A stretch of DNA of 64,000 nt, from contig JAHBTE010000001.1 of the NCBI GenBank assembly GCA_019638675.1, positions 1,334,605 to 1,398,604 of the forward strand, read 5' to 3'. The DNA is from Fimbriimonadaceae bacterium (GTDB lineage Bacteria; Armatimonadota; Fimbriimonadia; Fimbriimonadales; Fimbriimonadaceae). The notes below the pieces were generated by a model, which saw only the letters and a program-made list of their open reading frames with translations, was not told where the DNA came from and searched no databases. The first letter of the stretch is position 1; every line of letters starts with the position of its first letter. Made by a program: the position numbers and the translations under genes. Of this stretch, positions 1 through 64,000 are shown piece after piece.

Positions 1-1
1 C

Positions 2-469
2 ATTGCCTTTATCGCCCGCCCTAAAGTTTTGATTGCTGACGAACCTACCACCGCCCTTGACGTAACCCTGCAAGCTCAAATATTGCGATTGCTTACCACC
101 TTGCAGGAAGAAGAGGGAACGGCAGTCGTGTTAATTAGCCACGATATTGGCGTGATCGGCAGTGTGAGCGATCGAGTGAGCGTCTTTTATGCTGGGCGTG
201 CTGTGGAAAGTGGGCCAGTAGAAGAGGTTCTTCGGCGGGGCAAGCATCCGTACACGGCGGCACTCTTGGCCGCGATTCCGGTGCCCGGACGGGAAAGGCT
301 GTTGACTATTGGCGGTCAACCGCCGCTACTCAGCGAACTTCCGGTTGGATGCCCCTTTGCACCAAGGTGTGTGCATCGGTTTGAGAAATGCGATATCGAA
401 CCTAGTCTGGAACCAGTTGGCGGCACCGAAGTGGCTTGCTGGTGGGCAAGCCAGAGCGTTTCAGTTTAA
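2..469 (+). CDS. Peptide ABC transporter ATP-binding protein (DppD/OppD type), 5' partial
   Basis: The reading frame is open from the first bases, so the N-terminal part with the Walker A motif lies outside the window. What remains shows Walker B (VLIADEP), the D-loop (TTALD) and the H-loop (SHD). The C-terminal extension typical of oligopeptide/dipeptide importer ATPases follows, with a KHPYTAALL segment and four cysteines in GCPFAPRC, EKC and VACW. A related cysteine set in a DppD homologue is known to hold an iron-sulfur cluster; that role here is inference. The protein would power peptide or similar solute uptake with permeases expected upstream. A strong hairpin follows the stop. Confidence 0.9.
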   Translation: MAFIARPKVLIADEPTTALDVTLQAQILRLLTTLQEEEGTAVVLISHDIGVIGSVSDRVSVFYAGRAVESGPVEEVLRRGKHPYTAALLAAIPVPGRERLLTIGGQPPLLSELPVGCPFAPRCVHRFEKCDIEPSLEPVGGTEVACWWASQSVSV

Positions 470-476
470 TGGGTGG

Positions 477-500
477 CACTGGTTATAACCAGTGTTTTTA
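477..500 (+). terminator. Rho-independent terminator after ABC ATPase gene
   Basis: A perfect inverted repeat, CACTGGT-TATA-ACCAGTG, is followed directly by five T residues. It begins 7 bases after the TAA of the ABC ATPase gene and runs into the last codon of the convergent TetR gene. It therefore probably ends the upstream transcript and may also limit convergent read-through. Confidence 0.75.
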
Positions 501-1049
501 TGCAAGCAGAGAATCGAAAATGTCATCGATCTTTGCTTTTGCATCGAACTTGTTGTTAGTGAGATGCGCTGTGACCATGAACCCGAAAAGGGTTGCGGCA
601 AGCATTTCTGGGTCTTTGTAGGGGCTACCTTTTTTGGTTTTTGCCTTTGCCAGAATCGGCGTAAGGGAATTCACCCATTCGGTGTAAATTCCGAGCACTT
701 GTTTTTTGAGATCGGCGTGTTCCACCGAAGCCGAATAAAGCCCAATAAGAACTTTTGCGAACCGTGATTGCTTTTTGCAATAAGCTTCAGCGAGGGCAAG
801 TTCGCCTTCCACTTTGTCGTCAGCTGATTGAAGACCTTCGTAGAATTTTGCTCGGTCGGTGCGGAACTGTTCGAGCGCGTAATCTGCAACTCCAGTAAGC
901 AAGTCTTGGCGCTTAGGGAAGTAGTAGTGAATCGTTGCGTGATTCATTCCCATTTTTGCGGCGACCGTGCGGGCATGCAGGCTTTCGAGGCCTTCCACCC
1001 CTACGATGTCATAACACGTCCTGAGGATTTCACTGCGTCGAGCTTTCAT
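498..1049 (-). CDS. TetR/AcrR-family transcriptional regulator
   Basis: The 183-residue protein has the usual TetR length. Its N-terminal helix-turn-helix is clear at residues 28-44, ending in the family signature HYYFPKRQDLL. The C-terminal ligand/dimer domain is helical and has no recognisable ligand class. The gene is convergent to the ABC ATPase and divergent from alanine racemase across a 63-bp gap. Local repressors often bind in such a gap, so it may control itself and possibly alr, but I see no clean operator palindrome. The ligand is unknown. Confidence 0.85.
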   Translation of the reverse strand: MKARRSEILRTCYDIVGVEGLESLHARTVAAKMGMNHATIHYYFPKRQDLLTGVADYALEQFRTDRAKFYEGLQSADDKVEGELALAEAYCKKQSRFAKVLIGLYSASVEHADLKKQVLGIYTEWVNSLTPILAKAKTKKGSPYKDPEMLAATLFGFMVTAHLTNNKFDAKAKIDDIFDSLLA

Positions 1050-1112
1050 ATTTCTATTTTAACCGTCCAGATGGTGAAAGTGTATGGATAATTTACTTGA
1101 ATCGAATAAAAT

Positions 1113-2210
1113 ATGTATGTGCAACCGTTTCCGCGAACCTGGGTGGAGATAGATTTTGGCGCGATGAAGCATAATCTTCGCCTGATTAAGGAGCGCATGG
1201 GCGAAGGTGTTTTGATCTCGGTAGTGTGTAAAGCCGATGGATATGGTCACGGATTGGTTCCGGTCGGCAGGTTTGCGGCGAAGAATGGTGCAGATTGGCT
1301 CAGCGTTGCATCTGTTCAAGAAGGCGTTGCATTGCGTGATGCGGGTGTTGATTGCCCAATCATGGTGATGTCACCAACTCTAGATATGGAGGCGGCTCAA
1401 GCGATTTTCTACGACTTGGACATTTTTGTTGAATCTGCCCATTCTATCAAAGCATTTGCACAAATAGCATTGAACCAAGAACGGGTCGCAAAACTTCACC
1501 TTAAGGTGGATACGGGCCTGCACCGATTTGGATGCGATCCTAAGGACGCAAAGCCTTTGATCGGTCTTATCAAATCAACACAAGGCTGTACATTGCGCGG
1601 TGTTTCTCAGCACTTTTTGGATGCATCTAACCAATCTCGCTCAATCACCCAACGAGATACGTTTGAATCTAGTATTTCTGAATCAGAAGATCTCGGCATT
1701 ATCCATCTGAGTGCAAGCGCGGGGGCGGTCAAAGTAGATCGAGCCAAAGGCGGGTTAGTTCGAATTGGAATGCACGCTTACGGAATTGATGCAGACAAAA
1801 GTTACGGAGGTGAATTAAAACCCACCATGCGGTGGTTTGCCCGCGTGACTTCGATTCGCACAATCCCGGCTGGTGATACGGTGAGCTACATGGGAACCTG
1901 GACTGCTCCACGCACTAGCACTATCGCAACGCTTGGTGCGGGTTACGGTGATGGTTATGCCCGCCAACTCAGTAATAAAGGGTTCATTTTTGTAAATGGG
2001 CACCGCGCTCCTGTCACTGGCCTGATTTGCATGGATCAAACCATGATTGACGTGACCGATATTCCTGGCGTTGAAATCGGAACCGTCGTTGAAATGCTAG
2101 GAGAGAACATCTTGGTTCCCGAAGTAGCTGCTTGGGCGGGCACAAACGGTCACGAAATCGTTACCCGGGTGATGACCCGGGTGAATCGGCGCTACATTTA
2201 TCCGGACTAG
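1113..2210 (+). CDS. alr: Alanine racemase
   Basis: This PLP enzyme interconverts L- and D-alanine to supply D-Ala for peptidoglycan. The PLP lysine is K40 in VVCKADGYGHG and the second catalytic base is Y259 in TVSYMGTW. The C-terminal half carries the conserved GYGDGYARQLSNKG and CMDQTMIDVT segments. The length (365 aa) matches the family. The stop overlaps the stop of the convergent serA-like gene by a few bases. A TetR regulator lies divergently upstream. Confidence 0.95.
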   Translation: MYVQPFPRTWVEIDFGAMKHNLRLIKERMGEGVLISVVCKADGYGHGLVPVGRFAAKNGADWLSVASVQEGVALRDAGVDCPIMVMSPTLDMEAAQAIFYDLDIFVESAHSIKAFAQIALNQERVAKLHLKVDTGLHRFGCDPKDAKPLIGLIKSTQGCTLRGVSQHFLDASNQSRSITQRDTFESSISESEDLGIIHLSASAGAVKVDRAKGGLVRIGMHAYGIDADKSYGGELKPTMRWFARVTSIRTIPAGDTVSYMGTWTAPRTSTIATLGAGYGDGYARQLSNKGFIFVNGHRAPVTGLICMDQTMIDVTDIPGVEIGTVVEMLGENILVPEVAAWAGTNGHEIVTRVMTRVNRRYIYPD

Positions 2211-3166
2211 CCGTTAACCACGTTGGGAGCGGTTCCAGTGGATTTGAATACTTCTACAATTCGCACAACTTCTGCCGCTACTGCCTCTTGCGCTTGATTG
2301 GTGCTTGCCCCAATGTGGTGAGTGCAATAAACACCCTTGGCGTTGCTCAAAGGCCCTTCATAAGGAGCTTCGGCGGCACTCGGCTCGCCATCAAATACAT
2401 CTAATCCAGCCCGAATTTTCCCGGCTTCTGTCGCTTGCAAAAGAGCTGCTTGATCAACTACCTCAGCACGGGCTGTGTTTATTAACACAGCGCCTAACCT
2501 CATCGCATTAATAAACTCGGCGTTGATCATGCCCCGAGTATCTGAACTGAGGGAAGTGTGGAGCGAAACGATGTCTGATTGAGTGGCTATGTCTTTGAGG
2601 TTTGCTACCCTCGTGACCCCCAACTTTGCCGCATCCTCATCACTCATCCATCGGCTGTAGATCAAAACATTCATCCCAAACGCCTTTGCCCGCGGAATCA
2701 TTTCTTGACCAATGCTGCCCATGCCAACTAGTCCGAGCGTTTGACCAAAGAGCCCCACGCCTTTGCTATATGCTTTTTTGTTCCACTTCCCGTTTCTCAA
2801 GTCGGTCACGTTATCGGGGATAAATCGGTCAAGTGAGAGCATTAAACCAAATGCCAGCTCGGCAACTGCAATTGCGTTCTTTCCTGGGCAGTTTGCAACC
2901 GAAACTCCGTGTGCAGTCGCTGCGGCTAAATCAATATTGTTGACTCCAGCACCGGCCCTTATGATGAGCTTGAGCTCACTACCTGCTTCAATCGCTGGTG
3001 CGGGAACCAGCGTTGAACGAACAACAAGAATAGTGGGCTGATGTTCGGATAGAGCCGCCGAGAGAGTGTCGCCATTAAGATCAGCGTTTTGCACAACTTC
3101 ACAGCCAAGGTTCTTTAATCCATCAAGAGCAGACTGCTCAAGTTTATCGGCGACAAGGACTTTCAT
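2207..3166 (-). CDS. serA: D-3-phosphoglycerate dehydrogenase-like 2-hydroxyacid dehydrogenase
   Basis: This is a short-form (319 aa) D-2-hydroxyacid dehydrogenase without the C-terminal ASB/ACT domains of long SerA. The NAD-binding motif [10 protein letters not shown] and the catalytic Arg (NTARAEVVD), Glu and His (THHIGAST) regions are all present. The [14 protein letters not shown] segment is typical of phosphoglycerate dehydrogenases, so entry into serine synthesis is the most likely role; another hydroxyacid substrate is possible. Its ATG overlaps the TGA of the upstream thioredoxin-domain gene (ATGA), indicating coupled translation. Confidence 0.85.
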
Positions 3167-5286
3167 GAGTTCACTTTACCTGGATTGATCTGCCCGTTCA
3201 AGGTTACGGTTTGAGGCTGATAACATTCGGAATCCGAACATAATTGATAGCGGAAATCAATTTGAAAATCGTGGATTGAACCGCGCGGTTTCAGGCGGAT
3301 AGCAAGTTCAATTTCGCCTCGATACTGCCCAGAAACTGAGTCTGGCCAAGAAGCTTCTGCGTAAGAACCAGTGATTTCTACGCTTGAAGGGATGAGCCAC
3401 TCTGCACCAGGATCTGCATCGTTGATGTGAAAACCATTCGGAATCCGAATGGTTAAATTAACGTAAGCATAACCATCGTCCGTTAATTCAGGATTAGAGT
3501 TGTCAAGTTCGGCTTGAATTTGTGGCGCGTCACCATTTGTCTCAACTGAGTCATTACCGAGCAACAGCTGTTCCAGGCACTCAATTAGAATCGTTCCTGC
3601 CGCGGCTGGTGCTCTCTGCGCCCAACCGTATGCGGCGGTCAAGTGGTTCAGAGCTTCTTCGTTTCGTCCGAGCCTTCTCAAAACTTCGATCGCAATGCCA
3701 TTCGAGCTAGGTACCGCCTGATCCAAAAACGGTTTTTGACGTCCGATCAGCTCTTCATGCATCGTGCCGTTAAAGAAGAATCCCCGTGTATCAGCAAAAG
3801 ATTCAACCAGTTGGTCAGCAACTTTACCCGCATCTTCTGTTCTGCCCAGATCAAGCAATGCTCGGCAGAAATAGCTGTATCCATCAAGAAACGCCGCATG
3901 AGTATCACTCATTTGATGAGGTAGATATTCGTTGAACCGGTTAAGCCAGTAATCAGCTAGCGAATTCGATTCTTCAACATAGCCTGCCGCTACGAACCCA
4001 GAAATCAAAAGCGCATTCGCACTCAGCAAAGCCTTATCGTCTTGCCCAGGCTGAACTCTCAAGTTTCTTGCCTCTAGAAGTAAATCAAGTCGAGAGTCAC
4101 GCGAGGCATTTTCAACTAAATGGGGGATATTGGTGCCAGTCGGATGACCCGTAGCTTCTTCGTAGAAATTGCCGGATTCAACAATCTGGTAAGCATCGCA
4201 AAGCGATTGTCCATCAGGAACGAGTTGGTGAATTTCGTTCTTTGTCCACACATAGGTGAGCCCTTCTTCGCCTGATGTGTCCGCGTCTAGGGCAGTTGCA
4301 AATGCGCCGTCTAAACTCATTTCTCGCAGCACCCATCCCACGGTTTGGTCGGCGACTTCGGTAAACAATGCTCTCAGGTTTTTATCATCGGCTAGCTCCG
4401 CGGCATGAGCATATAGCTCAATCATCTGGGCATTATCAGTCAGCATCTTCTCAAAATGAGGGAGAAGCCATCGCTCATCGGTTGAATATCTGTGAAATCC
4501 ACCGCCAACGTGATCGCGAATTCCCCCAAGTGCCATTGCCTCTAATGTTCGGAACGCGATAAAACTGGCAGAATCCACCAAATGGGTGACGACCTCTTGG
4601 CTACCTGGAAGCAAGTGCCGGGTTTGCGCGTATCGAAGTAAGAACCTAAGAGTCGAAAATGGCGGAAACTTTGGTGCGCCGCCAAAACCGCCTTGCTCTT
4701 CATCGAATTCTTGGTGAAACGAGTGAATTGCTTGGTCGAGCAAACTCACCGTGATCTTATCGGTCATGGGCGGTATCGACCGCTCTAAAACCTGCTGAAG
4801 ACCAGCCGTAAATTCCTCTGCTTTTTCCCGAATATCGGATTCTTCTTCACGCCAAGCGTTTGCCAAAGCCTGAATTACCTGGGTAAAGCTCGGCATTTGC
4901 CCTTGGCTGAACTTAGGATAATAAGTGCCAGCAAAAAATGGCTTTGCGTCGGGGGTCAGGAACACCGACATCGGCCAACCGCCGTGGCCAGTGGCTAGCT
5001 GGGTAGCCGTCATATAAATGTCGTCTACGTCTGGGCGCTCTTCCCGATCTAATTTGATGTTCACAAAATGCTCATTGAGGTATGCGGCAACCTCGGCATC
5101 TTCAAACGATTCATGCGCCATCACATGGCACCAGTGGCAACTGGAGTAACCAACACTCAAAAAAACAGGCTTGTTTTCGGCTTTTGCTTTTGCCCAGGCT
5201 TCATCATCCCAAGGGAACCAATCCACCGGGTTATCGGCGTGCTGGCGCAAATAGGGCGAAGTCGAATCTGCCAGTCGGTTCGGCAT
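3163..5286 (-). CDS. YyaL/DUF255-type thioredoxin-domain protein with C-terminal DsbD-like domain
   Basis: The start is placed at [16 protein letters not shown], where family similarity begins. A longer frame back to 5478 would overlap the divergent gene. The 707-aa protein opens with the DUF255 thioredoxin-like domain ([13 protein letters not shown], CxxC at residues 50-53), followed by an alpha/alpha-barrel region as in YyaL/SPATA20 proteins. The last ~120 residues are unusual: a beta-rich segment ending in [12 protein letters not shown] resembles the N-terminal thiol-carrying domain of DsbD. No signal peptide is visible. The reaction is unknown; a thiol-redox role is inferred from the two cysteine motifs. 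Confidence 0.85.
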
Positions 5287-5368
5287 AAGCAAAATGAGCG
5301 TACCGGGTTTGCAGATATGCCTGGGAGGTTCGGGGCTAAGCGCATCAAAACGATAAACTAATTGTTCA

Positions 5369-5824
5369 GTGAGCACGGAAGAACCAATTGAACCGCCAAA
5401 AACTACGGATGTCAGCATCGTATGGATTGCACTAGCCATCGTAGCGGTTGCGTTGGTCGCTGGATTATTCGCTGGCAAAAAATTGGTTGGGAATACGCTT
5501 CGGGCTTTAGAAAAGGAAGCGGTTCCATCGGCGCAGAAATATTTAGAAGTCCTTCAGTCGGGGCAGAGCACATCTGATCTTCTGGCTCCGGCAGAAAGTC
5601 GAAAGGAATTCGACGAAACGGAATTTAAGTCCCGTTTGGATCAAGCATTGGGCAAAATCGCTCGATCTAAAGCGATAGATGCCAAAGTCGGCGATGGCGA
5701 GCCGCCAAGCATCGTCATCACCCTTCGTGCGCAAGATGACCAAAAACGGGAAGCGGAAATCATTATTGCAATGATCACGGTCAAGCAAAAAATGCTGGTC
5801 AAGAATGCCGTTATCGGGAAATAA
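5369..5824 (+). CDS. Small membrane-anchored protein of unknown function
   Basis: I do not recognise this 151-residue protein. It starts with GTG. A short polar N-terminus is followed by one transmembrane helix (about residues 18-38) and a soluble, charged domain of ~110 residues. It lies divergently from the YyaL-like gene and 60 bp before the calcium/sodium exchanger gene. The frame has the same codon character as its neighbours, which supports it as a real gene. Confidence 0.65.
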
Positions 5825-5884
5825 CGTCCCGATTTAGTCCGTGTCATCGCATACTCCACGTAACCTCATCCGTACCTACCTGCA

Positions 5885-6964
5885 ATGCTGATTTCACTAG
5901 GAGTTCTGTTACTTGGCATCGTCATCCTCACGGTTGGTGGTGAAGTTCTGGTGAAAGGGGCTACGCGCCTCGCGCTCGGAGTTGGAATGACTCCGCTAGT
6001 GGTCGGGCTCACGGTCGTTGCCTTCGGTACATCTGCGCCCGAACTATTCGTCAGTGCTTCGTCTAGCCTTGCTGGTTCGCCTTCCGTAGCGGTCGGAAAC
6101 GTAATCGGAAGCAACATCCTCAACGTTTTGCTTATTCTCGGAATCTCGGCGGTGATTGTGCCGCTCGCGGTTCAGTCGCAGATTGTCAAGTTGGATCTTC
6201 CGGTAATGGCAGGAGCGACCTTCGCTTTGATCTTGTTTGCCTTGGATGGCACAGTAAGCAGAGTAGACGGCGTAATCCTGGTTGTTGCGTTGATCGCTTA
6301 CATTTGGTATTTGATCCGACTATCCAAAAGAAATCCCAATGATCCACTTAAGGAAGAAGTTGATGAAGCAGGGGCTAAATCGCCAATCTGGATCAACCTC
6401 GGGTTGATCTTGCTCGGCCTTGGGTGCTTGATGGCCGGTTCCAAGTTGTTCGTCTCTGGGGCAACGGATATCGCCCGGCAGTTTGGGTTATCAGAACTGG
6501 TAATCGGCTTGACCGTCGTTGCCTTTGGCACTTCTTTGCCCGAAATCGTCACTTCGATTATCGCGGCGTTGCGGGGTCAACGCGATATTGCGGTCGGTAA
6601 TATTGTTGGAAGCAACATCTTTAACATCCTCTCAGTGATGGGGATCACATCAATTCTCAATCCCGTTCCCTTCGCGCAAGAAGCTCTTTTGTTTGATATC
6701 CCCGTGCTCGTTGGCGTTACGATTGTGTGCGTACCAATTCTATGGGCGGGCTATATTATCACTCGCATTGAAGGTGCGGCACTGTTGCTTGGATACGTTT
6801 CGTACACTACTTATTTGGTGCTGTATCACACTCATTCACCCTTGTTCCTACAGTTCAAAAGTGCGATGATCTTCTTCGTGCTTCCGCTTATCATCATTAC
6901 GGTGTGCAGCGTAGCGTACAGCTTTGCTCGGGCTCATTTAAGAGAACTGAGGTCGCAAAAGTAA
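5885..6964 (+). CDS. Calcium/sodium antiporter (CaCA family, YrbG type)
   Basis: The 359-aa integral membrane protein has two homologous halves. Each carries the alpha-repeat signature: VVAFGTSAPELFVS with NVIGSNILNVLLILG in the first, and VVAFGTSLPEIVTS with NIVGSNIFNILSVMG in the second. These acidic/polar helices form the cation-binding site in the family. It would exchange Ca2+ against Na+ (or H+) across the inner membrane. About ten transmembrane helices are predicted, with an extra pair at the C-terminus. Confidence 0.9.
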   Translation: MLISLGVLLLGIVILTVGGEVLVKGATRLALGVGMTPLVVGLTVVAFGTSAPELFVSASSSLAGSPSVAVGNVIGSNILNVLLILGISAVIVPLAVQSQIVKLDLPVMAGATFALILFALDGTVSRVDGVILVVALIAYIWYLIRLSKRNPNDPLKEEVDEAGAKSPIWINLGLILLGLGCLMAGSKLFVSGATDIARQFGLSELVIGLTVVAFGTSLPEIVTSIIAALRGQRDIAVGNIVGSNIFNILSVMGITSILNPVPFAQEALLFDIPVLVGVTIVCVPILWAGYIITRIEGAALLLGYVSYTTYLVLYHTHSPLFLQFKSAMIFFVLPLIIITVCSVAYSFARAHLRELRSQK

Positions 6965-7008
6965 AGCTGGCGGGAACTGATTAACAGCAAAGAGTGGTTT
7001 GCCCGAAT

Positions 7009-8397
7009 ATGAAGAGGGCCGCCGTCATCATAGCCGTCGCAATTATTGCGGGAATCGCGTTTACGCTCAGCATGCCGCCGCGAGCTTTTGCGCTGCTTGG
7101 CTGGGTGTTCCTTACTCCACTGTTTATTGCTACCCGTGGCGTTGGATTCTTACGCGGATTCCTGTCTGGGCTTGTACTCACAGTTACGGCTGCGATTGCC
7201 AGCACAACTCTCATAAGCGGCCCCAATTTGATTCAAGGTGATGTCTCGTGGAACTACCTCGGCATTGGACTATACGGAATTGTTTTGAGTTTGATGGTCG
7301 GAATCACAGCAGAAATTAAAGAGCTCACATTCGGCAAAGCGGCGATTCTTGCCTGTGCAGGAATTGTTTTGGAGTGTCTGACATTTATCAAGTTGCCCGC
7401 GCACTTGGCACTCACTCAATATGGGAGCGCCCCGATGCTGGCTCTCGCCTCCGTTACCGGAATTTGGGGCGTGAGCTGGCTCGTATGGTTTAGCAACCTC
7501 GCGCTGGCATCACAATCTGCTCAGAAGCAGTTTCGTCCGGCGGTGGCGGGAATCGCTCTCTTGGCGGTTCTCAGCACGACAATAGGTTGGAATCAAGGTG
7601 CAAAACCCAAAGATTCAGTGGTTGCTTCAACCGACAAATTGAACCCAGTTGCGGCTTTGCAAACGGATAACTTTGGTGCTAATGAGATACTTCCTCTCTA
7701 TGAATCTTTAGGGAGCACTCAACCTACGTTGAGCGTCTGGCCAGAGCTTTCGATTACCGAAATGGACATTGCGACAATCCAGGAATTTGCCGCCAGCCAA
7801 AATGGATCGCCAGTTGTGGCAACGATGCACGATGGTTATTCTCCCAAACCACATAATGCGGCGGTATTAATTAGTGGCAACGGAGTATCTGAGGCGTACT
7901 ACAAGCGAAAACCATTCGGTTCGGAAATCAATGAAGTAACTGCTGGAACTCGACCGCTGGTTGTCAAGACGATTCCTTTGAGTGTTGGCCTCAACATCTG
8001 TTTTGATAGTTGTTACCCGGGTGTGATGAGGGACACAGCTAACGCGGGTGACCCTGATTTGATCGCTTTGCCTACGCTTGATCCAGCTAGCCCAAACGGC
8101 TTTATTCAGTCAGCTCACGCGGCATTTACATCATTCCGAGCGGCTGAACTTGGTATTCCGATTGTGCGGGCAGAAACAACTGCTTGGTCGATGTTTGTGA
8201 ACTCCGATGGAAATATTGTCGAAACTCTTCCTGTAGGTTACGAAGGCGCAGTTGCACGGCAGATTTCAGATGCCAAAAAGTGGACTCTTTACCGGCAATG
8301 GGGCGACTGGTTTTTGTGGTTGAGTATTGGAGTTCTCGGCTCAAGCATAGTCAATGGATGGGCTGGGCAACGGGCGGCGAAGCGCGGGCGGGCCTAA
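7009..8397 (+). CDS. lnt: Apolipoprotein N-acyltransferase-like carbon-nitrogen hydrolase
   Basis: About six N-terminal transmembrane helices are followed by a nitrilase-type domain with the expected catalytic triad: Glu in VWPELSITEMD (residue 246), Lys in YYKRKPFGSE (299) and Cys in LNICFDSCYPG (331). A last transmembrane helix lies near the C-terminus, as in Lnt. The family N-acylates lipoproteins in the inner membrane; several lipoproteins in this window are possible clients. At 462 aa it is somewhat shorter than the E. coli enzyme. The ATG at 7009 is preferred because the hydrophobic helix starts there; a GTG at 6994 adds five residues. Confidence 0.8.
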   Translation: MKRAAVIIAVAIIAGIAFTLSMPPRAFALLGWVFLTPLFIATRGVGFLRGFLSGLVLTVTAAIASTTLISGPNLIQGDVSWNYLGIGLYGIVLSLMVGITAEIKELTFGKAAILACAGIVLECLTFIKLPAHLALTQYGSAPMLALASVTGIWGVSWLVWFSNLALASQSAQKQFRPAVAGIALLAVLSTTIGWNQGAKPKDSVVASTDKLNPVAALQTDNFGANEILPLYESLGSTQPTLSVWPELSITEMDIATIQEFAASQNGSPVVATMHDGYSPKPHNAAVLISGNGVSEAYYKRKPFGSEINEVTAGTRPLVVKTIPLSVGLNICFDSCYPGVMRDTANAGDPDLIALPTLDPASPNGFIQSAHAAFTSFRAAELGIPIVRAETTAWSMFVNSDGNIVETLPVGYEGAVARQISDAKKWTLYRQWGDWFLWLSIGVLGSSIVNGWAGQRAAKRGRA

Positions 8398-8438
8398 CCT
8401 CAAACGCTGGTTCACCAGGTACTATCCCGTTCCCGAAA

Positions 8439-8514
8439 GGCGACGTACCCAAGTGGTTAAGGGGAGGGACTGCAAATCCTTTACGCATCGGTTCGAATCC
8501 GATCGTCGCCTCCA
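8439..8514 (+). tRNA. tRNA-Cys (GCA)
   Basis: The 76-nt sequence folds as a cloverleaf. The acceptor stem is GGCGACG paired with CGTCGCC, with U73 (the cysteine discriminator) and an encoded CCA. The anticodon stem AGGGA/TCCTT encloses the loop CTGCAAA with anticodon GCA, and the T arm carries GGTTCGAATCC. It lies between lnt and scpA on the same strand. Confidence 0.95.
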
Positions 8515-8599
8515 AATTTCTCTATTTTCTGGCCTGGGGAAAACTCATTTGAATCCCCGCCGCTTTTAAACCAAGCACCCCGTCTGAACCAGTGCAACC

Positions 8600-9367
8600 A
8601 TGAGTGCCCTCGTTCAGCCGAATCCGCAGCAAATTGCCGCCGTTTTCGGCGTGATTGAGCCGCCGCCAATCCATGTGGAGTGCGAAACATTCCAAGGGCC
8701 GCTCACTACCCTGTTCATCATGGTTCGCGACCACAAGGTCGACCTGCTAGGGGTTCCGCTCGGGCCGATTTGCGAAGCGTATCTCCGCTATCTGCTCGAA
8801 ACTACTGAGCCGCATTTGGAATCTCACGCGGTTGCTGTAAGCGCACTTTGCTACCTGCTGGAAAAGAAAGCCTGGATGCTCATCCCGATTGAGCACGATG
8901 AAGAGCCAGATGACGACGGCTTGTTCGATGAAGTCGAACCGTATATCCACGAATTCCTCCCGGCCATAGATGACCTGCTCAACCGCCGCGAGGATCGCGA
9001 GCACCTATTCTTTAGAACAGGCGAAAATAACAACGTTTACGAGCTTCCGTTTGAAACCAGCGAAGTCACATCCGCAGACCTTGCCAAAGCATTTGAAAAA
9101 CTGCTCTCTAAAGCCAAGCCTGATCCACCACGCCCCGTCAGCGAACAGCGGCGTTCGCTGAGCGAGCAAATCATCTTGGTTCTGAAATCGTTGCCCGATG
9201 CCCCCCAAGCTTTAGAGGAATTCGTAACCGGAGAATTCACCCGCTCCGAGGTAGTCTGGTGGTTCTTGGCGTTGCTCGAAATCATTCGACTGGGCCAGGC
9301 TTCAGTAACCATGGAAGACGGAATTGTGAAATTCTGCAAAAAGGGAAGTAGGGGTGCTCCTGCATGA
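8600..9367 (+). CDS. scpA: Segregation and condensation protein A
   Basis: ScpA is the kleisin subunit that bridges SMC heads in the bacterial condensin. The N-terminal signature (FQGPLTTLFIMVRDHKVDLL), an acidic linker and the C-terminal winged-helix segment (FTRSEVVWWFLALLEIIRLG) are in the expected order in 255 aa. The stop overlaps the ATG of scpB (ATGA), the usual scpA-scpB arrangement. Confidence 0.93.
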   Translation: MSALVQPNPQQIAAVFGVIEPPPIHVECETFQGPLTTLFIMVRDHKVDLLGVPLGPICEAYLRYLLETTEPHLESHAVAVSALCYLLEKKAWMLIPIEHDEEPDDDGLFDEVEPYIHEFLPAIDDLLNRREDREHLFFRTGENNNVYELPFETSEVTSADLAKAFEKLLSKAKPDPPRPVSEQRRSLSEQIILVLKSLPDAPQALEEFVTGEFTRSEVVWWFLALLEIIRLGQASVTMEDGIVKFCKKGSRGAPA

Positions 9368-9963
9368 GGCTTGTCCTCGCGCTGGAAGCCCTGCTCTTTG
9401 TCGCCGATAGCCCCGCAACCCCAGATGAACTTGCAAAGGCTCTCGGCGTTCCGGTTTTTGAGGTCGAAGAGGCTCTTGAAAAACTGGGCGGGCGTCTGCA
9501 CCACACTTCGGCTTTACAACTGGTTCGTATTGCGGGTGGATACCAAGTCTGTACGAAACCAGAATTTGCCGAAGCGATTGCGAAATTTACTCAGCCGCAA
9601 ACCCACAAGCTGTCCCGTTCGCTCATGGAAGTTCTTGCCGTGGTTGCGTATAAGCAACCGATCACACTCGCCGAGCTTGATGATGTCCGAGGTGTAGATT
9701 CTGGTTACGGAGTTCGCCAGCTAGTAGAGCGGAGGCTTGTCTGCGAGATTGGGCGGCGGTCAACTCCCGGGCGACCAATTTTGTTCGGAACGACACAACA
9801 GTTTCTGCACGCTTTTAATCTACAATCGTTAGAAGACCTGCCCGTCGTCAACTTTGAATCGGACAATTTGCCGAAGGCGATTGGCATGGAACAGCCCCCC
9901 GATCAGCCTTCGTTGCTTGATCAAGAAGAAAACTCTCCTGCCGGAGACGCTTCGCTCGCCTAA
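9364..9963 (+). CDS. scpB: Segregation and condensation protein B
   Basis: ScpB pairs with ScpA and SMC. The 199-aa protein has two winged-helix domains: an N-terminal one beginning LVLALEALLFVADSPATPDE and a second with the highly conserved LMEVLAVVAYKQPIT and LVERRLVCEIGRR segments. A poorly conserved, Pro/Asp/Glu-rich tail of ~35 residues follows. It is coupled to scpA by a 4-base overlap and is followed 9 bases later by a D-Ala carboxypeptidase gene. Confidence 0.95.
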   Translation: MRLVLALEALLFVADSPATPDELAKALGVPVFEVEEALEKLGGRLHHTSALQLVRIAGGYQVCTKPEFAEAIAKFTQPQTHKLSRSLMEVLAVVAYKQPITLAELDDVRGVDSGYGVRQLVERRLVCEIGRRSTPGRPILFGTTQQFLHAFNLQSLEDLPVVNFESDNLPKAIGMEQPPDQPSLLDQEENSPAGDASLA

Positions 9964-9972
9964 CTCGAAACA

Positions 9973-11136
9973 ATGGTTCCGTTTTGCATGATCGCCGTAT
10001 TTAGCAAAGTCTCTGGCTTTGTGGGCGAACCAAATGGACCATCTCTTTCTGCCGAAGCCGCAATCGTTATGGATGTGACGACCGGCCGGGTTTTATGGGG
10101 CAAGAACATTCAGCGATCTATGTATCCGGCTAGCACAACCAAACTGCTGACCGCAATCATCTTGCTGGATGAAACCTCGCCCACAGATGTAATCCAAGCT
10201 CCTGCCGACATCAAAGAAATTAAAGGTTCATCGCTGCATCTGGAACCGAAGGAGCAGATTTCAGCAAAGGATGCTCTCTATGCTTTGCTGATTCGAAGCG
10301 GAAATGATGTGGCGCATAGTATCGCAGTTCATCTGAGCGGATCGGACGAAAAGTTTGCCGAGAAAATGAATGCCTATTCTCAAAAATTTGGCATGAAGAA
10401 CTCGCTCTGGGTGACTCCGCATGGACTAAACAATCCTTGGCATAAGACCACGGCATACGACATGGCGTTGCTAGGTAGGGAAGCCGCTAAGCACCCGGCG
10501 ATCCTTGAAGTTACTTGTAGCGAAAAACACACGGTCACCCGTGACATCAATCAAAAAGACACCTTGCTGATTAACAAAAATAAGCTTCTGAAATTGGATC
10601 AAAGCAACCGTGGTTTGAAAACTGGCTACACAGATCCAGCGGGACATTGTTTTGTTGGCCTGAACGACTCTGATTTTGGTCAAGTGGTGACTGTGGTTCT
10701 GAATTCAAACGACTGGTGGGGCGACCAACTCAAACTTGTGAATTGGACAAAATCCCGCTTCGGCATTGTGAACACGATTGCAGAAGGCAAGACGATTGAA
10801 GTTCCCGTGCCAAATGCGAAAGATGGGCAAGTGCTGAAAGCCAAAGTTGCAGAACCGATCACTGCGCTTGTCAGCAATCACGATTTGACAAATCTGCAGA
10901 TCAACCTGGAAGAAGCTAATCACGAGGCTCCAATCCAAGAGGGAGCTGATCTGGGCAAGGCAGAGGTTATCGTCGGTGGCCAAAAATTTGAGGTGGAGTT
11001 GGTCGCGATGAATTCGGTAGAGGCAAAATTTTCGTTAGAGGAATTCAAAAACAATCCTCTTGCAATCGGGTTCGTCATCATTGCCAGCGCCGGGTACTGG
11101 CTGAGGAAGCGAACCTACAAACGGCTACAATCGTAG
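9973..11136 (+). CDS. D-alanyl-D-alanine carboxypeptidase (DacF-like, S11 family)
   Basis: This penicillin-binding protein trims terminal D-Ala from peptidoglycan stem peptides. All three active-site motifs are visible: SxxK at residues 54-57 (ASTTKL), SGN at 109-111 and KTG at 216-218. A hydrophobic N-terminus acts as a signal sequence. The C-terminus ends in a transmembrane anchor (LAIGFVIIASAGYW) with basic residues after it, instead of the amphipathic helix of E. coli Dac proteins. The scpA-scpB-dac-rluB order is a common operon in Gram-positive and deep-branching bacteria. Confidence 0.92.
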   Translation: MVPFCMIAVFSKVSGFVGEPNGPSLSAEAAIVMDVTTGRVLWGKNIQRSMYPASTTKLLTAIILLDETSPTDVIQAPADIKEIKGSSLHLEPKEQISAKDALYALLIRSGNDVAHSIAVHLSGSDEKFAEKMNAYSQKFGMKNSLWVTPHGLNNPWHKTTAYDMALLGREAAKHPAILEVTCSEKHTVTRDINQKDTLLINKNKLLKLDQSNRGLKTGYTDPAGHCFVGLNDSDFGQVVTVVLNSNDWWGDQLKLVNWTKSRFGIVNTIAEGKTIEVPVPNAKDGQVLKAKVAEPITALVSNHDLTNLQINLEEANHEAPIQEGADLGKAEVIVGGQKFEVELVAMNSVEAKFSLEEFKNNPLAIGFVIIASAGYWLRKRTYKRLQS

Positions 11137-11143
11137 TTCGCCC

Positions 11144-11965
11144 ATGCCCGCCGACCGCAAACCTAATCCCAAAAAGCCTCGACCAATTCCGGCAAAGAAT
11201 CAGAGTTCTGTTGCCAAGAAGAAGGAGGCAGATTCCAATGAACCACTCCGATTGCATCGTTATCTGGCAATGTGCGGAATCGCGTCACGACGCAAAGCAG
11301 AAGAAATCATCGCGGAAGGCAGGGTGACAGTAAATGGCGAGCTTGTCACCGAAATGGGGGTGAAAGTAACACCATCTGACGAGGTGAAGGTTGATGGGAA
11401 CTCTGTTCGCAAAGCAGAAATTCGGCTGTATCTGCTGAACAAGCCCGTTGGAATCGTTACGACATTGAACGATCCGCAAGGGCGGAGATGCATCTCCGAT
11501 TTGTTGCCTGCTTCGGCCGGGCCAATGAAGCCAGTCGGTCGCTTAGATATGCAGAGTGAGGGGCTACTATTCCTCACTAATGATGGCGATTTGGCGACTC
11601 GACTCGCCCACCCTCGTTACGGAATTGACAAAGAGTACATCGCAGTATTGCAAGGGATTCCATCGGACAGAACACTCGCTAGATTGGAGCGCGGTGTGCA
11701 TTTGGACGGGGTTCGCACTGCTCCGAGCAAATGGGAGTTTATGGGTCAGATTAAAAACGAAAACCAATCGCGCGTGAGGATTATTCTTCATGAAGGCAGA
11801 AACCGCCAGATCAGAAGAATGGCGGAAATGGTCGGGCACCAGGTTGTGAGCCTCAAGCGAGTTCGCATCGGCCCTTATTCCAGCAAAGGAATGGCAGAAG
11901 GTGAAATGCGTTTGCTGGGTCAGAAAGATATTGATCTTCTCCGCAAGATTGTTGGTCTAGCCTAA
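11144..11965 (+). CDS. rluB: 23S rRNA pseudouridine synthase (RluB/RsuA family)
   Basis: After a basic, disordered leader of ~30 residues comes an S4 RNA-binding domain (RLHRYLAMCGIASRRKAEEI). The pseudouridine synthase domain follows, with catalytic Asp135 in PVGRLDMQSEGLLFLTNDG and the typical HEGRNRQIRRM segment. RluB modifies U2605 of 23S rRNA in E. coli; the exact position here is not knowable from sequence alone. It is last in the scpA-scpB-dac-rluB run and convergent to apbE. Confidence 0.92.
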   Translation: MPADRKPNPKKPRPIPAKNQSSVAKKKEADSNEPLRLHRYLAMCGIASRRKAEEIIAEGRVTVNGELVTEMGVKVTPSDEVKVDGNSVRKAEIRLYLLNKPVGIVTTLNDPQGRRCISDLLPASAGPMKPVGRLDMQSEGLLFLTNDGDLATRLAHPRYGIDKEYIAVLQGIPSDRTLARLERGVHLDGVRTAPSKWEFMGQIKNENQSRVRIILHEGRNRQIRRMAEMVGHQVVSLKRVRIGPYSSKGMAEGEMRLLGQKDIDLLRKIVGLA

Positions 11966-11970
11966 CACTT

Positions 11971-12864
11971 TTAGTCTGAAGAAATAATGAGTTGTACTTT
12001 GAAGTCCTTTGCAATGTGCACGCCGCTTTGCCCCATCACACAGAATGCAGTGGCCAGGGGATCGGAAAGCAGTCCGCGTTCGGCAATTACCGTTGCCGTG
12101 AATTGATTTGTCAAGCCGATGCCAGTGCGCGGATCAACGATGTGTGAGTACCGCACCCCATCAATCACTACGAATTGTTCGGCATCCCCGCTGGTGCTGA
12201 CCGCGCAGTTAGCCAGCGGCGTAAACCCGAGTTGTCCAGGAATTTGAACTGACCATCCCGACTGATTCGGCGGCGGATTGCTGATCGCGATGTCGCCCCC
12301 CGCCTGAATGAGTGCACTATTGATTCCATTGGCTTTGAGCGCTTTAAGCCCCTCATCAGCTGCGTACCCTTTGGCGATCCCGCCAAGATCAATCGCAACT
12401 CCCGCCTTTTGAATTGTGATTTCTCGATTCTTGGGATTAAGCAAGAGATTTTCGTAGCCAACCAAATTCAGTGCTTTCCTAGTTTCTATTGGGCCAGGCA
12501 TTCGACCCGTTTTCCGAGCATTGCGCCACAGCTGCACCACTGGGCCAGCCGTGATGTCGAATGCTCCATCTGTGCGGCGAGAAATCTCCTGCGCCTTCTC
12601 AATAACCGTGAACAAGTCTTCGGAAACTTTTGTTGGCGTGAGCGGCTTGATCTGACGAACTTCGCTGCTTGGGCGATAGTCGCTCATGATCTGCTCAAGC
12701 TCGGCAAACCGTTTGTATGCCGCGCTTGCTGCTCGGTCTGCAACACCTTGCGACTCCGCGTACAAAGTAATGCGGACTTCGCCCCCCATGTGGATTTCGG
12801 TAAAGGCATACCGATTGAGCATGGGTTGGTTCATCAATGAAATTGTGAGCCATGCAGCGAGCAT
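11971..12864 (-). CDS. apbE: FAD:protein FMN transferase (ApbE family)
   Basis: ApbE enzymes attach FMN covalently to Thr of flavoproteins using FAD, usually outside the inner membrane. The 297-aa protein has a short hydrophobic N-terminus (export or anchor likely), the YRPSSEVRQIKPL region, the GGIAKGYAADEGLKAL helix, the ALIQAGGDIAIS segment, and STSGDAEQF with HIVDPRTG near the C-terminus. No flavoprotein target is adjacent, so the client is unknown. Confidence 0.9.
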   Translation of the reverse strand: MLAAWLTISLMNQPMLNRYAFTEIHMGGEVRITLYAESQGVADRAASAAYKRFAELEQIMSDYRPSSEVRQIKPLTPTKVSEDLFTVIEKAQEISRRTDGAFDITAGPVVQLWRNARKTGRMPGPIETRKALNLVGYENLLLNPKNREITIQKAGVAIDLGGIAKGYAADEGLKALKANGINSALIQAGGDIAISNPPPNQSGWSVQIPGQLGFTPLANCAVSTSGDAEQFVVIDGVRYSHIVDPRTGIGLTNQFTATVIAERGLLSDPLATAFCVMGQSGVHIAKDFKVQLIISSD

Positions 12865-12932
12865 TTGATGAGTTTAGCGGTTTTGATCGGTTAGCACTGA
12901 CAGCAGTATTACGGGAGTGATACACTTGAGCG

Positions 12933-13688
12933 GTGCTGACAGTGGCATTGATGGTTGGATTGATGACGGAGCAAGAAACGGGATGGGTCGAAAAGATTCC
13001 GGGGCATTTACCGACGTTTGAGATGCGCAAAATCCCGGGCGGGAAGTTTGAATTTCAGGGCAAGCAAGTGGAAGTCAAGCCTTTCGCTATCGGAGTTACC
13101 GAAGTCACTTGGGATATTTACGACATCTTTGCTTACCGGCTCGATCTTAGCCAAGAAGAAGCGGCATCGGATGAAGTAATTGCGAGTCGCCCCAGTAAAC
13201 CGTATGGCGCACCGGATCGTGGGTTTGGCCATCAAGGGTTTGCCGCCCTCGGAATGACCGATAACTCCGCCCGGCAGTTCTGCGATTGGCTCAGCAAAAA
13301 AACTGGAAAAAGGTATCGCTTGCCCACCGAAGCGGAGTGGGAATATGCCGCTCGCGCGGGCGGTGGAATGAACGTTCCGACGCCAATTGATGACTACGCC
13401 TGGAATTGGGATAACGCTGACGATGCGGCTCAACCGGTCGGCAAATTAAAGGCGAATGCGTGGGGACTTTTTGATATGCTCGGCAACGCCGCAGAGTGGG
13501 TGAAAACCACAGATGGCAAATTCTGCATTAAAGGTGGTCACTTTTATATGAAGCCCAATTTGATCAAGTTTGATTGGCGAGAGTTTCACTCACCGAAGTG
13601 GCAAGAACGTGATGCCCACGTGCCAAAAAGTAAGTGGTGGCTATCCGACGGCGACTTTGTCGGTATGCGGCTAGTCTGCGATCTTTAG
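12933..13688 (+). CDS. Secreted formylglycine-generating-enzyme (SUMF1/FGE-fold) domain protein
   Basis: A short hydrophobic leader starting at GTG precedes a complete FGE-fold domain: IPGGKFEF, EVTWDIYDIF, ARQFCDWLSKKTGKRYRLPT, EAEWEYAARAGGG and GLFDMLGNAAEW are all family signatures. The paired catalytic cysteines of true sulfatase-activating enzymes are not seen at the C-terminal position, where FCIKGGHFY stands, so a non-catalytic or binding role is more likely. No sulfatase is nearby. It is divergent from apbE. Confidence 0.8.
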   Translation: MLTVALMVGLMTEQETGWVEKIPGHLPTFEMRKIPGGKFEFQGKQVEVKPFAIGVTEVTWDIYDIFAYRLDLSQEEAASDEVIASRPSKPYGAPDRGFGHQGFAALGMTDNSARQFCDWLSKKTGKRYRLPTEAEWEYAARAGGGMNVPTPIDDYAWNWDNADDAAQPVGKLKANAWGLFDMLGNAAEWVKTTDGKFCIKGGHFYMKPNLIKFDWREFHSPKWQERDAHVPKSKWWLSDGDFVGMRLVCDL

Positions 13689-15262
13689 GAATGTACAGGC
13701 AGTTCAATCGTCGCGGTTGTGCCTTTGCCAACCACGCTTGAAATCGTCAACTTGCCGCCATGGGCGGTCACGATTGATTCCACAATACTCAGCCCAAGTC
13801 CAGTTCCTCCCGAAGCTTGAGTGCGGGAAGAATCCACTCGATAAAAACGCCTGGTGAGGTTCGGTAGGTGCTCGGCGGGGATGCCTTCGCCAGAATCCAT
13901 GACAACGATCTGCACGGAGTTTGCTCCCTTTACAACAGCGACTTCGATTGATCCATCTTCTGGCGTATGGCGAGCGGCATTTGTCAGCAAGTTGATGACC
14001 GCCCGTTCCAGGCTGGACGAATCGCAATTCAAACTCAAATCACCAGATAAAGATAATTTTAGGCGGATATCCTTTTCTAATCCAGATATCCGTACTGCAT
14101 TCTTGACAATTGAATTCACTGAATGAGGAGCTAGGTTTTGGGGATTGACTTGGCCTTCTGAGCGGGCGAGCAACAGCATTTGCTCAACCAACCCGGTCAT
14201 TTGGTCGGCAGAATGACCGATAGTCGCAAGCCGCTCTTTTGTATCGGCATCAATTTCAGGATCATCTTGTGAGGAAGACGTAATGATTTTTATTCGTGTG
14301 AGCGGAGTTCGGAGTTCGTGCGAAGCGTCGGCGGTGAACTGCTTTTGAATTTGCAAAAGGCGATCTTTTTCTGCAAACGAAGTATTCAAGCGGGCAACCA
14401 TCCCGTTGAACTCTTGCGCCAGCTGGGCAAGTTCATCATTACCTTGGGTGGGGATGTTGCGGTTTAGATTGTTTTCCGTGATCTCCTTGGCGGCTTCTGT
14501 GACCTCTTCAATCGGCTTCATCGCCCGGCGAGTGAGGAACATCCCCCCAATTCCGGCAAGTAACAACGTGCAAGGAATGAGGATTGCCAGCGCAAGAAGC
14601 TGGGATTTGCGTATTGAATCAAGCGTGTCAAGTTCGCTCGCCGCTTGAATAACGCCAATCACTTGACCCTGCCGCTTGATCGGCAACGAAATAATCCGGA
14701 GCGACCGGGTGGCAGTTCTGATTGTTTTGAATTCCACTCGACCCGCAAACGACGCGTTGAGCAGACCTTCATCCCACGGTTCGGTGACGCCAGGTGGATT
14801 CATCACCTTGCGTTCTAAGTTGATCATGCGAGGTCGCCTGAGATTCAATATCTCACGCGATTCGTCATCCAATCCTTCTGGCAAGGCGGGGTATCGCTGA
14901 GCCGCGCCAAATCCGGGTTCAAAATTTCCGTTTGGAGGGCCAGGTTCAGTTTGCGGTTGATTGGTGCCCGAACCGCCGCCTTGGTTTTGGCGAAGCATCC
15001 CTTCTGGGTTATCAGGGTCTGGTTGCCTGCGTTGTCCGCCACCCTGACCAAAACCTGCACCACCGCCACCGCCACCTTGTCCTGGAGGGCCGACTCGCTG
15101 ACCTCCCATCCCGCGTTCAGTTCGCGAAATAAGTTCTTGGTCAATCGCATGCATCGCCAGTTTTTGGTTGGCAAACGCCATGATTCCGCCGACGAGCAAG
15201 GTGGCAATGGCAAGAATGCCAATGTTCCACAGAGTCAATCGGAGTCGGAAGCTCATTGCCAA
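13685..15262 (-). CDS. Sensor histidine kinase with Gly/Pro-rich extracytoplasmic region
   Basis: Order of parts: TM1 (residues ~9-30), an extracytoplasmic segment of ~190 residues, TM2 (~222-243), HAMP (~244-296), the HisKA phospho-acceptor His315 in ADASHELRTPLT, and the HATPase domain with N box (LLTNAARHTPE, N428), G1 (DSGEGIP) and G2 (GGTGLGLSI). Residues ~51-120 of the sensor segment are extremely rich in Gly, Gln, Asn and Pro and look disordered. It is encoded 5 bases after its response regulator. Confidence 0.93.
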   Translation of the reverse strand: MAMSFRLRLTLWNIGILAIATLLVGGIMAFANQKLAMHAIDQELISRTERGMGGQRVGPPGQGGGGGGAGFGQGGGQRRQPDPDNPEGMLRQNQGGGSGTNQPQTEPGPPNGNFEPGFGAAQRYPALPEGLDDESREILNLRRPRMINLERKVMNPPGVTEPWDEGLLNASFAGRVEFKTIRTATRSLRIISLPIKRQGQVIGVIQAASELDTLDSIRKSQLLALAILIPCTLLLAGIGGMFLTRRAMKPIEEVTEAAKEITENNLNRNIPTQGNDELAQLAQEFNGMVARLNTSFAEKDRLLQIQKQFTADASHELRTPLTRIKIITSSSQDDPEIDADTKERLATIGHSADQMTGLVEQMLLLARSEGQVNPQNLAPHSVNSIVKNAVRISGLEKDIRLKLSLSGDLSLNCDSSSLERAVINLLTNAARHTPEDGSIEVAVVKGANSVQIVVMDSGEGIPAEHLPNLTRRFYRVDSSRTQASGGTGLGLSIVESIVTAHGGKLTISSVVGKGTTATIELPVHS

Positions 15263-15267
15263 ATCAG

Positions 15268-15942
15268 TTATTCCTCCGGGGGCCGCAGCACATATCCGAG
15301 CCCATGCACGGTATGAATCAATCGCGGTAGATGCGGTGGGTCAATCTTTTTGCGAAGGGATGACATGTGGAAGTTCACCGTATTGGGTTGGTTCTCTAAG
15401 TTGTTCCAAACCCGGTCGAGAATCGCATCTCTGGTGAGAACATGCCCAGTGTGACGAGCAAGAGCTTCTAACAGCGTGAACTCGCGGCGAGTTAATGAGA
15501 TTGCTTCTGTCCCCCGCTTGACCGTGAAAGAATGAGGGTCGATAGTGAGGTCGGCAATTTCGATCAGGTCAGCTTTGTTCTGAGATTCTCGCCGTGTAAT
15601 TGCACGAATTCTGGCCATGAACTCCTGGAAATCGAATGGCTTAACAAGGTAATCATCGGCTCCTGCGTCCAAACCAGCGACTCGATCTTCAATTGCATCC
15701 TTGGCGGTCAGCATCAAAATCGGGGTCGGATTTTGCGCTGTGCGGAGTGACTTGCAAACTTCGATTCCAGATTTGCCGGGAAGCATGACATCCAAAACGA
15801 TTGCCGAATAGGAGTTTTCGATTGCCAAGTTCAGGCCAGATTCGCCGTCTCGGGCGACGTCAGCCTGGTGGTTTTGGCGACGCAAAGCGCGTTCCAATTC
15901 AGAAGCAATGACGAGGTCATCTTCCACAATGAGAATGCGCAT
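15268..15942 (-). CDS. OmpR-family response regulator
   Basis: The receiver domain has the acidic pocket (VEDD, residues 6-9), phospho-acceptor D51 in AIVLDVMLPGKSG, and Thr/Lys in LMLTAKD and YLVKPFDF. The C-terminal winged helix is the OmpR/PhoB type (LTRREFTLLEALARHTGHVL, with RVWNN and VHGLGYVLR). At 224 aa it is standard length. It is the first gene of a two-gene operon with the histidine kinase. The regulon cannot be inferred from the sequence. Confidence 0.95.
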   Translation of the reverse strand: MRILIVEDDLVIASELERALRRQNHQADVARDGESGLNLAIENSYSAIVLDVMLPGKSGIEVCKSLRTAQNPTPILMLTAKDAIEDRVAGLDAGADDYLVKPFDFQEFMARIRAITRRESQNKADLIEIADLTIDPHSFTVKRGTEAISLTRREFTLLEALARHTGHVLTRDAILDRVWNNLENQPNTVNFHMSSLRKKIDPPHLPRLIHTVHGLGYVLRPPEE

Positions 15943-15996
15943 GATTCTATTGTGGGTGGTTTTTGTTTGGGAGTTGTGAGGAAACCGCTACTTCTT

Positions 15997-16599
15997 CTAT
16001 TTTTTGGCGATGCGGAGTAAGGTCAAAACGCCAATCGGTTTACCCGCAGAAACTCCTTCGTGGCAACTCATACACTTGTCGCTTGGGGCGGTGACCATTC
16101 TCATTTCGATCATTGCCTTGCGACCGGCATAATCCATTTCAGTTGTGGCTGTTTTCTCGCCGGAAAGAAAGAGTTTTTTTGCCGCCGCTGGAGCGACTTC
16201 ATCGCTGAATTTACGCTCAGCCTTGAAATAATCTTGGTTTTCAATAAAGTTGGTATGGTTCAGGTGATAGTAGGAATACATGAATCCTTTTCGCTTTGGA
16301 GTGCCTTTTTCATCAAATAGACCAAATGAAAGCACCGCCGGGACAAAGTCATCTGTCAGTTTTTTCCACTCATCTGCCGCGTCTTTTTCAGCTGGATCGT
16401 TGACTCTAAATGCAGGACGACCGTGGATTCCTGGCATCCGACTCAAGCCAAATCTTCCGTCCGTCGGATCTTGTTGCAGGATTTTTTCGGCGTTGGCAAG
16501 AAACTCCATCGCTAGCTTTTTGTCCGCCGGAATTTCATCGTCTAAACCAGCGGGAAGTGCACCTAAGAGTCCAATTGCAAATAACGAAGCGGTGAGCAT
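15997..16599 (-). CDS. Exported haem-binding DUF3365-type protein (CxxCH)
   Basis: A cleavable signal peptide is likely at residues 1-20. The rest matches the Tll0287-like/DUF3365 layout: a helical N-terminal part and a C-terminal c-type haem site in KCMSCHEGVSAG followed by IGVLTLLR. In this family the single covalent haem is thought to sense redox state or small ligands. Here the domain stands alone, not fused to a kinase. It lies next to, and on the same strand as, a two-component system, so a sensing partnership is possible but unproven. Confidence 0.75.
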   Translation of the reverse strand: MLTASLFAIGLLGALPAGLDDEIPADKKLAMEFLANAEKILQQDPTDGRFGLSRMPGIHGRPAFRVNDPAEKDAADEWKKLTDDFVPAVLSFGLFDEKGTPKRKGFMYSYYHLNHTNFIENQDYFKAERKFSDEVAPAAAKKLFLSGEKTATTEMDYAGRKAMIEMRMVTAPSDKCMSCHEGVSAGKPIGVLTLLRIAKK

Positions 16600-16664
16600 T
16601 TTAATCTCCAGAAGTAACAGCTATTACACAAAAATTGAATCTAAAAGTTCCTCAATCGGATGGC

Positions 16665-17288
16665 TTAGCGGAGGTTTGGTAAGTGATCTTCCCACTTCGG
16701 CCTGGACTGAATCAGATTCTCTAATGTCGCTTTTACTCGCGGCCAATCTTCAGGAACACAACTGAAGAAAACCGTGTCGCGCCAGGTTCCGTTAGGTAAT
16801 TTGAGATGGTTTCGTAAGGTGCCTTCTCTGGTGAGACCGATATTGGTCATTGCCCGCTGAGATTGCTCATTTTTGCTACTGGTTTTGAGTTGAACCCTCA
16901 TGGCTCCAAATTCATGGAGAGCATGGTCAATCATCATCAATTTCACGATAGGGTTCAGGCTTGTTCCACGTAGCGCTTTTGTGTACCAAGTGAATCCGAT
17001 TTCTAACCCCCTATGCTCTGTGCGAATATCAAAGTAAGTCGAAGAACCAACGAACACGCCTCCCGCATAAATCGCCTGAGCAAAGAACCCCGGCTTGGTT
17101 CGCAGGGTTATGTAGTCGCGGATATCTTGTAAATCCAAAGATCGCGGCTCCTCAGTGAACAAATGCATGGTCTGCGGATCGGGGAGCAGGGCTGCACGGT
17201 ACTCCTCAGCGTGTTCCAATGTGAGGGGAACGATTTCCACTTCGCCTTTTTTTAGCGATACAGCTTGCGGAGCGAAGTTGGAGTTCAT
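16665..17288 (-). CDS. GNAT-family N-acetyltransferase (RimJ/RimL-like)
   Basis: The 207-aa protein has the RimJ/RimL pattern: an N-terminal LTLEHAEEYRAAL, a central GLEIGFTWYTKALRGTSLNP that forms the acetyl-CoA pyrophosphate-binding loop, and VQLKTSSKNEQSQRAMTNIG towards the C-terminus. It would transfer an acetyl group from acetyl-CoA to a protein N-terminus or small amine; the substrate is unknown. It stands alone, divergent from a secreted protein gene. Confidence 0.88.
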   Translation of the reverse strand: MNSNFAPQAVSLKKGEVEIVPLTLEHAEEYRAALLPDPQTMHLFTEEPRSLDLQDIRDYITLRTKPGFFAQAIYAGGVFVGSSTYFDIRTEHRGLEIGFTWYTKALRGTSLNPIVKLMMIDHALHEFGAMRVQLKTSSKNEQSQRAMTNIGLTREGTLRNHLKLPNGTWRDTVFFSCVPEDWPRVKATLENLIQSRPKWEDHLPNLR

Positions 17289-17351
17289 ATCGAATGATTT
17301 TATTCGGACTCAGGCCATACGTTGGTAAGTGCTAGGCCGTAAACTAATCAG

Positions 17352-18071
17352 GTGTTTTCATTTCTTGTCGCATCAGTCTTACTGAACGATTCGTCGTTTT
17401 CTGCGCAGAGCGGAAATCCCAAGCCGATGGCTTCCACAAACGTCCAAATGGTGAGTGCCGACATCAAAGTTAAAATCCCAAGCTGCGAAGTCATGGTCAC
17501 CTACCAATTTCATAACACCACAAACAAAGCCACGACTGTGACGATGGCGTTTCCGGAAGAAGGTTACGATGCGAGCCTTGAAAATAAAAAAACTTGGTTC
17601 AAGTGTTTTAAGAGTTGGATTGACGGGGTGGAAACTGAAGTGATCGCCAAGCGAGTGGACGATAAAGATTACGATCCAGATTTTGGCTACAAGGTTTGGT
17701 GGGTCAAAGATGTGCCGTTCAAGGCGAATCAATCTCGCATCGTTGCGAATACCTATGTTTCTCAGCCAGGGAGCAGTGCTATGCCCGACAAGTTCTTTGC
17801 CTACATTGTTCACACAGCCAAGAACTGGAAAGGAAACGTGAAAAAGCTGAGGTTGGAACTGGATGTCTCTGGCCTTCCAAAAGGGAAGCATTTTGCCGTT
17901 CAATCTAAGCCGAACAAGATCACAGGGAACAAACTCGCGTGGTTCTGGGAAAATTTTGAGCCATCAACCCAAAATGATCTTTTTGTCCAGTGGCCGCATC
18001 CCGAATTTGAATATCCAAACGATATAAATTGGTTTGAATTCTTTCAAAATCCGGTTTACGTCGTGCAGTAA
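17352..18071 (+). CDS. Secreted protein of unknown function (DUF4424/VIT-like beta domain)
   Basis: A GTG start gives a hydrophobic signal-like leader. The mature part opens with MVSADIKVKIPSCEVMVTYQ and HNTTNKATTVTMAFPEEG, a pattern seen in beta-rich domains such as DUF4424 or the VIT domain, where exported proteins carry decorated beta-sheets. The protein is 239 aa, rich in aromatic residues towards the end (FENFEPSTQNDLFVQW), and has no cysteine motif or anchor. The role is unknown. Confidence 0.65.
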   Translation: MFSFLVASVLLNDSSFSAQSGNPKPMASTNVQMVSADIKVKIPSCEVMVTYQFHNTTNKATTVTMAFPEEGYDASLENKKTWFKCFKSWIDGVETEVIAKRVDDKDYDPDFGYKVWWVKDVPFKANQSRIVANTYVSQPGSSAMPDKFFAYIVHTAKNWKGNVKKLRLELDVSGLPKGKHFAVQSKPNKITGNKLAWFWENFEPSTQNDLFVQWPHPEFEYPNDINWFEFFQNPVYVVQ

Positions 18072-18134
18072 GTTAGTCTGAGGCATTGAACCAAATGGAG
18101 CCAAAGCTCCGCTCAATTCCGGCATAATAGAGTT

Positions 18135-18596
18135 GTGAGTGACCTTTCGGTGAAGGTGGAAGAGTTAGCGACTCTGATGACGGAGTTTGGGTTAGAAAAA
18201 GCCCAAATGAAAGGCGAGGATTGGTCTGTAGAACTAGCCGTCAATCCAGAAGTCCGCGGCGGCGCAGTCGTTGCGGCCGCACCCGCGCCCGCAGGTTCTG
18301 TACCAACTGCTCCAAAAGTTGCCCCCAAACCAAAGGTTGAAAAGAAACCAGCTGGCCCAACCGGAACTCCCGTAAGCTCGCCTATGACTGGCATTTATTA
18401 TTCGAGTAGTAGCCCAGGCTCACCGCCATTTGCAAAAGAAGGCGATACGGTTCAAGCTGGTCAAGTGGTTGGGTTGATCGAGGCGATGAAAGTCTTCAAC
18501 GAAATCACTGCTCCTGTTGGTGGTCTGGTGACCAAGGTGGCTGCGGAAAATGGCAAGCTCGTCCAGCCAGGCGACCCGCTCCTCTACATCGGCTGA
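18135..18596 (+). CDS. accB: Biotin carboxyl carrier protein of acetyl-CoA carboxylase
   Basis: AccB carries biotin for the first step of fatty-acid synthesis. The N-terminal ~40 residues form the AccC-interacting helix region, an Ala/Pro/Lys-rich hinge spans ~45-80, and the biotinyl domain ends the protein with the biotin-accepting K119 in GLIEAMKVFNEI. The PPFAKEGDTVQAGQ loop matches the AccB-type thumb. A GTG start is used. accC is not adjacent. The stop is separated from the homoserine dehydrogenase ATG by one base. Confidence 0.93.
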   Translation: MSDLSVKVEELATLMTEFGLEKAQMKGEDWSVELAVNPEVRGGAVVAAAPAPAGSVPTAPKVAPKPKVEKKPAGPTGTPVSSPMTGIYYSSSSPGSPPFAKEGDTVQAGQVVGLIEAMKVFNEITAPVGGLVTKVAAENGKLVQPGDPLLYIG

Positions 18597-18597
18597 G

Positions 18598-19875
18598 ATG
18601 CGAGTCATTCGCATCGGAATTCTTGGCTTCGGTACGGTCGGCGAAGGCACGTACCGCATGCTGATTGACAACGCCGACGAAGTCTTCGCTAAAACTGCCG
18701 CACGATTTGAAGTCAAGTGTGTTGGCGTTCGTGATCTTACTAAACCTCGTTCAATCAATCAAGACTTCTTTACCGACGATCTGAAATCAATTGTCACCGA
18801 CCCAGAAATTGATGTAGTTCTAGAACTCATGGGCGGGGAAGAGCCAGCGAATGAAATGGTCCAACTCGCTTTGGAAAATGGCAAACACGTCGTGACGGCT
18901 AACAAAGAACTGATCGCCAAACACGGTTCTCGCCTCATCAATTATGCGAAGGATTCTGGCTTAGACTTGCACTTTGAAGCCGCAGTTGGCGGTGGAATTC
19001 CCGTCGTCCAGCCTCTCAAACATCAGCTCGCTGGCAACGATGTCATCAAGATTATGGGAATCTTGAACGGCACTACGAACTACATCCTGACCCAGATGGA
19101 AGAGCAGGGAGCAGATTTCGCCGATGCACTTGCAGAAGCTCAGACAAAGGGCTACGCAGAAGCTGATCCAACCGCCGACGTGGATGGCTTCGATACAATG
19201 TACAAGATTTCGATTCTGGCGGCGATTTCCTTCGGCAAACAAATCCCACTTGACAAGGTTCATCGAGAAGGCATTCGATCTGTGAGTGCGGCGGATATGC
19301 ACTACGCCAAGCATTTCGGCTACAAAATTAAACTTCTTGGGATCTGCGAAGAAACTGGCGAAGGTGAAGTTTTGGTTCGGGTTCACCCAACTCTTGTTCC
19401 GCTCGACCATCAAATCGCTAGGGTTAATGGTGTTTACAATGCGCTTTGGTTGCACGGAGATTTTGTGGGCGATCTGATGTTCAGTGGTCGCGGTGCGGGG
19501 GCTGATCCGACCGCAAGTGCGGTAGTCGGTGACTTGATAGACGTTGCCCGGAATGTGGTTGCCGGCGGAAACGGAAGCGCAATTCCTTACGGCGAAGGAA
19601 TGCAGGTCGCAAAAATGGGCGATTTGGAAACACGCTATTACGTTCGGTTTGAAGTTGCCGACCGCCCAGGAACTTTGGGTGAAATTGCCACCGCGTTTTC
19701 ACGTCGTCAGGTCGGACTCGCTCAAATGGAGATGATCACCAAAACTGGCGGTCTGGGTGAAATCGCGTTTATGACCCACGTCTGCCGCGAATCGGATTTT
19801 GGTACCGCTATCCAAGAAGTCGCGCGGCTAGGAAGTGTGAGCAAGCTTGAGGGTTGGTTCCGGGTGGAAGAGTGA
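18598..19875 (+). CDS. hom: Homoserine dehydrogenase
   Basis: This NAD(P)-dependent enzyme makes homoserine on the path to threonine and methionine. The nucleotide-binding motif GFGTVG is at residues 10-15, followed by TANKELIAKHG, AAVGGGIPVVQPLK, the family signature MGILNGTTNYILTQM, and a C-terminal ACT regulatory domain (from about residue 350) beginning YVRFEVADRPGTLGEIA. The start at MRVIRIG is chosen because earlier in-frame codons lie inside accB. The length is 425 aa. Confidence 0.96.
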   Translation: MRVIRIGILGFGTVGEGTYRMLIDNADEVFAKTAARFEVKCVGVRDLTKPRSINQDFFTDDLKSIVTDPEIDVVLELMGGEEPANEMVQLALENGKHVVTANKELIAKHGSRLINYAKDSGLDLHFEAAVGGGIPVVQPLKHQLAGNDVIKIMGILNGTTNYILTQMEEQGADFADALAEAQTKGYAEADPTADVDGFDTMYKISILAAISFGKQIPLDKVHREGIRSVSAADMHYAKHFGYKIKLLGICEETGEGEVLVRVHPTLVPLDHQIARVNGVYNALWLHGDFVGDLMFSGRGAGADPTASAVVGDLIDVARNVVAGGNGSAIPYGEGMQVAKMGDLETRYYVRFEVADRPGTLGEIATAFSRRQVGLAQMEMITKTGGLGEIAFMTHVCRESDFGTAIQEVARLGSVSKLEGWFRVEE

Positions 19876-20714
19876 AACTTTCATGTTTCCAGACAAATGT
19901 TGTCTTTAATAATCCAGCCGCAAACGCGGAAGCATGTATTTCCATGCTCCGGCGAGCTAAAGAATCTGGCGTGGACTTAGCGGTTTTTCCAGAAGCTTTT
20001 TTGACTGGCTACTGCGTAAATTCCAAAGAAGATGCGGAGCGAATTGCAATCCGTGTCCAATGCGACCGCGACTTTGATATCACTGAGTCACATGAATCCC
20101 TGCAAGCGGTGCAGTCGGCGGCAGTTGAGCTTGGCATCCACACAGTTTTAGGGTTCGCTGGCAAAGATGATTTCGGCCTCTATAACGGAGCGGCCCTGAT
20201 CGAGCCAGATGGGCGGATGAGGCGGTACGTGAAAACTCATCTGCCGTGCCTTGGATTGGATCAATTCACAACTCCTGGCACTGCATTGCCTGTTTTCCAA
20301 ACGGAACTGGGCGCAATCGGCATTCTGATCTGTTACGACCTCCGCCCGCCAGAAGCCACAAGGGTGCTTGCGCTTAGGGGAGCCGAACTTGTGGTTCTCC
20401 CAACGAACTGGCCAGTTCGCAAAGGGGTTTCTCCGGCAATCATGTGTCCAACCAGGGCGGCGGAAAACAAAATCTTTTTCGCTAGTTGTAACCGCATCGG
20501 CGATGAAAACGGATTTTCGTTCCGAGGAGAAAGTGCAATTTGTGGCTTGGGTGGTGAGATTCTCGACTCCGCTGGCGACGAAGAGAAAATGGTCGTCGCG
20601 GATATTGATCTGAGCGAAGCTCGGAACAAACGCACGGTCATCATTCCTGGTTCGTTTGAAAGCGATGCGTTCGCTTGCCGCCAGCCTGGGCTCTATCAAG
20701 ACTTGGTCAATTAG
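19872..20714 (+). CDS. Carbon-nitrogen hydrolase (nitrilase superfamily)
   Basis: The Glu-Lys-Cys triad is complete: E41 in LAVFPEAFLTGY, K121 in RRYVKTHLPC and C154 in GILICYDLRPPE. The 280-aa length and soluble character fit an omega-amidase or N-carbamoyl/amide hydrolase; the substrate cannot be told from these residues. A GTG start overlaps the TGA of hom (GTGA), so translation is probably coupled and the enzyme may serve amino-acid metabolism. Confidence 0.9.
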   Translation: MKLSCFQTNVVFNNPAANAEACISMLRRAKESGVDLAVFPEAFLTGYCVNSKEDAERIAIRVQCDRDFDITESHESLQAVQSAAVELGIHTVLGFAGKDDFGLYNGAALIEPDGRMRRYVKTHLPCLGLDQFTTPGTALPVFQTELGAIGILICYDLRPPEATRVLALRGAELVVLPTNWPVRKGVSPAIMCPTRAAENKIFFASCNRIGDENGFSFRGESAICGLGGEILDSAGDEEKMVVADIDLSEARNKRTVIIPGSFESDAFACRQPGLYQDLVN

Positions 20715-21115
20715 CTGAGATATTCCAGCAATACGTCGTGCCCGAGATAAAAGTGGTGCGAAACTGTTCCCGCCTTGTACCACATCATCGCAGTCGGTAC
20801 GCCTGGATAGAGGAACGAAACAACCGCCTGAGATTCGCTTGGCTCAACAACTTCACCGTCTAATCGGACAATGATGAGGTGTAGCAAATCTTCCTCACCT
20901 TCAAATTGATATCGGTATTCACCAATTGTTCCGCCGTATGGGTTTGGCTCAATCCCAACGCTCGTCAGTGCGTATTGGTCGCTTGGTCGGGAAATGGTCG
21001 GATCAAAATCCGGTAGATAAATGGTTTGGTTTGATTTGATGCATTCCAGAATCGTTGCGATCACTTCATCACGACGATTTTGCTCCTGTTGAGAGGGGTT
21101 GAGTAGCTGCATCAA
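20711..21115 (-). CDS. Hypothetical soluble protein
   Basis: I do not recognise this 134-residue protein. It lacks a signal sequence and transmembrane helices, is acidic, and has a beta-rich central part (GGTIGEYRYQFEGEED, LLHLIIVRLDGEV). Its stop overlaps the stop of the convergent nitrilase gene. The first two codons are both Met, so the start could be one residue later. Confidence 0.6.
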   Translation of the reverse strand: MMQLLNPSQQEQNRRDEVIATILECIKSNQTIYLPDFDPTISRPSDQYALTSVGIEPNPYGGTIGEYRYQFEGEEDLLHLIIVRLDGEVVEPSESQAVVSFLYPGVPTAMMWYKAGTVSHHFYLGHDVLLEYLS

Positions 21116-21172
21116 CGGTTAGTTTACGGTTTTTGGGCAAATCCAGTTTTTTGCGGTTAAAATGAGGTCGTT

Positions 21173-22435
21173 ATGGTCAAAGGTGGCGTGTCACGAAGAG
21201 ACTTTTTGGTCAGCACAGCAGCCTTGGGGGCGACAGCTGTGATGCCGAATTTTGCATTTGCCAACGTGGAAGAAACGATTAAAATCGGTGTGATTGGGTG
21301 CGGCGGTCGAGGCCGCGATGCCGCAATCAACGCGATTGATGGAAGTAAGGGCATTGAAATTGTTGCCCTCGGGGATGCGTTTGAAGACCGCGCGAAGGGT
21401 GCGGTAGACGTTATCAAAAAAGAGCGACCCGATGCGTTCAAGGTGCCAGCGGATCAAGTTTTCCACGGATTAGATGCTTATAAAAATGTTCTCGCTTGTG
21501 ATATGGACATGGTCATTCTCGCAACGCCACCTGCGTTCCGACCAGAAATGTTTGAAGCTGCCATCCACGCTGGAAAACACGTTTTCTTCGAAAAACCTGT
21601 CGCGGTAGACGGCGAAGGCATTCTGCGAGTGATGAAGGCTTCTGACCTTGCTAAAGAAAAAGGTCTTGGTGTCGTCGCCGGAACTCAGCGTCGCCACGAG
21701 TTCAAGTACCGCGAAGTCATGAAGCGCATTCACGACGGCGCGATCGGCGATATCACATCCATGCGATGCTACTGGAACCAAGGCGGACTCTGGAGCGTGA
21801 ACCGCACACCAGAAATGAGTGATCTGGAATGGCAGCTTCGCAACTGGCTCTACTTCACTTGGCTCAGCGGCGACCATATCGTCGAGCAACATGTTCACAA
21901 CATCGACGTGTGCTTGTGGGCTTGCCAAAAAACGCCTCTGAGCGCTACTGGATTAGGTGGACGCCAGATGCGAACCGCACCGGTTTACGGTCATATCTAC
22001 GACCATTTTGCGGTCGAATTCGATATGGGCGACGACTTGAAGATGCACAGCTACTGTCGCCAGCAAGATGGCACTTCTAGCAATGTTAGTGAATTCATTC
22101 ATGGCACCAAAGGCAAGAGTAACGGCGGTGGTCGAATCTGGGGAGATAACCCCTACCGATACGATGGTGAGGGCCACAACCCCTACGTCACCGAGCACAC
22201 GCACTTAGTTGAGAGCATTCGCGCGGGCACTCCGCTGAATGAAGGACGCCAAGTTGCGGAATCCACTTTGGCGGCTATTATGGGGCGGTTCGCTTGCTAC
22301 ACAGGTCAAACTGTGACTCGCGAACAGGTTCTGGCAACCAAAGGCATGGTTCCTGAGCACTACAGTTGGGATATGTCAATCCCGGTTCCGGAAGTGTGTA
22401 TGCCTGGAAAAACCAAGCTCGAAGATTTCAGTTAG
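21173..22435 (+). CDS. Tat-exported Gfo/Idh/MocA-family oxidoreductase
   Basis: A twin-arginine signal (SRRDFL at residues 8-13 plus a hydrophobic stretch) precedes a Rossmann domain (IKIGVIGCGGRGRDAA) and the family's EKPVAVDGEG and AGTQRRHEFKYREVMKRIH segments. The C-terminal half has the HVHNIDVCLWA region found in periplasmic sugar-type dehydrogenases. Such proteins fold with NAD(P) in the cytoplasm before export and act on sugars or cyclitols. The 420-aa length is normal. A second Tat-exported sugar-type enzyme lies 0.5 kb downstream. Confidence 0.9.
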   Translation: MVKGGVSRRDFLVSTAALGATAVMPNFAFANVEETIKIGVIGCGGRGRDAAINAIDGSKGIEIVALGDAFEDRAKGAVDVIKKERPDAFKVPADQVFHGLDAYKNVLACDMDMVILATPPAFRPEMFEAAIHAGKHVFFEKPVAVDGEGILRVMKASDLAKEKGLGVVAGTQRRHEFKYREVMKRIHDGAIGDITSMRCYWNQGGLWSVNRTPEMSDLEWQLRNWLYFTWLSGDHIVEQHVHNIDVCLWACQKTPLSATGLGGRQMRTAPVYGHIYDHFAVEFDMGDDLKMHSYCRQQDGTSSNVSEFIHGTKGKSNGGGRIWGDNPYRYDGEGHNPYVTEHTHLVESIRAGTPLNEGRQVAESTLAAIMGRFACYTGQTVTREQVLATKGMVPEHYSWDMSIPVPEVCMPGKTKLEDFS

Positions 22436-22439
22436 AGCC

Positions 22440-22874
22440 CTAAAAAGGTTCTAATCCAACAATCTTTAAGTTAGTAAGGCGGCAGAGCTCTTTCAACAAG
22501 GGCTCTGCTCCCTCTGCACCGAATAGTCTCGTGCTTCCGGTTTCATAAAAAATCTCATATTCGTTGCTGTGCTCATAGGATGCAATAACCTTTATTTTTG
22601 AAATACTTGTGAGTGGAACGGTTATGTTTTGACTAATCTCAATGAGCAGGCGATCTTTATAGAGAGTGATTCTCTGGGTGACGCATAGTGGCCTGATGCC
22701 TTTGAACAGGGTGATCCATAGAATCACTGTGAATAATCCTAGCAAGTAGCTGAGCACTAAATCCTTATGATACAAATAATAAAGGAAGCATCCAGCAGAT
22801 ATTGACAAAGAGCCGAACACAAGCAGAATGAACCACCCGCTTTCTTGTTCAAACACGGCTAAGGGACGCTCCAT
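22440..22874 (-). CDS. Small two-helix membrane protein, PH-like tail
   Basis: I do not recognise a named family. The start is set at MERPLAVFEQE; an upstream ATG at 22928 would overlap the divergent isomerase-like gene. Two transmembrane helices (about residues 14-34 and 40-60) are followed by a beta-rich domain of ~85 residues (ITLYKDRLLIEISQ, VPLTSISKIKVIA) that reads like a bacterial PH domain. It ends 5 bp from the convergent Gfo/Idh gene. Confidence 0.6.
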   Translation of the reverse strand: MERPLAVFEQESGWFILLVFGSLSISAGCFLYYLYHKDLVLSYLLGLFTVILWITLFKGIRPLCVTQRITLYKDRLLIEISQNITVPLTSISKIKVIASYEHSNEYEIFYETGSTRLFGAEGAEPLLKELCRLTNLKIVGLEPF

Positions 22875-22918
22875 TTCTAAATCACATTTTAGCTCTAGTA
22901 CGTTCAAAATCGTATAGA

Positions 22919-23854
22919 ATGACTTCAATGAAACCGAGCCGAAGAGATGTGCTCAGAACCGGTGCAGCGGCAGCTACCGGAATCTTAGGATTGGGTGGCG
23001 TGGCAAATGCAATGGGAAAAGAAGAAATGAATCAGACCGGCCGATTTCAACTCAAATATGCGCCGCACTTCGGAATGTTTGAAAACCATGCGGGCAAAGA
23101 CCTCGTAGATCAACTCAAGTTCGCCGCAGATGAAGGTTTTTCGGCTTGGGAAGATAACGGCATGATGGGCCGGGACATCGCAACCCAAGAAAAGCTCGGG
23201 CAAACCATGCGCGATCTCAAAATGACGATGGGTGTGTTTGTTGCCGATGCTGAATGGGGCAAACCCGTCTACGCTCTTGGCGGCAAAGAAACCCACGATA
23301 TGCTCCGCAAAAAAGCGCAAGATGCGGTTGCCGTGGCAAAGCGAGTCGGAGCCAAGTGGATGACAGTTGTTCCTGGCCCGTACGATCTGCGCCTGGCGTG
23401 GGATTACCAAACCGCAAACGTGATTGAAAGCCTCAAGGTGATGGCGGATGTGTTTGAACCGGAAGGATTGGTGATGGTTCTCGAACCGCTCAACCCTTAC
23501 CGCGATCATCCGGGCATGTTCCTTTCGCGCATTCCGCAGGCGTTCCAAATCTGCAAAGCGGTGAATTCGCCCGCATGCAAAATCTTGTTTGATATGTATC
23601 ACCAGCAGATCACCGAAGGCAATATCATCCCGAACATTGACCTCGCCTGGTCAGAAATCGCCTACTTCCAATTAGGCGATAACCCAGGCCGGAACGAACC
23701 TCTCACCGGCGAAATGAACTACCGCAATATCTTCAAGCACATCGCGGGCAAGAGCCGTGATTTTGTAGTTGGTATGGAGCACGGAAAGAGTCAGGGCGGT
23801 AAAGATGGCGAGATTAAGCTTCTGAATGCCTATCGCTGGTGCGACGAATTCTAA
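22919..23854 (+). CDS. Tat-exported hydroxypyruvate isomerase-like TIM-barrel enzyme
   Basis: The N-terminus is a twin-arginine signal (SRRDVLRTG and a Gly/Ala-rich hydrophobic segment). The mature protein is a xylose-isomerase-like TIM barrel with metal-site-type segments VMVLEPLNPYRDHPG, KILFDMYHQQITEG and a terminal VGMEHGKS. Hydroxypyruvate isomerase or sugar epimerase relatives are closest by eye. The 3' end of this gene has a degenerate second copy near 24.5-24.75 kb. It lies close to a Tat-exported Gfo/Idh dehydrogenase, with which it could share a pathway. Confidence 0.88.
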   Translation: MTSMKPSRRDVLRTGAAAATGILGLGGVANAMGKEEMNQTGRFQLKYAPHFGMFENHAGKDLVDQLKFAADEGFSAWEDNGMMGRDIATQEKLGQTMRDLKMTMGVFVADAEWGKPVYALGGKETHDMLRKKAQDAVAVAKRVGAKWMTVVPGPYDLRLAWDYQTANVIESLKVMADVFEPEGLVMVLEPLNPYRDHPGMFLSRIPQAFQICKAVNSPACKILFDMYHQQITEGNIIPNIDLAWSEIAYFQLGDNPGRNEPLTGEMNYRNIFKHIAGKSRDFVVGMEHGKSQGGKDGEIKLLNAYRWCDEF

Positions 23855-23870
23855 CTGAATTTATTAACTA

Positions 23871-24476
23871 CTAGGGTTTGATATTGACTTCAATTTGGAG
23901 CGACTCGCAGATTCTGGAGAGTTGCTCGTACCATCTAATCAAAGAACCCCGTAGCGTAGTCTCCAAAGTAACTGTTTGGGGGTGGTTCCCGCTCATCTGA
24001 AATGTGGCGGTCATCGGTTGGCGTGTGACTGACTTGCGGATAACCAAGTGAGTATCCTCAACTTGACGTTCGCCAAACCTTTCCCAAAATGCTGGATCTC
24101 GCGCGGCGATATCATCAATTACAAAAGTAGCTTCGGTCAATTCATTAACTTGATAGAGTACAGGATTGCCATTTCCATCGAAGGAGACGAACTGCTGTTT
24201 GTTTTCAGAATATCCGAATGCTGAAGAATCCGAGCTGTACCAAGTCTCCCCCGGATCAAGAATGCCCTGATTTTCCACAAACTTTGAATACCGCCAGACG
24301 CGACTGTTTGCAATGTCGCTGAGAAACCATAGATAAAGAGCGATCATTGGAATGAACGCCGCTACCCAGCAACCCCACGGAAGGAAAACAACCAATGCGG
24401 CAAACGCAGCCACAAATCCAACGGTCAGCACTGGTTCCCACCGGAAATAGGGTGGTCGTTGAATTTTGATGCTCAT
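23871..24476 (-). CDS. Hypothetical membrane protein
   Basis: The 201-residue protein is unrecognised. Two adjacent hydrophobic helices (about residues 15-52) are followed by a 145-residue soluble domain with alternating charged and beta-like segments (THLVIRKSVTRQPMTATFQM). The layout resembles that of the 22440-22874 product, but I see no convincing residue-level similarity. It is convergent to the isomerase-like gene, 16 bp apart. Confidence 0.6.
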   Translation of the reverse strand: MSIKIQRPPYFRWEPVLTVGFVAAFAALVVFLPWGCWVAAFIPMIALYLWFLSDIANSRVWRYSKFVENQGILDPGETWYSSDSSAFGYSENKQQFVSFDGNGNPVLYQVNELTEATFVIDDIAARDPAFWERFGERQVEDTHLVIRKSVTRQPMTATFQMSGNHPQTVTLETTLRGSLIRWYEQLSRICESLQIEVNIKP

Positions 24477-24509
24477 GTAGCTGGATACGATTCTATGCTC
24501 GGCGAGGTT

Positions 24510-24753
24510 TATCTATGGGTAATTGTCATCCCATCTTTAATCTTTCTTGAAGCTAATGGGGTACTACCACTGCTGGGTAAACCCGGGACGGAGTGAATTT
24601 CTGACTGGGGAAATGAACTTCTGGAACATTTTTAAGCACATCGCCAGTAAGAGTCGAGAGCTTGTGGTCGGCATGGAGCTTAGCAAGAGTCAGGGCGGCA
24701 AGGATGGCTAGAAAAAGCTTTTATATGCCTATCGCTGGTACGATGAATTCTAG
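24510..24753 (+). pseudogene. Degenerate 3' fragment of a second hydroxypyruvate isomerase-like gene
   Basis: From 24580 the translated frame matches the last 58 codons of the intact gene at 22919-23854; by hand count 44 of 58 positions encode the same residue (for example NIFKHIA, SKSQGGKDG and the AYRW-DEF end). An in-frame TAG at 24709-24711 interrupts it, and the frame closes with TAG at 24751. Weaker nucleotide similarity with frame disruption reaches back to about 24510. No start or Tat region is present. It is a dead remnant, probably from tandem duplication. Confidence 0.85.
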
Positions 24754-24820
24754 GAGTTATGGATTGTTCCGTGAAAACCCCGAGTCAAAAATACTCATGA
24801 TTCGTCTACACTTTTAAGCG
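24754..24820. other. Intergenic leader of the restriction-modification operon
   Basis: The gene-poor stretch 24477-24820 holds only the isomerase-like remnant and this 67-bp leader before the methyltransferase ATG. It contains a small repeat GAGT-CAAAAA-TACTC and A/T-rich sequence. No certain promoter hexamers, C-protein box or terminator can be named. Confidence 0.4.
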
Positions 24821-25768
24821 ATGTTGACGTCAGTTGAACTGTGTGCGGGTGCCGGTGGTCAAGCTTTAGGGCTTGAGGAAGCAGGCTTTAGTCACGAGGC
24901 ACTTGTCGAGATTGACCCCTATGCAGCTGCAACTCTAGTTAAGAACCGTCCACATTGGAACGTCTTTTGCCAGAGTGTTGCCGACTTTTCAACTTCTAAA
25001 TACAAAGGGATTGATCTCCTTGCAGGAGGCTTACCTTGCCCACCCTTTAGTATCGCTGGGAAGCAGCTTGGCGAAGCAGATGAAAGAAATCTCTTCCCTG
25101 TGGCTATGGATATTATCAACGACATTCGACCGAATGCGGTGATGTTTGAAAACGTACGAGGGCTCCTCGATCCGAAGTTCGAGAACTTTCGGGATTTCAT
25201 CAGGGCTCAGCTTGCCAAGCAAGGATTCGAAACTGTTTTTGGGCTTCTTAATTCGTCCGATTTTGGTGTCGCTCAACTGCGCCCGCGTGTTGTAATTCTT
25301 GGTTTGCGATCATCTACCCTAGACAATTTCCAGTGGCCTGAAGCAACCCCTTCTACCAAAACCGTGTTTACGGAGATACACGATCTCATTATTGAGAATG
25401 GGTGGCCTATAACTGAAACCTGGAAACAAAAAGCTAACGCAGTTGCCCCGACTCTCGTAGGCGGAAGCAAAAAACATGGTGGTCCAGATCTAGGCCCCAC
25501 AAGAGCAAAGCGAGCTTGGGCAGAGCTTGGGATTGATGGAAGTGGAATCGCAAACACCGCCCCTTCTCCAGAAATTTTGATGCCGAAGTTGACCATTCGA
25601 ATGACTGCCAGAATTCAGGGCTTTCCCGATGAGTGGGAGTTTACTGGTGGCAAAACCGCGCAATATCGACAGATAGGCAACGCTTTTCCGCCTCCTGTGG
25701 CAAAAGCAGTTGGTCTGCAACTTGAGAAAGCACTATCTCATACAACTCAAAAAGTATTTGCTATATGA
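24821..25768 (+). CDS. DNA (cytosine-5-)-methyltransferase, probably GCCGGC-specific
   Basis: All core C5-methyltransferase motifs are in canonical order: motif I ELCAGAGGQALGLEEAG; catalytic C73 in GGLPCPPFSIAGKQLG; motif VI ENV (110-112); motif VIII QLRPR (152-156); a target-recognition region with GGSKKHGGPDLGPTRAKRAW; and motifs IX/X (RIQGFPDEWEF, YRQIGNAFPPPVAKAVG). At 315 aa it has a short recognition domain. The target GCCGGC is inferred from the partner endonuclease. Its stop overlaps that gene's ATG (ATGA), so methylase is made first and the pair is coupled. Confidence 0.95.
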   Translation: MLTSVELCAGAGGQALGLEEAGFSHEALVEIDPYAAATLVKNRPHWNVFCQSVADFSTSKYKGIDLLAGGLPCPPFSIAGKQLGEADERNLFPVAMDIINDIRPNAVMFENVRGLLDPKFENFRDFIRAQLAKQGFETVFGLLNSSDFGVAQLRPRVVILGLRSSTLDNFQWPEATPSTKTVFTEIHDLIIENGWPITETWKQKANAVAPTLVGGSKKHGGPDLGPTRAKRAWAELGIDGSGIANTAPSPEILMPKLTIRMTARIQGFPDEWEFTGGKTAQYRQIGNAFPPPVAKAVGLQLEKALSHTTQKVFAI

Positions 25769-26616
25769 GCGAATCCCTCATCAGTCAGGCGCGTTCTCAA
25801 TTCCACCGAACTCTTTTGGATGGAATATTGACAGTTAACCCCGCTGGGGTCGCAACCAACGCCGACAAGGACAGTGCGATCTCGGTTGCCATAGGTTCTA
25901 AGATTATTGAGTTGTTGGGCACAAGTAGGAGTGCAGAAAGGCTTCCAGGTCAAAGTTCCGGTAACAAATTCGAACAAATAGTACGTGATTACGTTGCGGA
26001 TACCTTCCCCCACCTTCACGGTCTTCGCCCGGGCATTTGGCATATCCGTCAAGTAACTGGCAAAAGAATGACAATTAGCCAATTTGAACAGTTTGCCCAT
26101 CTTGACGCACTGGATAGGGCTGCCAAATCAAATCCAGAACTCGCAACCGCTCTCGGAAACGACTACTTTATCAAACCGGACATCATGGTCTATCGAGAGC
26201 CCGAGTCTGACGAAGCTATCAATCGATCCGGCGTAATCGTAGATAGATTGTCTGCAAACCTGACCCCCATTCGCAAATCAAACTCTCACACACCAATCCT
26301 CCATGCATCGATTTCCTGCAAATGGACTCTCCGATCTGATCGTGCCCAGAACGCCCGTTCGGAAGGCTTAAACCTCGTAAAAAACCGAAAAGGCCCTCTC
26401 CCTCATACCGTTGTAGTTACCGGGGAACCAGTGCCAGCACGTATTGCCTCGCTCGCTCTAGGAACCGGCGAAATTGATATGGTTTATCACTTTGCCTTGC
26501 CAGAACTGATCGAAGCGGCTCAGCAGTTTCCTGACGCATCTGAGTTGATTAAAATCATGGTCGATGGTAAGAGGCTCAAAGATATTTCCGATTTACCTCT
26601 TGATCTCTGTCTATAG
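25765..26616 (+). CDS. NgoMIV-like type II restriction endonuclease
   Basis: The 283-aa protein closely follows the NgoMIV pattern as I recall it, including the near-identical core CKWTLRSDRAQNARSEGLNL and the end GKRLKDISDLPLDL. Residues matching the NgoMIV active site are present: E70 in GNKFE, D139 in IKPDIMVY, K186 in SISCKW and E200. The RSDR stretch (190-193) matches the DNA-reading loop. NgoMIV is a tetramer that cuts GCCGGC after binding two sites. No residue is missing, so the enzyme looks functional. Confidence 0.93.
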   Translation: MSESLISQARSQFHRTLLDGILTVNPAGVATNADKDSAISVAIGSKIIELLGTSRSAERLPGQSSGNKFEQIVRDYVADTFPHLHGLRPGIWHIRQVTGKRMTISQFEQFAHLDALDRAAKSNPELATALGNDYFIKPDIMVYREPESDEAINRSGVIVDRLSANLTPIRKSNSHTPILHASISCKWTLRSDRAQNARSEGLNLVKNRKGPLPHTVVVTGEPVPARIASLALGTGEIDMVYHFALPELIEAAQQFPDASELIKIMVDGKRLKDISDLPLDLCL

Positions 26617-26624
26617 TCGCGTCT

Positions 26625-28307
26625 TCACGTTAGTAGCTCAACCACAACCTGCCCGGCGCGGGGATGATGGACGACCAGCCGATAGCTACCTGGCTTGACC
26701 ACCCATTCAAACACCGCCACGTCATCGGTGGAATCTGAATGCCAGCCGAACGTCATCGCGGGAACATGGTTCCAGCCGTTGAGTTGACCAGCATCTTGCC
26801 GGAGTTTGCCGCTGACCAGCCACGAAGGTTCTTCTTGACCCTTGGGATCGCGGGTTTCGCCGACCAATTCGATTTCTCCGATCACGCCGCGGACAACTTT
26901 CTTTTTCTTAGCCGATTCGCTCACACAAGTGGGTAGATAACCCACATTCTGAACCGCCAGTCGTAACCGGCAAACTTCGCCCAAGTGTTCGATTTGCAGG
27001 TCGCGTTGTTGAAGGCAAGGGAAGGTGCCCGCCATCCAAATCGCCCAGTCGGCGAGGGGTGTGACTTCGGCTTCAAGAAAATCTGGTGGTGGGTTGCGGA
27101 ATGCATATTGACCGTCCCAGCCGCCAATTTCCACCTTGCCAAGTTGAGGGTGGTCAAACTCCTTCCAATCCGCGTATCCTTTGCCGCCGAGCTTTTCATC
27201 TGACCACTTGAGCAGTTTGATATCGTCATCGAGCGGGTGATCGCGGAACCAATCAATCGGCTTGTAGTCAGTGATTCCGGCTTGTTTCTGAGGAGACCAG
27301 ATTTCCACTGTCCAACCGTACACGCCGAGGTGATCGTACAGCCAATCATCGAATACACCCGTGATGACTTCCTTGGGGTGATATTTGAAGTCGTGAAACA
27401 CGGAGATGCACGGATACTCAGAAAGCTCGGTGCCCTTTGCTCCGAGTTCTTTGAGCGTCCAAACATCTTCAGGCGGCAGGTCATCTTCGGGGCAACGTCC
27501 AGGGATTCTCAAAATCACGCCGCTAAATGTGTGGTAGGTAATTCCCCCGCAGATGTTGGGGTGGGAGGTGATGAAGTTGACTGCGGCGTGGACTTCCGGT
27601 TCTGAGGTTGGGAATGGCCCAGCTCCGTACTGCTCGGATTCAGGTCGCCATCCGGCCGGGAAGTTTCGGTTGAGATCAAGCCCTTCTTTGATCTTTCTCG
27701 GTCGCATGGAAAGCCCATCGTAGTTGTGGAAGGTTCCTTCTGGCAACAACCGATACGTGGGAACCCCGGTTTCGCCAGGTTTGCGTTTCCGCATCAGGCG
27801 AGGTTCTTCTTCGGCGACAACCCATCGTCCGCTTGGGTCGGGAACGCGCATCGTGAGGATTCGCCCATCGCCGTCAATGTCCACACGCTCTAGACCGTAC
27901 GGGTCTTCTTCATCAAATGGATACGGTCGGGTGGAAGACCGGATATGGCGAGGCGTATCGGCGAGCGCCCACTCGGCACCGTCTGGGTTCAGCCGAGGAA
28001 CTAAATAAAAAGCGTGGGTTTTCAGAATTTCTGGCTGCTGAGTCAGCAGGATGTGAATGATCTTAATGACTGCAGTTGAAGCAGAAACTTCAGTCGCGTG
28101 GATGTTGCCGTCGCACCATAGAGCAGGCTTTGTATCGTGCGATCCGGTCGCCTCGTCGGTAATCGCCAGCATCCAGATATCACGGCCCTCGAACGACGTT
28201 CCGATGGATTCCAGAGAGCATAGTCCAGAGAATTCTTTGACGTAATCGTTGAGAAGTTGGGTGAGTTCTTCATAGCGGTAGTAACGGTTGAAATCGGGAG
28301 ACGGCAT
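26625..28307 (-). CDS. M14-family zinc carboxypeptidase
   Basis: Zinc ligands fit H70 and E73 (GNIHATEVSAS) and H259 (GGITYHTFSG), the substrate-binding arginine is R214 in DLNRNFPAGW, and the catalytic Glu lies in WTVEIWSPQKQAG. The catalytic domain fills roughly residues 5-400; the last ~150 residues form a beta-rich accessory part. No signal peptide is visible, so cytoplasmic action is likely unless export is non-classical. The exact peptide specificity is unknown. It is convergent to the restriction gene, 8 bp apart. Confidence 0.92.
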   Translation of the reverse strand: MPSPDFNRYYRYEELTQLLNDYVKEFSGLCSLESIGTSFEGRDIWMLAITDEATGSHDTKPALWCDGNIHATEVSASTAVIKIIHILLTQQPEILKTHAFYLVPRLNPDGAEWALADTPRHIRSSTRPYPFDEEDPYGLERVDIDGDGRILTMRVPDPSGRWVVAEEEPRLMRKRKPGETGVPTYRLLPEGTFHNYDGLSMRPRKIKEGLDLNRNFPAGWRPESEQYGAGPFPTSEPEVHAAVNFITSHPNICGGITYHTFSGVILRIPGRCPEDDLPPEDVWTLKELGAKGTELSEYPCISVFHDFKYHPKEVITGVFDDWLYDHLGVYGWTVEIWSPQKQAGITDYKPIDWFRDHPLDDDIKLLKWSDEKLGGKGYADWKEFDHPQLGKVEIGGWDGQYAFRNPPPDFLEAEVTPLADWAIWMAGTFPCLQQRDLQIEHLGEVCRLRLAVQNVGYLPTCVSESAKKKKVVRGVIGEIELVGETRDPKGQEEPSWLVSGKLRQDAGQLNGWNHVPAMTFGWHSDSTDDVAVFEWVVKPGSYRLVVHHPRAGQVVVELLT

Positions 28308-28406
28308 AGCGACTTGGGCTGTTTACCCGAATTAGTTCCTATCGGTTACTCACTAAATAAGGTCTTGGGAACTTATCAAGTGTCCAGAGCCATCTATAAT
28401 GGCGTA

Positions 28407-29159
28407 ATGAAATCGCTGACGCCTCTTCTACTAATGGGTGCATTGCTCGGCTGTGCTCTCACTGCCTGTACCCCCCAAGCTGATCCCCCTTACGACGGCA
28501 AAGTTACTCCGTCGTCAAATTTCGGCACGGCTTCTTCAGAAAGTGAACCATCAAGTGAAAACACGACTCCTGAAGAGCCGAAAGCTGAAGAACCAGTTGC
28601 TGATCCACTGCCAGATATGCCGAAGGACGGAGACGACGTTGCGATTCTAGACACAGATAAGGGCCAGATCGTCGTAATGTTCTATCCCGACGTTGCACCA
28701 AAGCACGTTGAAAACTTCAAGAGCTTGGTTAAAGAGGGTTTTTATAACGGCACTCGATTCCACCGCTGTATGCCTGGATTTATGATTCAAGGGGGCGACC
28801 CGCAATCCAAAGATTTGAAGCTTTATGATGCTTGGGGGACAGGTGGGAAAATGGTAGATGGTAAGGAGCGACAGGTTGAATTAGAAGCTGGCGTCCGATT
28901 AAAGCACACGCGAGGGGTGCTTAGCATGGCTCGCGGCGGTGATCCAAATTCGGCGAGTAGCCAGTTCTTCCTCATGCACCAAGATTCACCATCACTGGAC
29001 GGTCAATATTCAGCATTCGGAAAAATCGTCAAGGGCATTGAAGTTGTTGACAAAATCGTGGCATCTGGCCCGGCTGATCCTAGTTTGAACGGCAAGGTAC
29101 CTAAAGAAAAGGCAGTCGTTTTGAAAAAAGCAACGCTTGCGAAGTGGCCTGTTAAATGA
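28407..29159 (+). CDS. Lipoprotein peptidyl-prolyl cis-trans isomerase (cyclophilin)
   Basis: The start is placed at MKSLTPLLLM, which gives a lipoprotein signal ending in the lipobox LTAC (Cys21); an earlier in-frame start would bury this signal. A Ser/Glu/Pro-rich linker (to ~residue 70) leads to a bacterial cyclophilin domain with FHRCMPGFMIQGGDP, RGVLSMARGGDPNSASSQFF and SLDGQYSAFGK. It would assist folding at the membrane surface outside the cytoplasm. It is the first of three consecutive cyclophilin genes; its stop overlaps the next start. Confidence 0.92.
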   Translation: MKSLTPLLLMGALLGCALTACTPQADPPYDGKVTPSSNFGTASSESEPSSENTTPEEPKAEEPVADPLPDMPKDGDDVAILDTDKGQIVVMFYPDVAPKHVENFKSLVKEGFYNGTRFHRCMPGFMIQGGDPQSKDLKLYDAWGTGGKMVDGKERQVELEAGVRLKHTRGVLSMARGGDPNSASSQFFLMHQDSPSLDGQYSAFGKIVKGIEVVDKIVASGPADPSLNGKVPKEKAVVLKKATLAKWPVK

Positions 29160-29785
29160 TTACTTCACTCGCTCTCGCAATGATTTTGCCTACCAAACCA
29201 GTTGTACAGAATCAACTCATCAAAGTGAACTTCGACCAAGACTACGCTTCGCCAGCAAAAGGCGATGAAGTTGCGGTCTTGGAAACTACGGCGGGAAAGA
29301 TCATCGTGATGTTCTTCCCAACCGTGGCTCCCAAGCACGTTGAAAACTTCAAAGGCTTGGTCAAGAAAGGCTTTTACGATGGCACTCGGTTCCATCGCTG
29401 TATTCCTGGATTCATGATTCAAGGCGGCGATCCGATCAGCAAAGACTTAGAGCGGTTCGATTACTGGGGCACGGGCGGACCAACTAATGAAGAAGGAAAA
29501 CGCCAAACCGTCAATGCTGAATTCAGCGAGCTGAAGCATCACCGCGGAGTTTTGAGCATGGCTCGAAGTTCAGACCCGAATTCGGCTGGTTCGCAGTTCT
29601 TCATCATGCAAACCAATTACCCGTCGCTAGATGGTCAATATTCTGCTTTCGGCAAGGTTGTGGAAGGTTTGGAAGTTGTTGACAAAATTGTTATGTCCGG
29701 TTCAAGAGAGAACAATGGCAAGGTGGCGAAAGGCTCGGTTATTACGCTTAACAGCGCGAAGCTGACAAAATGGCCGTTGGAATAA
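29156..29785 (+). CDS. Peptidyl-prolyl cis-trans isomerase (cyclophilin), probably exported
   Basis: This is the second cyclophilin in the operon (209 aa). The N-terminus is hydrophobic (ITSLALAMILP) and short, so a signal sequence or weak anchor is plausible, without a lipobox. The core is nearly the same as its upstream neighbour: FHRCIPGFMIQGGDP, RGVLSMARSSDPNSAGSQFF, YPSLDGQYSAFGK. An ATGA overlap with the first gene and a 3-bp gap to the third support one transcript. Confidence 0.9.
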   Translation: MITSLALAMILPTKPVVQNQLIKVNFDQDYASPAKGDEVAVLETTAGKIIVMFFPTVAPKHVENFKGLVKKGFYDGTRFHRCIPGFMIQGGDPISKDLERFDYWGTGGPTNEEGKRQTVNAEFSELKHHRGVLSMARSSDPNSAGSQFFIMQTNYPSLDGQYSAFGKVVEGLEVVDKIVMSGSRENNGKVAKGSVITLNSAKLTKWPLE

Positions 29786-29788
29786 ATC

Positions 29789-30340
29789 ATGAGTGAACTT
29801 TCAGCAACCGCCGCACCGGGCGCAGTGGCTCCAAACGAAGGCGATAAAGTCGCGGTAATTGAAACCAACCACGGGCGAATCGTGGTCAAGTTTTTTCCAG
29901 ACCATGCTCCTGGGCACGCAGAAAACTTTCAGAAGCTGGCATCCAGCGGATTCTACGATGGAGTTCGATTCCACCGCATCATTCCTGGATTCATGATCCA
30001 AGGCGGCGACCCGAATTCTAAGGATCAACCTCGACATATGCACGGAACGGGTGGCCCCGGCTACACAATCAATGCCGAGTTCAACGAAATCCCGCACACC
30101 CCAGGAATCTTGAGCGCGGCTCGAACTAGCGACCCGAACAGTGCTGGTTCGCAGTTCTTTTTGATGCACCGCACCTCGCCTCACTTAGACCGACAGTATT
30201 CGGTGTTTGGTCAAGTGATTGAAGGCATGGATGTGGTTGAGAAGATCGTTGCCCTCCCTCGCGACGAACGCGATAATCCGCTAGAAGAAAATCCGGCGAT
30301 TATGGAAACCGTCACGGTTCAATCCTGGCCATTAGAATAG
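29789..30340 (+). CDS. Peptidyl-prolyl cis-trans isomerase (cyclophilin), cytoplasmic
   Basis: The third cyclophilin (183 aa) has no hydrophobic leader, only an Ala/Pro-rich start, so it should act in the cytoplasm. Catalytic-core segments are FHRIIPGFMIQGGDP, GILSAARTSDPNSAGSQFF and SPHLDRQYSVFGQ. It differs from the other two in the insert region (HGTGGPGYTINAEF, the common bacterial form). A strong terminator hairpin follows the stop. Confidence 0.93.
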   Translation: MSELSATAAPGAVAPNEGDKVAVIETNHGRIVVKFFPDHAPGHAENFQKLASSGFYDGVRFHRIIPGFMIQGGDPNSKDQPRHMHGTGGPGYTINAEFNEIPHTPGILSAARTSDPNSAGSQFFLMHRTSPHLDRQYSVFGQVIEGMDVVEKIVALPRDERDNPLEENPAIMETVTVQSWPLE

Positions 30341-30359
30341 TTTTCAAGTTAAATCAACA

Positions 30360-30398
30360 ACGCCCTGCACCCTTTTAGGTGGCAGGGCGTATTCTTTA
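30360..30398 (+). terminator. Rho-independent terminator after cyclophilin operon
   Basis: ACGCCCTGC at 30360-30368 pairs with GCAGGGCGT at 30382-30390. The stem can extend inward with ACC/GGT around a short T-rich loop, and a T-rich tract ATTCTTTA follows. The position just after the third cyclophilin gene fits the end of that operon. Confidence 0.75.
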
Positions 30399-30409
30399 CT
30401 GAACCGACG

Positions 30410-31162
30410 ATGGAAAGCTCAGGATTCGCATTTATCCCCGTACTCTTTTTCGGACTCTTTATCATCATCGCGCTCATTCTTTACAGCGTCTCAAAGAAAG
30501 CAGAGGAAGAGAAAATCGCGCGTTTTATGCGGTTTGCGTTGGCAAATGGGCTCTCCTTTTCACCGAATCTGGGGAGCGGTCTCACGGGTGCCGTTGGATT
30601 TTTTGAGCGTATGGCGGCTCAGTACTCTTCGAGCGCCGGGTTTTTGACCAAGTACCGTGCCTTTCAACCAGTTGGTGGGCACACGACCACTGCTAAGTAC
30701 ATTTTTGAAGGGAAATTTGATGACTGCGAGTACGAGGCTTTTCATTTTCAGTACACAACAAGCAATGGAAAAAGCTCGCAAACCCATTACTTTATGGTTG
30801 CGAGCATCCAAGTTCCTGGCTGGTTTTCGCGAGTGAAGATAGGTGAGGAAGGGTTCTTCCACGGTATTGGCAAGGTGCTGGGGATGCAGGATATCCAGTT
30901 AGATTCGTCACACTTCAACGAAAAGTATCTGGTTCAAGGGGATGACGAAAAGGCTGTATTCGACTTGATGCATCCTCAAATGATGGAGTTGTTTATGCAT
31001 TGGAATCCTCCTGGATTTCAGCTCGACGGCAACCGGGTTGTGATCTGGAAGCATGGAATACTGCGAGAAGATTTCGTGGAGTACTCACTGAAGTTTTTGA
31101 AGGAGTTTTGGGTTTTGGTGCCCGAATACGTGAAGCAAGATCGCCGAGGAGGCAGAGTTTGA
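30410..31162 (+). CDS. DUF3137-like membrane-anchored protein
   Basis: One N-terminal transmembrane helix (about residues 7-27) is followed by a soluble domain with YIFEGKFDDCEYEAFHFQY and a long aromatic-rich C-terminal part. The pattern and its pairing with LemA suggest the DUF3137 group, whose function is unknown. It is 250 aa long. Its TGA overlaps the TTG start of the LemA gene, so the two products are probably made together. Confidence 0.7.
   Translation: MESSGFAFIPVLFFGLFIIIALILYSVSKKAEEEKIARFMRFALANGLSFSPNLGSGLTGAVGFFERMAAQYSSSAGFLTKYRAFQPVGGHTTTAKYIFEGKFDDCEYEAFHFQYTTSNGKSSQTHYFMVASIQVPGWFSRVKIGEEGFFHGIGKVLGMQDIQLDSSHFNEKYLVQGDDEKAVFDLMHPQMMELFMHWNPPGFQLDGNRVVIWKHGILREDFVEYSLKFLKEFWVLVPEYVKQDRRGGRV
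31147..31152 (+). promoter_or_regulatory. Strong ribosome binding site deciding the TTG start of lemA
   Basis: A perfect AGGAGG lies 6 bases before the TTG at 31159. This argues for the rare TTG start over the longer frame from 31000, which would run through the upstream gene. It also supports coupling at the TTGA overlap. Confidence 0.75.
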
Positions 31163-31695
31163 ACTGGTTTGGATGGCTGATCGGCATTGCCGCCGCAATG
31201 ATTTTGTGGATTATTGGGATGTTCAATAAGGGAGTTCGGCTTCAACAAACCGTGCGAGAAAGTCGGGCAAATATTGATGTTCAGCTCAAGCGAAGACATG
31301 AACTGATTCCTCAATTAGTCGCGGTTGTGAAAGGGTATGCCACTCACGAGCAAGGGATATTCACGGCGGTTGCCGAAGCCAGAACCAAAGCCACAAAAAG
31401 CTTAAATGATTTGAAATCTGGTTATGAGGAAGAATCGGAATTGGTTCACGCGGTAAATCGGATGATGGCGGTGGTAGAAGCTTATCCGCAGGTCAAAGCA
31501 GATCAGCAGTTCATCGTTCTGCAAAAGGAACTGACTAACACGGAAGATCGGATCGCCGCTTCACGCCGGTTCCATAACGCGAACTGCCGAGCTTGGAATG
31601 TGTTCCGGGAAGCGTTCCCAACTTCGATGCTGGTCAGCGGCCCGCCTGCCTATTATTTTGAAGTCGAAGGGCTGGATGTTGCCCCGCATGTCTAA
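31159..31695 (+). CDS. lemA: LemA-family protein
   Basis: The protein (178 aa) starts at TTG with one transmembrane helix (WFGWLIGIAAAMILWIIGMF). Next comes the LemA coiled-coil core with the signature IDVQLKRRHELIPQLVAVVKGYATHEQGIF and a C-terminal FEVEG. LemA proteins are membrane-tethered helical bundles of uncertain function, often found beside DUF2207/TPM or DUF3137 proteins, as here. A DUF2207 protein lies at 40.4-42.3 kb. Confidence 0.88.
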   Translation: MNWFGWLIGIAAAMILWIIGMFNKGVRLQQTVRESRANIDVQLKRRHELIPQLVAVVKGYATHEQGIFTAVAEARTKATKSLNDLKSGYEEESELVHAVNRMMAVVEAYPQVKADQQFIVLQKELTNTEDRIAASRRFHNANCRAWNVFREAFPTSMLVSGPPAYYFEVEGLDVAPHV

Positions 31696-31746
31696 TTGAC
31701 TGGGGACACGGGAAGATTTGCCTGTTCAGCGGTCATAATTCCAGTG

Positions 31747-32220
31747 ATGTCAGAACGGCCGAGTTGGGATGCATATTTCATGCAGATCGCCCATTTGGTC
31801 AAGACTCGGGCAACTTGCCCGCGTCGCCAGGTGGGAGCGGTCATCGTTCGTGATCGGCGCATATTGGCGACTGGCTACAATGGTGCCCCGCGAGGGCTTG
31901 CTCATTGTCCTCCCGATGGACAGCATCATGATTGGCCTCTGGGTTGTATGAAGGCGGGCCACTGTATCCGCAGTCTTCACGCTGAGCAGAATTCTTTGCT
32001 TCAAGCGGCAATGATCGGCATTCCGTGCGAGGGAAGCACCATGTACGTCACCTGTCAGCCGTGCAACATGTGCGCGAAGATGATCATCAACGCGGGCATT
32101 GAACAAGTGATTTACGAAGGCGATTATCCAGATGAGTTTTCGCTGGAACTCTTTCGCGATTCCAAGATGAGCGTTTTTAGATATTTCGATGGCAAATTGG
32201 AGCGGGTGGAGCTTGAATAA
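31747..32220 (+). CDS. dCMP deaminase (ComEB-like)
   Basis: The zinc-dependent deaminase motifs are H78-A-E80 (SLHAEQNSLLQAA) and PC-x2-C (C106, C109 in TCQPCNMCAK). The RRQVGAVIVRDRRILATGYN and PRGLAHC segments are typical of dCMP deaminases, which make dUMP for thymidylate synthesis. The start at MSERPSWDAYF is preferred, since similarity begins there; the frame is open further upstream. The length is 157 aa. It sits directly before the undecaprenyl-phosphate gene cluster. Confidence 0.9.
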   Translation: MSERPSWDAYFMQIAHLVKTRATCPRRQVGAVIVRDRRILATGYNGAPRGLAHCPPDGQHHDWPLGCMKAGHCIRSLHAEQNSLLQAAMIGIPCEGSTMYVTCQPCNMCAKMIINAGIEQVIYEGDYPDEFSLELFRDSKMSVFRYFDGKLERVELE

Positions 32221-32222
32221 CC

Positions 32223-33239
32223 ATGTTTGATCAGTTCGCCTCAGTTGGGGAGAATTGGAAATGGATATTTCCTGGGTTCCGTGCTTCTTTGCTTGCCGGA
32301 TTCGTTGCTCTAGTGGTTGTTCTGCTAGTGACTCCGTTAGTGATGAAACTGGCGCACAAGTTCGGTGCGGTAGATGACCCCACGCGTGATGAGCGGAGGG
32401 TTCATACAAAGATCACTCCTCGCTGGGGTGGGATGGCCATCTACATCGGCGTCCTTGTCTCCCTGTTGGCGGTATTGCCGTTCGCCTATCAGTATCAGCC
32501 GTTTCCGCCCTATCTGATCGCGGTTCTTGTTGGCTCTATGCTGATCGTGGCAATGGGTTCGTTGGATGACAAAGTTCAATTATCTGCCAAGGTTCAGTTG
32601 CTTTATATGCTGATCGTGGGGATCGGAGTTCAGTTCTTTTTCAACGACATCGGTCGCGTACAGATTCAAGGCGTGAACCTCGCGGGGAACTGGATCAACT
32701 TTGGAGTTTGGGCGTTCCCCCTTACTGCCGTTTACATTTTTATTGTCACGAAAACCATGGATACGATTGATGGGATTGACGGCCTGGCAAGTGGGATTGC
32801 CGCGATCAGTGCCGGGACGATTTCCATCATCGCTTCTATTGAAGGTCAGCCCAGAGTTGCCCTGGTTGCGATGGCGATTGCCGGGGCATGTGTTGGGTTC
32901 TTACGTTACAACTACAACCCGGCAAAGATATTCCTGGGCGGCGGCTCTCAACTTCTGGGGTTCTTGTTAGCGACACTTTCCATCGTCGGGGCGATGAAAA
33001 CTGCGGCGACGCTTGCTTTACTGATTCCCTTATTCATTTTTGGAATCCCGCTTTTCGATGCCGCTTTCGTTGTGATTCGGCGGATTATTACCAAGACACC
33101 AATCACCCAGCCCGACAAAAAGCATGTGCACCATACGTTGCTTGGTCGGGGATACACTCAAAAGCAAGCTGTGTGGATTCTGTATTTGATTGCCATTACA
33201 CTTAGTGGCGCGATCCTTTTGCTTGTGAGGAACAACTAA
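32223..33239 (+). CDS. Undecaprenyl-phosphate glycosyl-1-phosphate transferase (WecA/TagO/MraY family)
   Basis: The 338-aa polytopic membrane protein (about ten helices) has the family's aspartate motifs GSLDDKVQLSAKVQ and DTIDGIDGLASG, and the cytosolic HVHHTLLGRG loop. Enzymes of this group transfer GlcNAc-1-P or MurNAc-pentapeptide-P to undecaprenyl phosphate. The neighbouring UDP-GlcNAc 2-epimerase favours a WecA/TagO-type first step for surface polysaccharide. It starts 2 bp after the deaminase gene and abuts the epimerase. Confidence 0.9.
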   Translation: MFDQFASVGENWKWIFPGFRASLLAGFVALVVVLLVTPLVMKLAHKFGAVDDPTRDERRVHTKITPRWGGMAIYIGVLVSLLAVLPFAYQYQPFPPYLIAVLVGSMLIVAMGSLDDKVQLSAKVQLLYMLIVGIGVQFFFNDIGRVQIQGVNLAGNWINFGVWAFPLTAVYIFIVTKTMDTIDGIDGLASGIAAISAGTISIIASIEGQPRVALVAMAIAGACVGFLRYNYNPAKIFLGGGSQLLGFLLATLSIVGAMKTAATLALLIPLFIFGIPLFDAAFVVIRRIITKTPITQPDKKHVHHTLLGRGYTQKQAVWILYLIAITLSGAILLLVRNN

Positions 33240-34376
33240 ATGTCTAAACCGAAAGTAATTTTTGTGGTCGGTACCCGCCCGGATGCGATCAAGACCGCTC
33301 CCGTTGCAGTTGAATTCCAGAAATACCCTGAGCTAGTCGAAACGGTATTGATCTCAACCGGTCAGCATAAGGAGATGCTTTGGCAAGCCCTAGACGCTTT
33401 TGGCTTAAAGCCAGACCATGATTTAGAGGTGATGCAGCACGGACAATCACTCGCTGGGGTTACGCAGAAAATCTTAGGGGGGCTAGATCAACTTTTCGAG
33501 CAAATTCAGCCGCAGATGGTCTTTGCCCAGGGTGATACAACGACAACGTTTGTCGCCGGGTTGGCCGCATTCTATCGGCAGATTCCGTACGCTCACGTTG
33601 AAGCTGGGCTTCGTACGCCGGATATTTTTAACCCGTTTCCAGAAGAATTCAATCGCCGAGCGGTTGGGTTGTTCGCACGATTGCATTTTCCTCCTACTGA
33701 TTGGGCCGCAGATAACCTACGCAGAGAAGGGGTTCCGAACGAACAGATTTTTGTCACTGGTAATACCGGGATTGATGCGGTTCATCACACAGCGGAAACC
33801 CACAGCAAAGAGTGGTACACGGACTGGCCGGGGCGAATTGTGTTACTGACAACCCACCGGCGGGAAAACTGGGGTGAGCCACAAAAGCAGATCGCTCGGG
33901 CCGTATGCAATCTGGTCGATGAATTTCCGGATATCCGTGTGGTTGTGGCGATGCACAAAAATCCAGCGGTGCGGGAAACTTTGACCGCTATCCTCGGCAA
34001 CCACGAGCGCATCGATTTGATCGAACCGCCCGATTACGCGGATTTTGTCAAGCTCATGCAACAGAGCAACTTGATTCTCACCGATTCCGGCGGAGTACAG
34101 GAAGAAGCCCCCAGCTTTGGGGTTCCGGTTTTGGTGCTCCGAACGACCACTGAGCGACCCGAAGGAGTTGATGCAGGAACAGCGCGGCTTATCGGTACGG
34201 ATGAGCAACTGGTGTTTGATTCCGCGCAAGAATTATTGGCGAGCGAAGACGCTTACCGGGCGATGGCGAATAGCGTCAGCCCTTACGGTGATGGTCAGGC
34301 AGCGGCGCGCATTCGGTACATAGCACTCAAAGAACTCGGGGTGGATTCTCCAGCGGAGCAGATGTGGGAATCTTAG
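33240..34376 (+). CDS. wecB: UDP-N-acetylglucosamine 2-epimerase (non-hydrolysing)
   Basis: This enzyme converts UDP-GlcNAc to UDP-ManNAc. Hallmarks are VGTRPDAIKTAPV near the start, VFAQGDTTTTFVAGLAAFY, HVEAGLRTPDIFNPFPEE, TTHRRENWG and LTDSGGVQEEAPSFGVPVLV, all in order in 378 aa. It directly follows the lipid-phosphate transferase gene and overlaps uppP. Together they point to wall-linked polysaccharide or lipid-sugar synthesis. Confidence 0.95.
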   Translation: MSKPKVIFVVGTRPDAIKTAPVAVEFQKYPELVETVLISTGQHKEMLWQALDAFGLKPDHDLEVMQHGQSLAGVTQKILGGLDQLFEQIQPQMVFAQGDTTTTFVAGLAAFYRQIPYAHVEAGLRTPDIFNPFPEEFNRRAVGLFARLHFPPTDWAADNLRREGVPNEQIFVTGNTGIDAVHHTAETHSKEWYTDWPGRIVLLTTHRRENWGEPQKQIARAVCNLVDEFPDIRVVVAMHKNPAVRETLTAILGNHERIDLIEPPDYADFVKLMQQSNLILTDSGGVQEEAPSFGVPVLVLRTTTERPEGVDAGTARLIGTDEQLVFDSAQELLASEDAYRAMANSVSPYGDGQAAARIRYIALKELGVDSPAEQMWES

Positions 34377-35218
34377 AAGCGATCGTTCTTGGCATCGTTC
34401 AGGGCTTGACGGAGTTTTTGCCGATAAGCAGCAGCGGACACCTCTACTTGATTCCACCGCTGTTCGGTTGGAAGGATGCGGGTGCCGGATTTACTGCGGT
34501 CATCCAACTTGGAACAATGCTCGCTGTGTTCATCTACTTTTGGGGTGATATTACGAACACCTATAAAGGGTGGGTTAAGGGAATCAAAGATAAAGAATCT
34601 CGCGGGCCAGAGTATCAACTCGGATGGGGAATTTTTTGGGGTTCGTTCCCGATTGCGCTGGTCGGGTTAACTTTAGAAAAGCAGATCGATACGATTTTCC
34701 GTAATCCGTATTTAATCGCTGCGACTCTCGCTGGATTCGGGTTACTCCTCGGATTAAGCGACTGGAAAGGGAAGCGCGACCGCGATCTTGAACAATTCAC
34801 GATCAAGGATGGAATCATCATGGGTTTATGGCAATGCCTTGCCCTCTTGCCCGGTAGTAGCCGCAGTGGCTCGACAATCACAGGTGGATTATTTGGCGGG
34901 TTTAACCGCGCAACGGCGGCAAGAGTTTCATTCCTCTTGGCTATCCCAAGCGTGACGGCCAGTGGCCTTTATAAGCTCTATAAGGGCCGTTCTGAGCTTT
35001 TTGGTGAAGGGTTAGTGCCAACTTTAGTTGCGACGGGGGTTTCGTTCTTAGTTGGTTGGTGGGCAATTGCGTTTCTGATGAAATTCCTGCAATCAAAAAG
35101 CACGACGGTATTTGTGGTTTACCGGGTTGTACTTGCCGCAGTTATCGTTTTCGTCGCGTCGCAACACTTCTTGGATTTCAGTGGGACTGCGGCGATGATT
35201 GCGCCGTTGGGCCGTTAA
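34364..35218 (+). CDS. uppP: Undecaprenyl-diphosphatase
   Basis: UppP (BacA) recycles undecaprenyl diphosphate to the monophosphate carrier at the inner membrane. Both signature regions are visible: IVQGLTEFLPISSSGHL at the N-terminus and LPGSSRSGSTITGGL in the middle. About eight transmembrane helices are predicted in 284 aa. The GTG start lies inside the last codons of wecB (13-bp overlap), giving a transferase-epimerase-phosphatase unit around one lipid carrier. Confidence 0.95.
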   Translation: MGILEAIVLGIVQGLTEFLPISSSGHLYLIPPLFGWKDAGAGFTAVIQLGTMLAVFIYFWGDITNTYKGWVKGIKDKESRGPEYQLGWGIFWGSFPIALVGLTLEKQIDTIFRNPYLIAATLAGFGLLLGLSDWKGKRDRDLEQFTIKDGIIMGLWQCLALLPGSSRSGSTITGGLFGGFNRATAARVSFLLAIPSVTASGLYKLYKGRSELFGEGLVPTLVATGVSFLVGWWAIAFLMKFLQSKSTTVFVVYRVVLAAVIVFVASQHFLDFSGTAAMIAPLGR

Positions 35219-35239
35219 TAATCGTTACTAGATTCGGCG

Positions 35240-35836
35240 ATGGGATTTTTCAAACAGCGCGGCCCCAAGATATATCCAAAGCGCATGATCGTTGGGCTCG
35301 GGAACCCAGGTGCGGCCTATCAGCGCACCCGCCATAACGTGGGTTTTGACGTTGTTGAAGAACTCGCCGACCGCCATAAAATCAAGATCAACAAAAGCCG
35401 CAAGCAAGCCTTAGTTGCCGAACTAGAAATCAGCGGAGTCGCCGTTGCGTTAGTGAAGCCGCTCACCTTTATGAATCTGAGTGGGCGGGCGGTGAAAGCC
35501 TTGGCCGATGAATTCGGGATCAAACCCGAGGCAATCCTTGTGATTACCGATGAACTAGACCTTCCGGTTGGCAAGATGAAGATGAAGCCCAAAGGAAGTA
35601 GTGGCGGGCACAACGGTCATAAATCTGTGATTGCCAGCTTACAGAGCGAAGAGTATCCCCGAATCAAAATTGGCATTGGCAAAGGCGGAACGACAATAGA
35701 TCACGTGTTGAGTCGATTTGATCCAGAAGAACGCGCGGTTATCAATCAGATCATAGAGCGAAGTGCCGACGCGGCAGAATATTGGGTTTCCGATGGAATA
35801 GAACGCGCGATGAATTTCGCTAATTCAACTGATTAG
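35240..35836 (+). CDS. pth: Aminoacyl-tRNA hydrolase
   Basis: Pth releases peptides from stalled peptidyl-tRNA. MIVGLGNPGAAYQRTRHNVGF contains the Asn and the catalytic His, followed by KPLTFMNLSGRAV, VITDELDLPVGKMK and SSGGHNGHKSVI. The length is 198 aa. The first 15 residues (to KIYPKR) precede the usual start, so translation might begin at the ATG at 35285 instead. The gene ends 4 bp into the convergent gene. Confidence 0.95.
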   Translation: MGFFKQRGPKIYPKRMIVGLGNPGAAYQRTRHNVGFDVVEELADRHKIKINKSRKQALVAELEISGVAVALVKPLTFMNLSGRAVKALADEFGIKPEAILVITDELDLPVGKMKMKPKGSSGGHNGHKSVIASLQSEEYPRIKIGIGKGGTTIDHVLSRFDPEERAVINQIIERSADAAEYWVSDGIERAMNFANSTD

Positions 35837-36210
35837 CGTTTAACCAGTAGCTTTTCGACTTGTTTGTCGCTGTATTTGTGAGTGGGAGCAAGTAAATGAA
35901 CGTCTCCGGTTAGTCTCGCCCAGATAGGGGTGTTGCGCCCGAGAAAGAGGTGATAGACATGGTAACCGTCGTGTTTGTGGCACCAAGTGGAAGTTCCTGC
36001 CCCGGTTCGGATAGCGGCGTGGTGTCCGGCGGGAATGTCGATATCTTCCGCGATCACATAGGCTTCTTGTAGCCCTGCTGGCTCATCAATGGCAGATTCG
36101 GCGATCAGCGTGTAGCCGCGCAAGTTCAAACGCATATTGCCTTGGTTCTGCAAAAGCACGAACTCTTGACCAATATTTTCGTTGCGTTGAACCCCGACAA
36201 TTCGAATCAT
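35833..36210 (-). CDS. Lamin-tail-like small protein
   Basis: The 125-aa protein has an opening typical of lamin-tail (LTD) Ig-like domains: VGVQRNENIGQEFVLLQNQG followed by LNLRGYTLIAES. Unlike most bacterial LTD proteins it has no signal peptide, so it may be cytoplasmic. His, Tyr and Trp are frequent in the second half. The function is unknown. It stands alone, convergent to pth. Confidence 0.55.
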   Translation of the reverse strand: MIRIVGVQRNENIGQEFVLLQNQGNMRLNLRGYTLIAESAIDEPAGLQEAYVIAEDIDIPAGHHAAIRTGAGTSTWCHKHDGYHVYHLFLGRNTPIWARLTGDVHLLAPTHKYSDKQVEKLLVKR

Positions 36211-36316
36211 GTGATGCCCTGTTTTGACTCAGGACGGATGGATGGTCCCAAGTGTTGCGCCAAACCCTGTACTTTTACCTGTATTTTTTGATAGTAAGCA
36301 ATGGAGGAAGGACGGA

Positions 36317-36745
36317 TTATTGCGCTGATTCGAGATTATTAATAATCTTCTCTAAACTTTGAGCCGTTCGCTCGAGCTCAGCCGGTGAAATCTGGCGAGT
36401 GAGGATCTGCTCAAATTCTTGAACGTGCTTGCCAACGCGGCTCATTTGTCGCTTTGCTTCAGCGGTGAGCACAAGGATTTTCTTTCGCTTGTCGGTTAGC
36501 GATGCTTCTTGCCGCAATAGGTTTTGTTTCACGTGGGCTTGCACCGATTCCGAAAGAGTCGCCGGAGCGATGCCCAACCTTCGTGCCACTTCTGCCTGAG
36601 AAGCTTCGTCTCCCGCCGCCATAACCGTTGCAAGAATCTGGAACGTTGTCCACCGCATTCCAGCGGCTTTCAGCCGGGGTTCCAAATATGCCGATTGGTA
36701 TTCGTATAGGGTGGCGATGAGCGGCCCAAGCTGGGGAGATGACAC
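36317..36745 (-). CDS. MarR-family transcriptional regulator
   Basis: The 142-residue protein fits the winged-helix MarR layout: a helical N-terminus (LIATLYEYQSAYLEPRLKAA), the recognition helix region ASQAEVARRLGIAPATLSES, and the wing RQEASLTDKRKKILVLTAEA. Dimer-forming helices flank the domain. The ligand and regulon are unknown. The nearest co-directional genes are two tiny flagellar-rod-like proteins. Confidence 0.9.
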   Translation of the reverse strand: MSSPQLGPLIATLYEYQSAYLEPRLKAAGMRWTTFQILATVMAAGDEASQAEVARRLGIAPATLSESVQAHVKQNLLRQEASLTDKRKKILVLTAEAKRQMSRVGKHVQEFEQILTRQISPAELERTAQSLEKIINNLESAQ

Positions 36746-36786
36746 GTAATCAGAATACCGAAGTTCGTCAGGGAACCTAAGGAATA

Positions 36787-37008
36787 TTAAGCAAGGATAT
36801 CAAGTAGATAACCAGTCGTATCATCCAATGATCGGATGACCGTGGCGTTGAGCTGGGTTTGAAGTTTTGCTTGCTGAAGCGAGACCGCTGCGCCAAGCAA
36901 ATCATCCGGATTGCCCCCTGATACAGCGATGGCGGCATCAAGCGTCTGGTTTTGCGCTTGATGCAGTCCATTCACTGCGGCTGACCATCCGGATGCGACG
37001 ACATTCAT
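36787..37008 (-). CDS. Tiny flagellar-rod-like protein
   Basis: The 73-residue ORF resembles a miniature rod/hook subunit. An N-terminal SGWSAAVNGLHQAQN stretch recalls the first helix of FlgC/FlgG-type proteins, and the C-terminal SLQQAKLQTQLNATVIRSLD recalls their last helix, with no middle domain. The similarity is by pattern only. It follows a second small helical ORF 4 bp upstream, so both are probably expressed together. Confidence 0.55.
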   Translation of the reverse strand: MNVVASGWSAAVNGLHQAQNQTLDAAIAVSGGNPDDLLGAAVSLQQAKLQTQLNATVIRSLDDTTGYLLDILA

Positions 37009-37012
37009 GTGT

Positions 37013-37240
37013 TTAAGCAGTAAGGTCTAACCCATTAAGAACAGTGTTCGCACGCAGGGATGTACGTTGAGCTTCTTGCTCAATTCTGTTCGCGACTTTT
37101 TCGGGTTGCTGAGCCGGGTTATGCGGCTTTCCGCTCGCCTCCAGCATTGCTCTCTGGATTTGAGCTTCAAGGCGCTGCAAACCGGCCAGGGTTGAAACCA
37201 TTGCATAGTTTGTTGATCTGACCATTTTGAGTACCTCCAA
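37013..37240 (-). CDS. Small helical protein, partner of the 73-residue ORF
   Basis: The 75-residue product is predicted mostly helical, with a Pro/Gln-rich break (KPHNPAQQPEK) and an end (SLRANTVLNGLDL) resembling flagellar-axial C-termini. The first in-frame codons give MEVLKMVRS; a second Met is at residue 6. A purine-rich GGAG stretch lies just upstream. I cannot assign a function. Confidence 0.5.
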   Translation of the reverse strand: MEVLKMVRSTNYAMVSTLAGLQRLEAQIQRAMLEASGKPHNPAQQPEKVANRIEQEAQRTSLRANTVLNGLDLTA

Positions 37241-37246
37241 GGTCTC

Positions 37247-38044
37247 CTACCTTCGTTTTCCTTGTTGACAAGGCTTTCCTACTGTACAAGTTGCTAGATA
37301 TTTCTCTGAACAACTTTGTAACTCATTTGAACTAAAATTGATTGGTTCCGAATTCATTTTGTCGATGACGGAATTCCATTGCCGTTTGGCTTGATATCGA
37401 ACGGTTTGTACAGCATTCGATTCATGAGCCAGTGGCCCGCTGATCGGTTTCTCGAATACTATCGGCCCCATGAGTTGACCAGTATTGGCTAAGTCGTTTA
37501 ATCCCAGCAGGTGGCCGAGTTCGTGGGCAATGACTTCGGTGTACTGTGCGGCATTGAGGTTTTTGCCTTCGTAATTGGTTTGAATATAAATCGTTCCAGA
37601 AACTTCAACTTCGTATCGGCTGCGGTTCCAACTGTATTCCTTGCGGAGTTCAATCAATCCCAGCGTGTCATACGCTTTAGAGGGAACCTTATCCACAAAC
37701 TGGATTGTGAGGTCGGCATCTTGATCGGCACCGACAAACTTGATTGGATTTTCCCGGCCGAGCACATCTTGCCAGGCTTCGAGAGCGTTGCTCATCCCTT
37801 GTTCTGCGGCTTTGTTGATCGGCTTGCCGTTCGCGGTTTTCAGCCGAATCTTTACGCCAGAGTTGTAGAGCACTCCGTGCATCAACGCAAGGGAAAGTTG
37901 ATAATCTTTATCCGCTTCCGCATCAATTGCCTGTTGAAATGCTTTGGTCACCGAAGGGTGGACTTCCGCCGGAAGGGCGGGCGCAGTTGATCCGCTTGAA
38001 ACCGCCGCGACGGCAAGTGCAGTAATGGGCAAAAGGGAAAGCAA
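37247..38044 (-). CDS. Secreted metzincin-like metalloprotease
   Basis: A signal peptide (LLPITALAVAAVSSGSTAPA) precedes a ~240-aa protein with the zinc motif HELGHLLGLND at residues 174-184 and a Met-turn-like LMGP at 191-194. The HExxHxxGxxD form has Asp where matrixins have the third His; snapalysin-type proteases use this arrangement. The segment before it (SGTIYIQTNY) reads like the edge strand of the substrate cleft. The substrate is unknown. Confidence 0.75.
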   Translation of the reverse strand: MLSLLPITALAVAAVSSGSTAPALPAEVHPSVTKAFQQAIDAEADKDYQLSLALMHGVLYNSGVKIRLKTANGKPINKAAEQGMSNALEAWQDVLGRENPIKFVGADQDADLTIQFVDKVPSKAYDTLGLIELRKEYSWNRSRYEVEVSGTIYIQTNYEGKNLNAAQYTEVIAHELGHLLGLNDLANTGQLMGPIVFEKPISGPLAHESNAVQTVRYQAKRQWNSVIDKMNSEPINFSSNELQSCSEKYLATCTVGKPCQQGKRR

Positions 38045-38137
38045 TTCAAAAACCTCAATCGTGGTTTTCCGCTAACAAGACGTACTGTAGCCCCGTAATA
38101 TGCGCAGTTGCGGTAAAAACCGCTCGAATTGCGAGGG

Positions 38138-38974
38138 TCAGCGGCTGAGTTCACCAAACGGCACTTGAGTGAATGCCATTTGATAAGTGAGGTCAGAGAG
38201 GTATTGGGTTTCGATTGGGCTCGAAAACTGCATGGTAGGCGCAGGTTGGTGGTTTGGACTGCCCCAAACAAACGCTGAGTATCCACCGAACGATGGAACC
38301 AGGCTCCAATAGATGCCAGCGTTGCCGAAAGCTTTGCGGAACTGCTTTTCAATCGGCCCGGCGCTGTATGGGCAGAACACAGGGTTATCCGCTTGGGTGA
38401 TTACGATTCCAGATTCGCTGAGTGCTTTGCGGCAGTCGGCGTAAAAACCATCTGTGAATAGATTTTCGGAGAGGCTTCCGTCTTCCTCTTCGTACACATC
38501 TGTAGCATCAATATAGATTGCGTCGTACTTTTGCGGAGTGTTTTTGATGAATGCGAAGGCATCTTCAATAAACAAGCTGACCCTGGAATCATCGAACGCT
38601 CCATCACTGAGTTCGGGCAGAAATCTTTTGCAGGTATCAACAACTAACTCATCAATCTCCACCATGTGGATGGTTGAAAATGAACTGTGCCGGCAGAGTT
38701 CTCTCAATAATCCTCCGTCACCGCCCCCTACAATCAGAGCACTCTGCGGATGCTTTTGACCAGAAAGCGGAATGTGAGCAAATGATTCATGATAGGCATG
38801 CTCGTCGAATTCAGCCAGTTGTACGTGCCCATCTAAAAAGAGCATCTTTCCAAGCTCAGTTGATTGATAAATATCGATAGTTTGAAACGGTGATTTCACA
38901 CTGGCTAAATGATCAGAGACAGCGACCGACATGGTTAATTTGTCGCTTCGGATCGGGTAAGTCAGTGTTTTCAC
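38138..38974 (-). CDS. speE: Spermidine synthase (polyamine aminopropyltransferase)
   Basis: The enzyme transfers aminopropyl from decarboxylated SAM to putrescine. The N-terminal QTIDIYQSTELGKMLFLDG and ESFAHIPL segments, the SAM-binding LIVGGGDGGLLRELCRH, the acidic IDATDVYEEE and a later SGIVITQADNPVF all fit. The length of 278 aa is normal. No speD or speA/speC is adjacent. Confidence 0.95.
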   Translation of the reverse strand: MKTLTYPIRSDKLTMSVAVSDHLASVKSPFQTIDIYQSTELGKMLFLDGHVQLAEFDEHAYHESFAHIPLSGQKHPQSALIVGGGDGGLLRELCRHSSFSTIHMVEIDELVVDTCKRFLPELSDGAFDDSRVSLFIEDAFAFIKNTPQKYDAIYIDATDVYEEEDGSLSENLFTDGFYADCRKALSESGIVITQADNPVFCPYSAGPIEKQFRKAFGNAGIYWSLVPSFGGYSAFVWGSPNHQPAPTMQFSSPIETQYLSDLTYQMAFTQVPFGELSR

Positions 38975-39063
38975 AGGTTTATTTCACCATTTTTTGCCGA
39001 GATACGCCGGGGCTAGCCGGATGACGAACCGCTGACCGCCTTTCATCGGTCATACTTGATGGG

Positions 39064-39738
39064 ATGTTGGCGAGGTTGGTCATGTTCGATATGGCAGGAA
39101 CTACGGTTTTTGATCGTGGAGACGTGGCGAGAGTAATGTCTAAACAATTTGCCGATCGGGGCCTTGACCTCAGCCAAGGAAGATTCACTCCTCTCATGGG
39201 GATGGCTTTGCCACTTCAAGTACGCCAAGCCCTAAAACGAGCTGGCGACCCTCAGTGGGAAGTCAAGGAGCACGTTGACCCCATCGTCGCTGACCTTGAA
39301 GATCGGCTCATCGCCCACTTTGAAGAAAAGGGTGGGGAAGTTCCCGGTGCGATGAGGGTTTTTGACCAGATCAAGAAAAACGGCGCTTACGTTGTTTTAG
39401 ATACCGGCTACACCCGCCGGGTCGCCGATGCGATTCTTGAAAAACTCAAGTGGAAAGGCGGGATTATTGATTACGTTGTGACTTCAAGCGAAGTCAATCG
39501 CCCCAAACCCGCCCCCGAAATGATTTGGCAAGCTATGAAAGCTTTGGCCGTAGACAACCCGCTTCACGTTGCCAAGGTTGGAGATACACCTAACGATCTG
39601 ATCATGGGGCACACGGGCGGTTGTGCTTGGAATATCGGCGTCACTGAAGGCACTCATACACGGGAAGCCCTCATGCCGTTTCCGCACACGCATCTGGTGC
39701 CGAACATCAATCACATCGCGGAAATTCTGATGGATTAG
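39064..39738 (+). CDS. HAD-family hydrolase, phosphonatase-like (PhnX-like)
   Basis: The nucleophile motif is MFDMAGTTVFD, followed by a helical cap with the family-typical VMSKQFADRGLDLSQ. Later come DTGYTRRVADAIL (motif II), NRPKPAPEM (motif III Lys) and VGDTPNDLIMG (motif IV acids). This is the phosphonatase-like subgroup, whose true substrate is unsettled; no phosphonate genes are nearby, so a general phosphatase role is equally possible. The length is 224 aa. Confidence 0.88.
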   Translation: MLARLVMFDMAGTTVFDRGDVARVMSKQFADRGLDLSQGRFTPLMGMALPLQVRQALKRAGDPQWEVKEHVDPIVADLEDRLIAHFEEKGGEVPGAMRVFDQIKKNGAYVVLDTGYTRRVADAILEKLKWKGGIIDYVVTSSEVNRPKPAPEMIWQAMKALAVDNPLHVAKVGDTPNDLIMGHTGGCAWNIGVTEGTHTREALMPFPHTHLVPNINHIAEILMD

Positions 39739-39740
39739 GC

Positions 39741-40403
39741 TCATTTGAGTGGGCTGGTGTTCATTAATGATTTCTCATCTACGGTGATAATATGCAATAA
39801 GCGATCATAAAAAACTAAATGCCAGTCCGAAAACTCGGGCACATCCTTTACTACACTTACTTTGTAATTTAACATGCCGCCTACCGAAAAGGGGCCATTC
39901 TGGGCTTCAGGCCAAACTATATCAAACACCCTTTTATTTTCATCCCCATTGTAGGACCAAGTGTCTTTCGGGGCATCTATTGGAATGGTTATGCCACGAT
40001 GATAGTAATTTAAGCCTCTTACTATCCAAAAGAGGCCGTCTATTATCCTTGAGTTTTCAGCATGGACAATATGCTGAAATGTAGTAATATCGTCCTCACC
40101 CGTAATAATTTCCTTTCTGTAAGTACTTAAGATTTGTTTAATAGGCGGATTTTTGTCAAACCTCTTAATCAATGACCTTTCAGCGGCACATCTTATGTCA
40201 AGCAATTCAGGCAAATTTAATATTTCTGCCCTCAATGTGAAAAAGTCTCGTAAATACTCGTCCTCACGTCCTTTTCGGTTGTTGCAATTTCGGCAACTAG
40301 GAACAAGCAATGATTTTCTTTTGTCGAGCATAAGACACTTCGGAACTACATGTTCTCGATCAGTAGCTAATTCAGGGCAATAAGCACACTTTTCCGTTGG
40401 CAT
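39741..40403 (-). CDS. HNH endonuclease-like protein in an AT-rich patch
   Basis: The N-terminus carries an HNH-type zinc site: CAYC (C6, C9), EHVVPKC with H18, and CRNCNNRKG (C37, C40, N41), the DNase fold seen in defence and mobile proteins. The remaining ~175 residues are unrecognised. ATG at 40403 is preferred over a TTG at 40409, and it overlaps the DUF2207 stop (TAATG). The base composition is clearly more A/T-rich than both neighbours, which suggests acquisition by transfer. Confidence 0.75.
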   Translation of the reverse strand: MPTEKCAYCPELATDREHVVPKCLMLDKRKSLLVPSCRNCNNRKGREDEYLRDFFTLRAEILNLPELLDIRCAAERSLIKRFDKNPPIKQILSTYRKEIITGEDDITTFQHIVHAENSRIIDGLFWIVRGLNYYHRGITIPIDAPKDTWSYNGDENKRVFDIVWPEAQNGPFSVGGMLNYKVSVVKDVPEFSDWHLVFYDRLLHIITVDEKSLMNTSPLK

Positions 40404-42250
40404 TACCAACTCCCACCGCCACCGCCGCCAAAACCGCCACCGGAGAAACCGCCTCCGCCGCTAAACCCACTGCTTCCACTAGAACCGCCACCCCAACCGC
40501 CATCGCTATTCCAAGCCGAATGCGTATCGGATCGAATTGTCTCGGTAATCACTGGCGTGAAGTCGTTGGCCATGTAACGGAAGTCACGGTCAATTGAATT
40601 GCTTAGCCAATAGGCGTTAAAGATATCGTTGTCAGATTCATAGAACGAAGGCAACTCGGTGATGACTTTGCCACAGATTTCAGACCACTCTTTGGTTAAG
40701 CCAAAGGCAACTGCGTAAGGCAGATACTCTTCGTATTTCGCCATATCAAGGTTCGTTTTGGTAAACCAATCCATGTAATGCGACCGGCGGTGCATGGCTT
40801 CGTAGAAGCCCATACATTCTCGATGACGGAGCGCCCCCAGCCGTGTGCGTGCTGGCATGATATGGGCAAAGAAAACGATAACAGGAATTGAGAGAATAAT
40901 GCCAATGATTGTGGTTGCCAACGATAAATGGAGATCAAAGAAACTCAACCCAGCAACAATTGCACTGACTCCAAATAAAGCGAAGAATCCAGCAATAAAA
41001 AACGGTTGAACAACGTTTGCCTTAACCGTTGCTGGGTCAGATCGGTAGTAACCATCATCCACCAGCCGATCACGTAAATCCCTTGCAAGGCGAGGAAGGC
41101 TGCTTGCCATTCGGTACCGCAAGTCGGTCACGGGCACCGAATAGAGCGGCGGATCAAGCGCGGTCAGCAAGTCTTTTTCAAACGGGCTAAGATTCCCCGC
41201 GTCAACTCGGTCGGTGGACTGAATCACGGTGGTTTCATCTTCAAACGTACCGTGTTTGTGCAGACTGACAAATTTGATGTGACCCTTAACGGCAAGCGAC
41301 ATTATTCCGGCGGCAATGTCACGCCCGTCAACTTTGTCGTCGATTAAAACCCCGCTGAATGCCGCATCAAGTCCTTCTGGTGGTTCGAACCGAACCCCGG
41401 GCGGGCCAAGCTTAGGGTCACGGCCGATAAACAGCCATACAACGTATAGGATCGTTCCAATTAGAACTGGCAAGAGTAAGCCAACGTTGTTTCTTAGAAA
41501 ATGGGATAGCTTAGCAGTCAAAGGCGGCTCCGGCACTAACGAACTTGGAACACCGAGAATAATGGTCACTCCTTCACCCGGGTTTAACACTCGATTGACT
41601 GTGCCAGTGAGTTCTCCTTCATTCAGAACCGCGCTTGTTTGAATACTTGGTTCGTACTGTTTTCCTGGCTTGTTCAAAGTGAACCCATTTTGCGAACCGT
41701 AACTCCCGACCAAAATCTGCGAGCGCAGTTGCATTCCTGATTCCTGTGGGAAAGTTACGCGGTAATTGACTTTGCCGATGGTGGTATCCCATTCGTGGCC
41801 GATGATATTCCAATAAATCTCCGCCCACGGCTTCCAATCCTGGTTCGATTCATACCAATTGATCGCGCCGTTCACGCGATAGCTGATGTTGTAAACGACT
41901 TGCTGGCCAGGGGGAAGCCATGTTTCTGCGTTGCCGATCCGGATGCTTTTGCTACCCATTTGATCCGACACTTTGAACTCGTGTCCTGGAACCTGGATGC
42001 TCGAAATTTCAACTTTCCGTTGCTTGTTACCTTCCAACTGATAACGGTAGGGAATTGTCCGAAAAATCCCCCGCCTCGACTCTAAAAAAGTGACACGAAT
42101 TTCTTCCTGTACATCTATCGTAGAGTCTTTGTGAACGTGCAGGTATACGTCGTACCGGTCGATCTGAAATCCTTCGTCGCGGGCAAAAACGCAGGTAGCT
42201 ATGCTGATAAGCATGCCAATAATGAATAGTCGCAACGATCTCACAGTCAA
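40403..42250 (-). CDS. DUF2207-family membrane protein with glycine-rich tail
   Basis: A signal sequence (residues 1-23) is followed by the extracytoplasmic DUF2207 domain (about 25-225, opening IDRYDVYLHVHKDSTIDV). One transmembrane helix lies at ~252-272, a cytoplasmic region follows, and two more helices sit near ~415-455. The C-terminus ends in a run of Gly and Ser with a final Trp, characteristic of the family. The function is unknown; LemA proteins are frequent partners. The start is TTG, with GTG two codons later as an alternative. Confidence 0.88.
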   Translation of the reverse strand: MTVRSLRLFIIGMLISIATCVFARDEGFQIDRYDVYLHVHKDSTIDVQEEIRVTFLESRRGIFRTIPYRYQLEGNKQRKVEISSIQVPGHEFKVSDQMGSKSIRIGNAETWLPPGQQVVYNISYRVNGAINWYESNQDWKPWAEIYWNIIGHEWDTTIGKVNYRVTFPQESGMQLRSQILVGSYGSQNGFTLNKPGKQYEPSIQTSAVLNEGELTGTVNRVLNPGEGVTIILGVPSSLVPEPPLTAKLSHFLRNNVGLLLPVLIGTILYVVWLFIGRDPKLGPPGVRFEPPEGLDAAFSGVLIDDKVDGRDIAAGIMSLAVKGHIKFVSLHKHGTFEDETTVIQSTDRVDAGNLSPFEKDLLTALDPPLYSVPVTDLRYRMASSLPRLARDLRDRLVDDGYYRSDPATVKANVVQPFFIAGFFALFGVSAIVAGLSFFDLHLSLATTIIGIILSIPVIVFFAHIMPARTRLGALRHRECMGFYEAMHRRSHYMDWFTKTNLDMAKYEEYLPYAVAFGLTKEWSEICGKVITELPSFYESDNDIFNAYWLSNSIDRDFRYMANDFTPVITETIRSDTHSAWNSDGGWGGGSSGSSGFSGGGGFSGGGFGGGGGGSW

Positions 42251-42282
42251 TGTAAGGGACGTGAATCGCTAGCCGTAGGTTG

Positions 42283-43062
42283 CTATGCCTGCTCGTTGGC
42301 GCCCGCAACCAAACGACTGATTACATTGCGCGGAAGGCACCGTGGGAGCCAAGTCGAAACCTTATTCATGAATCCAGGAATGATCACTGGGTCGCCGTGC
42401 TGAATTCCGATGTAGGCGTATGCGGCGACTTGCTCAGCCGTCATCAGCTTGCCTTGGAATAACCTCGCCCGCCCGACACTAGCTTTCTTCGCAAAGTCAG
42501 TGTCGGTTGTGCCTGGGCAGAGACAGCAAACGGCCAGAGGAGTCGTTCGATACTCTTCGGCTAGTGCTTCGCTAAGTGAAAGAACGTACGCTTTGCTCGC
42601 GTAATAAGTCGCCATTGTTGGGCCAGGCATAAATCCCGCCGTGCTAGCGACATTCACTAATCGCGAAATCGCTTGCCCGGCTAGGTGGGGAATAAACCGA
42701 TGAGAAATTTCGGTCAGAACTCTCAAATTCAGGTCTAGCAAACTGAGTTGGCGGTTCAGCTCGACTTGGTGAAACGGCCCGTAAGTGGCAAATCCTGCAT
42801 TGTTGATCACGGTTTGCACGGTCATCCCCTGGGCGACGGTCGAGTTGTAAAGGGTTTCCGGCGCCCCGGGAGCAGTGAGATCAAGCGTGATTGGCGCAAC
42901 TGGAATGTGATATTTTTTCTCAAATTCAATCGCGATTTCCTGGAGCTTGTCGCCCGACCGAGCCACCAAAATCAGCGGATGCTTATTAATCGCGTACTGC
43001 TTCGCGAGAGCGAGGCCAATCCCGCTAGAAGCACCCGTGATCAGCGTGTAGTGGTCGGACAT
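42283..43062 (-). CDS. Short-chain dehydrogenase/reductase
   Basis: This classical SDR (259 aa) has the cofactor motif TGASSGIGLALAK (TGxxxGxG), NNAGFA, the catalytic Ser in VNVASTAGF and YYASKAYVLS with Tyr and Lys. Arg35 in LILVARSGDKL suggests NADPH preference. The family oxidises or reduces varied alcohols and carbonyls; no substrate can be assigned. It is preceded on the same strand by a 79-residue ORF, 4 bp away. Confidence 0.92.
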   Translation of the reverse strand: MSDHYTLITGASSGIGLALAKQYAINKHPLILVARSGDKLQEIAIEFEKKYHIPVAPITLDLTAPGAPETLYNSTVAQGMTVQTVINNAGFATYGPFHQVELNRQLSLLDLNLRVLTEISHRFIPHLAGQAISRLVNVASTAGFMPGPTMATYYASKAYVLSLSEALAEEYRTTPLAVCCLCPGTTDTDFAKKASVGRARLFQGKLMTAEQVAAYAYIGIQHGDPVIIPGFMNKVSTWLPRCLPRNVISRLVAGANEQA

Positions 43063-43066
43063 TGCG

Positions 43067-43306
43067 CTATGGACCTTCGATCACACCGCGTGAAAAGCGG
43101 TCGAACATCTGGGTTTCGCCCGGCTTGAAATGAGCTAACGTCACCTCGCGCTGGAAATCAGAATCGGAGCAGTGAAAGTGATCTCCCGCCGCTGTCGAAT
43201 CGCGTAACTGCGTGAGAAATCCGATCATCTCCTCAATTTCCGTTTTGTTCAGAAATAAAGTGATCTTGTCGTACTGCTCAGTTTTGTCGTGATTGACGAT
43301 CCGCAT
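43067..43306 (-). CDS. Small hypothetical protein
   Basis: The 79-residue protein is acidic and soluble (LFLNKTEIEEMIGFLTQL helix, then HFHCSDSDFQREVTLAHF). ATG at 43306 shares a base with the TAA of the upstream gene (TAATG), a coupling arrangement. I do not recognise it. It lies between a secreted-protein gene and an SDR gene on one strand. Confidence 0.6.
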   Translation of the reverse strand: MRIVNHDKTEQYDKITLFLNKTEIEEMIGFLTQLRDSTAAGDHFHCSDSDFQREVTLAHFKPGETQMFDRFSRGVIEGP

Positions 43307-44769
43307 TACCAAGCCCTGCTGGAACCGAGCAACCTTTGCGATCCGCCATTCGCAGGGAGAATTACTCCATCCGTTGGGTCAACGGTGCTGGTTGTGGGCA
43401 GATTGTTGATCATGTTCGTTGCATTCGCTAAGTGCTCGGCAAGGCGACCGTGGGTTTCGCCAATCTGTTCGAGTCGATCATCGGTTCCGCCGAAGATGGA
43501 ATCAATCAAGTCGTTGATATGGTTGCTATCGAACAAACCTTCGCTTGGCGGATCACCCCGTTCAATGCGCTGAGTGCGGTCGTACCACTCTTCGTAGGTT
43601 TCGATTCGGTCGCGGAGGTCGCTAGCCCGCTCGTACCCTTCACGCGCGCCTCCGAGCCATCCCTGACCAATCGGGAACGGGGAATGCAGGCGTAAATCAA
43701 GGGTTTGCAACCCAAGCTTTTTTTTAGAAGGGATTCCGCTCAAAAGCCAGCCTGTTTTTTCGCCTTTGATCACGTTGCCGGAAGCATCCGTAATCGTGAC
43801 ACCGCTTACAAAATGAGCTTTGACTTGGCTGTCGCCAGGGTAGTTTTCCGCTGGCTGATCGCCGTATTGGATGTTGATTTTGAACCCATCGCTCCAAGAA
43901 ACTTCGGTCACTCGTTTTTGCGCGTCGCGGTTGAGCGTGGCTTGGCGAGGAACGATAATCTCTAGCTTTGTGCGGCTGTACCCGGCAGGGAAGTACCGCA
44001 CCAAATAACCTTTCGGATGCATGTTCCAAACCCCGCGCTCAACTTCCGAACGTAAATCCTCAGGAGCCTCGAGCATCGCGAGCCGTTCAAACTGATCGTA
44101 AGTTGCGTTGGCATCGCGGTAGAGTCCGCGCATTTTGTTTTCGTATTCTAAAACCGGGCGGAGTTCAGAACTAGCTTTGTTAAACAGGTCATCGGCGACC
44201 TTTCCCGTGAAGTAATCCAAAGCACCGTCTGCCATCAGCTTCCCGCCATCTTTGCCCATCAGAGCAACCAAAGCTCGTTGAGCATCGCCCGTCATATCCT
44301 GCGGTTTGACCCGGGCAAGCACGGCCCAAATCAGCAACTGCATATCCTTTTGCTTTACATCTCGGTTCAGGGAATAGCGGTGGAGCAAATCCTGTAAAAA
44401 CTTGGTACGCGAACCTTTCCACGGGCCAATGACGTAACCCATTCCTTTGGTCGGGCCGTATGTGTAGCCCTTTCCGCAGAACGTTTCCAGGTCAACCGTG
44501 TAGTGCCCTGGCGTGAGGTTCCAAGTGCCTTCTTTGGTGCGGCCAGATTCTTCTAGGGAAACTGCTCCATGGAGATTCAGGTTGCGGAAGTTTGTCCAGC
44601 CGAGAATTCGGGCGTCTTTGATCGTGGTGGTAAGGGGAGCTTCACCGCGCATCAGGTCGGCAAGGCTGGGGATTTCGATTTTCGGGGGTTTGACGCCGGG
44701 CAGGTTGATCTGCGCTTGCACGGCGGTCATGGAACAGAGGAGGACGGCGGCAACTGCAACCCGAATCAT
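43306..44769 (-). CDS. Large secreted protein of unknown function
   Basis: A clear signal peptide (MIRVAVAAVLLCSMTAVQA) starts this 487-aa protein. Pro-rich residues ~25-40 are followed by mixed alpha/beta sequence with NLTPGHYTVDLETFCG, RGVWNMHPKGYLVRYF and a C-terminal Asp/Asn-rich region. Only scattered cysteines occur and no catalytic motif is visible. It probably acts outside the cytoplasm. It overlaps the downstream 79-residue ORF. Confidence 0.65.
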   Translation of the reverse strand: MIRVAVAAVLLCSMTAVQAQINLPGVKPPKIEIPSLADLMRGEAPLTTTIKDARILGWTNFRNLNLHGAVSLEESGRTKEGTWNLTPGHYTVDLETFCGKGYTYGPTKGMGYVIGPWKGSRTKFLQDLLHRYSLNRDVKQKDMQLLIWAVLARVKPQDMTGDAQRALVALMGKDGGKLMADGALDYFTGKVADDLFNKASSELRPVLEYENKMRGLYRDANATYDQFERLAMLEAPEDLRSEVERGVWNMHPKGYLVRYFPAGYSRTKLEIIVPRQATLNRDAQKRVTEVSWSDGFKINIQYGDQPAENYPGDSQVKAHFVSGVTITDASGNVIKGEKTGWLLSGIPSKKKLGLQTLDLRLHSPFPIGQGWLGGAREGYERASDLRDRIETYEEWYDRTQRIERGDPPSEGLFDSNHINDLIDSIFGGTDDRLEQIGETHGRLAEHLANATNMINNLPTTSTVDPTDGVILPANGGSQRLLGSSRAW

Positions 44770-44778
44770 AAACTCATT

Positions 44779-45294
44779 TTAGCTTGAAATGGGCGGCAAC
44801 GTTTCTTCCGGCTCTACACTGTGAGTTGTCTGAGAACCAGGAAGCAGCTTTGCAATTTGAGGAGCAAAAAATGCGAGGGCAAGAAAAGCAAGGATGCCGA
44901 CCACATTTGGAACTATTGATGTAGGCGTGTCACCTTTTTGATTAGAGAAAAATTTCAGCAGATCAGCCAACTTCTGGCAGGCAAAGAAAAATCCTGCGAC
45001 TCGGAAACCAACTACAGTCATCCCATATGCATTGATTTTGGTCTCGAACCGTTCTTGTTCAGGGAACCCAAATGCGAAAATTGGCCCAAGGAGGATCAGG
45101 AGAATCCCAAGCAGTGCCTGGGCAAGAACTGGCATATAGAGCTGCATCATCATATCGTCGAAACGGGATGGAGCAGATTGGCTTTGATACTGCCGCATAA
45201 AGTTAATCGCAGTGATTGAGCTTGGAATTGCCAAAATGAGAAATACTAAGCCAAATAACCGAGTTGCGATCAAGAAAATTGTTTTCGGGGACAT
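44779..45294 (-). CDS. Small polytopic membrane protein of unknown function
   Basis: The 171-aa protein has four hydrophobic helices (roughly residues 7-27, 52-73, 86-108 and 125-147) and a short polar C-terminus. I do not recognise the family. It stops 9 bp upstream of the large secreted protein gene, on the same strand, so the two may be co-transcribed. Confidence 0.6.
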   Translation of the reverse strand: MSPKTIFLIATRLFGLVFLILAIPSSITAINFMRQYQSQSAPSRFDDMMMQLYMPVLAQALLGILLILLGPIFAFGFPEQERFETKINAYGMTVVGFRVAGFFFACQKLADLLKFFSNQKGDTPTSIVPNVVGILAFLALAFFAPQIAKLLPGSQTTHSVEPEETLPPISS

Positions 45295-45342
45295 AGTACT
45301 GCAAGTACGCTCCCGGGCCGAAATACGATTCAGCGAGGCTCG

Positions 45343-47553
45343 CTAATCGTCGTCCAGATAAGCGCCGTCGGGCATTGGGGAATCGTACGACGCATTGCCG
45401 AGCATTGCCTCGGCTCCCATCACGTCAATCATTACTTCGCGTGGGCGAGAGCCTTCGCGCGCGCCGACGATGCCGCGCTCTTCCATCAGGTCGAGTAGCC
45501 GCGAAGCCCGCTGGAACCCGATACTGAACCTGCGCTGAAGCATAGATGTGCTGGCTTGACCTTTTTCGGCCACAAACCGCACCGCCTCTTCCCAATGCTC
45601 ATCCGCACTGCCTGATTCGCGCATTTGGTCTTCCTTATCCTTAATCGCGACTTCAACCGGGTTGATAACGTAGCGCGGTTTTTCTTGCTGGCGCCAGAAA
45701 TTGCAGACGTCTTCGATCTCTTTTTCGCTGACGTAGCACCCTTGCACGCGGATGGGTTTGGTGGCATCAATCGGAAGGAAGAGCATATCGCCCTTGCCGA
45801 TCAAATCTTCTGCACCGACCGAATCCAGAATTGTGCGGCTATCAATCCCCGATGAAACCGCGAAGGCGATTCGGCTAGAAATGTTATTTTTGATCGTCCC
45901 GGTGATAACGTCTACGCTTGGCCGCTGGGTGGCGATGATGAGGTGGATTCCCGTAGCACGCGCCAGCTGAGCGAGGCGGCAAATGCTGGTTTCAACTTCA
46001 TTGCGGCACTGGATCATCAGGTCGGCGAGTTCATCAACGATGACAACAATGAAGGGAAGGCGGTCTTGGAACGAAGCCTTAGCGTTCCAGCCATCGATAT
46101 TACGAACGCCCGCTTCGCTGAACTGATCGTACCGGCGATCCATCTCGCGAACAACCGCTCGGAGAACCCCAGCGGCCTCTTTGACATCCTTTACCACCGG
46201 GCACATGAGGTGCGGTAGGTTTTCAAAGAGAGTGAGCTCCACCCGTTTGGGGTCGATCATCACGAGGCGTAAATCTTTGGGGGTCAGCCGCAAGATCAGC
46301 GACATGATGATGCTGGCAAGGCAGATGGATTTCCCGGAGTTTGTCGCCCCGCCTACTAGAAGGTGCGGCATACGGGTGAGATCGGTGTATTTGGATTGTC
46401 CGGCTACATCGTGCCCCAGCGCGATTGTGAGTTTGTTTTGCTGGTCGTGAAACTCTAAGCTGTCGCACATTTCGCGCAGACTGACCATCTGCCGCTGGGC
46501 GGTGGGGATTTCAAAACCAATCGCTGATTTTCCGGGGATGGGTGCCTCGACCCGAACCGATTGCGCAGCGAGCGACATGGCAATGTTATCAGCAAGATTC
46601 TTGATTTTACTGACACGTATCCCAGTACCGAGCGCGACTTCGTAGCGCGTGATCGTCGGCCCATTGGCAACTTCGGTCACGTTGGCCTCCACGCCGAATT
46701 GCTCTAGTGTGTCTTCGAGAATCTCGATGTTGCGCTGAACTTCTTTCGGGTCGCGTTTGTTCTTTTTTGAAGGCTCAGCCAGGAGATTGAGGGGTGGCAA
46801 GATGTAGCCATCTTTCGGAGCCTCACTTGTGATGTCTAGCTGGATTTCGCTAGGTTTTCGGTTAGATTCATGAACTAACGGTTGCTTTTTAATTGGAGCC
46901 TCAGCAGATTTCTCTCGTTCAGACTCTTCTAGCATCCGCATGGTTTTTGCGCGGCGGTCTTCTTTTTCGTTTGTGGTTTCTGGAACTGCTTTGGTTTTCT
47001 TGTTCTCAACTGGCTCGCGTGGGGCAGTGAATCGTTTGAGGACTTCCTTTAGTGGATCGTCAAGGGCCAGAACCACTCCGATGAGAACAATCGCGATAAC
47101 AGCTATGACTTTTCCGCCGCCCATCAGGCTGGTGAGCGCCCACCCGATAATTGCTCCAAAATAGCCGCCGCTGGTCTGCATGGCTTGGTCGGTAAAGAAA
47201 TCACCGTCAATCGGTTTGGCAAGTGCGCCGAGGATTCCAAGAAAAATAAAAACGGCTCCCGTAATCAACCGGCCGGAATGCTTTTGCCGATGTTTGAGGA
47301 TCATCGCGATACCAACCGCACCTAATCCAATAGGAGCGAGCCACGCGCCGCGACCAAATAGGAGACTGAAACCTTTAGCCAGTGAATCGCCTATGATGCC
47401 ACCATTACGGGCGGCCAGACCAATGAGAAGAGCACACGCGATCACCAAGAGCAAGATGCCACCAATATCGGGAAGTTGGTGAATCTTCTGCTCCGGGGCT
47501 TTTCGGCTTCTTGCCGGCGTTTTCCGGGTGGGTGTTGGCCCTTCCTTGGGCAT
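45343..47553 (-). CDS. ftsK: DNA translocase FtsK/SpoIIIE
   Basis: Four N-terminal membrane helices (residues ~30-165) anchor the protein at the septum. A basic, variable linker (~175-275) leads to the alpha and beta motor domains, with Walker A GGATNSGKS at 401-409 and Walker B FIVVIVDELADLM. The C-terminal gamma winged helix (TSMLQRRFSIGFQRASRLLD) reads KOPS sites. At 736 aa it has a short linker, like SpoIIIE. It pumps chromosomal DNA through the closing septum. Confidence 0.96.
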   Translation of the reverse strand: MPKEGPTPTRKTPARSRKAPEQKIHQLPDIGGILLLVIACALLIGLAARNGGIIGDSLAKGFSLLFGRGAWLAPIGLGAVGIAMILKHRQKHSGRLITGAVFIFLGILGALAKPIDGDFFTDQAMQTSGGYFGAIIGWALTSLMGGGKVIAVIAIVLIGVVLALDDPLKEVLKRFTAPREPVENKKTKAVPETTNEKEDRRAKTMRMLEESEREKSAEAPIKKQPLVHESNRKPSEIQLDITSEAPKDGYILPPLNLLAEPSKKNKRDPKEVQRNIEILEDTLEQFGVEANVTEVANGPTITRYEVALGTGIRVSKIKNLADNIAMSLAAQSVRVEAPIPGKSAIGFEIPTAQRQMVSLREMCDSLEFHDQQNKLTIALGHDVAGQSKYTDLTRMPHLLVGGATNSGKSICLASIIMSLILRLTPKDLRLVMIDPKRVELTLFENLPHLMCPVVKDVKEAAGVLRAVVREMDRRYDQFSEAGVRNIDGWNAKASFQDRLPFIVVIVDELADLMIQCRNEVETSICRLAQLARATGIHLIIATQRPSVDVITGTIKNNISSRIAFAVSSGIDSRTILDSVGAEDLIGKGDMLFLPIDATKPIRVQGCYVSEKEIEDVCNFWRQQEKPRYVINPVEVAIKDKEDQMRESGSADEHWEEAVRFVAEKGQASTSMLQRRFSIGFQRASRLLDLMEERGIVGAREGSRPREVMIDVMGAEAMLGNASYDSPMPDGAYLDDD

Positions 47554-47591
47554 ACGGTTATTATAGCAGGTTCAGCAAGGATGAAGGATGC

Positions 47592-48710
47592 TCACTCGCA
47601 TTGGTCAAGCAAACCTACCGCTCCCATACACATCCAGAGTGCGGTGCCGCCGTAGCTCATGAACGGGAGCCAGAGCCCAACAACCGGGCCGAACCGGAGA
47701 ACCATCGCGAGATTGACAATGGTGTGGAAAGCCAGCACGGCAAACAGCGAAGACGCGACAACCTGCCCCATGACGGTTTTTGCCATATATGCTCTGCGCC
47801 ACACGAAAAAGAAAAATACGCCGAACATACAAATCACGAGAACAGAGCCAAAGAATCCGCCCTCTTCTCCGATCACGGAGAAAATGAAGTCAGTGTGTTG
47901 CTCAGGAATCACGCCCGCCGCTTTTTGGTCGCCTTGATAAAAACCTGCTCCGGTTGCTCCACCACTCCCAATCGCGAGCATTGCCTGATCTTGCTGGTAA
48001 CCGTCGCCCCGAATATCACGATTACCGTATACGAACTCCTGAATTTTGGCGTCAACCCGAGCACGCATATAATCTGGAACAACGTTGGGAGTGATCCAGG
48101 CTGCGGCTATGAGTAAGGCAATAACTCCAAACACAACTGGGAAGTACTTCCATGGTGTGCCGATGTTAACAGCGGCTATTAGGGTTAGGAACAGTAACGC
48201 AACTGATGCTCCGAGGTGCGGCTGAAGCAAGACCAAAGCGACTACGGGGACAGCGTGCGCCAATGCTCCCAAGAAAGTAGGTAACTCTTTAATTCGGTCG
48301 CTTCGATTGGCAAAGTAAGTTGCCAATGTAATCGCCAGAAGTAATTTGCTGACTTCACTGGGCTGGAACTGGAGCGGGCCGATCTCAATCCATCGGGAAG
48401 TGATGCCGCGGCTCTTTCCCATGAATAAGGTCGCTACCAGCATGACTAAGTTGAGGATGTAGAGCGGCGTTGCTATCGCCTTAAAGTATTCAAGTTTGAA
48501 TTTATTAAATATATAAAACACAACGACTCCGATAGCGGCAAAGACCATTTGCCGATACATATGGGCAGTGCCTTGCCCAACGTCAACGCTATGAATGGAG
48601 AACAGTCCGACGCACAGGAGAGCGAGTGCGCTCAGGATCAATCCAAGATCGTGTTTTTTCCGATCATCACGCTCGATAACTAAGCTAGAGCTATCGGCAA
48701 TGAAACTCAT
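47592..48710 (-). CDS. rodA: Rod shape-determining protein RodA (SEDS family)
   Basis: The 372-aa protein has about ten transmembrane helices and SEDS signatures: QPHLGASVALLFLTLIAAVN, IPEQHTDFIFSVIGEEGGFF, and a final LPFMSYGGTALWMCMGAVGL. SEDS proteins polymerise glycan strands together with a class B PBP. No PBP2 gene is adjacent. Its start overlaps the stop of the upstream lipoprotein gene (ATGA), so it belongs to the same cluster. Confidence 0.93.
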   Translation of the reverse strand: MSFIADSSSLVIERDDRKKHDLGLILSALALLCVGLFSIHSVDVGQGTAHMYRQMVFAAIGVVVFYIFNKFKLEYFKAIATPLYILNLVMLVATLFMGKSRGITSRWIEIGPLQFQPSEVSKLLLAITLATYFANRSDRIKELPTFLGALAHAVPVVALVLLQPHLGASVALLFLTLIAAVNIGTPWKYFPVVFGVIALLIAAAWITPNVVPDYMRARVDAKIQEFVYGNRDIRGDGYQQDQAMLAIGSGGATGAGFYQGDQKAAGVIPEQHTDFIFSVIGEEGGFFGSVLVICMFGVFFFFVWRRAYMAKTVMGQVVASSLFAVLAFHTIVNLAMVLRFGPVVGLWLPFMSYGGTALWMCMGAVGLLDQCE

Positions 48711-49402
48711 TCGGGGCTCTCGGGAGCAGGGGTTCCGGGGGGATTTGCTCTCAATTCTCTGGTTGAGCTATCCCATAGATCGCGGCGAATCAAGCCTTCT
48801 CCTGGCTTAAACCAAAACTTTAGTTCTCGAGCAGTAGGGGAAGTCCGGGCGGCGAATTCGAGTGTGACTTTCACAAGCAAAGTGTTGACTTTGCCAGAGG
48901 CCCAGTTTGCGGTGTCCGCCGATGTAGAGATTGTTGCCTTGGCTGGACTTTTAATTTGACCAGTGATAATGTTGCCAGTCCATTCCCATGTGGAACCAAC
49001 TTCTAATGGGTACTGAATCAAACGAATGGGAGGGTCGTATTTTTCGTGGGCGGTTCCGGCAAATGAGAAAACGGAGTCGTTGAAGAAGTATTTTTCGGTT
49101 TCAACTTCAACCGGGTCGCCGGATTCAGATTTGGGGTCAACCACCCATGTGTAACTCACCTGATTCTCTTTTCGAGTTTCTTTCAGCTCAACCGGAATGG
49201 AGGTTCCAGTCAGGATGATGTTGGCTTCTTTTGGAGGTGCAACTTCTGGCTTAAGCGACTCTGCAGTCTGGAAAACAGAATCAATCTTGGGTGGTTCGGG
49301 CGTGGTTGGGACGGTCGTTCCACTAGATTTTGCCGGGGGTGGAACGCATCCAGCGAGTGTAAATGCGATTAATCCTACGGCGGCAAAAAAGGAGAACTTC
49401 AT
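48707..49402 (-). CDS. Lipoprotein A of the RodA-linked cluster
   Basis: The ATG at 49402 gives a lipoprotein signal MKFSFFAAVGLIAFTLAGC with lipobox LAGC; a longer frame from a TTG runs into the upstream gene. The mature part is Pro-rich at first, then beta-rich with RLIQYPLEVGSTWEWTGN and LKFWFKPGEGLIRRDLW. The same order (EGSTW..., then W/F-x-PGxGxV) recurs in the next three genes, so these look like diverged copies of one exported beta fold. The function is unknown. Confidence 0.75.
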   Translation of the reverse strand: MKFSFFAAVGLIAFTLAGCVPPPAKSSGTTVPTTPEPPKIDSVFQTAESLKPEVAPPKEANIILTGTSIPVELKETRKENQVSYTWVVDPKSESGDPVEVETEKYFFNDSVFSFAGTAHEKYDPPIRLIQYPLEVGSTWEWTGNIITGQIKSPAKATISTSADTANWASGKVNTLLVKVTLEFAARTSPTARELKFWFKPGEGLIRRDLWDSSTRELRANPPGTPAPESPE

Positions 49403-49406
49403 GATG

Positions 49407-50099
49407 TTATGGAATGTCAATTTGGACAAGCTTTCGACTAACTTTGGTTACTTCTTTTCCTAGCTTTCCTGTTTCCGAAAATTCTACAAGTCCAAGCCCC
49501 TGCGCATATATTGATGTCTGCTCACTCTGAGCTTCTATGCCTCCTCCCAATTGGAATTTGTAGATAGCCTTGGATTCAATAGCGGGATACTCCTTGTTCT
49601 TAAATCTGAAAGGCTTTCTAGTTTTTGCTTCACCATCAATCAGGGTTGCGGCGGGAGCACCCATCACCGTGATATTTCCGCTGTAAAGCCAAGTTGCTCG
49701 GTCATCTGCCTTTGGTATAGCCAGAATGGGAAAAGCTTGAATTAATAACTCATCTTTGGCTGTTCCCACAATAAATATCCTCTCACCGGAAACCTTATAG
49801 TAGGTGTATACGGGTTCGTTTCCATCTACGGAGGAAGTTACAGGAATGGCATCGTCCTCAATCCAAACTTGCTTTTCATTGGCAGGATCAAATTCAGTCG
49901 GATCTGGAACCAATTCGTATCGTTTGATTTTTGTGATGGCTCCTACGGTTTCAACAATTCTAGACTTATACTTCTTGCCTTTCGTGTTAACTTCTTGCTC
50001 GTAAATTCGTACCGTCCCCGGAACTAGTGGGAAATACTCTTCTGGAGTTTGTCCAACCAGAGCAGTTGCGAGAACGGTGGCGAATAAAGATGTGATCAC
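49407..50099 (-). CDS. Exported protein B of the RodA-linked cluster
   Basis: The 230-aa protein has a signal peptide (MITSLFATVLATALVGQ) with no lipobox Cys and begins with the EYFPLVPGTVRIYEQEV element common to this gene family. The fold ends with YAQGLGLVEFSETG, aligning with the end segments of its neighbours. A GTG start overlaps the TGA of gene C (GTGA). It stops 4 bp before lipoprotein A. Confidence 0.72.
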   Translation of the reverse strand: MITSLFATVLATALVGQTPEEYFPLVPGTVRIYEQEVNTKGKKYKSRIVETVGAITKIKRYELVPDPTEFDPANEKQVWIEDDAIPVTSSVDGNEPVYTYYKVSGERIFIVGTAKDELLIQAFPILAIPKADDRATWLYSGNITVMGAPAATLIDGEAKTRKPFRFKNKEYPAIESKAIYKFQLGGGIEAQSEQTSIYAQGLGLVEFSETGKLGKEVTKVSRKLVQIDIP

Positions 50100-50830
50100 T
50101 TTTTGGCGAGGGTGATGGTGTAGCTGACAGGCTTTCCGTCAGGCCCGGTTGACTGAATACTGAGTTTCACAGTGCCTACTCCAGCGGCATACCATGCCTT
50201 GCCAGAAACAGGTGTTTCTTTCTTTTTTTCGTCCTGAATAGTTAAAGTCCCTTCCATAGTGACGACGATGCAGTCGAACTCACCAGCAGGAGTCTTAATT
50301 TTTTCTTGCCCAACAACCTTCTGGACGGCTTTACTCAAAACATCGTTCCCGTCAGTATTTAAGAGCTTCTGATCAACTGGCCAGGATGCCCCAATTTCCA
50401 CCTTTGCAGGGAGGGCAATAACTGCCTTTTCCAGAGGTTGTTGTTTGAGCTCGGTGAGATAAAGACCATCTTCAGCGACCTCTATTTTGTCGGTGCCCAT
50501 AATTGTCAGGGCGTCAGTTCGTTCAATTTTGAATTCTGCTTTGCCATCCTTCATACCAAGGAAAGTTGCCTTTTGAGTTCCCTGACGAATGCTTCCGTTG
50601 TAATCAAAATCGTAGGTCATTTCCTGAGCGGCATCAAGACCGTAATAATGAAAAGCCTCGTGTTTTAGATTATCAGGAATAGTGGAAGGGTCAGCCGCTG
50701 TAACAGCCTGAGCTTCGGGGTTCTCCGCATTACCTTTTGGTGGGGTGTTAGTTTTGGTAGCTGGCGGATTGCAACCAATGAGCAAACCAGCAATTGTAAG
50801 AACTGTGATGAGTGTGGAGAACCTTCGCAT
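50096..50830 (-). CDS. Lipoprotein C of the RodA-linked cluster
   Basis: The signal MRRFSTLITVLTIAGLLIGC has lipobox LIGC, followed by a low-complexity Pro/Asn/Thr region. The beta-rich body includes KIEVAEDGLYLTELKQQP, TPAGEFDCIVVTMEGTL and GKAWYAAGVGTVKLSI. The last segment is the clearest form of the W-Y-A-x-G-x-G signature shared with the neighbouring genes. The length is 244 aa and the function unknown. Confidence 0.75.
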   Translation of the reverse strand: MRRFSTLITVLTIAGLLIGCNPPATKTNTPPKGNAENPEAQAVTAADPSTIPDNLKHEAFHYYGLDAAQEMTYDFDYNGSIRQGTQKATFLGMKDGKAEFKIERTDALTIMGTDKIEVAEDGLYLTELKQQPLEKAVIALPAKVEIGASWPVDQKLLNTDGNDVLSKAVQKVVGQEKIKTPAGEFDCIVVTMEGTLTIQDEKKKETPVSGKAWYAAGVGTVKLSIQSTGPDGKPVSYTITLAKK

Positions 50831-50848
50831 AATGTCTTCTAGCCGTTA

Positions 50849-51565
50849 CTACTTCGCGCTGAACCCTTTAAGTTTCAAGGTAAACGAACTGGATTGTCCA
50901 TCCTCTCTCTGAAGGGTTTGAACATACCGAACGATACCGTATTTCGGTGCGAACCAAGTAGTGTTCATCTGGCGGTACTTCTTCCCGTCAGACGTGTAAA
51001 TCGTTGCTGTAATTACCGCCAATGCTTCGATCTGCCCCATGCTCGTATCGACGGTTTCGATGCCGCGAATCTTGGTGAGCGATTCAAGCGGGCCAGTATC
51101 GGGTTTGCCTGCTTCAACTGATGGATAAGGCCCAGTTCCTTTGAAGCTATATTCCTTACGGTCAGTTAAGTCGTTGCTTATTTGCAAGGCAGGGGGATTG
51201 TATTTTTTCCCCTTTCGAGCCGAGACTTGGAAGAGTCCTTTCTCATTAAATTCCCATTCCGAAATGTCGGTTACTTTAGTGCCTTCTAGAAACTCTAGCG
51301 TGACATGAGGCTTTCCGCCATTTTCCTGATAATCTTGTACTCGAATGGTGAGATCGTTGCCTGGCTTCCCGACGACTTCGTAAGTAGCTTGAGTACCTTT
51401 AGTTTTTGGTAGCAGATCCTGAACTTTTACAGATTTGATATCACCAAAGGGTGTGACCTTGGTTGCTGATGCAGTTGGCTTCGCACTACTTCCGCCTTTA
51501 TTGCATCCCACCAAAGCAACAGATGCCACTGTCAGTAGAGTCAGTCCGATTACAAAATTCTTCAT
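50849..51565 (-). CDS. Lipoprotein D of the RodA-linked cluster
   Basis: The signal MKNFVIGLTLLTVASVALVGC has lipobox LVGC. The body repeats the family order: LLPKTKGTQATYEVVGKPG, a middle part with VDTSMGQIEALAVITATIYT, then TTWFAPKYGIVRYVQTL. The 238-aa protein is 18 bp upstream of gene C and 8 bp downstream of the SecD-head-like gene, so one transcript is likely. Confidence 0.75.
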   Translation of the reverse strand: MKNFVIGLTLLTVASVALVGCNKGGSSAKPTASATKVTPFGDIKSVKVQDLLPKTKGTQATYEVVGKPGNDLTIRVQDYQENGGKPHVTLEFLEGTKVTDISEWEFNEKGLFQVSARKGKKYNPPALQISNDLTDRKEYSFKGTGPYPSVEAGKPDTGPLESLTKIRGIETVDTSMGQIEALAVITATIYTSDGKKYRQMNTTWFAPKYGIVRYVQTLQREDGQSSSFTLKLKGFSAK

Positions 51566-51573
51566 GTGTGTTC

Positions 51574-52683
51574 CTATTTTGATGCCTTTAGGTTCTTAAT
51601 TGCGGTTACCGCTTCATCCACCAGGCGTTTCTCTCGCAAACCAGTAATACTGATCTCCGATTGAGAAAGTTCTGTCGAGATTCGCGGCGCGGCAATGGCC
51701 ACCCCATTCACAACAACAAGCAAAGCGAACCCTTGAGTATTGCGGCTGTACTTCCACAATCGCTTTCGCCCTTCGTCGTTGAGCCCAATTTTTAATGTGA
51801 TCAAATCTTTGCCTTTTTCGTCCTGCCGCAGTTCCGATGTAGCACTCGTAATCAAGCTTTCATTGATCAATACTTGTGCACTCTGCAAGAGTTGTTCCGG
51901 TTGGGCCGCTAATCGCTCTTTTTCTTTTTGAGAGATGATTCGTTCTAGCGATTTTTTTACTTCTTCCCGCCCCATTTCTCCTGACATAAACTTGCGCGCG
52001 ACATCACGATAGTTGCCGACGATGAATTCTTGGGGAGGGTTAAATCGCTTTTCGATAATATCGCTGACCGCTTTTGTAAACCGCGGTTGATATGAAATAG
52101 GCACTTGTCCAACCAGGGTTTTGAGTTCATTTCCAACTTGAACTTTAACGCTCACTGGAACATTTATGACGATGCCGTTCAAGATTGATTTCACGCGAAT
52201 TGAATCAAGTGGGGTTCCATCAAGCTGAACGTTGAGGTCTTCGACAAGCTTTTTTTCAAGTGTTTTATCGCCGTCAATTGCTTTCTGAACATCGTCGGCA
52301 GCCCAGTAAGCAAGTCCTGGTTGAAGTTCATCTAAACTGACTTTGTTAATAACAGCGATAAGTTTGCCGAGCGATTCCTCGTTTCCTTGTAGAGACTCCA
52401 AGAGTTCTCGAATTGGGATGCGCCGTGCATCTTCAGAATCACTTTTGTCGTTCGACTGGAATCCCTGATCATTTGAAGAAGTCTGAACAAGTTGGGCAAC
52501 AGAGTTAGCGACTCTTACTCGGAATCCGAGTTTTGGATTGAGCGCAATCAACGTGACGTCGCCCGGTTGAATGGGTGCAGGGTTAAAGTTTTTTAGTTGG
52601 GCTTCGCCAAAGGCCCAGAAACCACCATAAGCCACAGCAAAAACCGAGGCAACTATGAGTCCGACTTTAATAGATGATTTCAT
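51574..52683 (-). CDS. Membrane-anchored protein with SecD-head-like C-terminal domain
   Basis: An N-terminal transmembrane segment (about residues 6-26) anchors a 369-aa protein. The last ~100 residues, including GLNDEGRKRLWKYS, ALLVVVNGVAIAAPRIS and SEISITGLREKRLVDEA, follow the pattern of the periplasmic P1 head of SecD. There are no SecD transmembrane domains. The middle is helical with charged repeats (QKEKERLAAQPEQ). It is the first gene of the long minus-strand cluster that leads to rodA and ftsK. Confidence 0.7.
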   Translation of the reverse strand: MKSSIKVGLIVASVFAVAYGGFWAFGEAQLKNFNPAPIQPGDVTLIALNPKLGFRVRVANSVAQLVQTSSNDQGFQSNDKSDSEDARRIPIRELLESLQGNEESLGKLIAVINKVSLDELQPGLAYWAADDVQKAIDGDKTLEKKLVEDLNVQLDGTPLDSIRVKSILNGIVINVPVSVKVQVGNELKTLVGQVPISYQPRFTKAVSDIIEKRFNPPQEFIVGNYRDVARKFMSGEMGREEVKKSLERIISQKEKERLAAQPEQLLQSAQVLINESLITSATSELRQDEKGKDLITLKIGLNDEGRKRLWKYSRNTQGFALLVVVNGVAIAAPRISTELSQSEISITGLREKRLVDEAVTAIKNLKASK

Positions 52684-52787
52684 GACCAGATTGATTCAAC
52701 GCGAAGTTGCTTTCTAAGTGAACAGTTTACCGTTGGACATTGTTCCCACCCCGGAACAATGCGTTATCTGGCAGGTACGATGGAGCA

Positions 52788-53735
52788 ATGTTTGTAGCCG
52801 ATATGGCGACTCGGGTCTACGCCGAGATGGGGAAGGCGCTGGTTGGTCAAAGCCGCGCGGTTGAACAATCACTTGTTGCGCTTCTTGCAGACGGTCACTG
52901 TTTGCTTCAAGGTGTTCCCGGACTTGGAAAAACTTTGCTCGTTCGAGCTTTGTCTCAGGTGATGTCCCTTGAATTCAAACGAATTCAGTTCACTCCTGAC
53001 TTGATGCCGAGCGATGTGATCGGTACAAACATTTTTGACCAGAAAACGAGCGACTTTTCACTCCGCAAAGGGCCGATTTTCACATCAGTTTTGTTGGCAG
53101 ACGAAATCAACCGAACTCCGCCCAAAACTCAGGCCGCATTGCTCGAGGCAATGGAAGAACGCCAGGCAACGATTGACGGCGTTCGCTATGAACTTCCCAA
53201 ACCATTTATTGTTTTCGCCACTCAAAACCCTATTGAATACGAGGGCACTTATCCTCTGCCCGAAGCGCAGCAAGACCGATTCCTATTCAAAATCGTCATG
53301 GATTATCCTGGCGATGAGCAGGAAGTTGATATTCTTCGCCGTTTCCACGGAGGGTTCCGCGCCCAAAAACTGGAAGACGCGAATATACAGCCAATACTAG
53401 ACCTCGCGTCGCTCGAAAAAATGAGATCAGAAGTGCGGGAAGTTAAGATGGAAGATCGGATGTTCCGCTACATTTACGACATCGTACGGGCAACTAGAAG
53501 CAGTGGCGACTTGATGGTTGGAGGTTCTCCTCGGGCAGGATTAGCACTTGTTTCTGCATCACAAGCCTTAGCCGCTATTCGTGGAAGAGATTTTGTGATT
53601 CCCGATGATATCAAGGAACTTGCGATGCCAGTTCTCAGGCACAGGGTGCTTCTCAAACCAGAAGCGGAAATCGAAGGCCACGGCGTTGAGCAAGTCTTGC
53701 AAAGGATTCTCGACGCGCAGGTCGTGCCTCGCTAA
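52788..53735 (+). CDS. MoxR-family AAA+ ATPase
   Basis: The Walker A motif is GVPGLGKTLLVRAL and Walker B is LLADEINRTPPKTQAALLEA; sensor 1 (FATQNPIEYEGTYPLPEAQ) and the C-terminal lid are present. MoxR proteins are chaperone-like ATPases that usually work with von Willebrand-domain partners, none of which is adjacent. The ATG at 52788 is preferred over 52740 because family similarity and a GGAG box fit it. The length is 315 aa. Confidence 0.93.
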   Translation: MFVADMATRVYAEMGKALVGQSRAVEQSLVALLADGHCLLQGVPGLGKTLLVRALSQVMSLEFKRIQFTPDLMPSDVIGTNIFDQKTSDFSLRKGPIFTSVLLADEINRTPPKTQAALLEAMEERQATIDGVRYELPKPFIVFATQNPIEYEGTYPLPEAQQDRFLFKIVMDYPGDEQEVDILRRFHGGFRAQKLEDANIQPILDLASLEKMRSEVREVKMEDRMFRYIYDIVRATRSSGDLMVGGSPRAGLALVSASQALAAIRGRDFVIPDDIKELAMPVLRHRVLLKPEAEIEGHGVEQVLQRILDAQVVPR

Positions 53736-53748
53736 TTAGGAAACCCCG

Positions 53749-54735
53749 ATGATCCGAGCACTCTTCGTTCTGCGGCAACCAGCAGGCGGAACCGCATTTT
53801 TTGCCCGTCAATTGGCGGAAGCTCTGGAAGAACTCGATATCGAAGTGGTGGTCGATGAAGTCAGCGACTGGATTCCTGATAAAACTGGCTGGCAAGTAGA
53901 CCGTGGAGTCAGCAAAAAACTTCGGGATGCTGCAAAAGGGTTCGATATTATCATCCCGTTTGGCTACCGCGCGGCTTGGGCTTGTGGGGAAGCGTTTTAT
54001 CTCAAAAAGCCATGGGCTTATGTCGCTTACGACACGCCCCGCACAACTCACCAACAACTGGTTGACCGGCTTTCTAGTGCCCGCGCAGGAATCTGTTGCT
54101 CACGCACAACTAAACGAGTCTTGGATGAAGCCGATGCGGTCAATCTTGAAGTCGTCATCCCCGGGTTAAAAGTTCCGCAAGGATTGCCGACCAAGCAAGC
54201 CGTTCGCGCGGATTTAGGATTACGAGACGACGCAAGAATTGTCGCTTGCATGGGTCGGGCAGTAAGTGATTCTGGCCTTGATGCATTCGATGATATTGTT
54301 GGCATGCTGAAAGAGGAAGTTCCAAGGCTAGAAGGATTGGTGCTTCCAATTAGCGGACAACCTAATCTCAAGAACTGCCGATTGATGCAAAAAACTCTTG
54401 ATCCGTGGCATTTTCTTCAAGCCGCCGATTTAGTAATCGTTCCGGCCAGGCGAGCCGGTTTTTCGATGAGTGCGGCAATGGCAATGTCGCTCGGTAAGGC
54501 AGTACTCGCGCGCCAGCTTCCTTCACTTCGTGAACTCGGAGTCCCCGACGTCAGTATGGAATTTTTTGAAGGCGATGACGACGCTTACTACCGCGCGATG
54601 GATATGTTGTCGGCTCCGGTATATCTCGAAACCCTCGGTACTGCCGCAAAAACTCGGGCCGAGGATTATCTCAGCTTAGACCGTTGTGCCCGCGAGTTCC
54701 GCGATCTTATCCGGGACATTGTGACTAAATCGTAA
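53749..54735 (+). CDS. Glycosyltransferase (GT-B fold, GT4-like)
   Basis: The 328-aa protein has an N-terminal VLRQPAGGTAFFARQLAEAL and a middle hinge at DLGLRDDARIVACMGRAV. The C-terminal nucleotide-sugar side follows, with FLQAADLVIVPARRAGFSMS and AMAMSLGKAVLA, the usual GT4 acidic/Gly-rich donor region in relaxed form. No transmembrane part is seen. The donor and acceptor are unknown. It is 13 bp after the MoxR gene, on the same strand. Confidence 0.8.
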   Translation: MIRALFVLRQPAGGTAFFARQLAEALEELDIEVVVDEVSDWIPDKTGWQVDRGVSKKLRDAAKGFDIIIPFGYRAAWACGEAFYLKKPWAYVAYDTPRTTHQQLVDRLSSARAGICCSRTTKRVLDEADAVNLEVVIPGLKVPQGLPTKQAVRADLGLRDDARIVACMGRAVSDSGLDAFDDIVGMLKEEVPRLEGLVLPISGQPNLKNCRLMQKTLDPWHFLQAADLVIVPARRAGFSMSAAMAMSLGKAVLARQLPSLRELGVPDVSMEFFEGDDDAYYRAMDMLSAPVYLETLGTAAKTRAEDYLSLDRCAREFRDLIRDIVTKS

Positions 54736-54755
54736 CGCGGCAGCGAGCTTGGCGT

Positions 54756-54840
54756 TATAGTAATAAGTGCGGGCTCACCAGGGCAGGTGGTAACGGAGGA
54801 CGGAGTAGGGATGCTCCACCCGCATTTATAGTTGTTTTTA
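54756..54840 (+). ncRNA. Candidate small structured RNA or structured 3' end
   Basis: A -10-like TATAGT (54756-54761) is followed, at the distance of a start site, by TGCGGG (54768-54773), which pairs with CCCGCA (54819-54824). Inside are two hairpins: CACC-AGGGCA-GGTG (54776-54789) and GGAG-TAGGGATG-CTCC (54802-54817). A T-rich tract follows. No -35 box is clear. It could be an independent small RNA or the structured tail of the glycosyltransferase mRNA. I cannot match it to a known family. Confidence 0.4.
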
Positions 54841-54905
54841 AACACCCCCTTAGAATTACTTGTGGAGTAAATTTAGATTTCAACCTTAATGAATCCCATA
54901 AGTTC

Positions 54906-55397
54906 ATGATTGCTCTCCTCGCCGCCGCCGTCATCGGAGCCTCGCAAGATGGGGTTTCAAACGTGAGAGATTCTGGCCCGGAATCTCAATTCTCTACAAT
55001 TCAGGATGTTGCTACCATGGTCGGACATTCACTCTATGCTCCAAACAACACGGCCCGCGGGTTTGCCCTTAAAACGATAGAAATCGTTGATGCACCGAAA
55101 TCATCTTCATTGCCTGGACTTGATGCGCGAAAAGCGGTTCGTATGCGGTTTGTCAACAAATCAACTTCTACTGCTTTCGATATCTATCAATCGAAAAATG
55201 CAAATTCAGTTGATTTGAATAAGCACATGAATTGGCTGACCCAATCCAATCTGTTTGAAGCTTCAGTAAGTAAACAAGACACTTATGCGGTGGCAAGGCG
55301 AGGAACCCTAGATATCGCTTTTGTCGGCGGTTTGGTGAGCGAGCCATCTGCCCAAGAACTGATCAAGCGAATGGTGAAGATCGACCCGAAGAAATAG
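54906..55397 (+). CDS. Small secreted protein of unknown function
   Basis: The signal peptide (MIALLAAAVIGASQDG) is followed by ~145 residues of mixed alpha/beta sequence (DVATMVGHSLYAPNN, AVRMRFVNKSTSTAFDIYQ, YAVARRGTLDIAFVGG). The layout resembles small exported lipoprotein-like domains found next to anti-sigma factors, but no lipobox is present. It ends before a bidirectional terminator shared with msrB. Confidence 0.6.
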   Translation: MIALLAAAVIGASQDGVSNVRDSGPESQFSTIQDVATMVGHSLYAPNNTARGFALKTIEIVDAPKSSSLPGLDARKAVRMRFVNKSTSTAFDIYQSKNANSVDLNKHMNWLTQSNLFEASVSKQDTYAVARRGTLDIAFVGGLVSEPSAQELIKRMVKIDPKK

Positions 55398-55425
55398 AAT
55401 TACACAAGCTCAATCCTCAAATCTG

Positions 55426-55457
55426 AAACGGCCCCTGCTAAAAGCAAGGGCCGTTTT
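55426..55457. terminator. Bidirectional terminator between secreted-protein gene and msrB
   Basis: AAACGGCCC...TGC pairs with GCA..GGGCCGTTT, with one C/A mismatch. T residues follow on the plus strand and A residues precede it, so the hairpin can stop transcripts from both convergent genes. Confidence 0.8.
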
Positions 55458-55458
55458 C

Positions 55459-55869
55459 TTATTTTGATTCTTTGTCTTTAAAAGCGATACTCACACTATT
55501 GATGCAGTACCGTTTGCCCGTAGGGGTTTTAGGGGCATCTTCAAATACGTGCCCGAGGTGAGAGCCACAGTTCTTGCAGAGCACCTCGATTCGGTGCATT
55601 CCGTACGAAGTGTCACCCACGTATTCGATTGTGTCGTGATGCGCACGAAAGAAGCTCGGCCACCCGCACCCTGAATCAAATTTGGTGGTGCTATCAAACA
55701 AGAGCGCATTACAGGCTTTGCAGTGATATTCGCCTTCACCCTTAAAATCCCAATACTCGCCGGTGAAGGCACGTTCGGTGCCGTGCTCGCGGAGGACGTG
55801 GTATTCGTCTTCAGTGAGCTGAGCCTTCCATTCGGCTTCCGATTTTTCGACGTTGTATTTGTCGCTCAT
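55459..55869 (-). CDS. msrB: Peptide-methionine (R)-S-oxide reductase
   Basis: MsrB repairs oxidised methionine of the R form. The zinc cysteines (CKAC and CKNC), the GCGWPSFF substrate pocket and the catalytic Cys in KRYCINSVSIAF are all present in 136 aa. It lacks a signal, so it acts in the cytoplasm. Its ATG overlaps the stop of the large membrane protein gene (ATGA), placing it last in the ECF sigma operon and hinting that the sigma factor may respond to oxidative damage. Confidence 0.95.
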   Translation of the reverse strand: MSDKYNVEKSEAEWKAQLTEDEYHVLREHGTERAFTGEYWDFKGEGEYHCKACNALLFDSTTKFDSGCGWPSFFRAHHDTIEYVGDTSYGMHRIEVLCKNCGSHLGHVFEDAPKTPTGKRYCINSVSIAFKDKESK

Positions 55870-57608
55870 TTGCTTGGTTTTACGCCGAGATCAATAGGGT
55901 TTGTTGCTGAGTTTGGGTCTGAAATTGCCCGCATAAATTCTTCTTTGTATTTACCAATCGCGATTCTGTCTAAATCTGGAAACGAAGCTAGTCGGGCCGT
56001 AGACTGAATATTGATAATCAACGAAGCAATAAACATGGCTAAACCGACAGAAGCAATGAGATTAGCTTGAAAACGACCACGCATTTTATCTGAACTAGCA
56101 AGACCGATTGCACCTAGGAAGAGCCAGAAAGTCAGTGAATCGAGAAATGATCTTACAGGCGCGAATTCGCCCGACTTGACTATCCAGCAGATCGACGCTA
56201 TTGGTATTAAGAGTATTAAGACTAAATCCAGATTCTTGGCTGAAGTGGAATCGACCCTTCTGTTTTTGTGCCAAGCCAAAATCGCAAGTATTGAGCCTAG
56301 ACTCATTTCAATAATCACGATAGCGATATCAATTTGTGGCTCAAGAGCCCATATTGCAAAGGCGACAATTGAAACGTGGATGACTGGAATGAATCTTTCG
56401 GTGTAAGCGATTAATGCCAGAGGAACGCAGATCAAAGCTAGTATTGTTCCTACAGAACTCTGAACGTATCGTGTCTGGTATGAGAAAGCCATTGGCGACA
56501 AGATAGCAAGTGCACCGAGATAGCGAATTGATCTGAACCAAGGTTTTGTCGAATATTTGGATGACAGGAGGACGGTAATGACAAGCAACACTGCAGTTAA
56601 TAGTGAATATAGTGGTAGGGCGTTGATTGCTGGCCACAGGTTAAATAGCCGTTGCCATTCACTAAAGGCGTCGTTTAATTCTTTGGAGATATTTTCAGAA
56701 TATTTCTCGGATGCTTTAAAAAGGTGACCGCTGTCAAGATCTTTGGCAACTGCTATAGATTCTAGAAGGTCTGCGTCGTAGCTCTTGATGGCTACGGTAT
56801 TTCCGGGCTCATAGCTTTTAGTGGAGGTGCTAATAACTCCCCTCCCAAAGAGATGAGTGACAGTATGTTTTGACTCTTTTGCAATTAAAACACCAATCTT
56901 TGCGACAAGTATTCGGTCTTCGATATTTTTTTCTGGGGCAGCGTTGCCAACAAAGCCTTTTAAAGTTTTACTAATTTGAGCTAGGTGGTTGAAAAAAATA
57001 GTGCTGTTGATTGATTGACGCTCAAACTCTGATGGCTGAAACTTAAGTGCTTTGATCTTAATATCGCCTTCTTCCCACCCATATTCGTTGTAATACTTAC
57101 AGCCCTCGGCTTGTAACAGATATTTCTTAACTGCGTCCCTATCTCCTTCAAAACTGACATATGTAGCCATCTGTAAGGGGAAGAACGCATTCTCTGGATC
57201 TAGTCGCGCACCTTTCTCCGCAACGGCTTTTAGTTCCTGCATGTATTCAGCTATCTTTATCCATTCAGCCTTGGTTGGCTTGTATTTCGTAAGGATTGGT
57301 ATGTACGAGTTGCGAGATGCAATTGCTAATACGGCGGGATCGTGGGAGCGTAATGCAATTTGCAGAAATCTGTTGGCACGAGCAAACGGGTTTGGGTTAC
57401 CCACGCCGAGCCTAATAATTCTGCCTTCCAGAGCAATCAGCAACTCTGCGTTCGGCCCATGGAAGTAGCTGGAATCGGCAGTTCCCGAATTATTAAGAGT
57501 ACGAATTCGCTCGGCGAAATTTAATCGACCGGCAGGCAAAGCCAGGTAGATAATCAGGCACAAGAGGGCTAAGCCCCCGATGATCTTAAGGGGTTTGAGG
57601 GATTCCAT
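55866..57608 (-). CDS. Large membrane protein of the ECF sigma operon
   Basis: The 580-aa protein begins with one transmembrane helix (about residues 8-26). A ~300-residue extracytoplasmic helical region with tetratricopeptide-like spacing follows (around YMQELKAVAEKGARLDPEN). The C-terminal third holds roughly eight predicted transmembrane helices. I see no enzyme motif. Its position between a small ORF and msrB in the sigma operon suggests a role in signal sensing or envelope repair; this is inference. Confidence 0.65.
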   Translation of the reverse strand: MESLKPLKIIGGLALLCLIIYLALPAGRLNFAERIRTLNNSGTADSSYFHGPNAELLIALEGRIIRLGVGNPNPFARANRFLQIALRSHDPAVLAIASRNSYIPILTKYKPTKAEWIKIAEYMQELKAVAEKGARLDPENAFFPLQMATYVSFEGDRDAVKKYLLQAEGCKYYNEYGWEEGDIKIKALKFQPSEFERQSINSTIFFNHLAQISKTLKGFVGNAAPEKNIEDRILVAKIGVLIAKESKHTVTHLFGRGVISTSTKSYEPGNTVAIKSYDADLLESIAVAKDLDSGHLFKASEKYSENISKELNDAFSEWQRLFNLWPAINALPLYSLLTAVLLVITVLLSSKYSTKPWFRSIRYLGALAILSPMAFSYQTRYVQSSVGTILALICVPLALIAYTERFIPVIHVSIVAFAIWALEPQIDIAIVIIEMSLGSILAILAWHKNRRVDSTSAKNLDLVLILLIPIASICWIVKSGEFAPVRSFLDSLTFWLFLGAIGLASSDKMRGRFQANLIASVGLAMFIASLIINIQSTARLASFPDLDRIAIGKYKEEFMRAISDPNSATNPIDLGVKPSK

Positions 57609-57620
57609 GGGGGATTTCCG

Positions 57621-57782
57621 CTACGGTTTGATTTCCGCCTTGTGAACAGGCACGGTCAACTGCTTGCGAGCAAACATAGCAATGATTTTCGACTGCGCTT
57701 TTTCAGATTTTGATGGTTGGGGTGTGTATACCAACCGATCGTAGTGGTCGGTTAAAAGGCGGTTGATATCGCGGTTTTTCAT
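57621..57782 (-). CDS. Small 53-residue ORF coupled to the ECF sigma gene
   Basis: ATG at 57782 overlaps the sigma gene's TGA (ATGA), and the frame runs 53 codons to a TAG. The product is basic (MKNRDINRLLTDHYDRLVYT and SKSEKAQSKIIAMFARKQ). It has no zinc-finger His/Cys motif, unlike common ZAS-type anti-sigma factors, and no transmembrane part. Its place and coupling are exactly where an anti-sigma gene usually sits, so a short sigma-binding protein is possible. Confidence 0.6.
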   Translation of the reverse strand: MKNRDINRLLTDHYDRLVYTPQPSKSEKAQSKIIAMFARKQLTVPVHKAEIKP

Positions 57783-58270
57783 TCACCTGCCTCCCAAATC
57801 TTTTTGAATTCAGCGCGGGCATTGTTCAGCCGGCTACCAACAGTTCCGATAGGAATTTCGAGTGTTTCTGCGATTTCCCGGTAGGAATAACCTTCGCCGT
57901 GAGCAAGCGCAAGAATCGCTTGATGGTCCACCGATAGTTGGCTCAAGGCTTGCCTAATCTCAAAATCCAAAACTGGATCTTCCGTGTTCGGAAGACTCTC
58001 TGAAAGCTCAATCTGCGGTTGTTGGCGCTTAAGAATATCAATCGAGCAGTTCGTAACCGTACGACGCACATACTTAATGAGTTCGGGCAGGAGCATAGGT
58101 AGCTCAGGTGTCTGAAGCAGACGGAGAAATGCGGTCTGAACCACGTCTTCGGCTAAAGTTGGGTTACCCGTTATTCGAAGAGCAAGCCGGAACGACTCCC
58201 CACGATAGACTTCAAGAATTGCAGACCGATCTAGGATTTGGGAATGCCGGAGCGAAAATTGATTAGTCAT
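57779..58270 (-). CDS. ECF-type RNA polymerase sigma factor
   Basis: Region 2 is visible in FRLALRITGNPTLAEDVVQT and region 4 in EGYSYREIAETLEIPIGTVG with the following helix NNARAEFKKIW. The 163-aa length is normal for an ECF factor. It heads an operon of four genes ending with msrB. Its target promoters are unknown; autoregulation is typical of this class. Confidence 0.93.
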   Translation of the reverse strand: MTNQFSLRHSQILDRSAILEVYRGESFRLALRITGNPTLAEDVVQTAFLRLLQTPELPMLLPELIKYVRRTVTNCSIDILKRQQPQIELSESLPNTEDPVLDFEIRQALSQLSVDHQAILALAHGEGYSYREIAETLEIPIGTVGSRLNNARAEFKKIWEAGE

Positions 58271-58325
58271 TTGCCCTTGTAATAGTAGTAACTGATTGTA
58301 TTCAAGAATTCTTCATTCAAAAATA

Positions 58326-58361
58326 AAAAAATCCCTGCTTGTGATTAAGCAGGGATTTTTT
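58326..58361 (-). terminator. Rho-independent terminator after superoxide dismutase gene
   Basis: A perfect hairpin AAAATCCCTGCTT / AAGCAGGGATTTT follows the superoxide dismutase stop. On the minus strand it is followed by a U-rich run. It separates this gene from the sigma operon start. Confidence 0.85.
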
Positions 58362-58373
58362 GGCACTTAAAGA

Positions 58374-58979
58374 TTACTTCGGCAATCTTGCGTTGACCGC
58401 ATTCCAGTCAATGCATTGCATATAAGCTTCGATGTACTTCATTCGTGCGGCTTGGAAATCTAGGAAGTAAGCGTGCTCGTAAACATCCATTGCCAGTAGC
58501 AATGTGTGGTTCCAGGTCGGGAAAGTGTCTTGCGCATCACCGATGTAGGTATGGACACGTTGCTCATCGTGGTCGTAGCCCAGGAAAACCCAACCTCTAC
58601 CTGCCATGCCAGTTGATTTCCAATCGGCTTCCCAATGCTCAAAACTTCCGTAAGATTCTTTAATGAGAGTGGCCACGTTGCCGCTCGCGGCTCCACCATC
58701 GCCACCCATAGTATCGAAGTAAACCGTGTGATTGATAAATCCGCCGTAGGCGAATGCATAGTTCACTTTTAGCGCCCGCATTTGGCTGTAGATTTGGTTG
58801 GCTTTGCTCGGATCCGTATCGATTTCGTGCAGTGCCTTGCGGATTTCGTTAGTTTTGTTTGCGTAGCCTTTCCAGAGGCCCAAGTGAGCATCGTGGGTCG
58901 CTTTTGAAATGCCCACTTTCTCGGAAGAATAAACTTTTGCGGGAATGGCTTCGGGGACGGTAACGAGTTTTGGTTCCAT
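58374..58979 (-). CDS. Superoxide dismutase (Fe/Mn type)
   Basis: The start is at MEPKLVTVPEA, preceded by an AGAGAAG box, giving 201 aa, the usual size; earlier in-frame codons give a 242-aa frame with an unlikely leader. Metal-ligand regions are visible: an early His in HDAHLGLW, INHTVYFDTMGG, then WNHTLLLAMDVYEHAYF with Asp and His. The enzyme disposes of superoxide in the cytoplasm. The metal cannot be told from these residues alone. Confidence 0.93.
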   Translation of the reverse strand: MEPKLVTVPEAIPAKVYSSEKVGISKATHDAHLGLWKGYANKTNEIRKALHEIDTDPSKANQIYSQMRALKVNYAFAYGGFINHTVYFDTMGGDGGAASGNVATLIKESYGSFEHWEADWKSTGMAGRGWVFLGYDHDEQRVHTYIGDAQDTFPTWNHTLLLAMDVYEHAYFLDFQAARMKYIEAYMQCIDWNAVNARLPK

Positions 58980-59140
58980 GGTTACTTCTCTGCTTAACAT
59001 CTCCATTTTAGCTACGATTACTGGTGGCTGAGTGTGCTCTCGATGGGCCAACGGCGAATAACTCATAAAGAAAATGGGAATTTTTAAAAAAACTGGTATC
59101 AAGTCTTCTTAATAGCCCGCCGACTGTGTAACCTAGAACT

Positions 59141-59614
59141 ATGGACGAAGCACTTCACAGGTCTTTGAGCGCGGCACCAAAGGTGATCGAGCGAATTCTC
59201 CGCGTATTCCCACATGATCGAATTGATGATCGCGTGGACTCCGACCGATTTACTGCGAGGGAAGTTGTAGCCCACCTTGCAGATTACGAACAAACTGTCC
59301 TAGATCGGATTCGTGTTGCCCATGATAAGCCGGGCCGCGAAGTTCCATTTTATGAGCCGGATGCTCGTGCCGCTGAGCACCACTTCGGCGATAAGGAAGT
59401 TTTCCACGAAGCGGAAGTTTATGAATCGCGCCGTCGCATGACCATGGATTATCTGGATGGATTCACCGCAGATGATTGGTCGAAGACAATGAAGCGCCCA
59501 GACGGAGCAGAATACACGATCCGAGAATTTGTCCAATTTGTGCTGATGCATGACATGGAACATCTGGAGCAACTTTCAAGCTATTTGGCAACTGAAGTTG
59601 CAACAATCATCTAA
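59141..59614 (+). CDS. DinB-family protein
   Basis: The four-helix DinB fold shows metal-binding-type His residues in TAREVVAHLADYE and a late HDMEHLEQLSSYL. The opening is SLSAAPKVIERILRVF. Proteins of this group include thiol transferases and many of unknown function. The length is 157 aa. A terminator follows the stop. Confidence 0.85.
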   Translation: MDEALHRSLSAAPKVIERILRVFPHDRIDDRVDSDRFTAREVVAHLADYEQTVLDRIRVAHDKPGREVPFYEPDARAAEHHFGDKEVFHEAEVYESRRRMTMDYLDGFTADDWSKTMKRPDGAEYTIREFVQFVLMHDMEHLEQLSSYLATEVATII

Positions 59615-59626
59615 GAAGTAGGAATC

Positions 59627-59664
59627 AAAGTGGCTATCCGTATTAATGGGTAGCCACTTTTTTT
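59627..59664 (+). terminator. Rho-independent terminator after DinB gene
   Basis: AAAGTGGCTA pairs with TAGCCACTTT across a 14-base loop and is followed by a run of T residues. It lies 13 bp after the DinB stop. Confidence 0.85.
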
Positions 59665-59674
59665 GTGCCAAAAC

Positions 59675-59712
59675 CTAAAAAATTAGGACAACCATCGTGC
59701 AGGTCGTCCTAA
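59675..59712 (-). terminator. Terminator after first PEP-CTERM gene
   Basis: TTAGGAC (59683-59689) pairs with GTCCTAA (59706-59712), extended by ACC/GGT. Read on the minus strand, the hairpin is followed by a U-rich TTTTTTAGG tract, about 48 bp past the stop of the PEP-CTERM gene at 59760. Confidence 0.7.
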
Positions 59713-59759
59713 AGGAGTTGCGGAGTATGCGCGCCCCGCTATTGTGGGTTATTGACTTC

Positions 59760-60431
59760 TTATTTCTTGCGTTTGCGGCTTGCGGCAAGCGCGGCGGCTC
59801 CAGCAAGAATAGCCATGGTGGCTGGTTCTGGTACTGCTTCGAACGAATCAACCGCAATGTCGCCAGTGTTGCTTGTATCGATCTCGAAATACACTTGATC
59901 AACGTCGGCAAAATTGAAAGCACCAAAACTTGCGAAGCTGAAAGTCAGCAATTCAGGAGTGTTGATTGAACTGCCGAATACAGTTTGCGATGAACTAGCT
60001 GTTCCTGAGCTTCCAACGACGAAAATAGTGACCATCGTATCGCCGTCACGTGACAGGAGATTTAGATTAAATGCAGACTCTCCTGAAAGATCGAGGTTCA
60101 AGTCAGAGTTGGTTACAGTGTTAGGATCAACGTAATCGAATCCATAACCGATTTGGGCTCTTCCATCTACACCAGATTGGGAGTTTAAAGTGAGAACGCC
60201 TGCACTGGCATCAACGTCGATAGATAGTCCAAAAGCGTTTGACTGAACGTTAAGTGCCGCAACTCGGTCGCCGCCTAACATTGTTCCCGTCGAATTAAAA
60301 AATTGAGTGCCGGAGGTGATTGAACCGCTGAATGCGCCCGATGAGAAATCATCAATCAGCACGTAAGCGTTTGCAGAAGAAGCAGCGACTACTGCACCAG
60401 TGAACAAAATGGCATTTAAGTAAGTTTTCAT
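59760..60431 (-). CDS. PEP-CTERM surface protein 1
   Basis: ATG at 60431, behind a GGAGAG box, gives a signal peptide (MKTYLNAILFTGAVVAASS to ANA). The mature part begins VLIDDFSSGAFSG and is rich in Ser, Thr, Asn and Asp with few charged residues. The C-terminus ends in the sorting signal VPEPATMAILAGAAALAASR then KRKK. Such proteins are exported and processed by an exosortase. It is paralogous to the upstream gene, 18 bp apart, sharing VPEPA, DSFEA and FNFADVD. Confidence 0.9.
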   Translation of the reverse strand: MKTYLNAILFTGAVVAASSANAYVLIDDFSSGAFSGSITSGTQFFNSTGTMLGGDRVAALNVQSNAFGLSIDVDASAGVLTLNSQSGVDGRAQIGYGFDYVDPNTVTNSDLNLDLSGESAFNLNLLSRDGDTMVTIFVVGSSGTASSSQTVFGSSINTPELLTFSFASFGAFNFADVDQVYFEIDTSNTGDIAVDSFEAVPEPATMAILAGAAALAASRKRKK

Positions 60432-60449
60432 TTTTCTCTCCAAAATCAA

Positions 60450-61106
60450 TTAAGCCTTGCGCTTTTTGCGAGCAGCAAGTGCGGCCACTCCAAGGCCGAG
60501 GGCAACCATGGAAGCTGGTTCTGGAACCGCTTCAAAAGAATCGAGTACGACATCACCGCTAGGCGTGGTGTCGATGAAAAAGGCGATTCCATCTACGTCT
60601 GCAAAGTTGAATCCACCAAAGTCAGAGAACATGATGTCAATGGTTTGGTTGGTCAAAATCATATTTGGCGCGATATTGTAGAAGCTTGAAAAAGCCGAGC
60701 CAAATCCATCTTGGAATACCTGCATTTGAATCGTCGCAGGTAAATCATTTGATGCGAATGTGAATCTGAATCGATCTTGACCTGAGAGGTCAAGATTCAA
60801 AAAGTTTGTGAATTGGCTGTTAGCATCAGCTCCATAGCCGACCCATGCTTGAGCATCTACCAATGTTTGGGAATCCGAAACCAGTACCCCGTTTGTAACA
60901 ATCACACTGTGGGTTCTGTTGAGCGGATTCGCATCGATAATATTGTTTGTGTAACGGAATCCACCGGGAACACCCGCCGCCGTCACTAATACATTGTTTC
61001 CGGTTGAGATCACATCATTGATATTCCCAGTACTGAAATCATCAATCATTAAGGCATGAGCCGCTGACCCTGTGATCGCTAGGGCCAATAGAATGAATTT
61101 GCGCAT
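60450..61106 (-). CDS. PEP-CTERM surface protein 2
   Basis: ATG at 61106 follows AGAGGAAACA and gives a signal peptide (MRKFILLALAITGSAAHA). The body opens LMIDDFSTGNINDVISTG and ends in VPEPASMVALGLGVAALAAR plus KKRKA, the PEP-CTERM sorting signal. It shares its framework with protein 1, so a tandem duplication is likely. The pair is probably one transcript. No exosortase gene is in the window. Confidence 0.9.
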   Translation of the reverse strand: MRKFILLALAITGSAAHALMIDDFSTGNINDVISTGNNVLVTAAGVPGGFRYTNNIIDANPLNRTHSVIVTNGVLVSDSQTLVDAQAWVGYGADANSQFTNFLNLDLSGQDRFRFTFASNDLPATIQMQVFQDGFGSAFSSFYNIAPNMILTNQTIDIMFSDFGGFNFADVDGIAFFIDTTPSGDVVLDSFEAVPEPASMVALGLGVAALAARKKRKA

Positions 61107-61253
61107 ATTGTTTCCTCTGCAAAGAGCTGTCGGATACCATCTGCATCCGAACACTTCCCAGTATATAGTGTTAGTGCTTTGAAATGCCGTTAGGTTCCTA
61201 ACTACAGAGGTGAACTAGTACCTTTACTGGGTTTCAGGTTCAAACTGTATTAA
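61107..61253. other. Intergenic region upstream of the PEP-CTERM pair
   Basis: This stretch holds a -10-like TATACT on the minus strand (plus 61160-61165), about 55 bp before the start of the PEP-CTERM 2 gene. No good -35 hexamer is at the usual distance. It also has a short repeat GTTAGG-TT-CCTAAC. No coding sequence is seen. Confidence 0.35.
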
Positions 61254-61297
61254 ATTTGGGAACAAAAGGTGCGGAATCCAGCCCATTTGCTCCCAAA
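61254..61297 (-). terminator. Possible terminator after enolase gene
   Basis: TTTGGGA at 61255-61261 and TCCCAAA at 61290-61296 form an inverted repeat, extended by CAAA/TTTG with one bulge around a long loop. On the minus strand it lies just after the enolase stop. The T tract is weak, so this is uncertain. Confidence 0.35.
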
Positions 61298-61311
61298 GCT
61301 TTATGAAATCT

Positions 61312-62703
<1,392 letters not shown>

Positions 62704-62705
62704 TT

Positions 62706-63425
62706 ATGGCTGGACGCGAGAATTATTTCTGGCACAAGTTGCACTCCTTAACCGGAGTTATTCCGACTGGATTTTATTTGCTCCAACATTTGTCGCTTAA
62801 TACGTTTTCATTGGCTGGGCCAGAAAAATTTGACTCCATCATCAAGTTTTTTGAAGCGATGCCAAAACATTTGCTTTTGTTCTTAAAATTTGGTGTGATC
62901 TGGCCGGCTTTGATCTTCCACGCGGTTTACGGCTTGTTCATTATTTCGCGATCAGAAGGGAATTATTCTAAGCCTGCAATGAAGTTCCGTGAGAACCGCT
63001 ACTACACTCTTCAGCGGTGGAGCGGAATATTTGCGTTCTTCTTCTTGGCCTATCACATGGCTTCCACTTCTATCCTTGGTCAAATCCAAGGTGCGGACAA
63101 GATTTTTTATGACACTTGGGCTGAGCGACTCGCCGCTCCCGGCGGAACTTATCTCGTTCTGCTCATTTATGTCTTAGGAGTGTTGGCTAGTTCGTATCAC
63201 TTCGCGTACGGCATTTGGAATTTCTGCATTCGCTGGGGCATCACCATCAGCGAATCGGCGCAAATGAAAACAGCCAAGCTTAGTCAAGGATTATTCGTAC
63301 TTGTGAGTGCGCTCGGGATTCTTGCTTTGTTTGGATTCTTCAAACCAGTTTTGGAATCAAAAGAGCACGCAACAAACATGACTCCGCAAAGCATTGTTCA
63401 ATCAGAACCCATCCGCAATCGCTAA
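62706..63425 (+). CDS. sdhC: Succinate dehydrogenase cytochrome b558 subunit
   Basis: ATG at 62706 starts MAGRENYFWHKLHSLTGVIP, the standard opening of the b558 family; an ATG six codons earlier is less likely. Five transmembrane helices are visible, with His candidates for two haems in HKLHSLTG, LLQHLS, IFHAVYGL, FLAYHMAST and SSYHFAYG. It anchors the SdhAB catalytic subunits and passes electrons to quinone. The SdhA and SdhB genes are not before it and do not follow within the window. The length is 239 aa. Confidence 0.9.
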   Translation: MAGRENYFWHKLHSLTGVIPTGFYLLQHLSLNTFSLAGPEKFDSIIKFFEAMPKHLLLFLKFGVIWPALIFHAVYGLFIISRSEGNYSKPAMKFRENRYYTLQRWSGIFAFFFLAYHMASTSILGQIQGADKIFYDTWAERLAAPGGTYLVLLIYVLGVLASSYHFAYGIWNFCIRWGITISESAQMKTAKLSQGLFVLVSALGILALFGFFKPVLESKEHATNMTPQSIVQSEPIRNR

Positions 63426-63427
63426 CT

Positions 63428-63979
63428 CTAAAATTGCGGCCGCTTTTCTGGTGCAACTTTATCCCAAGTCGGCAAAGCCTGGTCTTTTGGTGACAGAACT
63501 GGGCGGATAATCGGCCAGGGAATCGCGAAAGTAGGATCGTTATAAAGGATTCCTGCGTCTTGCTCCGCTCGATACGGCTGAGTGCATTTGTAACTGACGA
63601 GTGCCGTATCAGAAATCACAGCAAAGCCATGGGCAAAGCCTTCAGGAATGTAAAGTGCTCGGTGATTTTCGCTGGTCAAAGTTTCCGCGTGCCATTGCCC
63701 GAAGGTGGGGCTGTTTTCGCGGATATCCACCGCTATATCCCAGATTTCACCCTGCAGACATTGAACTAATTTGCCCTGAGGAATTGGCCATTGGTAGTGC
63801 AGGCCTCGCAAAACATTAGCGGTCGAAAGGGAGACGTTATCCTGTACAAAAGTGTGTTCAAAGCGGAAAAGTGCGAGTTTTTCTTGGTTGTAGCTCTCAA
63901 AGAAGTAGCCGCGATGGTCGCCAAAGACCTGCGGATTAAGGATGACAACACCTTCTAGTTTAGTTGGATGAATGTTCAT
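63428..63979 (-). CDS. rfbC: dTDP-4-dehydrorhamnose 3,5-epimerase
   Basis: RfbC is the third step in dTDP-L-rhamnose synthesis. The cupin has HRGYFFESYNQEKLALF, the catalytic His in LRGLHYQWPIPQGKLVQC, GEIWDIAVDIRENSPTFGQW and YIPEGFAHGFAVIS. The length of 183 aa is normal. No other rhamnose gene is in the window; they may lie beyond the right edge, upstream of this minus-strand gene. It is convergent to sdhC, 2 bp apart. Confidence 0.96.
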   Translation of the reverse strand: MNIHPTKLEGVVILNPQVFGDHRGYFFESYNQEKLALFRFEHTFVQDNVSLSTANVLRGLHYQWPIPQGKLVQCLQGEIWDIAVDIRENSPTFGQWHAETLTSENHRALYIPEGFAHGFAVISDTALVSYKCTQPYRAEQDAGILYNDPTFAIPWPIIRPVLSPKDQALPTWDKVAPEKRPQF

Positions 63980-64000
63980 TTTTCTTGCAAGAGTTTTAGA

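Follow-up and report, generated by a model that had tools for sequence, protein, structure and literature searches.

Seven genes, designated A, B, C, D, E, rodA, and ftsK from the first to the last, occupy positions 45343-52683 of the window, i.e., of the whole stretch of 64,000 nucleotides that was analyzed from the 2.85-Mb genome of a Fimbriimonadaceae bacterium. All of them lie on the minus strand, and two plus-strand genes follow on the far side of A (Table 1). The original prediction had described a run of genes in one direction with ATGA and GTGA overlaps, and it holds at the junctions themselves: read directly, the stop codon of C overlaps the start codon of D in the sequence GTGA, and the stop codon of E overlaps the start codon of rodA in the sequence ATGA. 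For gene E, the ATG at 49402 is a more probable start than the TTG at 49429, and from that ATG the gene begins a few bases past D. Scans for promoters and terminators yielded no excess over shuffled sequences. The genes from A to rodA may be read as a single transcript.

Table 1. Genes of the cluster and its divergent neighbors (window coordinates)
Feature	Position	Strand	Basis
Gene A, SecD-P1-head-like, membrane-anchored, predicted periplasmic	51574..52683	-	ORF list, Pfam, structure model
Gene B, lipoprotein, DUF3108-like paralog	50849..51565	-	lipobox LVGC; hhalign to C, D, and E
Gene C, lipoprotein, DUF3108-like, predicted YmcC fold	50096..50830	-	PF21347, structure model
Gene D, exported, signal peptide without lipobox	49407..50099	-	profiles, hhalign
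Gene E, lipoprotein, most diverged paralog	48707..49402	-	lipobox, hhalign; ORF from TTG 49429
rodA, SEDS peptidoglycan polymerase	47592..48710	-	PF01098, E 4.2e-71
ftsK, complete DNA translocase, loose neighbor	45343..47553	-	strong family match
MoxR-type AAA+ ATPase gene, divergent from A	52740..53735	+	PF07726, E 5e-65
Glycosyltransferase-like protein gene, after the MoxR gene	53749..54735	+	PF00534, E 3e-7

The first gene had been predicted to encode a membrane-anchored protein with a SecD P1-like domain, which both sequence and structure comparisons bear out. Protein A matches the SecDF_P1_head family (PF22599) with an E value of 5.9e-7 and 29.8 bits, passing the gathering score of 27. 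Its structure model (pLDDT 88) features a single N-terminal transmembrane helix at model residues 3-30, a middle part of helices and hairpins, and, at about residues 261-352, a C-terminal domain resembling the SecDF P1 head. SecDF P1 is matched by this model at Z 10.9 and an rmsd of 4.2 over 127 residues, Thermus SecDF P1 being found at a Z of about 10.9 over 103-136 residues and PDB 3aqo and 5xan at Z 10.9; no SecD counterpart of the middle region emerged from the structure comparison. While the C-terminal domain of A has the same head fold and sequence signature as SecD/SecDF P1 (PF22599; 3aqo, 3aqp), A differs from SecD in having one membrane helix and neither the SecD transporter domain nor a motor. 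In line with this, A scores 26.4 bits against the SecD equivalog model, below the cut-off of 244.4, and a true SecD/SecDF frame is encoded elsewhere in the genome, at 2657587. The P1 head of SecD is the domain that binds the translocating substrate (PMC7793623). P1-head proteins of Chthonomonadia-type and hot-spring Armatimonadota (L163-L168) were considered as an extension of the module and discarded, as they consist of the head only, measure about 200 residues, and have unrelated neighbors.

The next four genes encode exported proteins. In the window, lipoboxes are found in B, C, and E; D has a signal peptide but no lipobox. Among the relatives, the lipobox cysteine is present throughout in B and C and in nearly all members of E with a clear start; it is lacking in D, with one possible exception. 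Aspartate rarely comes next after the lipobox cysteine, and the sorting rule known from E. coli may not apply here. That the four proteins, three of them lipoproteins, follow one plan had been anticipated, and profile comparisons now put this in terms of paralogy. Family profiles built from 27-37 members each match one another, and hhalign assigns 97.9-99.5% probability over most of the domain to all six pairs (B vs C, 99.5%; B vs D, 99.4%; B vs E, 99.0%; C vs D, 98.0%; C vs E, 98.3%). Judged by their profiles, the four are genuine paralogs and constitute one homologous family. They do share a C-terminal segment, as was expected, but its pattern is [FY]-x-x-[GK]-x-G-x-[VI] and not, letter for letter, the proposed W/F-x-x-G-x-G-x-V; the second glycine is invariant in each family alignment, and one further strand comes after the pattern. 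Identity to family members from outside the genus is only 26-28.5% for the window proteins B to E. In an unrooted paralog tree of 138 sequences, C and E form one branch each (support 100) and D forms one branch (support 91), with B as the remainder. Since the C, D, and E branches each hold members of the window's family (f1) and of a second family (f2), the four-way duplication predates the split of these families.

The fold of these proteins is best defined for C, which passes the cut-off of the DUF3108-like family PF21347 (37.2 bits vs 27). The window protein B remains below it (15.2 bits vs 27), the window proteins D and E give no PF21347 match, and some relatives of B and D match DUF3108-like at E values of 1e-5 to 1e-6. 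The model of C (pLDDT 90) resembles DUF3108/YmcC structures (4fvs, Z 13.9; 3fzx, Z 13.4) over approximately 176-179 residues with an rmsd of 3.8, as well as E. coli YmcC/GfcB (Z 9.7), and Foldseek agrees on this fold. Weaker neighbors of the model are the lipid- or lipoprotein-binding proteins LmcA, RseB/MucB, LppX, LolA, and LprG (Z 5.5-7.8), of which the lipid-binding ones score at or below the level where unrelated beta folds match; they may reflect a common half-barrel arrangement and do not amount to proof of lipid binding. As to the common fold foreseen for the four proteins, homology extends to all of them and the YmcC fold has been modeled for C; B, D, and E, as homologs of C, probably have the same fold. 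C hence shares fold and family with DUF3108/DUF3108-like proteins (PF11306, PF21347; 4fvs, 3fzx, and 2in5, which is GfcB), B, D, and E are related to C by profile, and all four resemble that family in being exported proteins or lipoproteins. Unlike the known DUF3108-like proteins, they represent four ancient paralogs within a putative single operon together with a P1-head protein and rodA.

Searches beyond these families were negative: B to E match no known chaperone family, NCBIfam holds no model for them, and PDB sequence searches returned only the fold families already named, plus signal-peptide and chance matches. A match of profile C at 28257-29159 was discarded as spurious; by eye, the protein is peptidyl-prolyl isomerase-like with a lipoprotein signal. 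The alignments of A to E display no invariant set of residues of catalytic look, so binding or scaffolding is likelier than enzymatic work.

The gene order was followed in 40 mapped loci of up to 19 kb each, 33 of which come from the window's family and represent 25 genera. Nearly all of the 33 retain the order A-B-C-(D)-E-rodA, which answers to the conserved but uncharacterized envelope gene set with a link to a SEDS polymerase that had been postulated. Neither of the two outcomes that would have spoken against the original prediction occurred, as the four exported proteins form one homologous family and their gene order is conserved. With overlaps or small gaps, A adjoins B in 31/33 loci, B adjoins C in 29/33, and E adjoins rodA in 31/33. 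About two thirds of the sampled family loci have D between C and E, and the others have no D; single loci are without C, B, or E. In contrast, just 1-6 of the 33 loci contain other neighbors from the window (m171, x487, sdr, MsrB, u580, and s163) within their 19 kb, so chance is excluded as the cause of the A-B and E-rodA linkage. The A-E core has therefore been kept together across 25 genera while its surroundings were reshuffled. Outside the family, the four f2 loci hold A-B-C-D-E intact with rodA not adjacent and, in three of them, with MoxR after E; in f4, A-B-D-E is intact, C is missing, and rodA does not lie alongside. Among the loci sampled, the adjacency of rodA to A-E is confined to one family.

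In profile searches of genomes, profile A was found in 80 of the 85 genomes of the window's family; the five others comprise three genomes that are 70-89% complete and two 1.5-Mb genomes of the genus g25. It was also found in seven of eight f2 genomes and in f4, and the families f3 and f5 have short A-like proteins (in L098 and L100, respectively) with no B-E. The short A of L100 adjoins an LCP-family gene. Profile E matched in f1, f2, and f4, with no match in f3 and g25. Although devoid of B-E, genus g25 and family f3 still have two SEDS genes.

Several further genes accompany the core. A permease of the "putative ABC exporter" family PF16962, with an ATPase gene before it, lies directly upstream of A in 21/33 family loci, and the pair is also close to A in f4. 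Judged by size alone, these genes of about 250 and about 560 amino acids, which precede A in most genera, had been taken for MreC and PBP2; their sequences are those of an ABC ATPase and the PF16962 exporter, and the idea that A-E belong to an mre operon was consequently dropped. A single-sequence search found no PF16962 exporter in the window's genus, so that the exporter either is a non-obligate part or was missed by this search. The MoxR AAA+ gene occurs within the locus in 21/33 family loci, in some relatives as part of the same operon, where it comes after E, after RodA, or ahead of the ABC pair. It is probably a companion of the module, just as the glycosyltransferase-like protein, encoded in 12/33 family loci, is probably a companion of MoxR. 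The PF16962 exporter and MoxR are more consistent companions of A-E than ftsK (21/33 each vs 11/33).

The original prediction had also counted ftsK as a member and had considered a role in division, and neither proposal is supported. ftsK adjoins rodA in only 11/33 family loci, is absent from the sampled stretch in 17/33, and is separated from rodA by three genes even in the nearest relative; as a core member it was rejected on linkage. The SEDS domain of the rodA product is clear, and the protein scores better with the RodA model (TIGR02210; 283.5 bits) than with the FtsW model (248 bits), both scores being below the curated cut-offs. A search of its own genome recovered two SEDS genes, rodA of the window and one at 2.50 Mb. 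A transpeptidase gene is found about 5 kb away from the latter, in keeping with an FtsW-FtsI pair. Two strong MreB-type proteins are also encoded in the genome, and a further two transpeptidase-domain genes lie close to 1.56 Mb. As the conserved string ends with rodA in the window's family, the arrangement recalls the Rod complex (RodA-PBP2-MreBCD). It differs in that the PBP2-like and MreB genes lie outside the A-E-rodA cluster and that A-E show no match to the MreC, MreD, or RodZ families in Pfam. RodA function does not need the A-E module, as seen from the genomes that have no B-E and keep both SEDS genes.

The envelope of these bacteria provides the framework for interpretation. Fimbriimonas is predicted to be a diderm with LPS genes, and a capsule has been reported for it (PMC4072686). 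Diderm Terrabacteria are reported to have neither the Lol pathway nor outer-membrane lipoproteins (PMC11784454). Consistently, LolA (PF03548) found no match in the host genome, the controls from E. coli, Caulobacter, and Deinobacterium being positive. If the reported absence of outer-membrane lipoproteins holds here, B, C, and E would be neighbors of A and RodA at the periplasmic face of the inner membrane. The Lol system (ABC transporter, LolA, and LolB) offers a similar plan of an ABC transporter combined with soluble or lipid-anchored proteins of half-barrel type. In contrast to the Lol system, the host has no LolA, and the ABC permease is a PF16962 exporter; a role in lipoprotein transport would be hypothetical.

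The existence of an A-E module is well established, and its working is best, if tentatively, explained by a periplasmic carrier or adaptor assembly for a lipid-linked, hydrophobic, or unfolded envelope component that is coupled to side-wall growth, a reading with a probability of roughly one in three. A-B-C-D-E would then constitute a single ancient Fimbriimonadales operon, kept by vertical inheritance and devoted to a periplasmic assembly. A would be anchored in the inner membrane and present its SecD-P1-head-like domain; B, C, and E would be lipid-anchored and D soluble, all four with the YmcC/DUF3108 beta fold derived from duplication. Such an assembly might take over its component at the periplasmic side of the inner membrane; the supplier in the ancestral state would be the upstream PF16962 ABC exporter, and the four beta proteins might then pass the component from one to another. 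In Fimbriimonadaceae, co-expression of A-E with RodA would match the supply to side-wall growth. One operon and one assembly are suggested by the A-E linkage, which persists in f2 and f4 and despite the low identity of B-E outside the genus, and by the paralog tree. The carrier role is suggested by the modeled folds of C, with its weaker lipid- or lipoprotein-binding neighbors, and of A, with the substrate binding of the P1 head in SecD; by the lack of a catalytic-looking residue set in A-E; by the predicted diderm, LPS-equipped envelope of Fimbriimonas, the reported lack of Lol in diderm Terrabacteria, and the lack of a LolA match in the host; and by the position of the PF16962 exporter before or near A. 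On the other side, the lipid-binding fold neighbors of C match no better than unrelated beta folds do, the PF16962 exporter was not recovered from the window's genus by a single-sequence search, the frequent absence of D and the loss of C, B, or E in single loci indicate that a fixed four-part complex is not needed, and the P1 head fits a protein cargo rather than a lipid cargo. A narrower version appears improbable. In it, A-E and the PF16962 exporter would serve a lineage-specific traffic of lipids, glycolipids, or lipoproteins through the periplasm of a Lol-less diderm Terrabacterium, with YmcC-fold proteins as carriers, a P1-head protein as anchor, and RodA as the tie to side-wall growth.

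MreC and MreD regulate side-wall peptidoglycan synthesis in other bacteria, and A-E could similarly be accessories that bind RodA, or RodA-PBP2-MreB, in the periplasm. The steady E-rodA adjacency with its stop/start overlaps speaks for such a direct role, as do the small number of SEDS proteins in the genome (RodA and one other) and the presence of MreB and transpeptidases. The lipoproteins, if staying at the inner membrane (PMC11784454), would moreover sit where RodA works. The role is less probable than the carrier reading and is weakened, since f2 and f4 keep the module with rodA elsewhere and since, in g25 and f3, B-E are gone and the SEDS genes are not, so that retention and loss do not go along with rodA; the position of the PBP2-like gene outside the cluster likewise does not favor it. 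The rodA adjacency, being confined to one family in the sampled loci, would also be compatible with A-E and RodA being functionally unrelated neighbors in an old operon kept by inheritance. This has little probability, because selection for linkage explains more simply, at least for A-E, why the core stayed together while the flanks were reshuffled.

Two further explanations place the module in other export routes. One of them compares it to GfcB-GfcC-GfcD of the group 4 capsule and envisages export of a surface polysaccharide or glycolipid with YmcC-fold proteins near the outer membrane. The structural match of C to YmcC/GfcB is in keeping with this idea, and so are the glycosyltransferase-like gene and the ABC exporter nearby and the capsule reported for Fimbriimonas (PMC4072686). 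Furthermore, GfcB is a lipoprotein that binds GfcC, and their translationally overlapping operon is tied to capsule export (PMC8592465). This route is nevertheless unlikely: no Wza-, Wzc-, or GfcD-like gene was recognized in the window cluster or in the compared gene orders, the flanks of which are partly identified; the partners of GfcB, GfcC and GfcD, were likewise not recognized in or beside this cluster, with the flanks of the relatives again partly identified. In addition, diderm Terrabacteria are not expected to have lipoproteins in the outer membrane (PMC11784454), and the glycosyltransferase occurs in little more than a third of the family loci. Somewhat more doubtful is a folding or sorting station on the Sec side, where the P1 head of A would receive exported proteins from the translocon, with B-E as their chaperones. 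It draws on the likeness of A, in sequence and in structure, to the substrate-binding part of SecD (PMC7793623), and it has against it the normal SecD/SecDF frame elsewhere in the genome, the lack of a SecD membrane domain and of a motor in A, and the lack of a match of B-E to known chaperone families.

In the open-licence papers searched, no description of an A-E-rodA cluster was found; its parts belong to known fold families, and no account of their combination or its conservation turned up there. The Fimbriimonadales (Armatimonadota) are little-studied bacteria of soil, water, and reactors, in which A-E-rodA marks an undescribed, putatively envelope-building module. In diderm Terrabacteria, the outer membrane is built with neither the Lol pathway nor the outer-membrane lipoproteins on which E. 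coli depends (PMC11784454), and five conserved exported proteins, four of them ancient duplicates, constitute a concrete candidate for a missing part of this envelope. The steady link to rodA leads to a testable idea on how its assembly might be coordinated with side-wall growth and, as Fimbriimonas ginsengisoli has been cultivated, removal of the genes is possible in principle.

Among loci from the window's own family, gene A, which encodes the SecDF-P1-head-like protein, is directly preceded by an ABC ATPase gene and a PF16962 'putative ABC exporter' permease gene in 21 of 33 cases. The same pair lies near gene A in a second family (f4), and a single-sequence search did not find it in the window's genus. 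MoxR and glycosyltransferase-like genes are recurrent neighbours of the module in varied arrangements, including positions directly after the lipoprotein gene E or after rodA. In the closest relative (L061), a regulator gene and an M56-type protease-like gene, a pair that by eye resembles BlaI/BlaR, are inserted between rodA and ftsK. The exported protein listed below matched no convincing family in Pfam or NCBIfam.

Neighbours of the module and of A-like genes
Feature	Position	Strand	Remark
MoxR AAA+ ATPase and glycosyltransferase-like genes	52740-54735	+	divergent from gene A in the window
ABC ATPase and PF16962 permease	L070:2458-4867		directly before gene A; likewise at ~20 other loci
Regulator and M56-type protease-like pair	L061:10944-12321		
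Exported protein, 487 aa	43306-44769	-	among sampled loci, near the module in the closest relative only
Short A-like protein and LytR-CpsA-Psr family gene	L100:1536-3533		the A-like protein directly precedes the other gene (family f5)

Short membrane proteins of ~200 aa consisting of the P1 head only occur in hot-spring and Chthonomonadia-type Armatimonadota (L163-L168); no DUF3108-like genes are found among their neighbours, and a hisF-like gene lies nearby in several.

Two near-complete 1.5-Mb genomes of genus g25, within the window's family (G068 and G069), lack A, C, and E despite retaining two SEDS genes. These natural losses may point to the purpose of the module.
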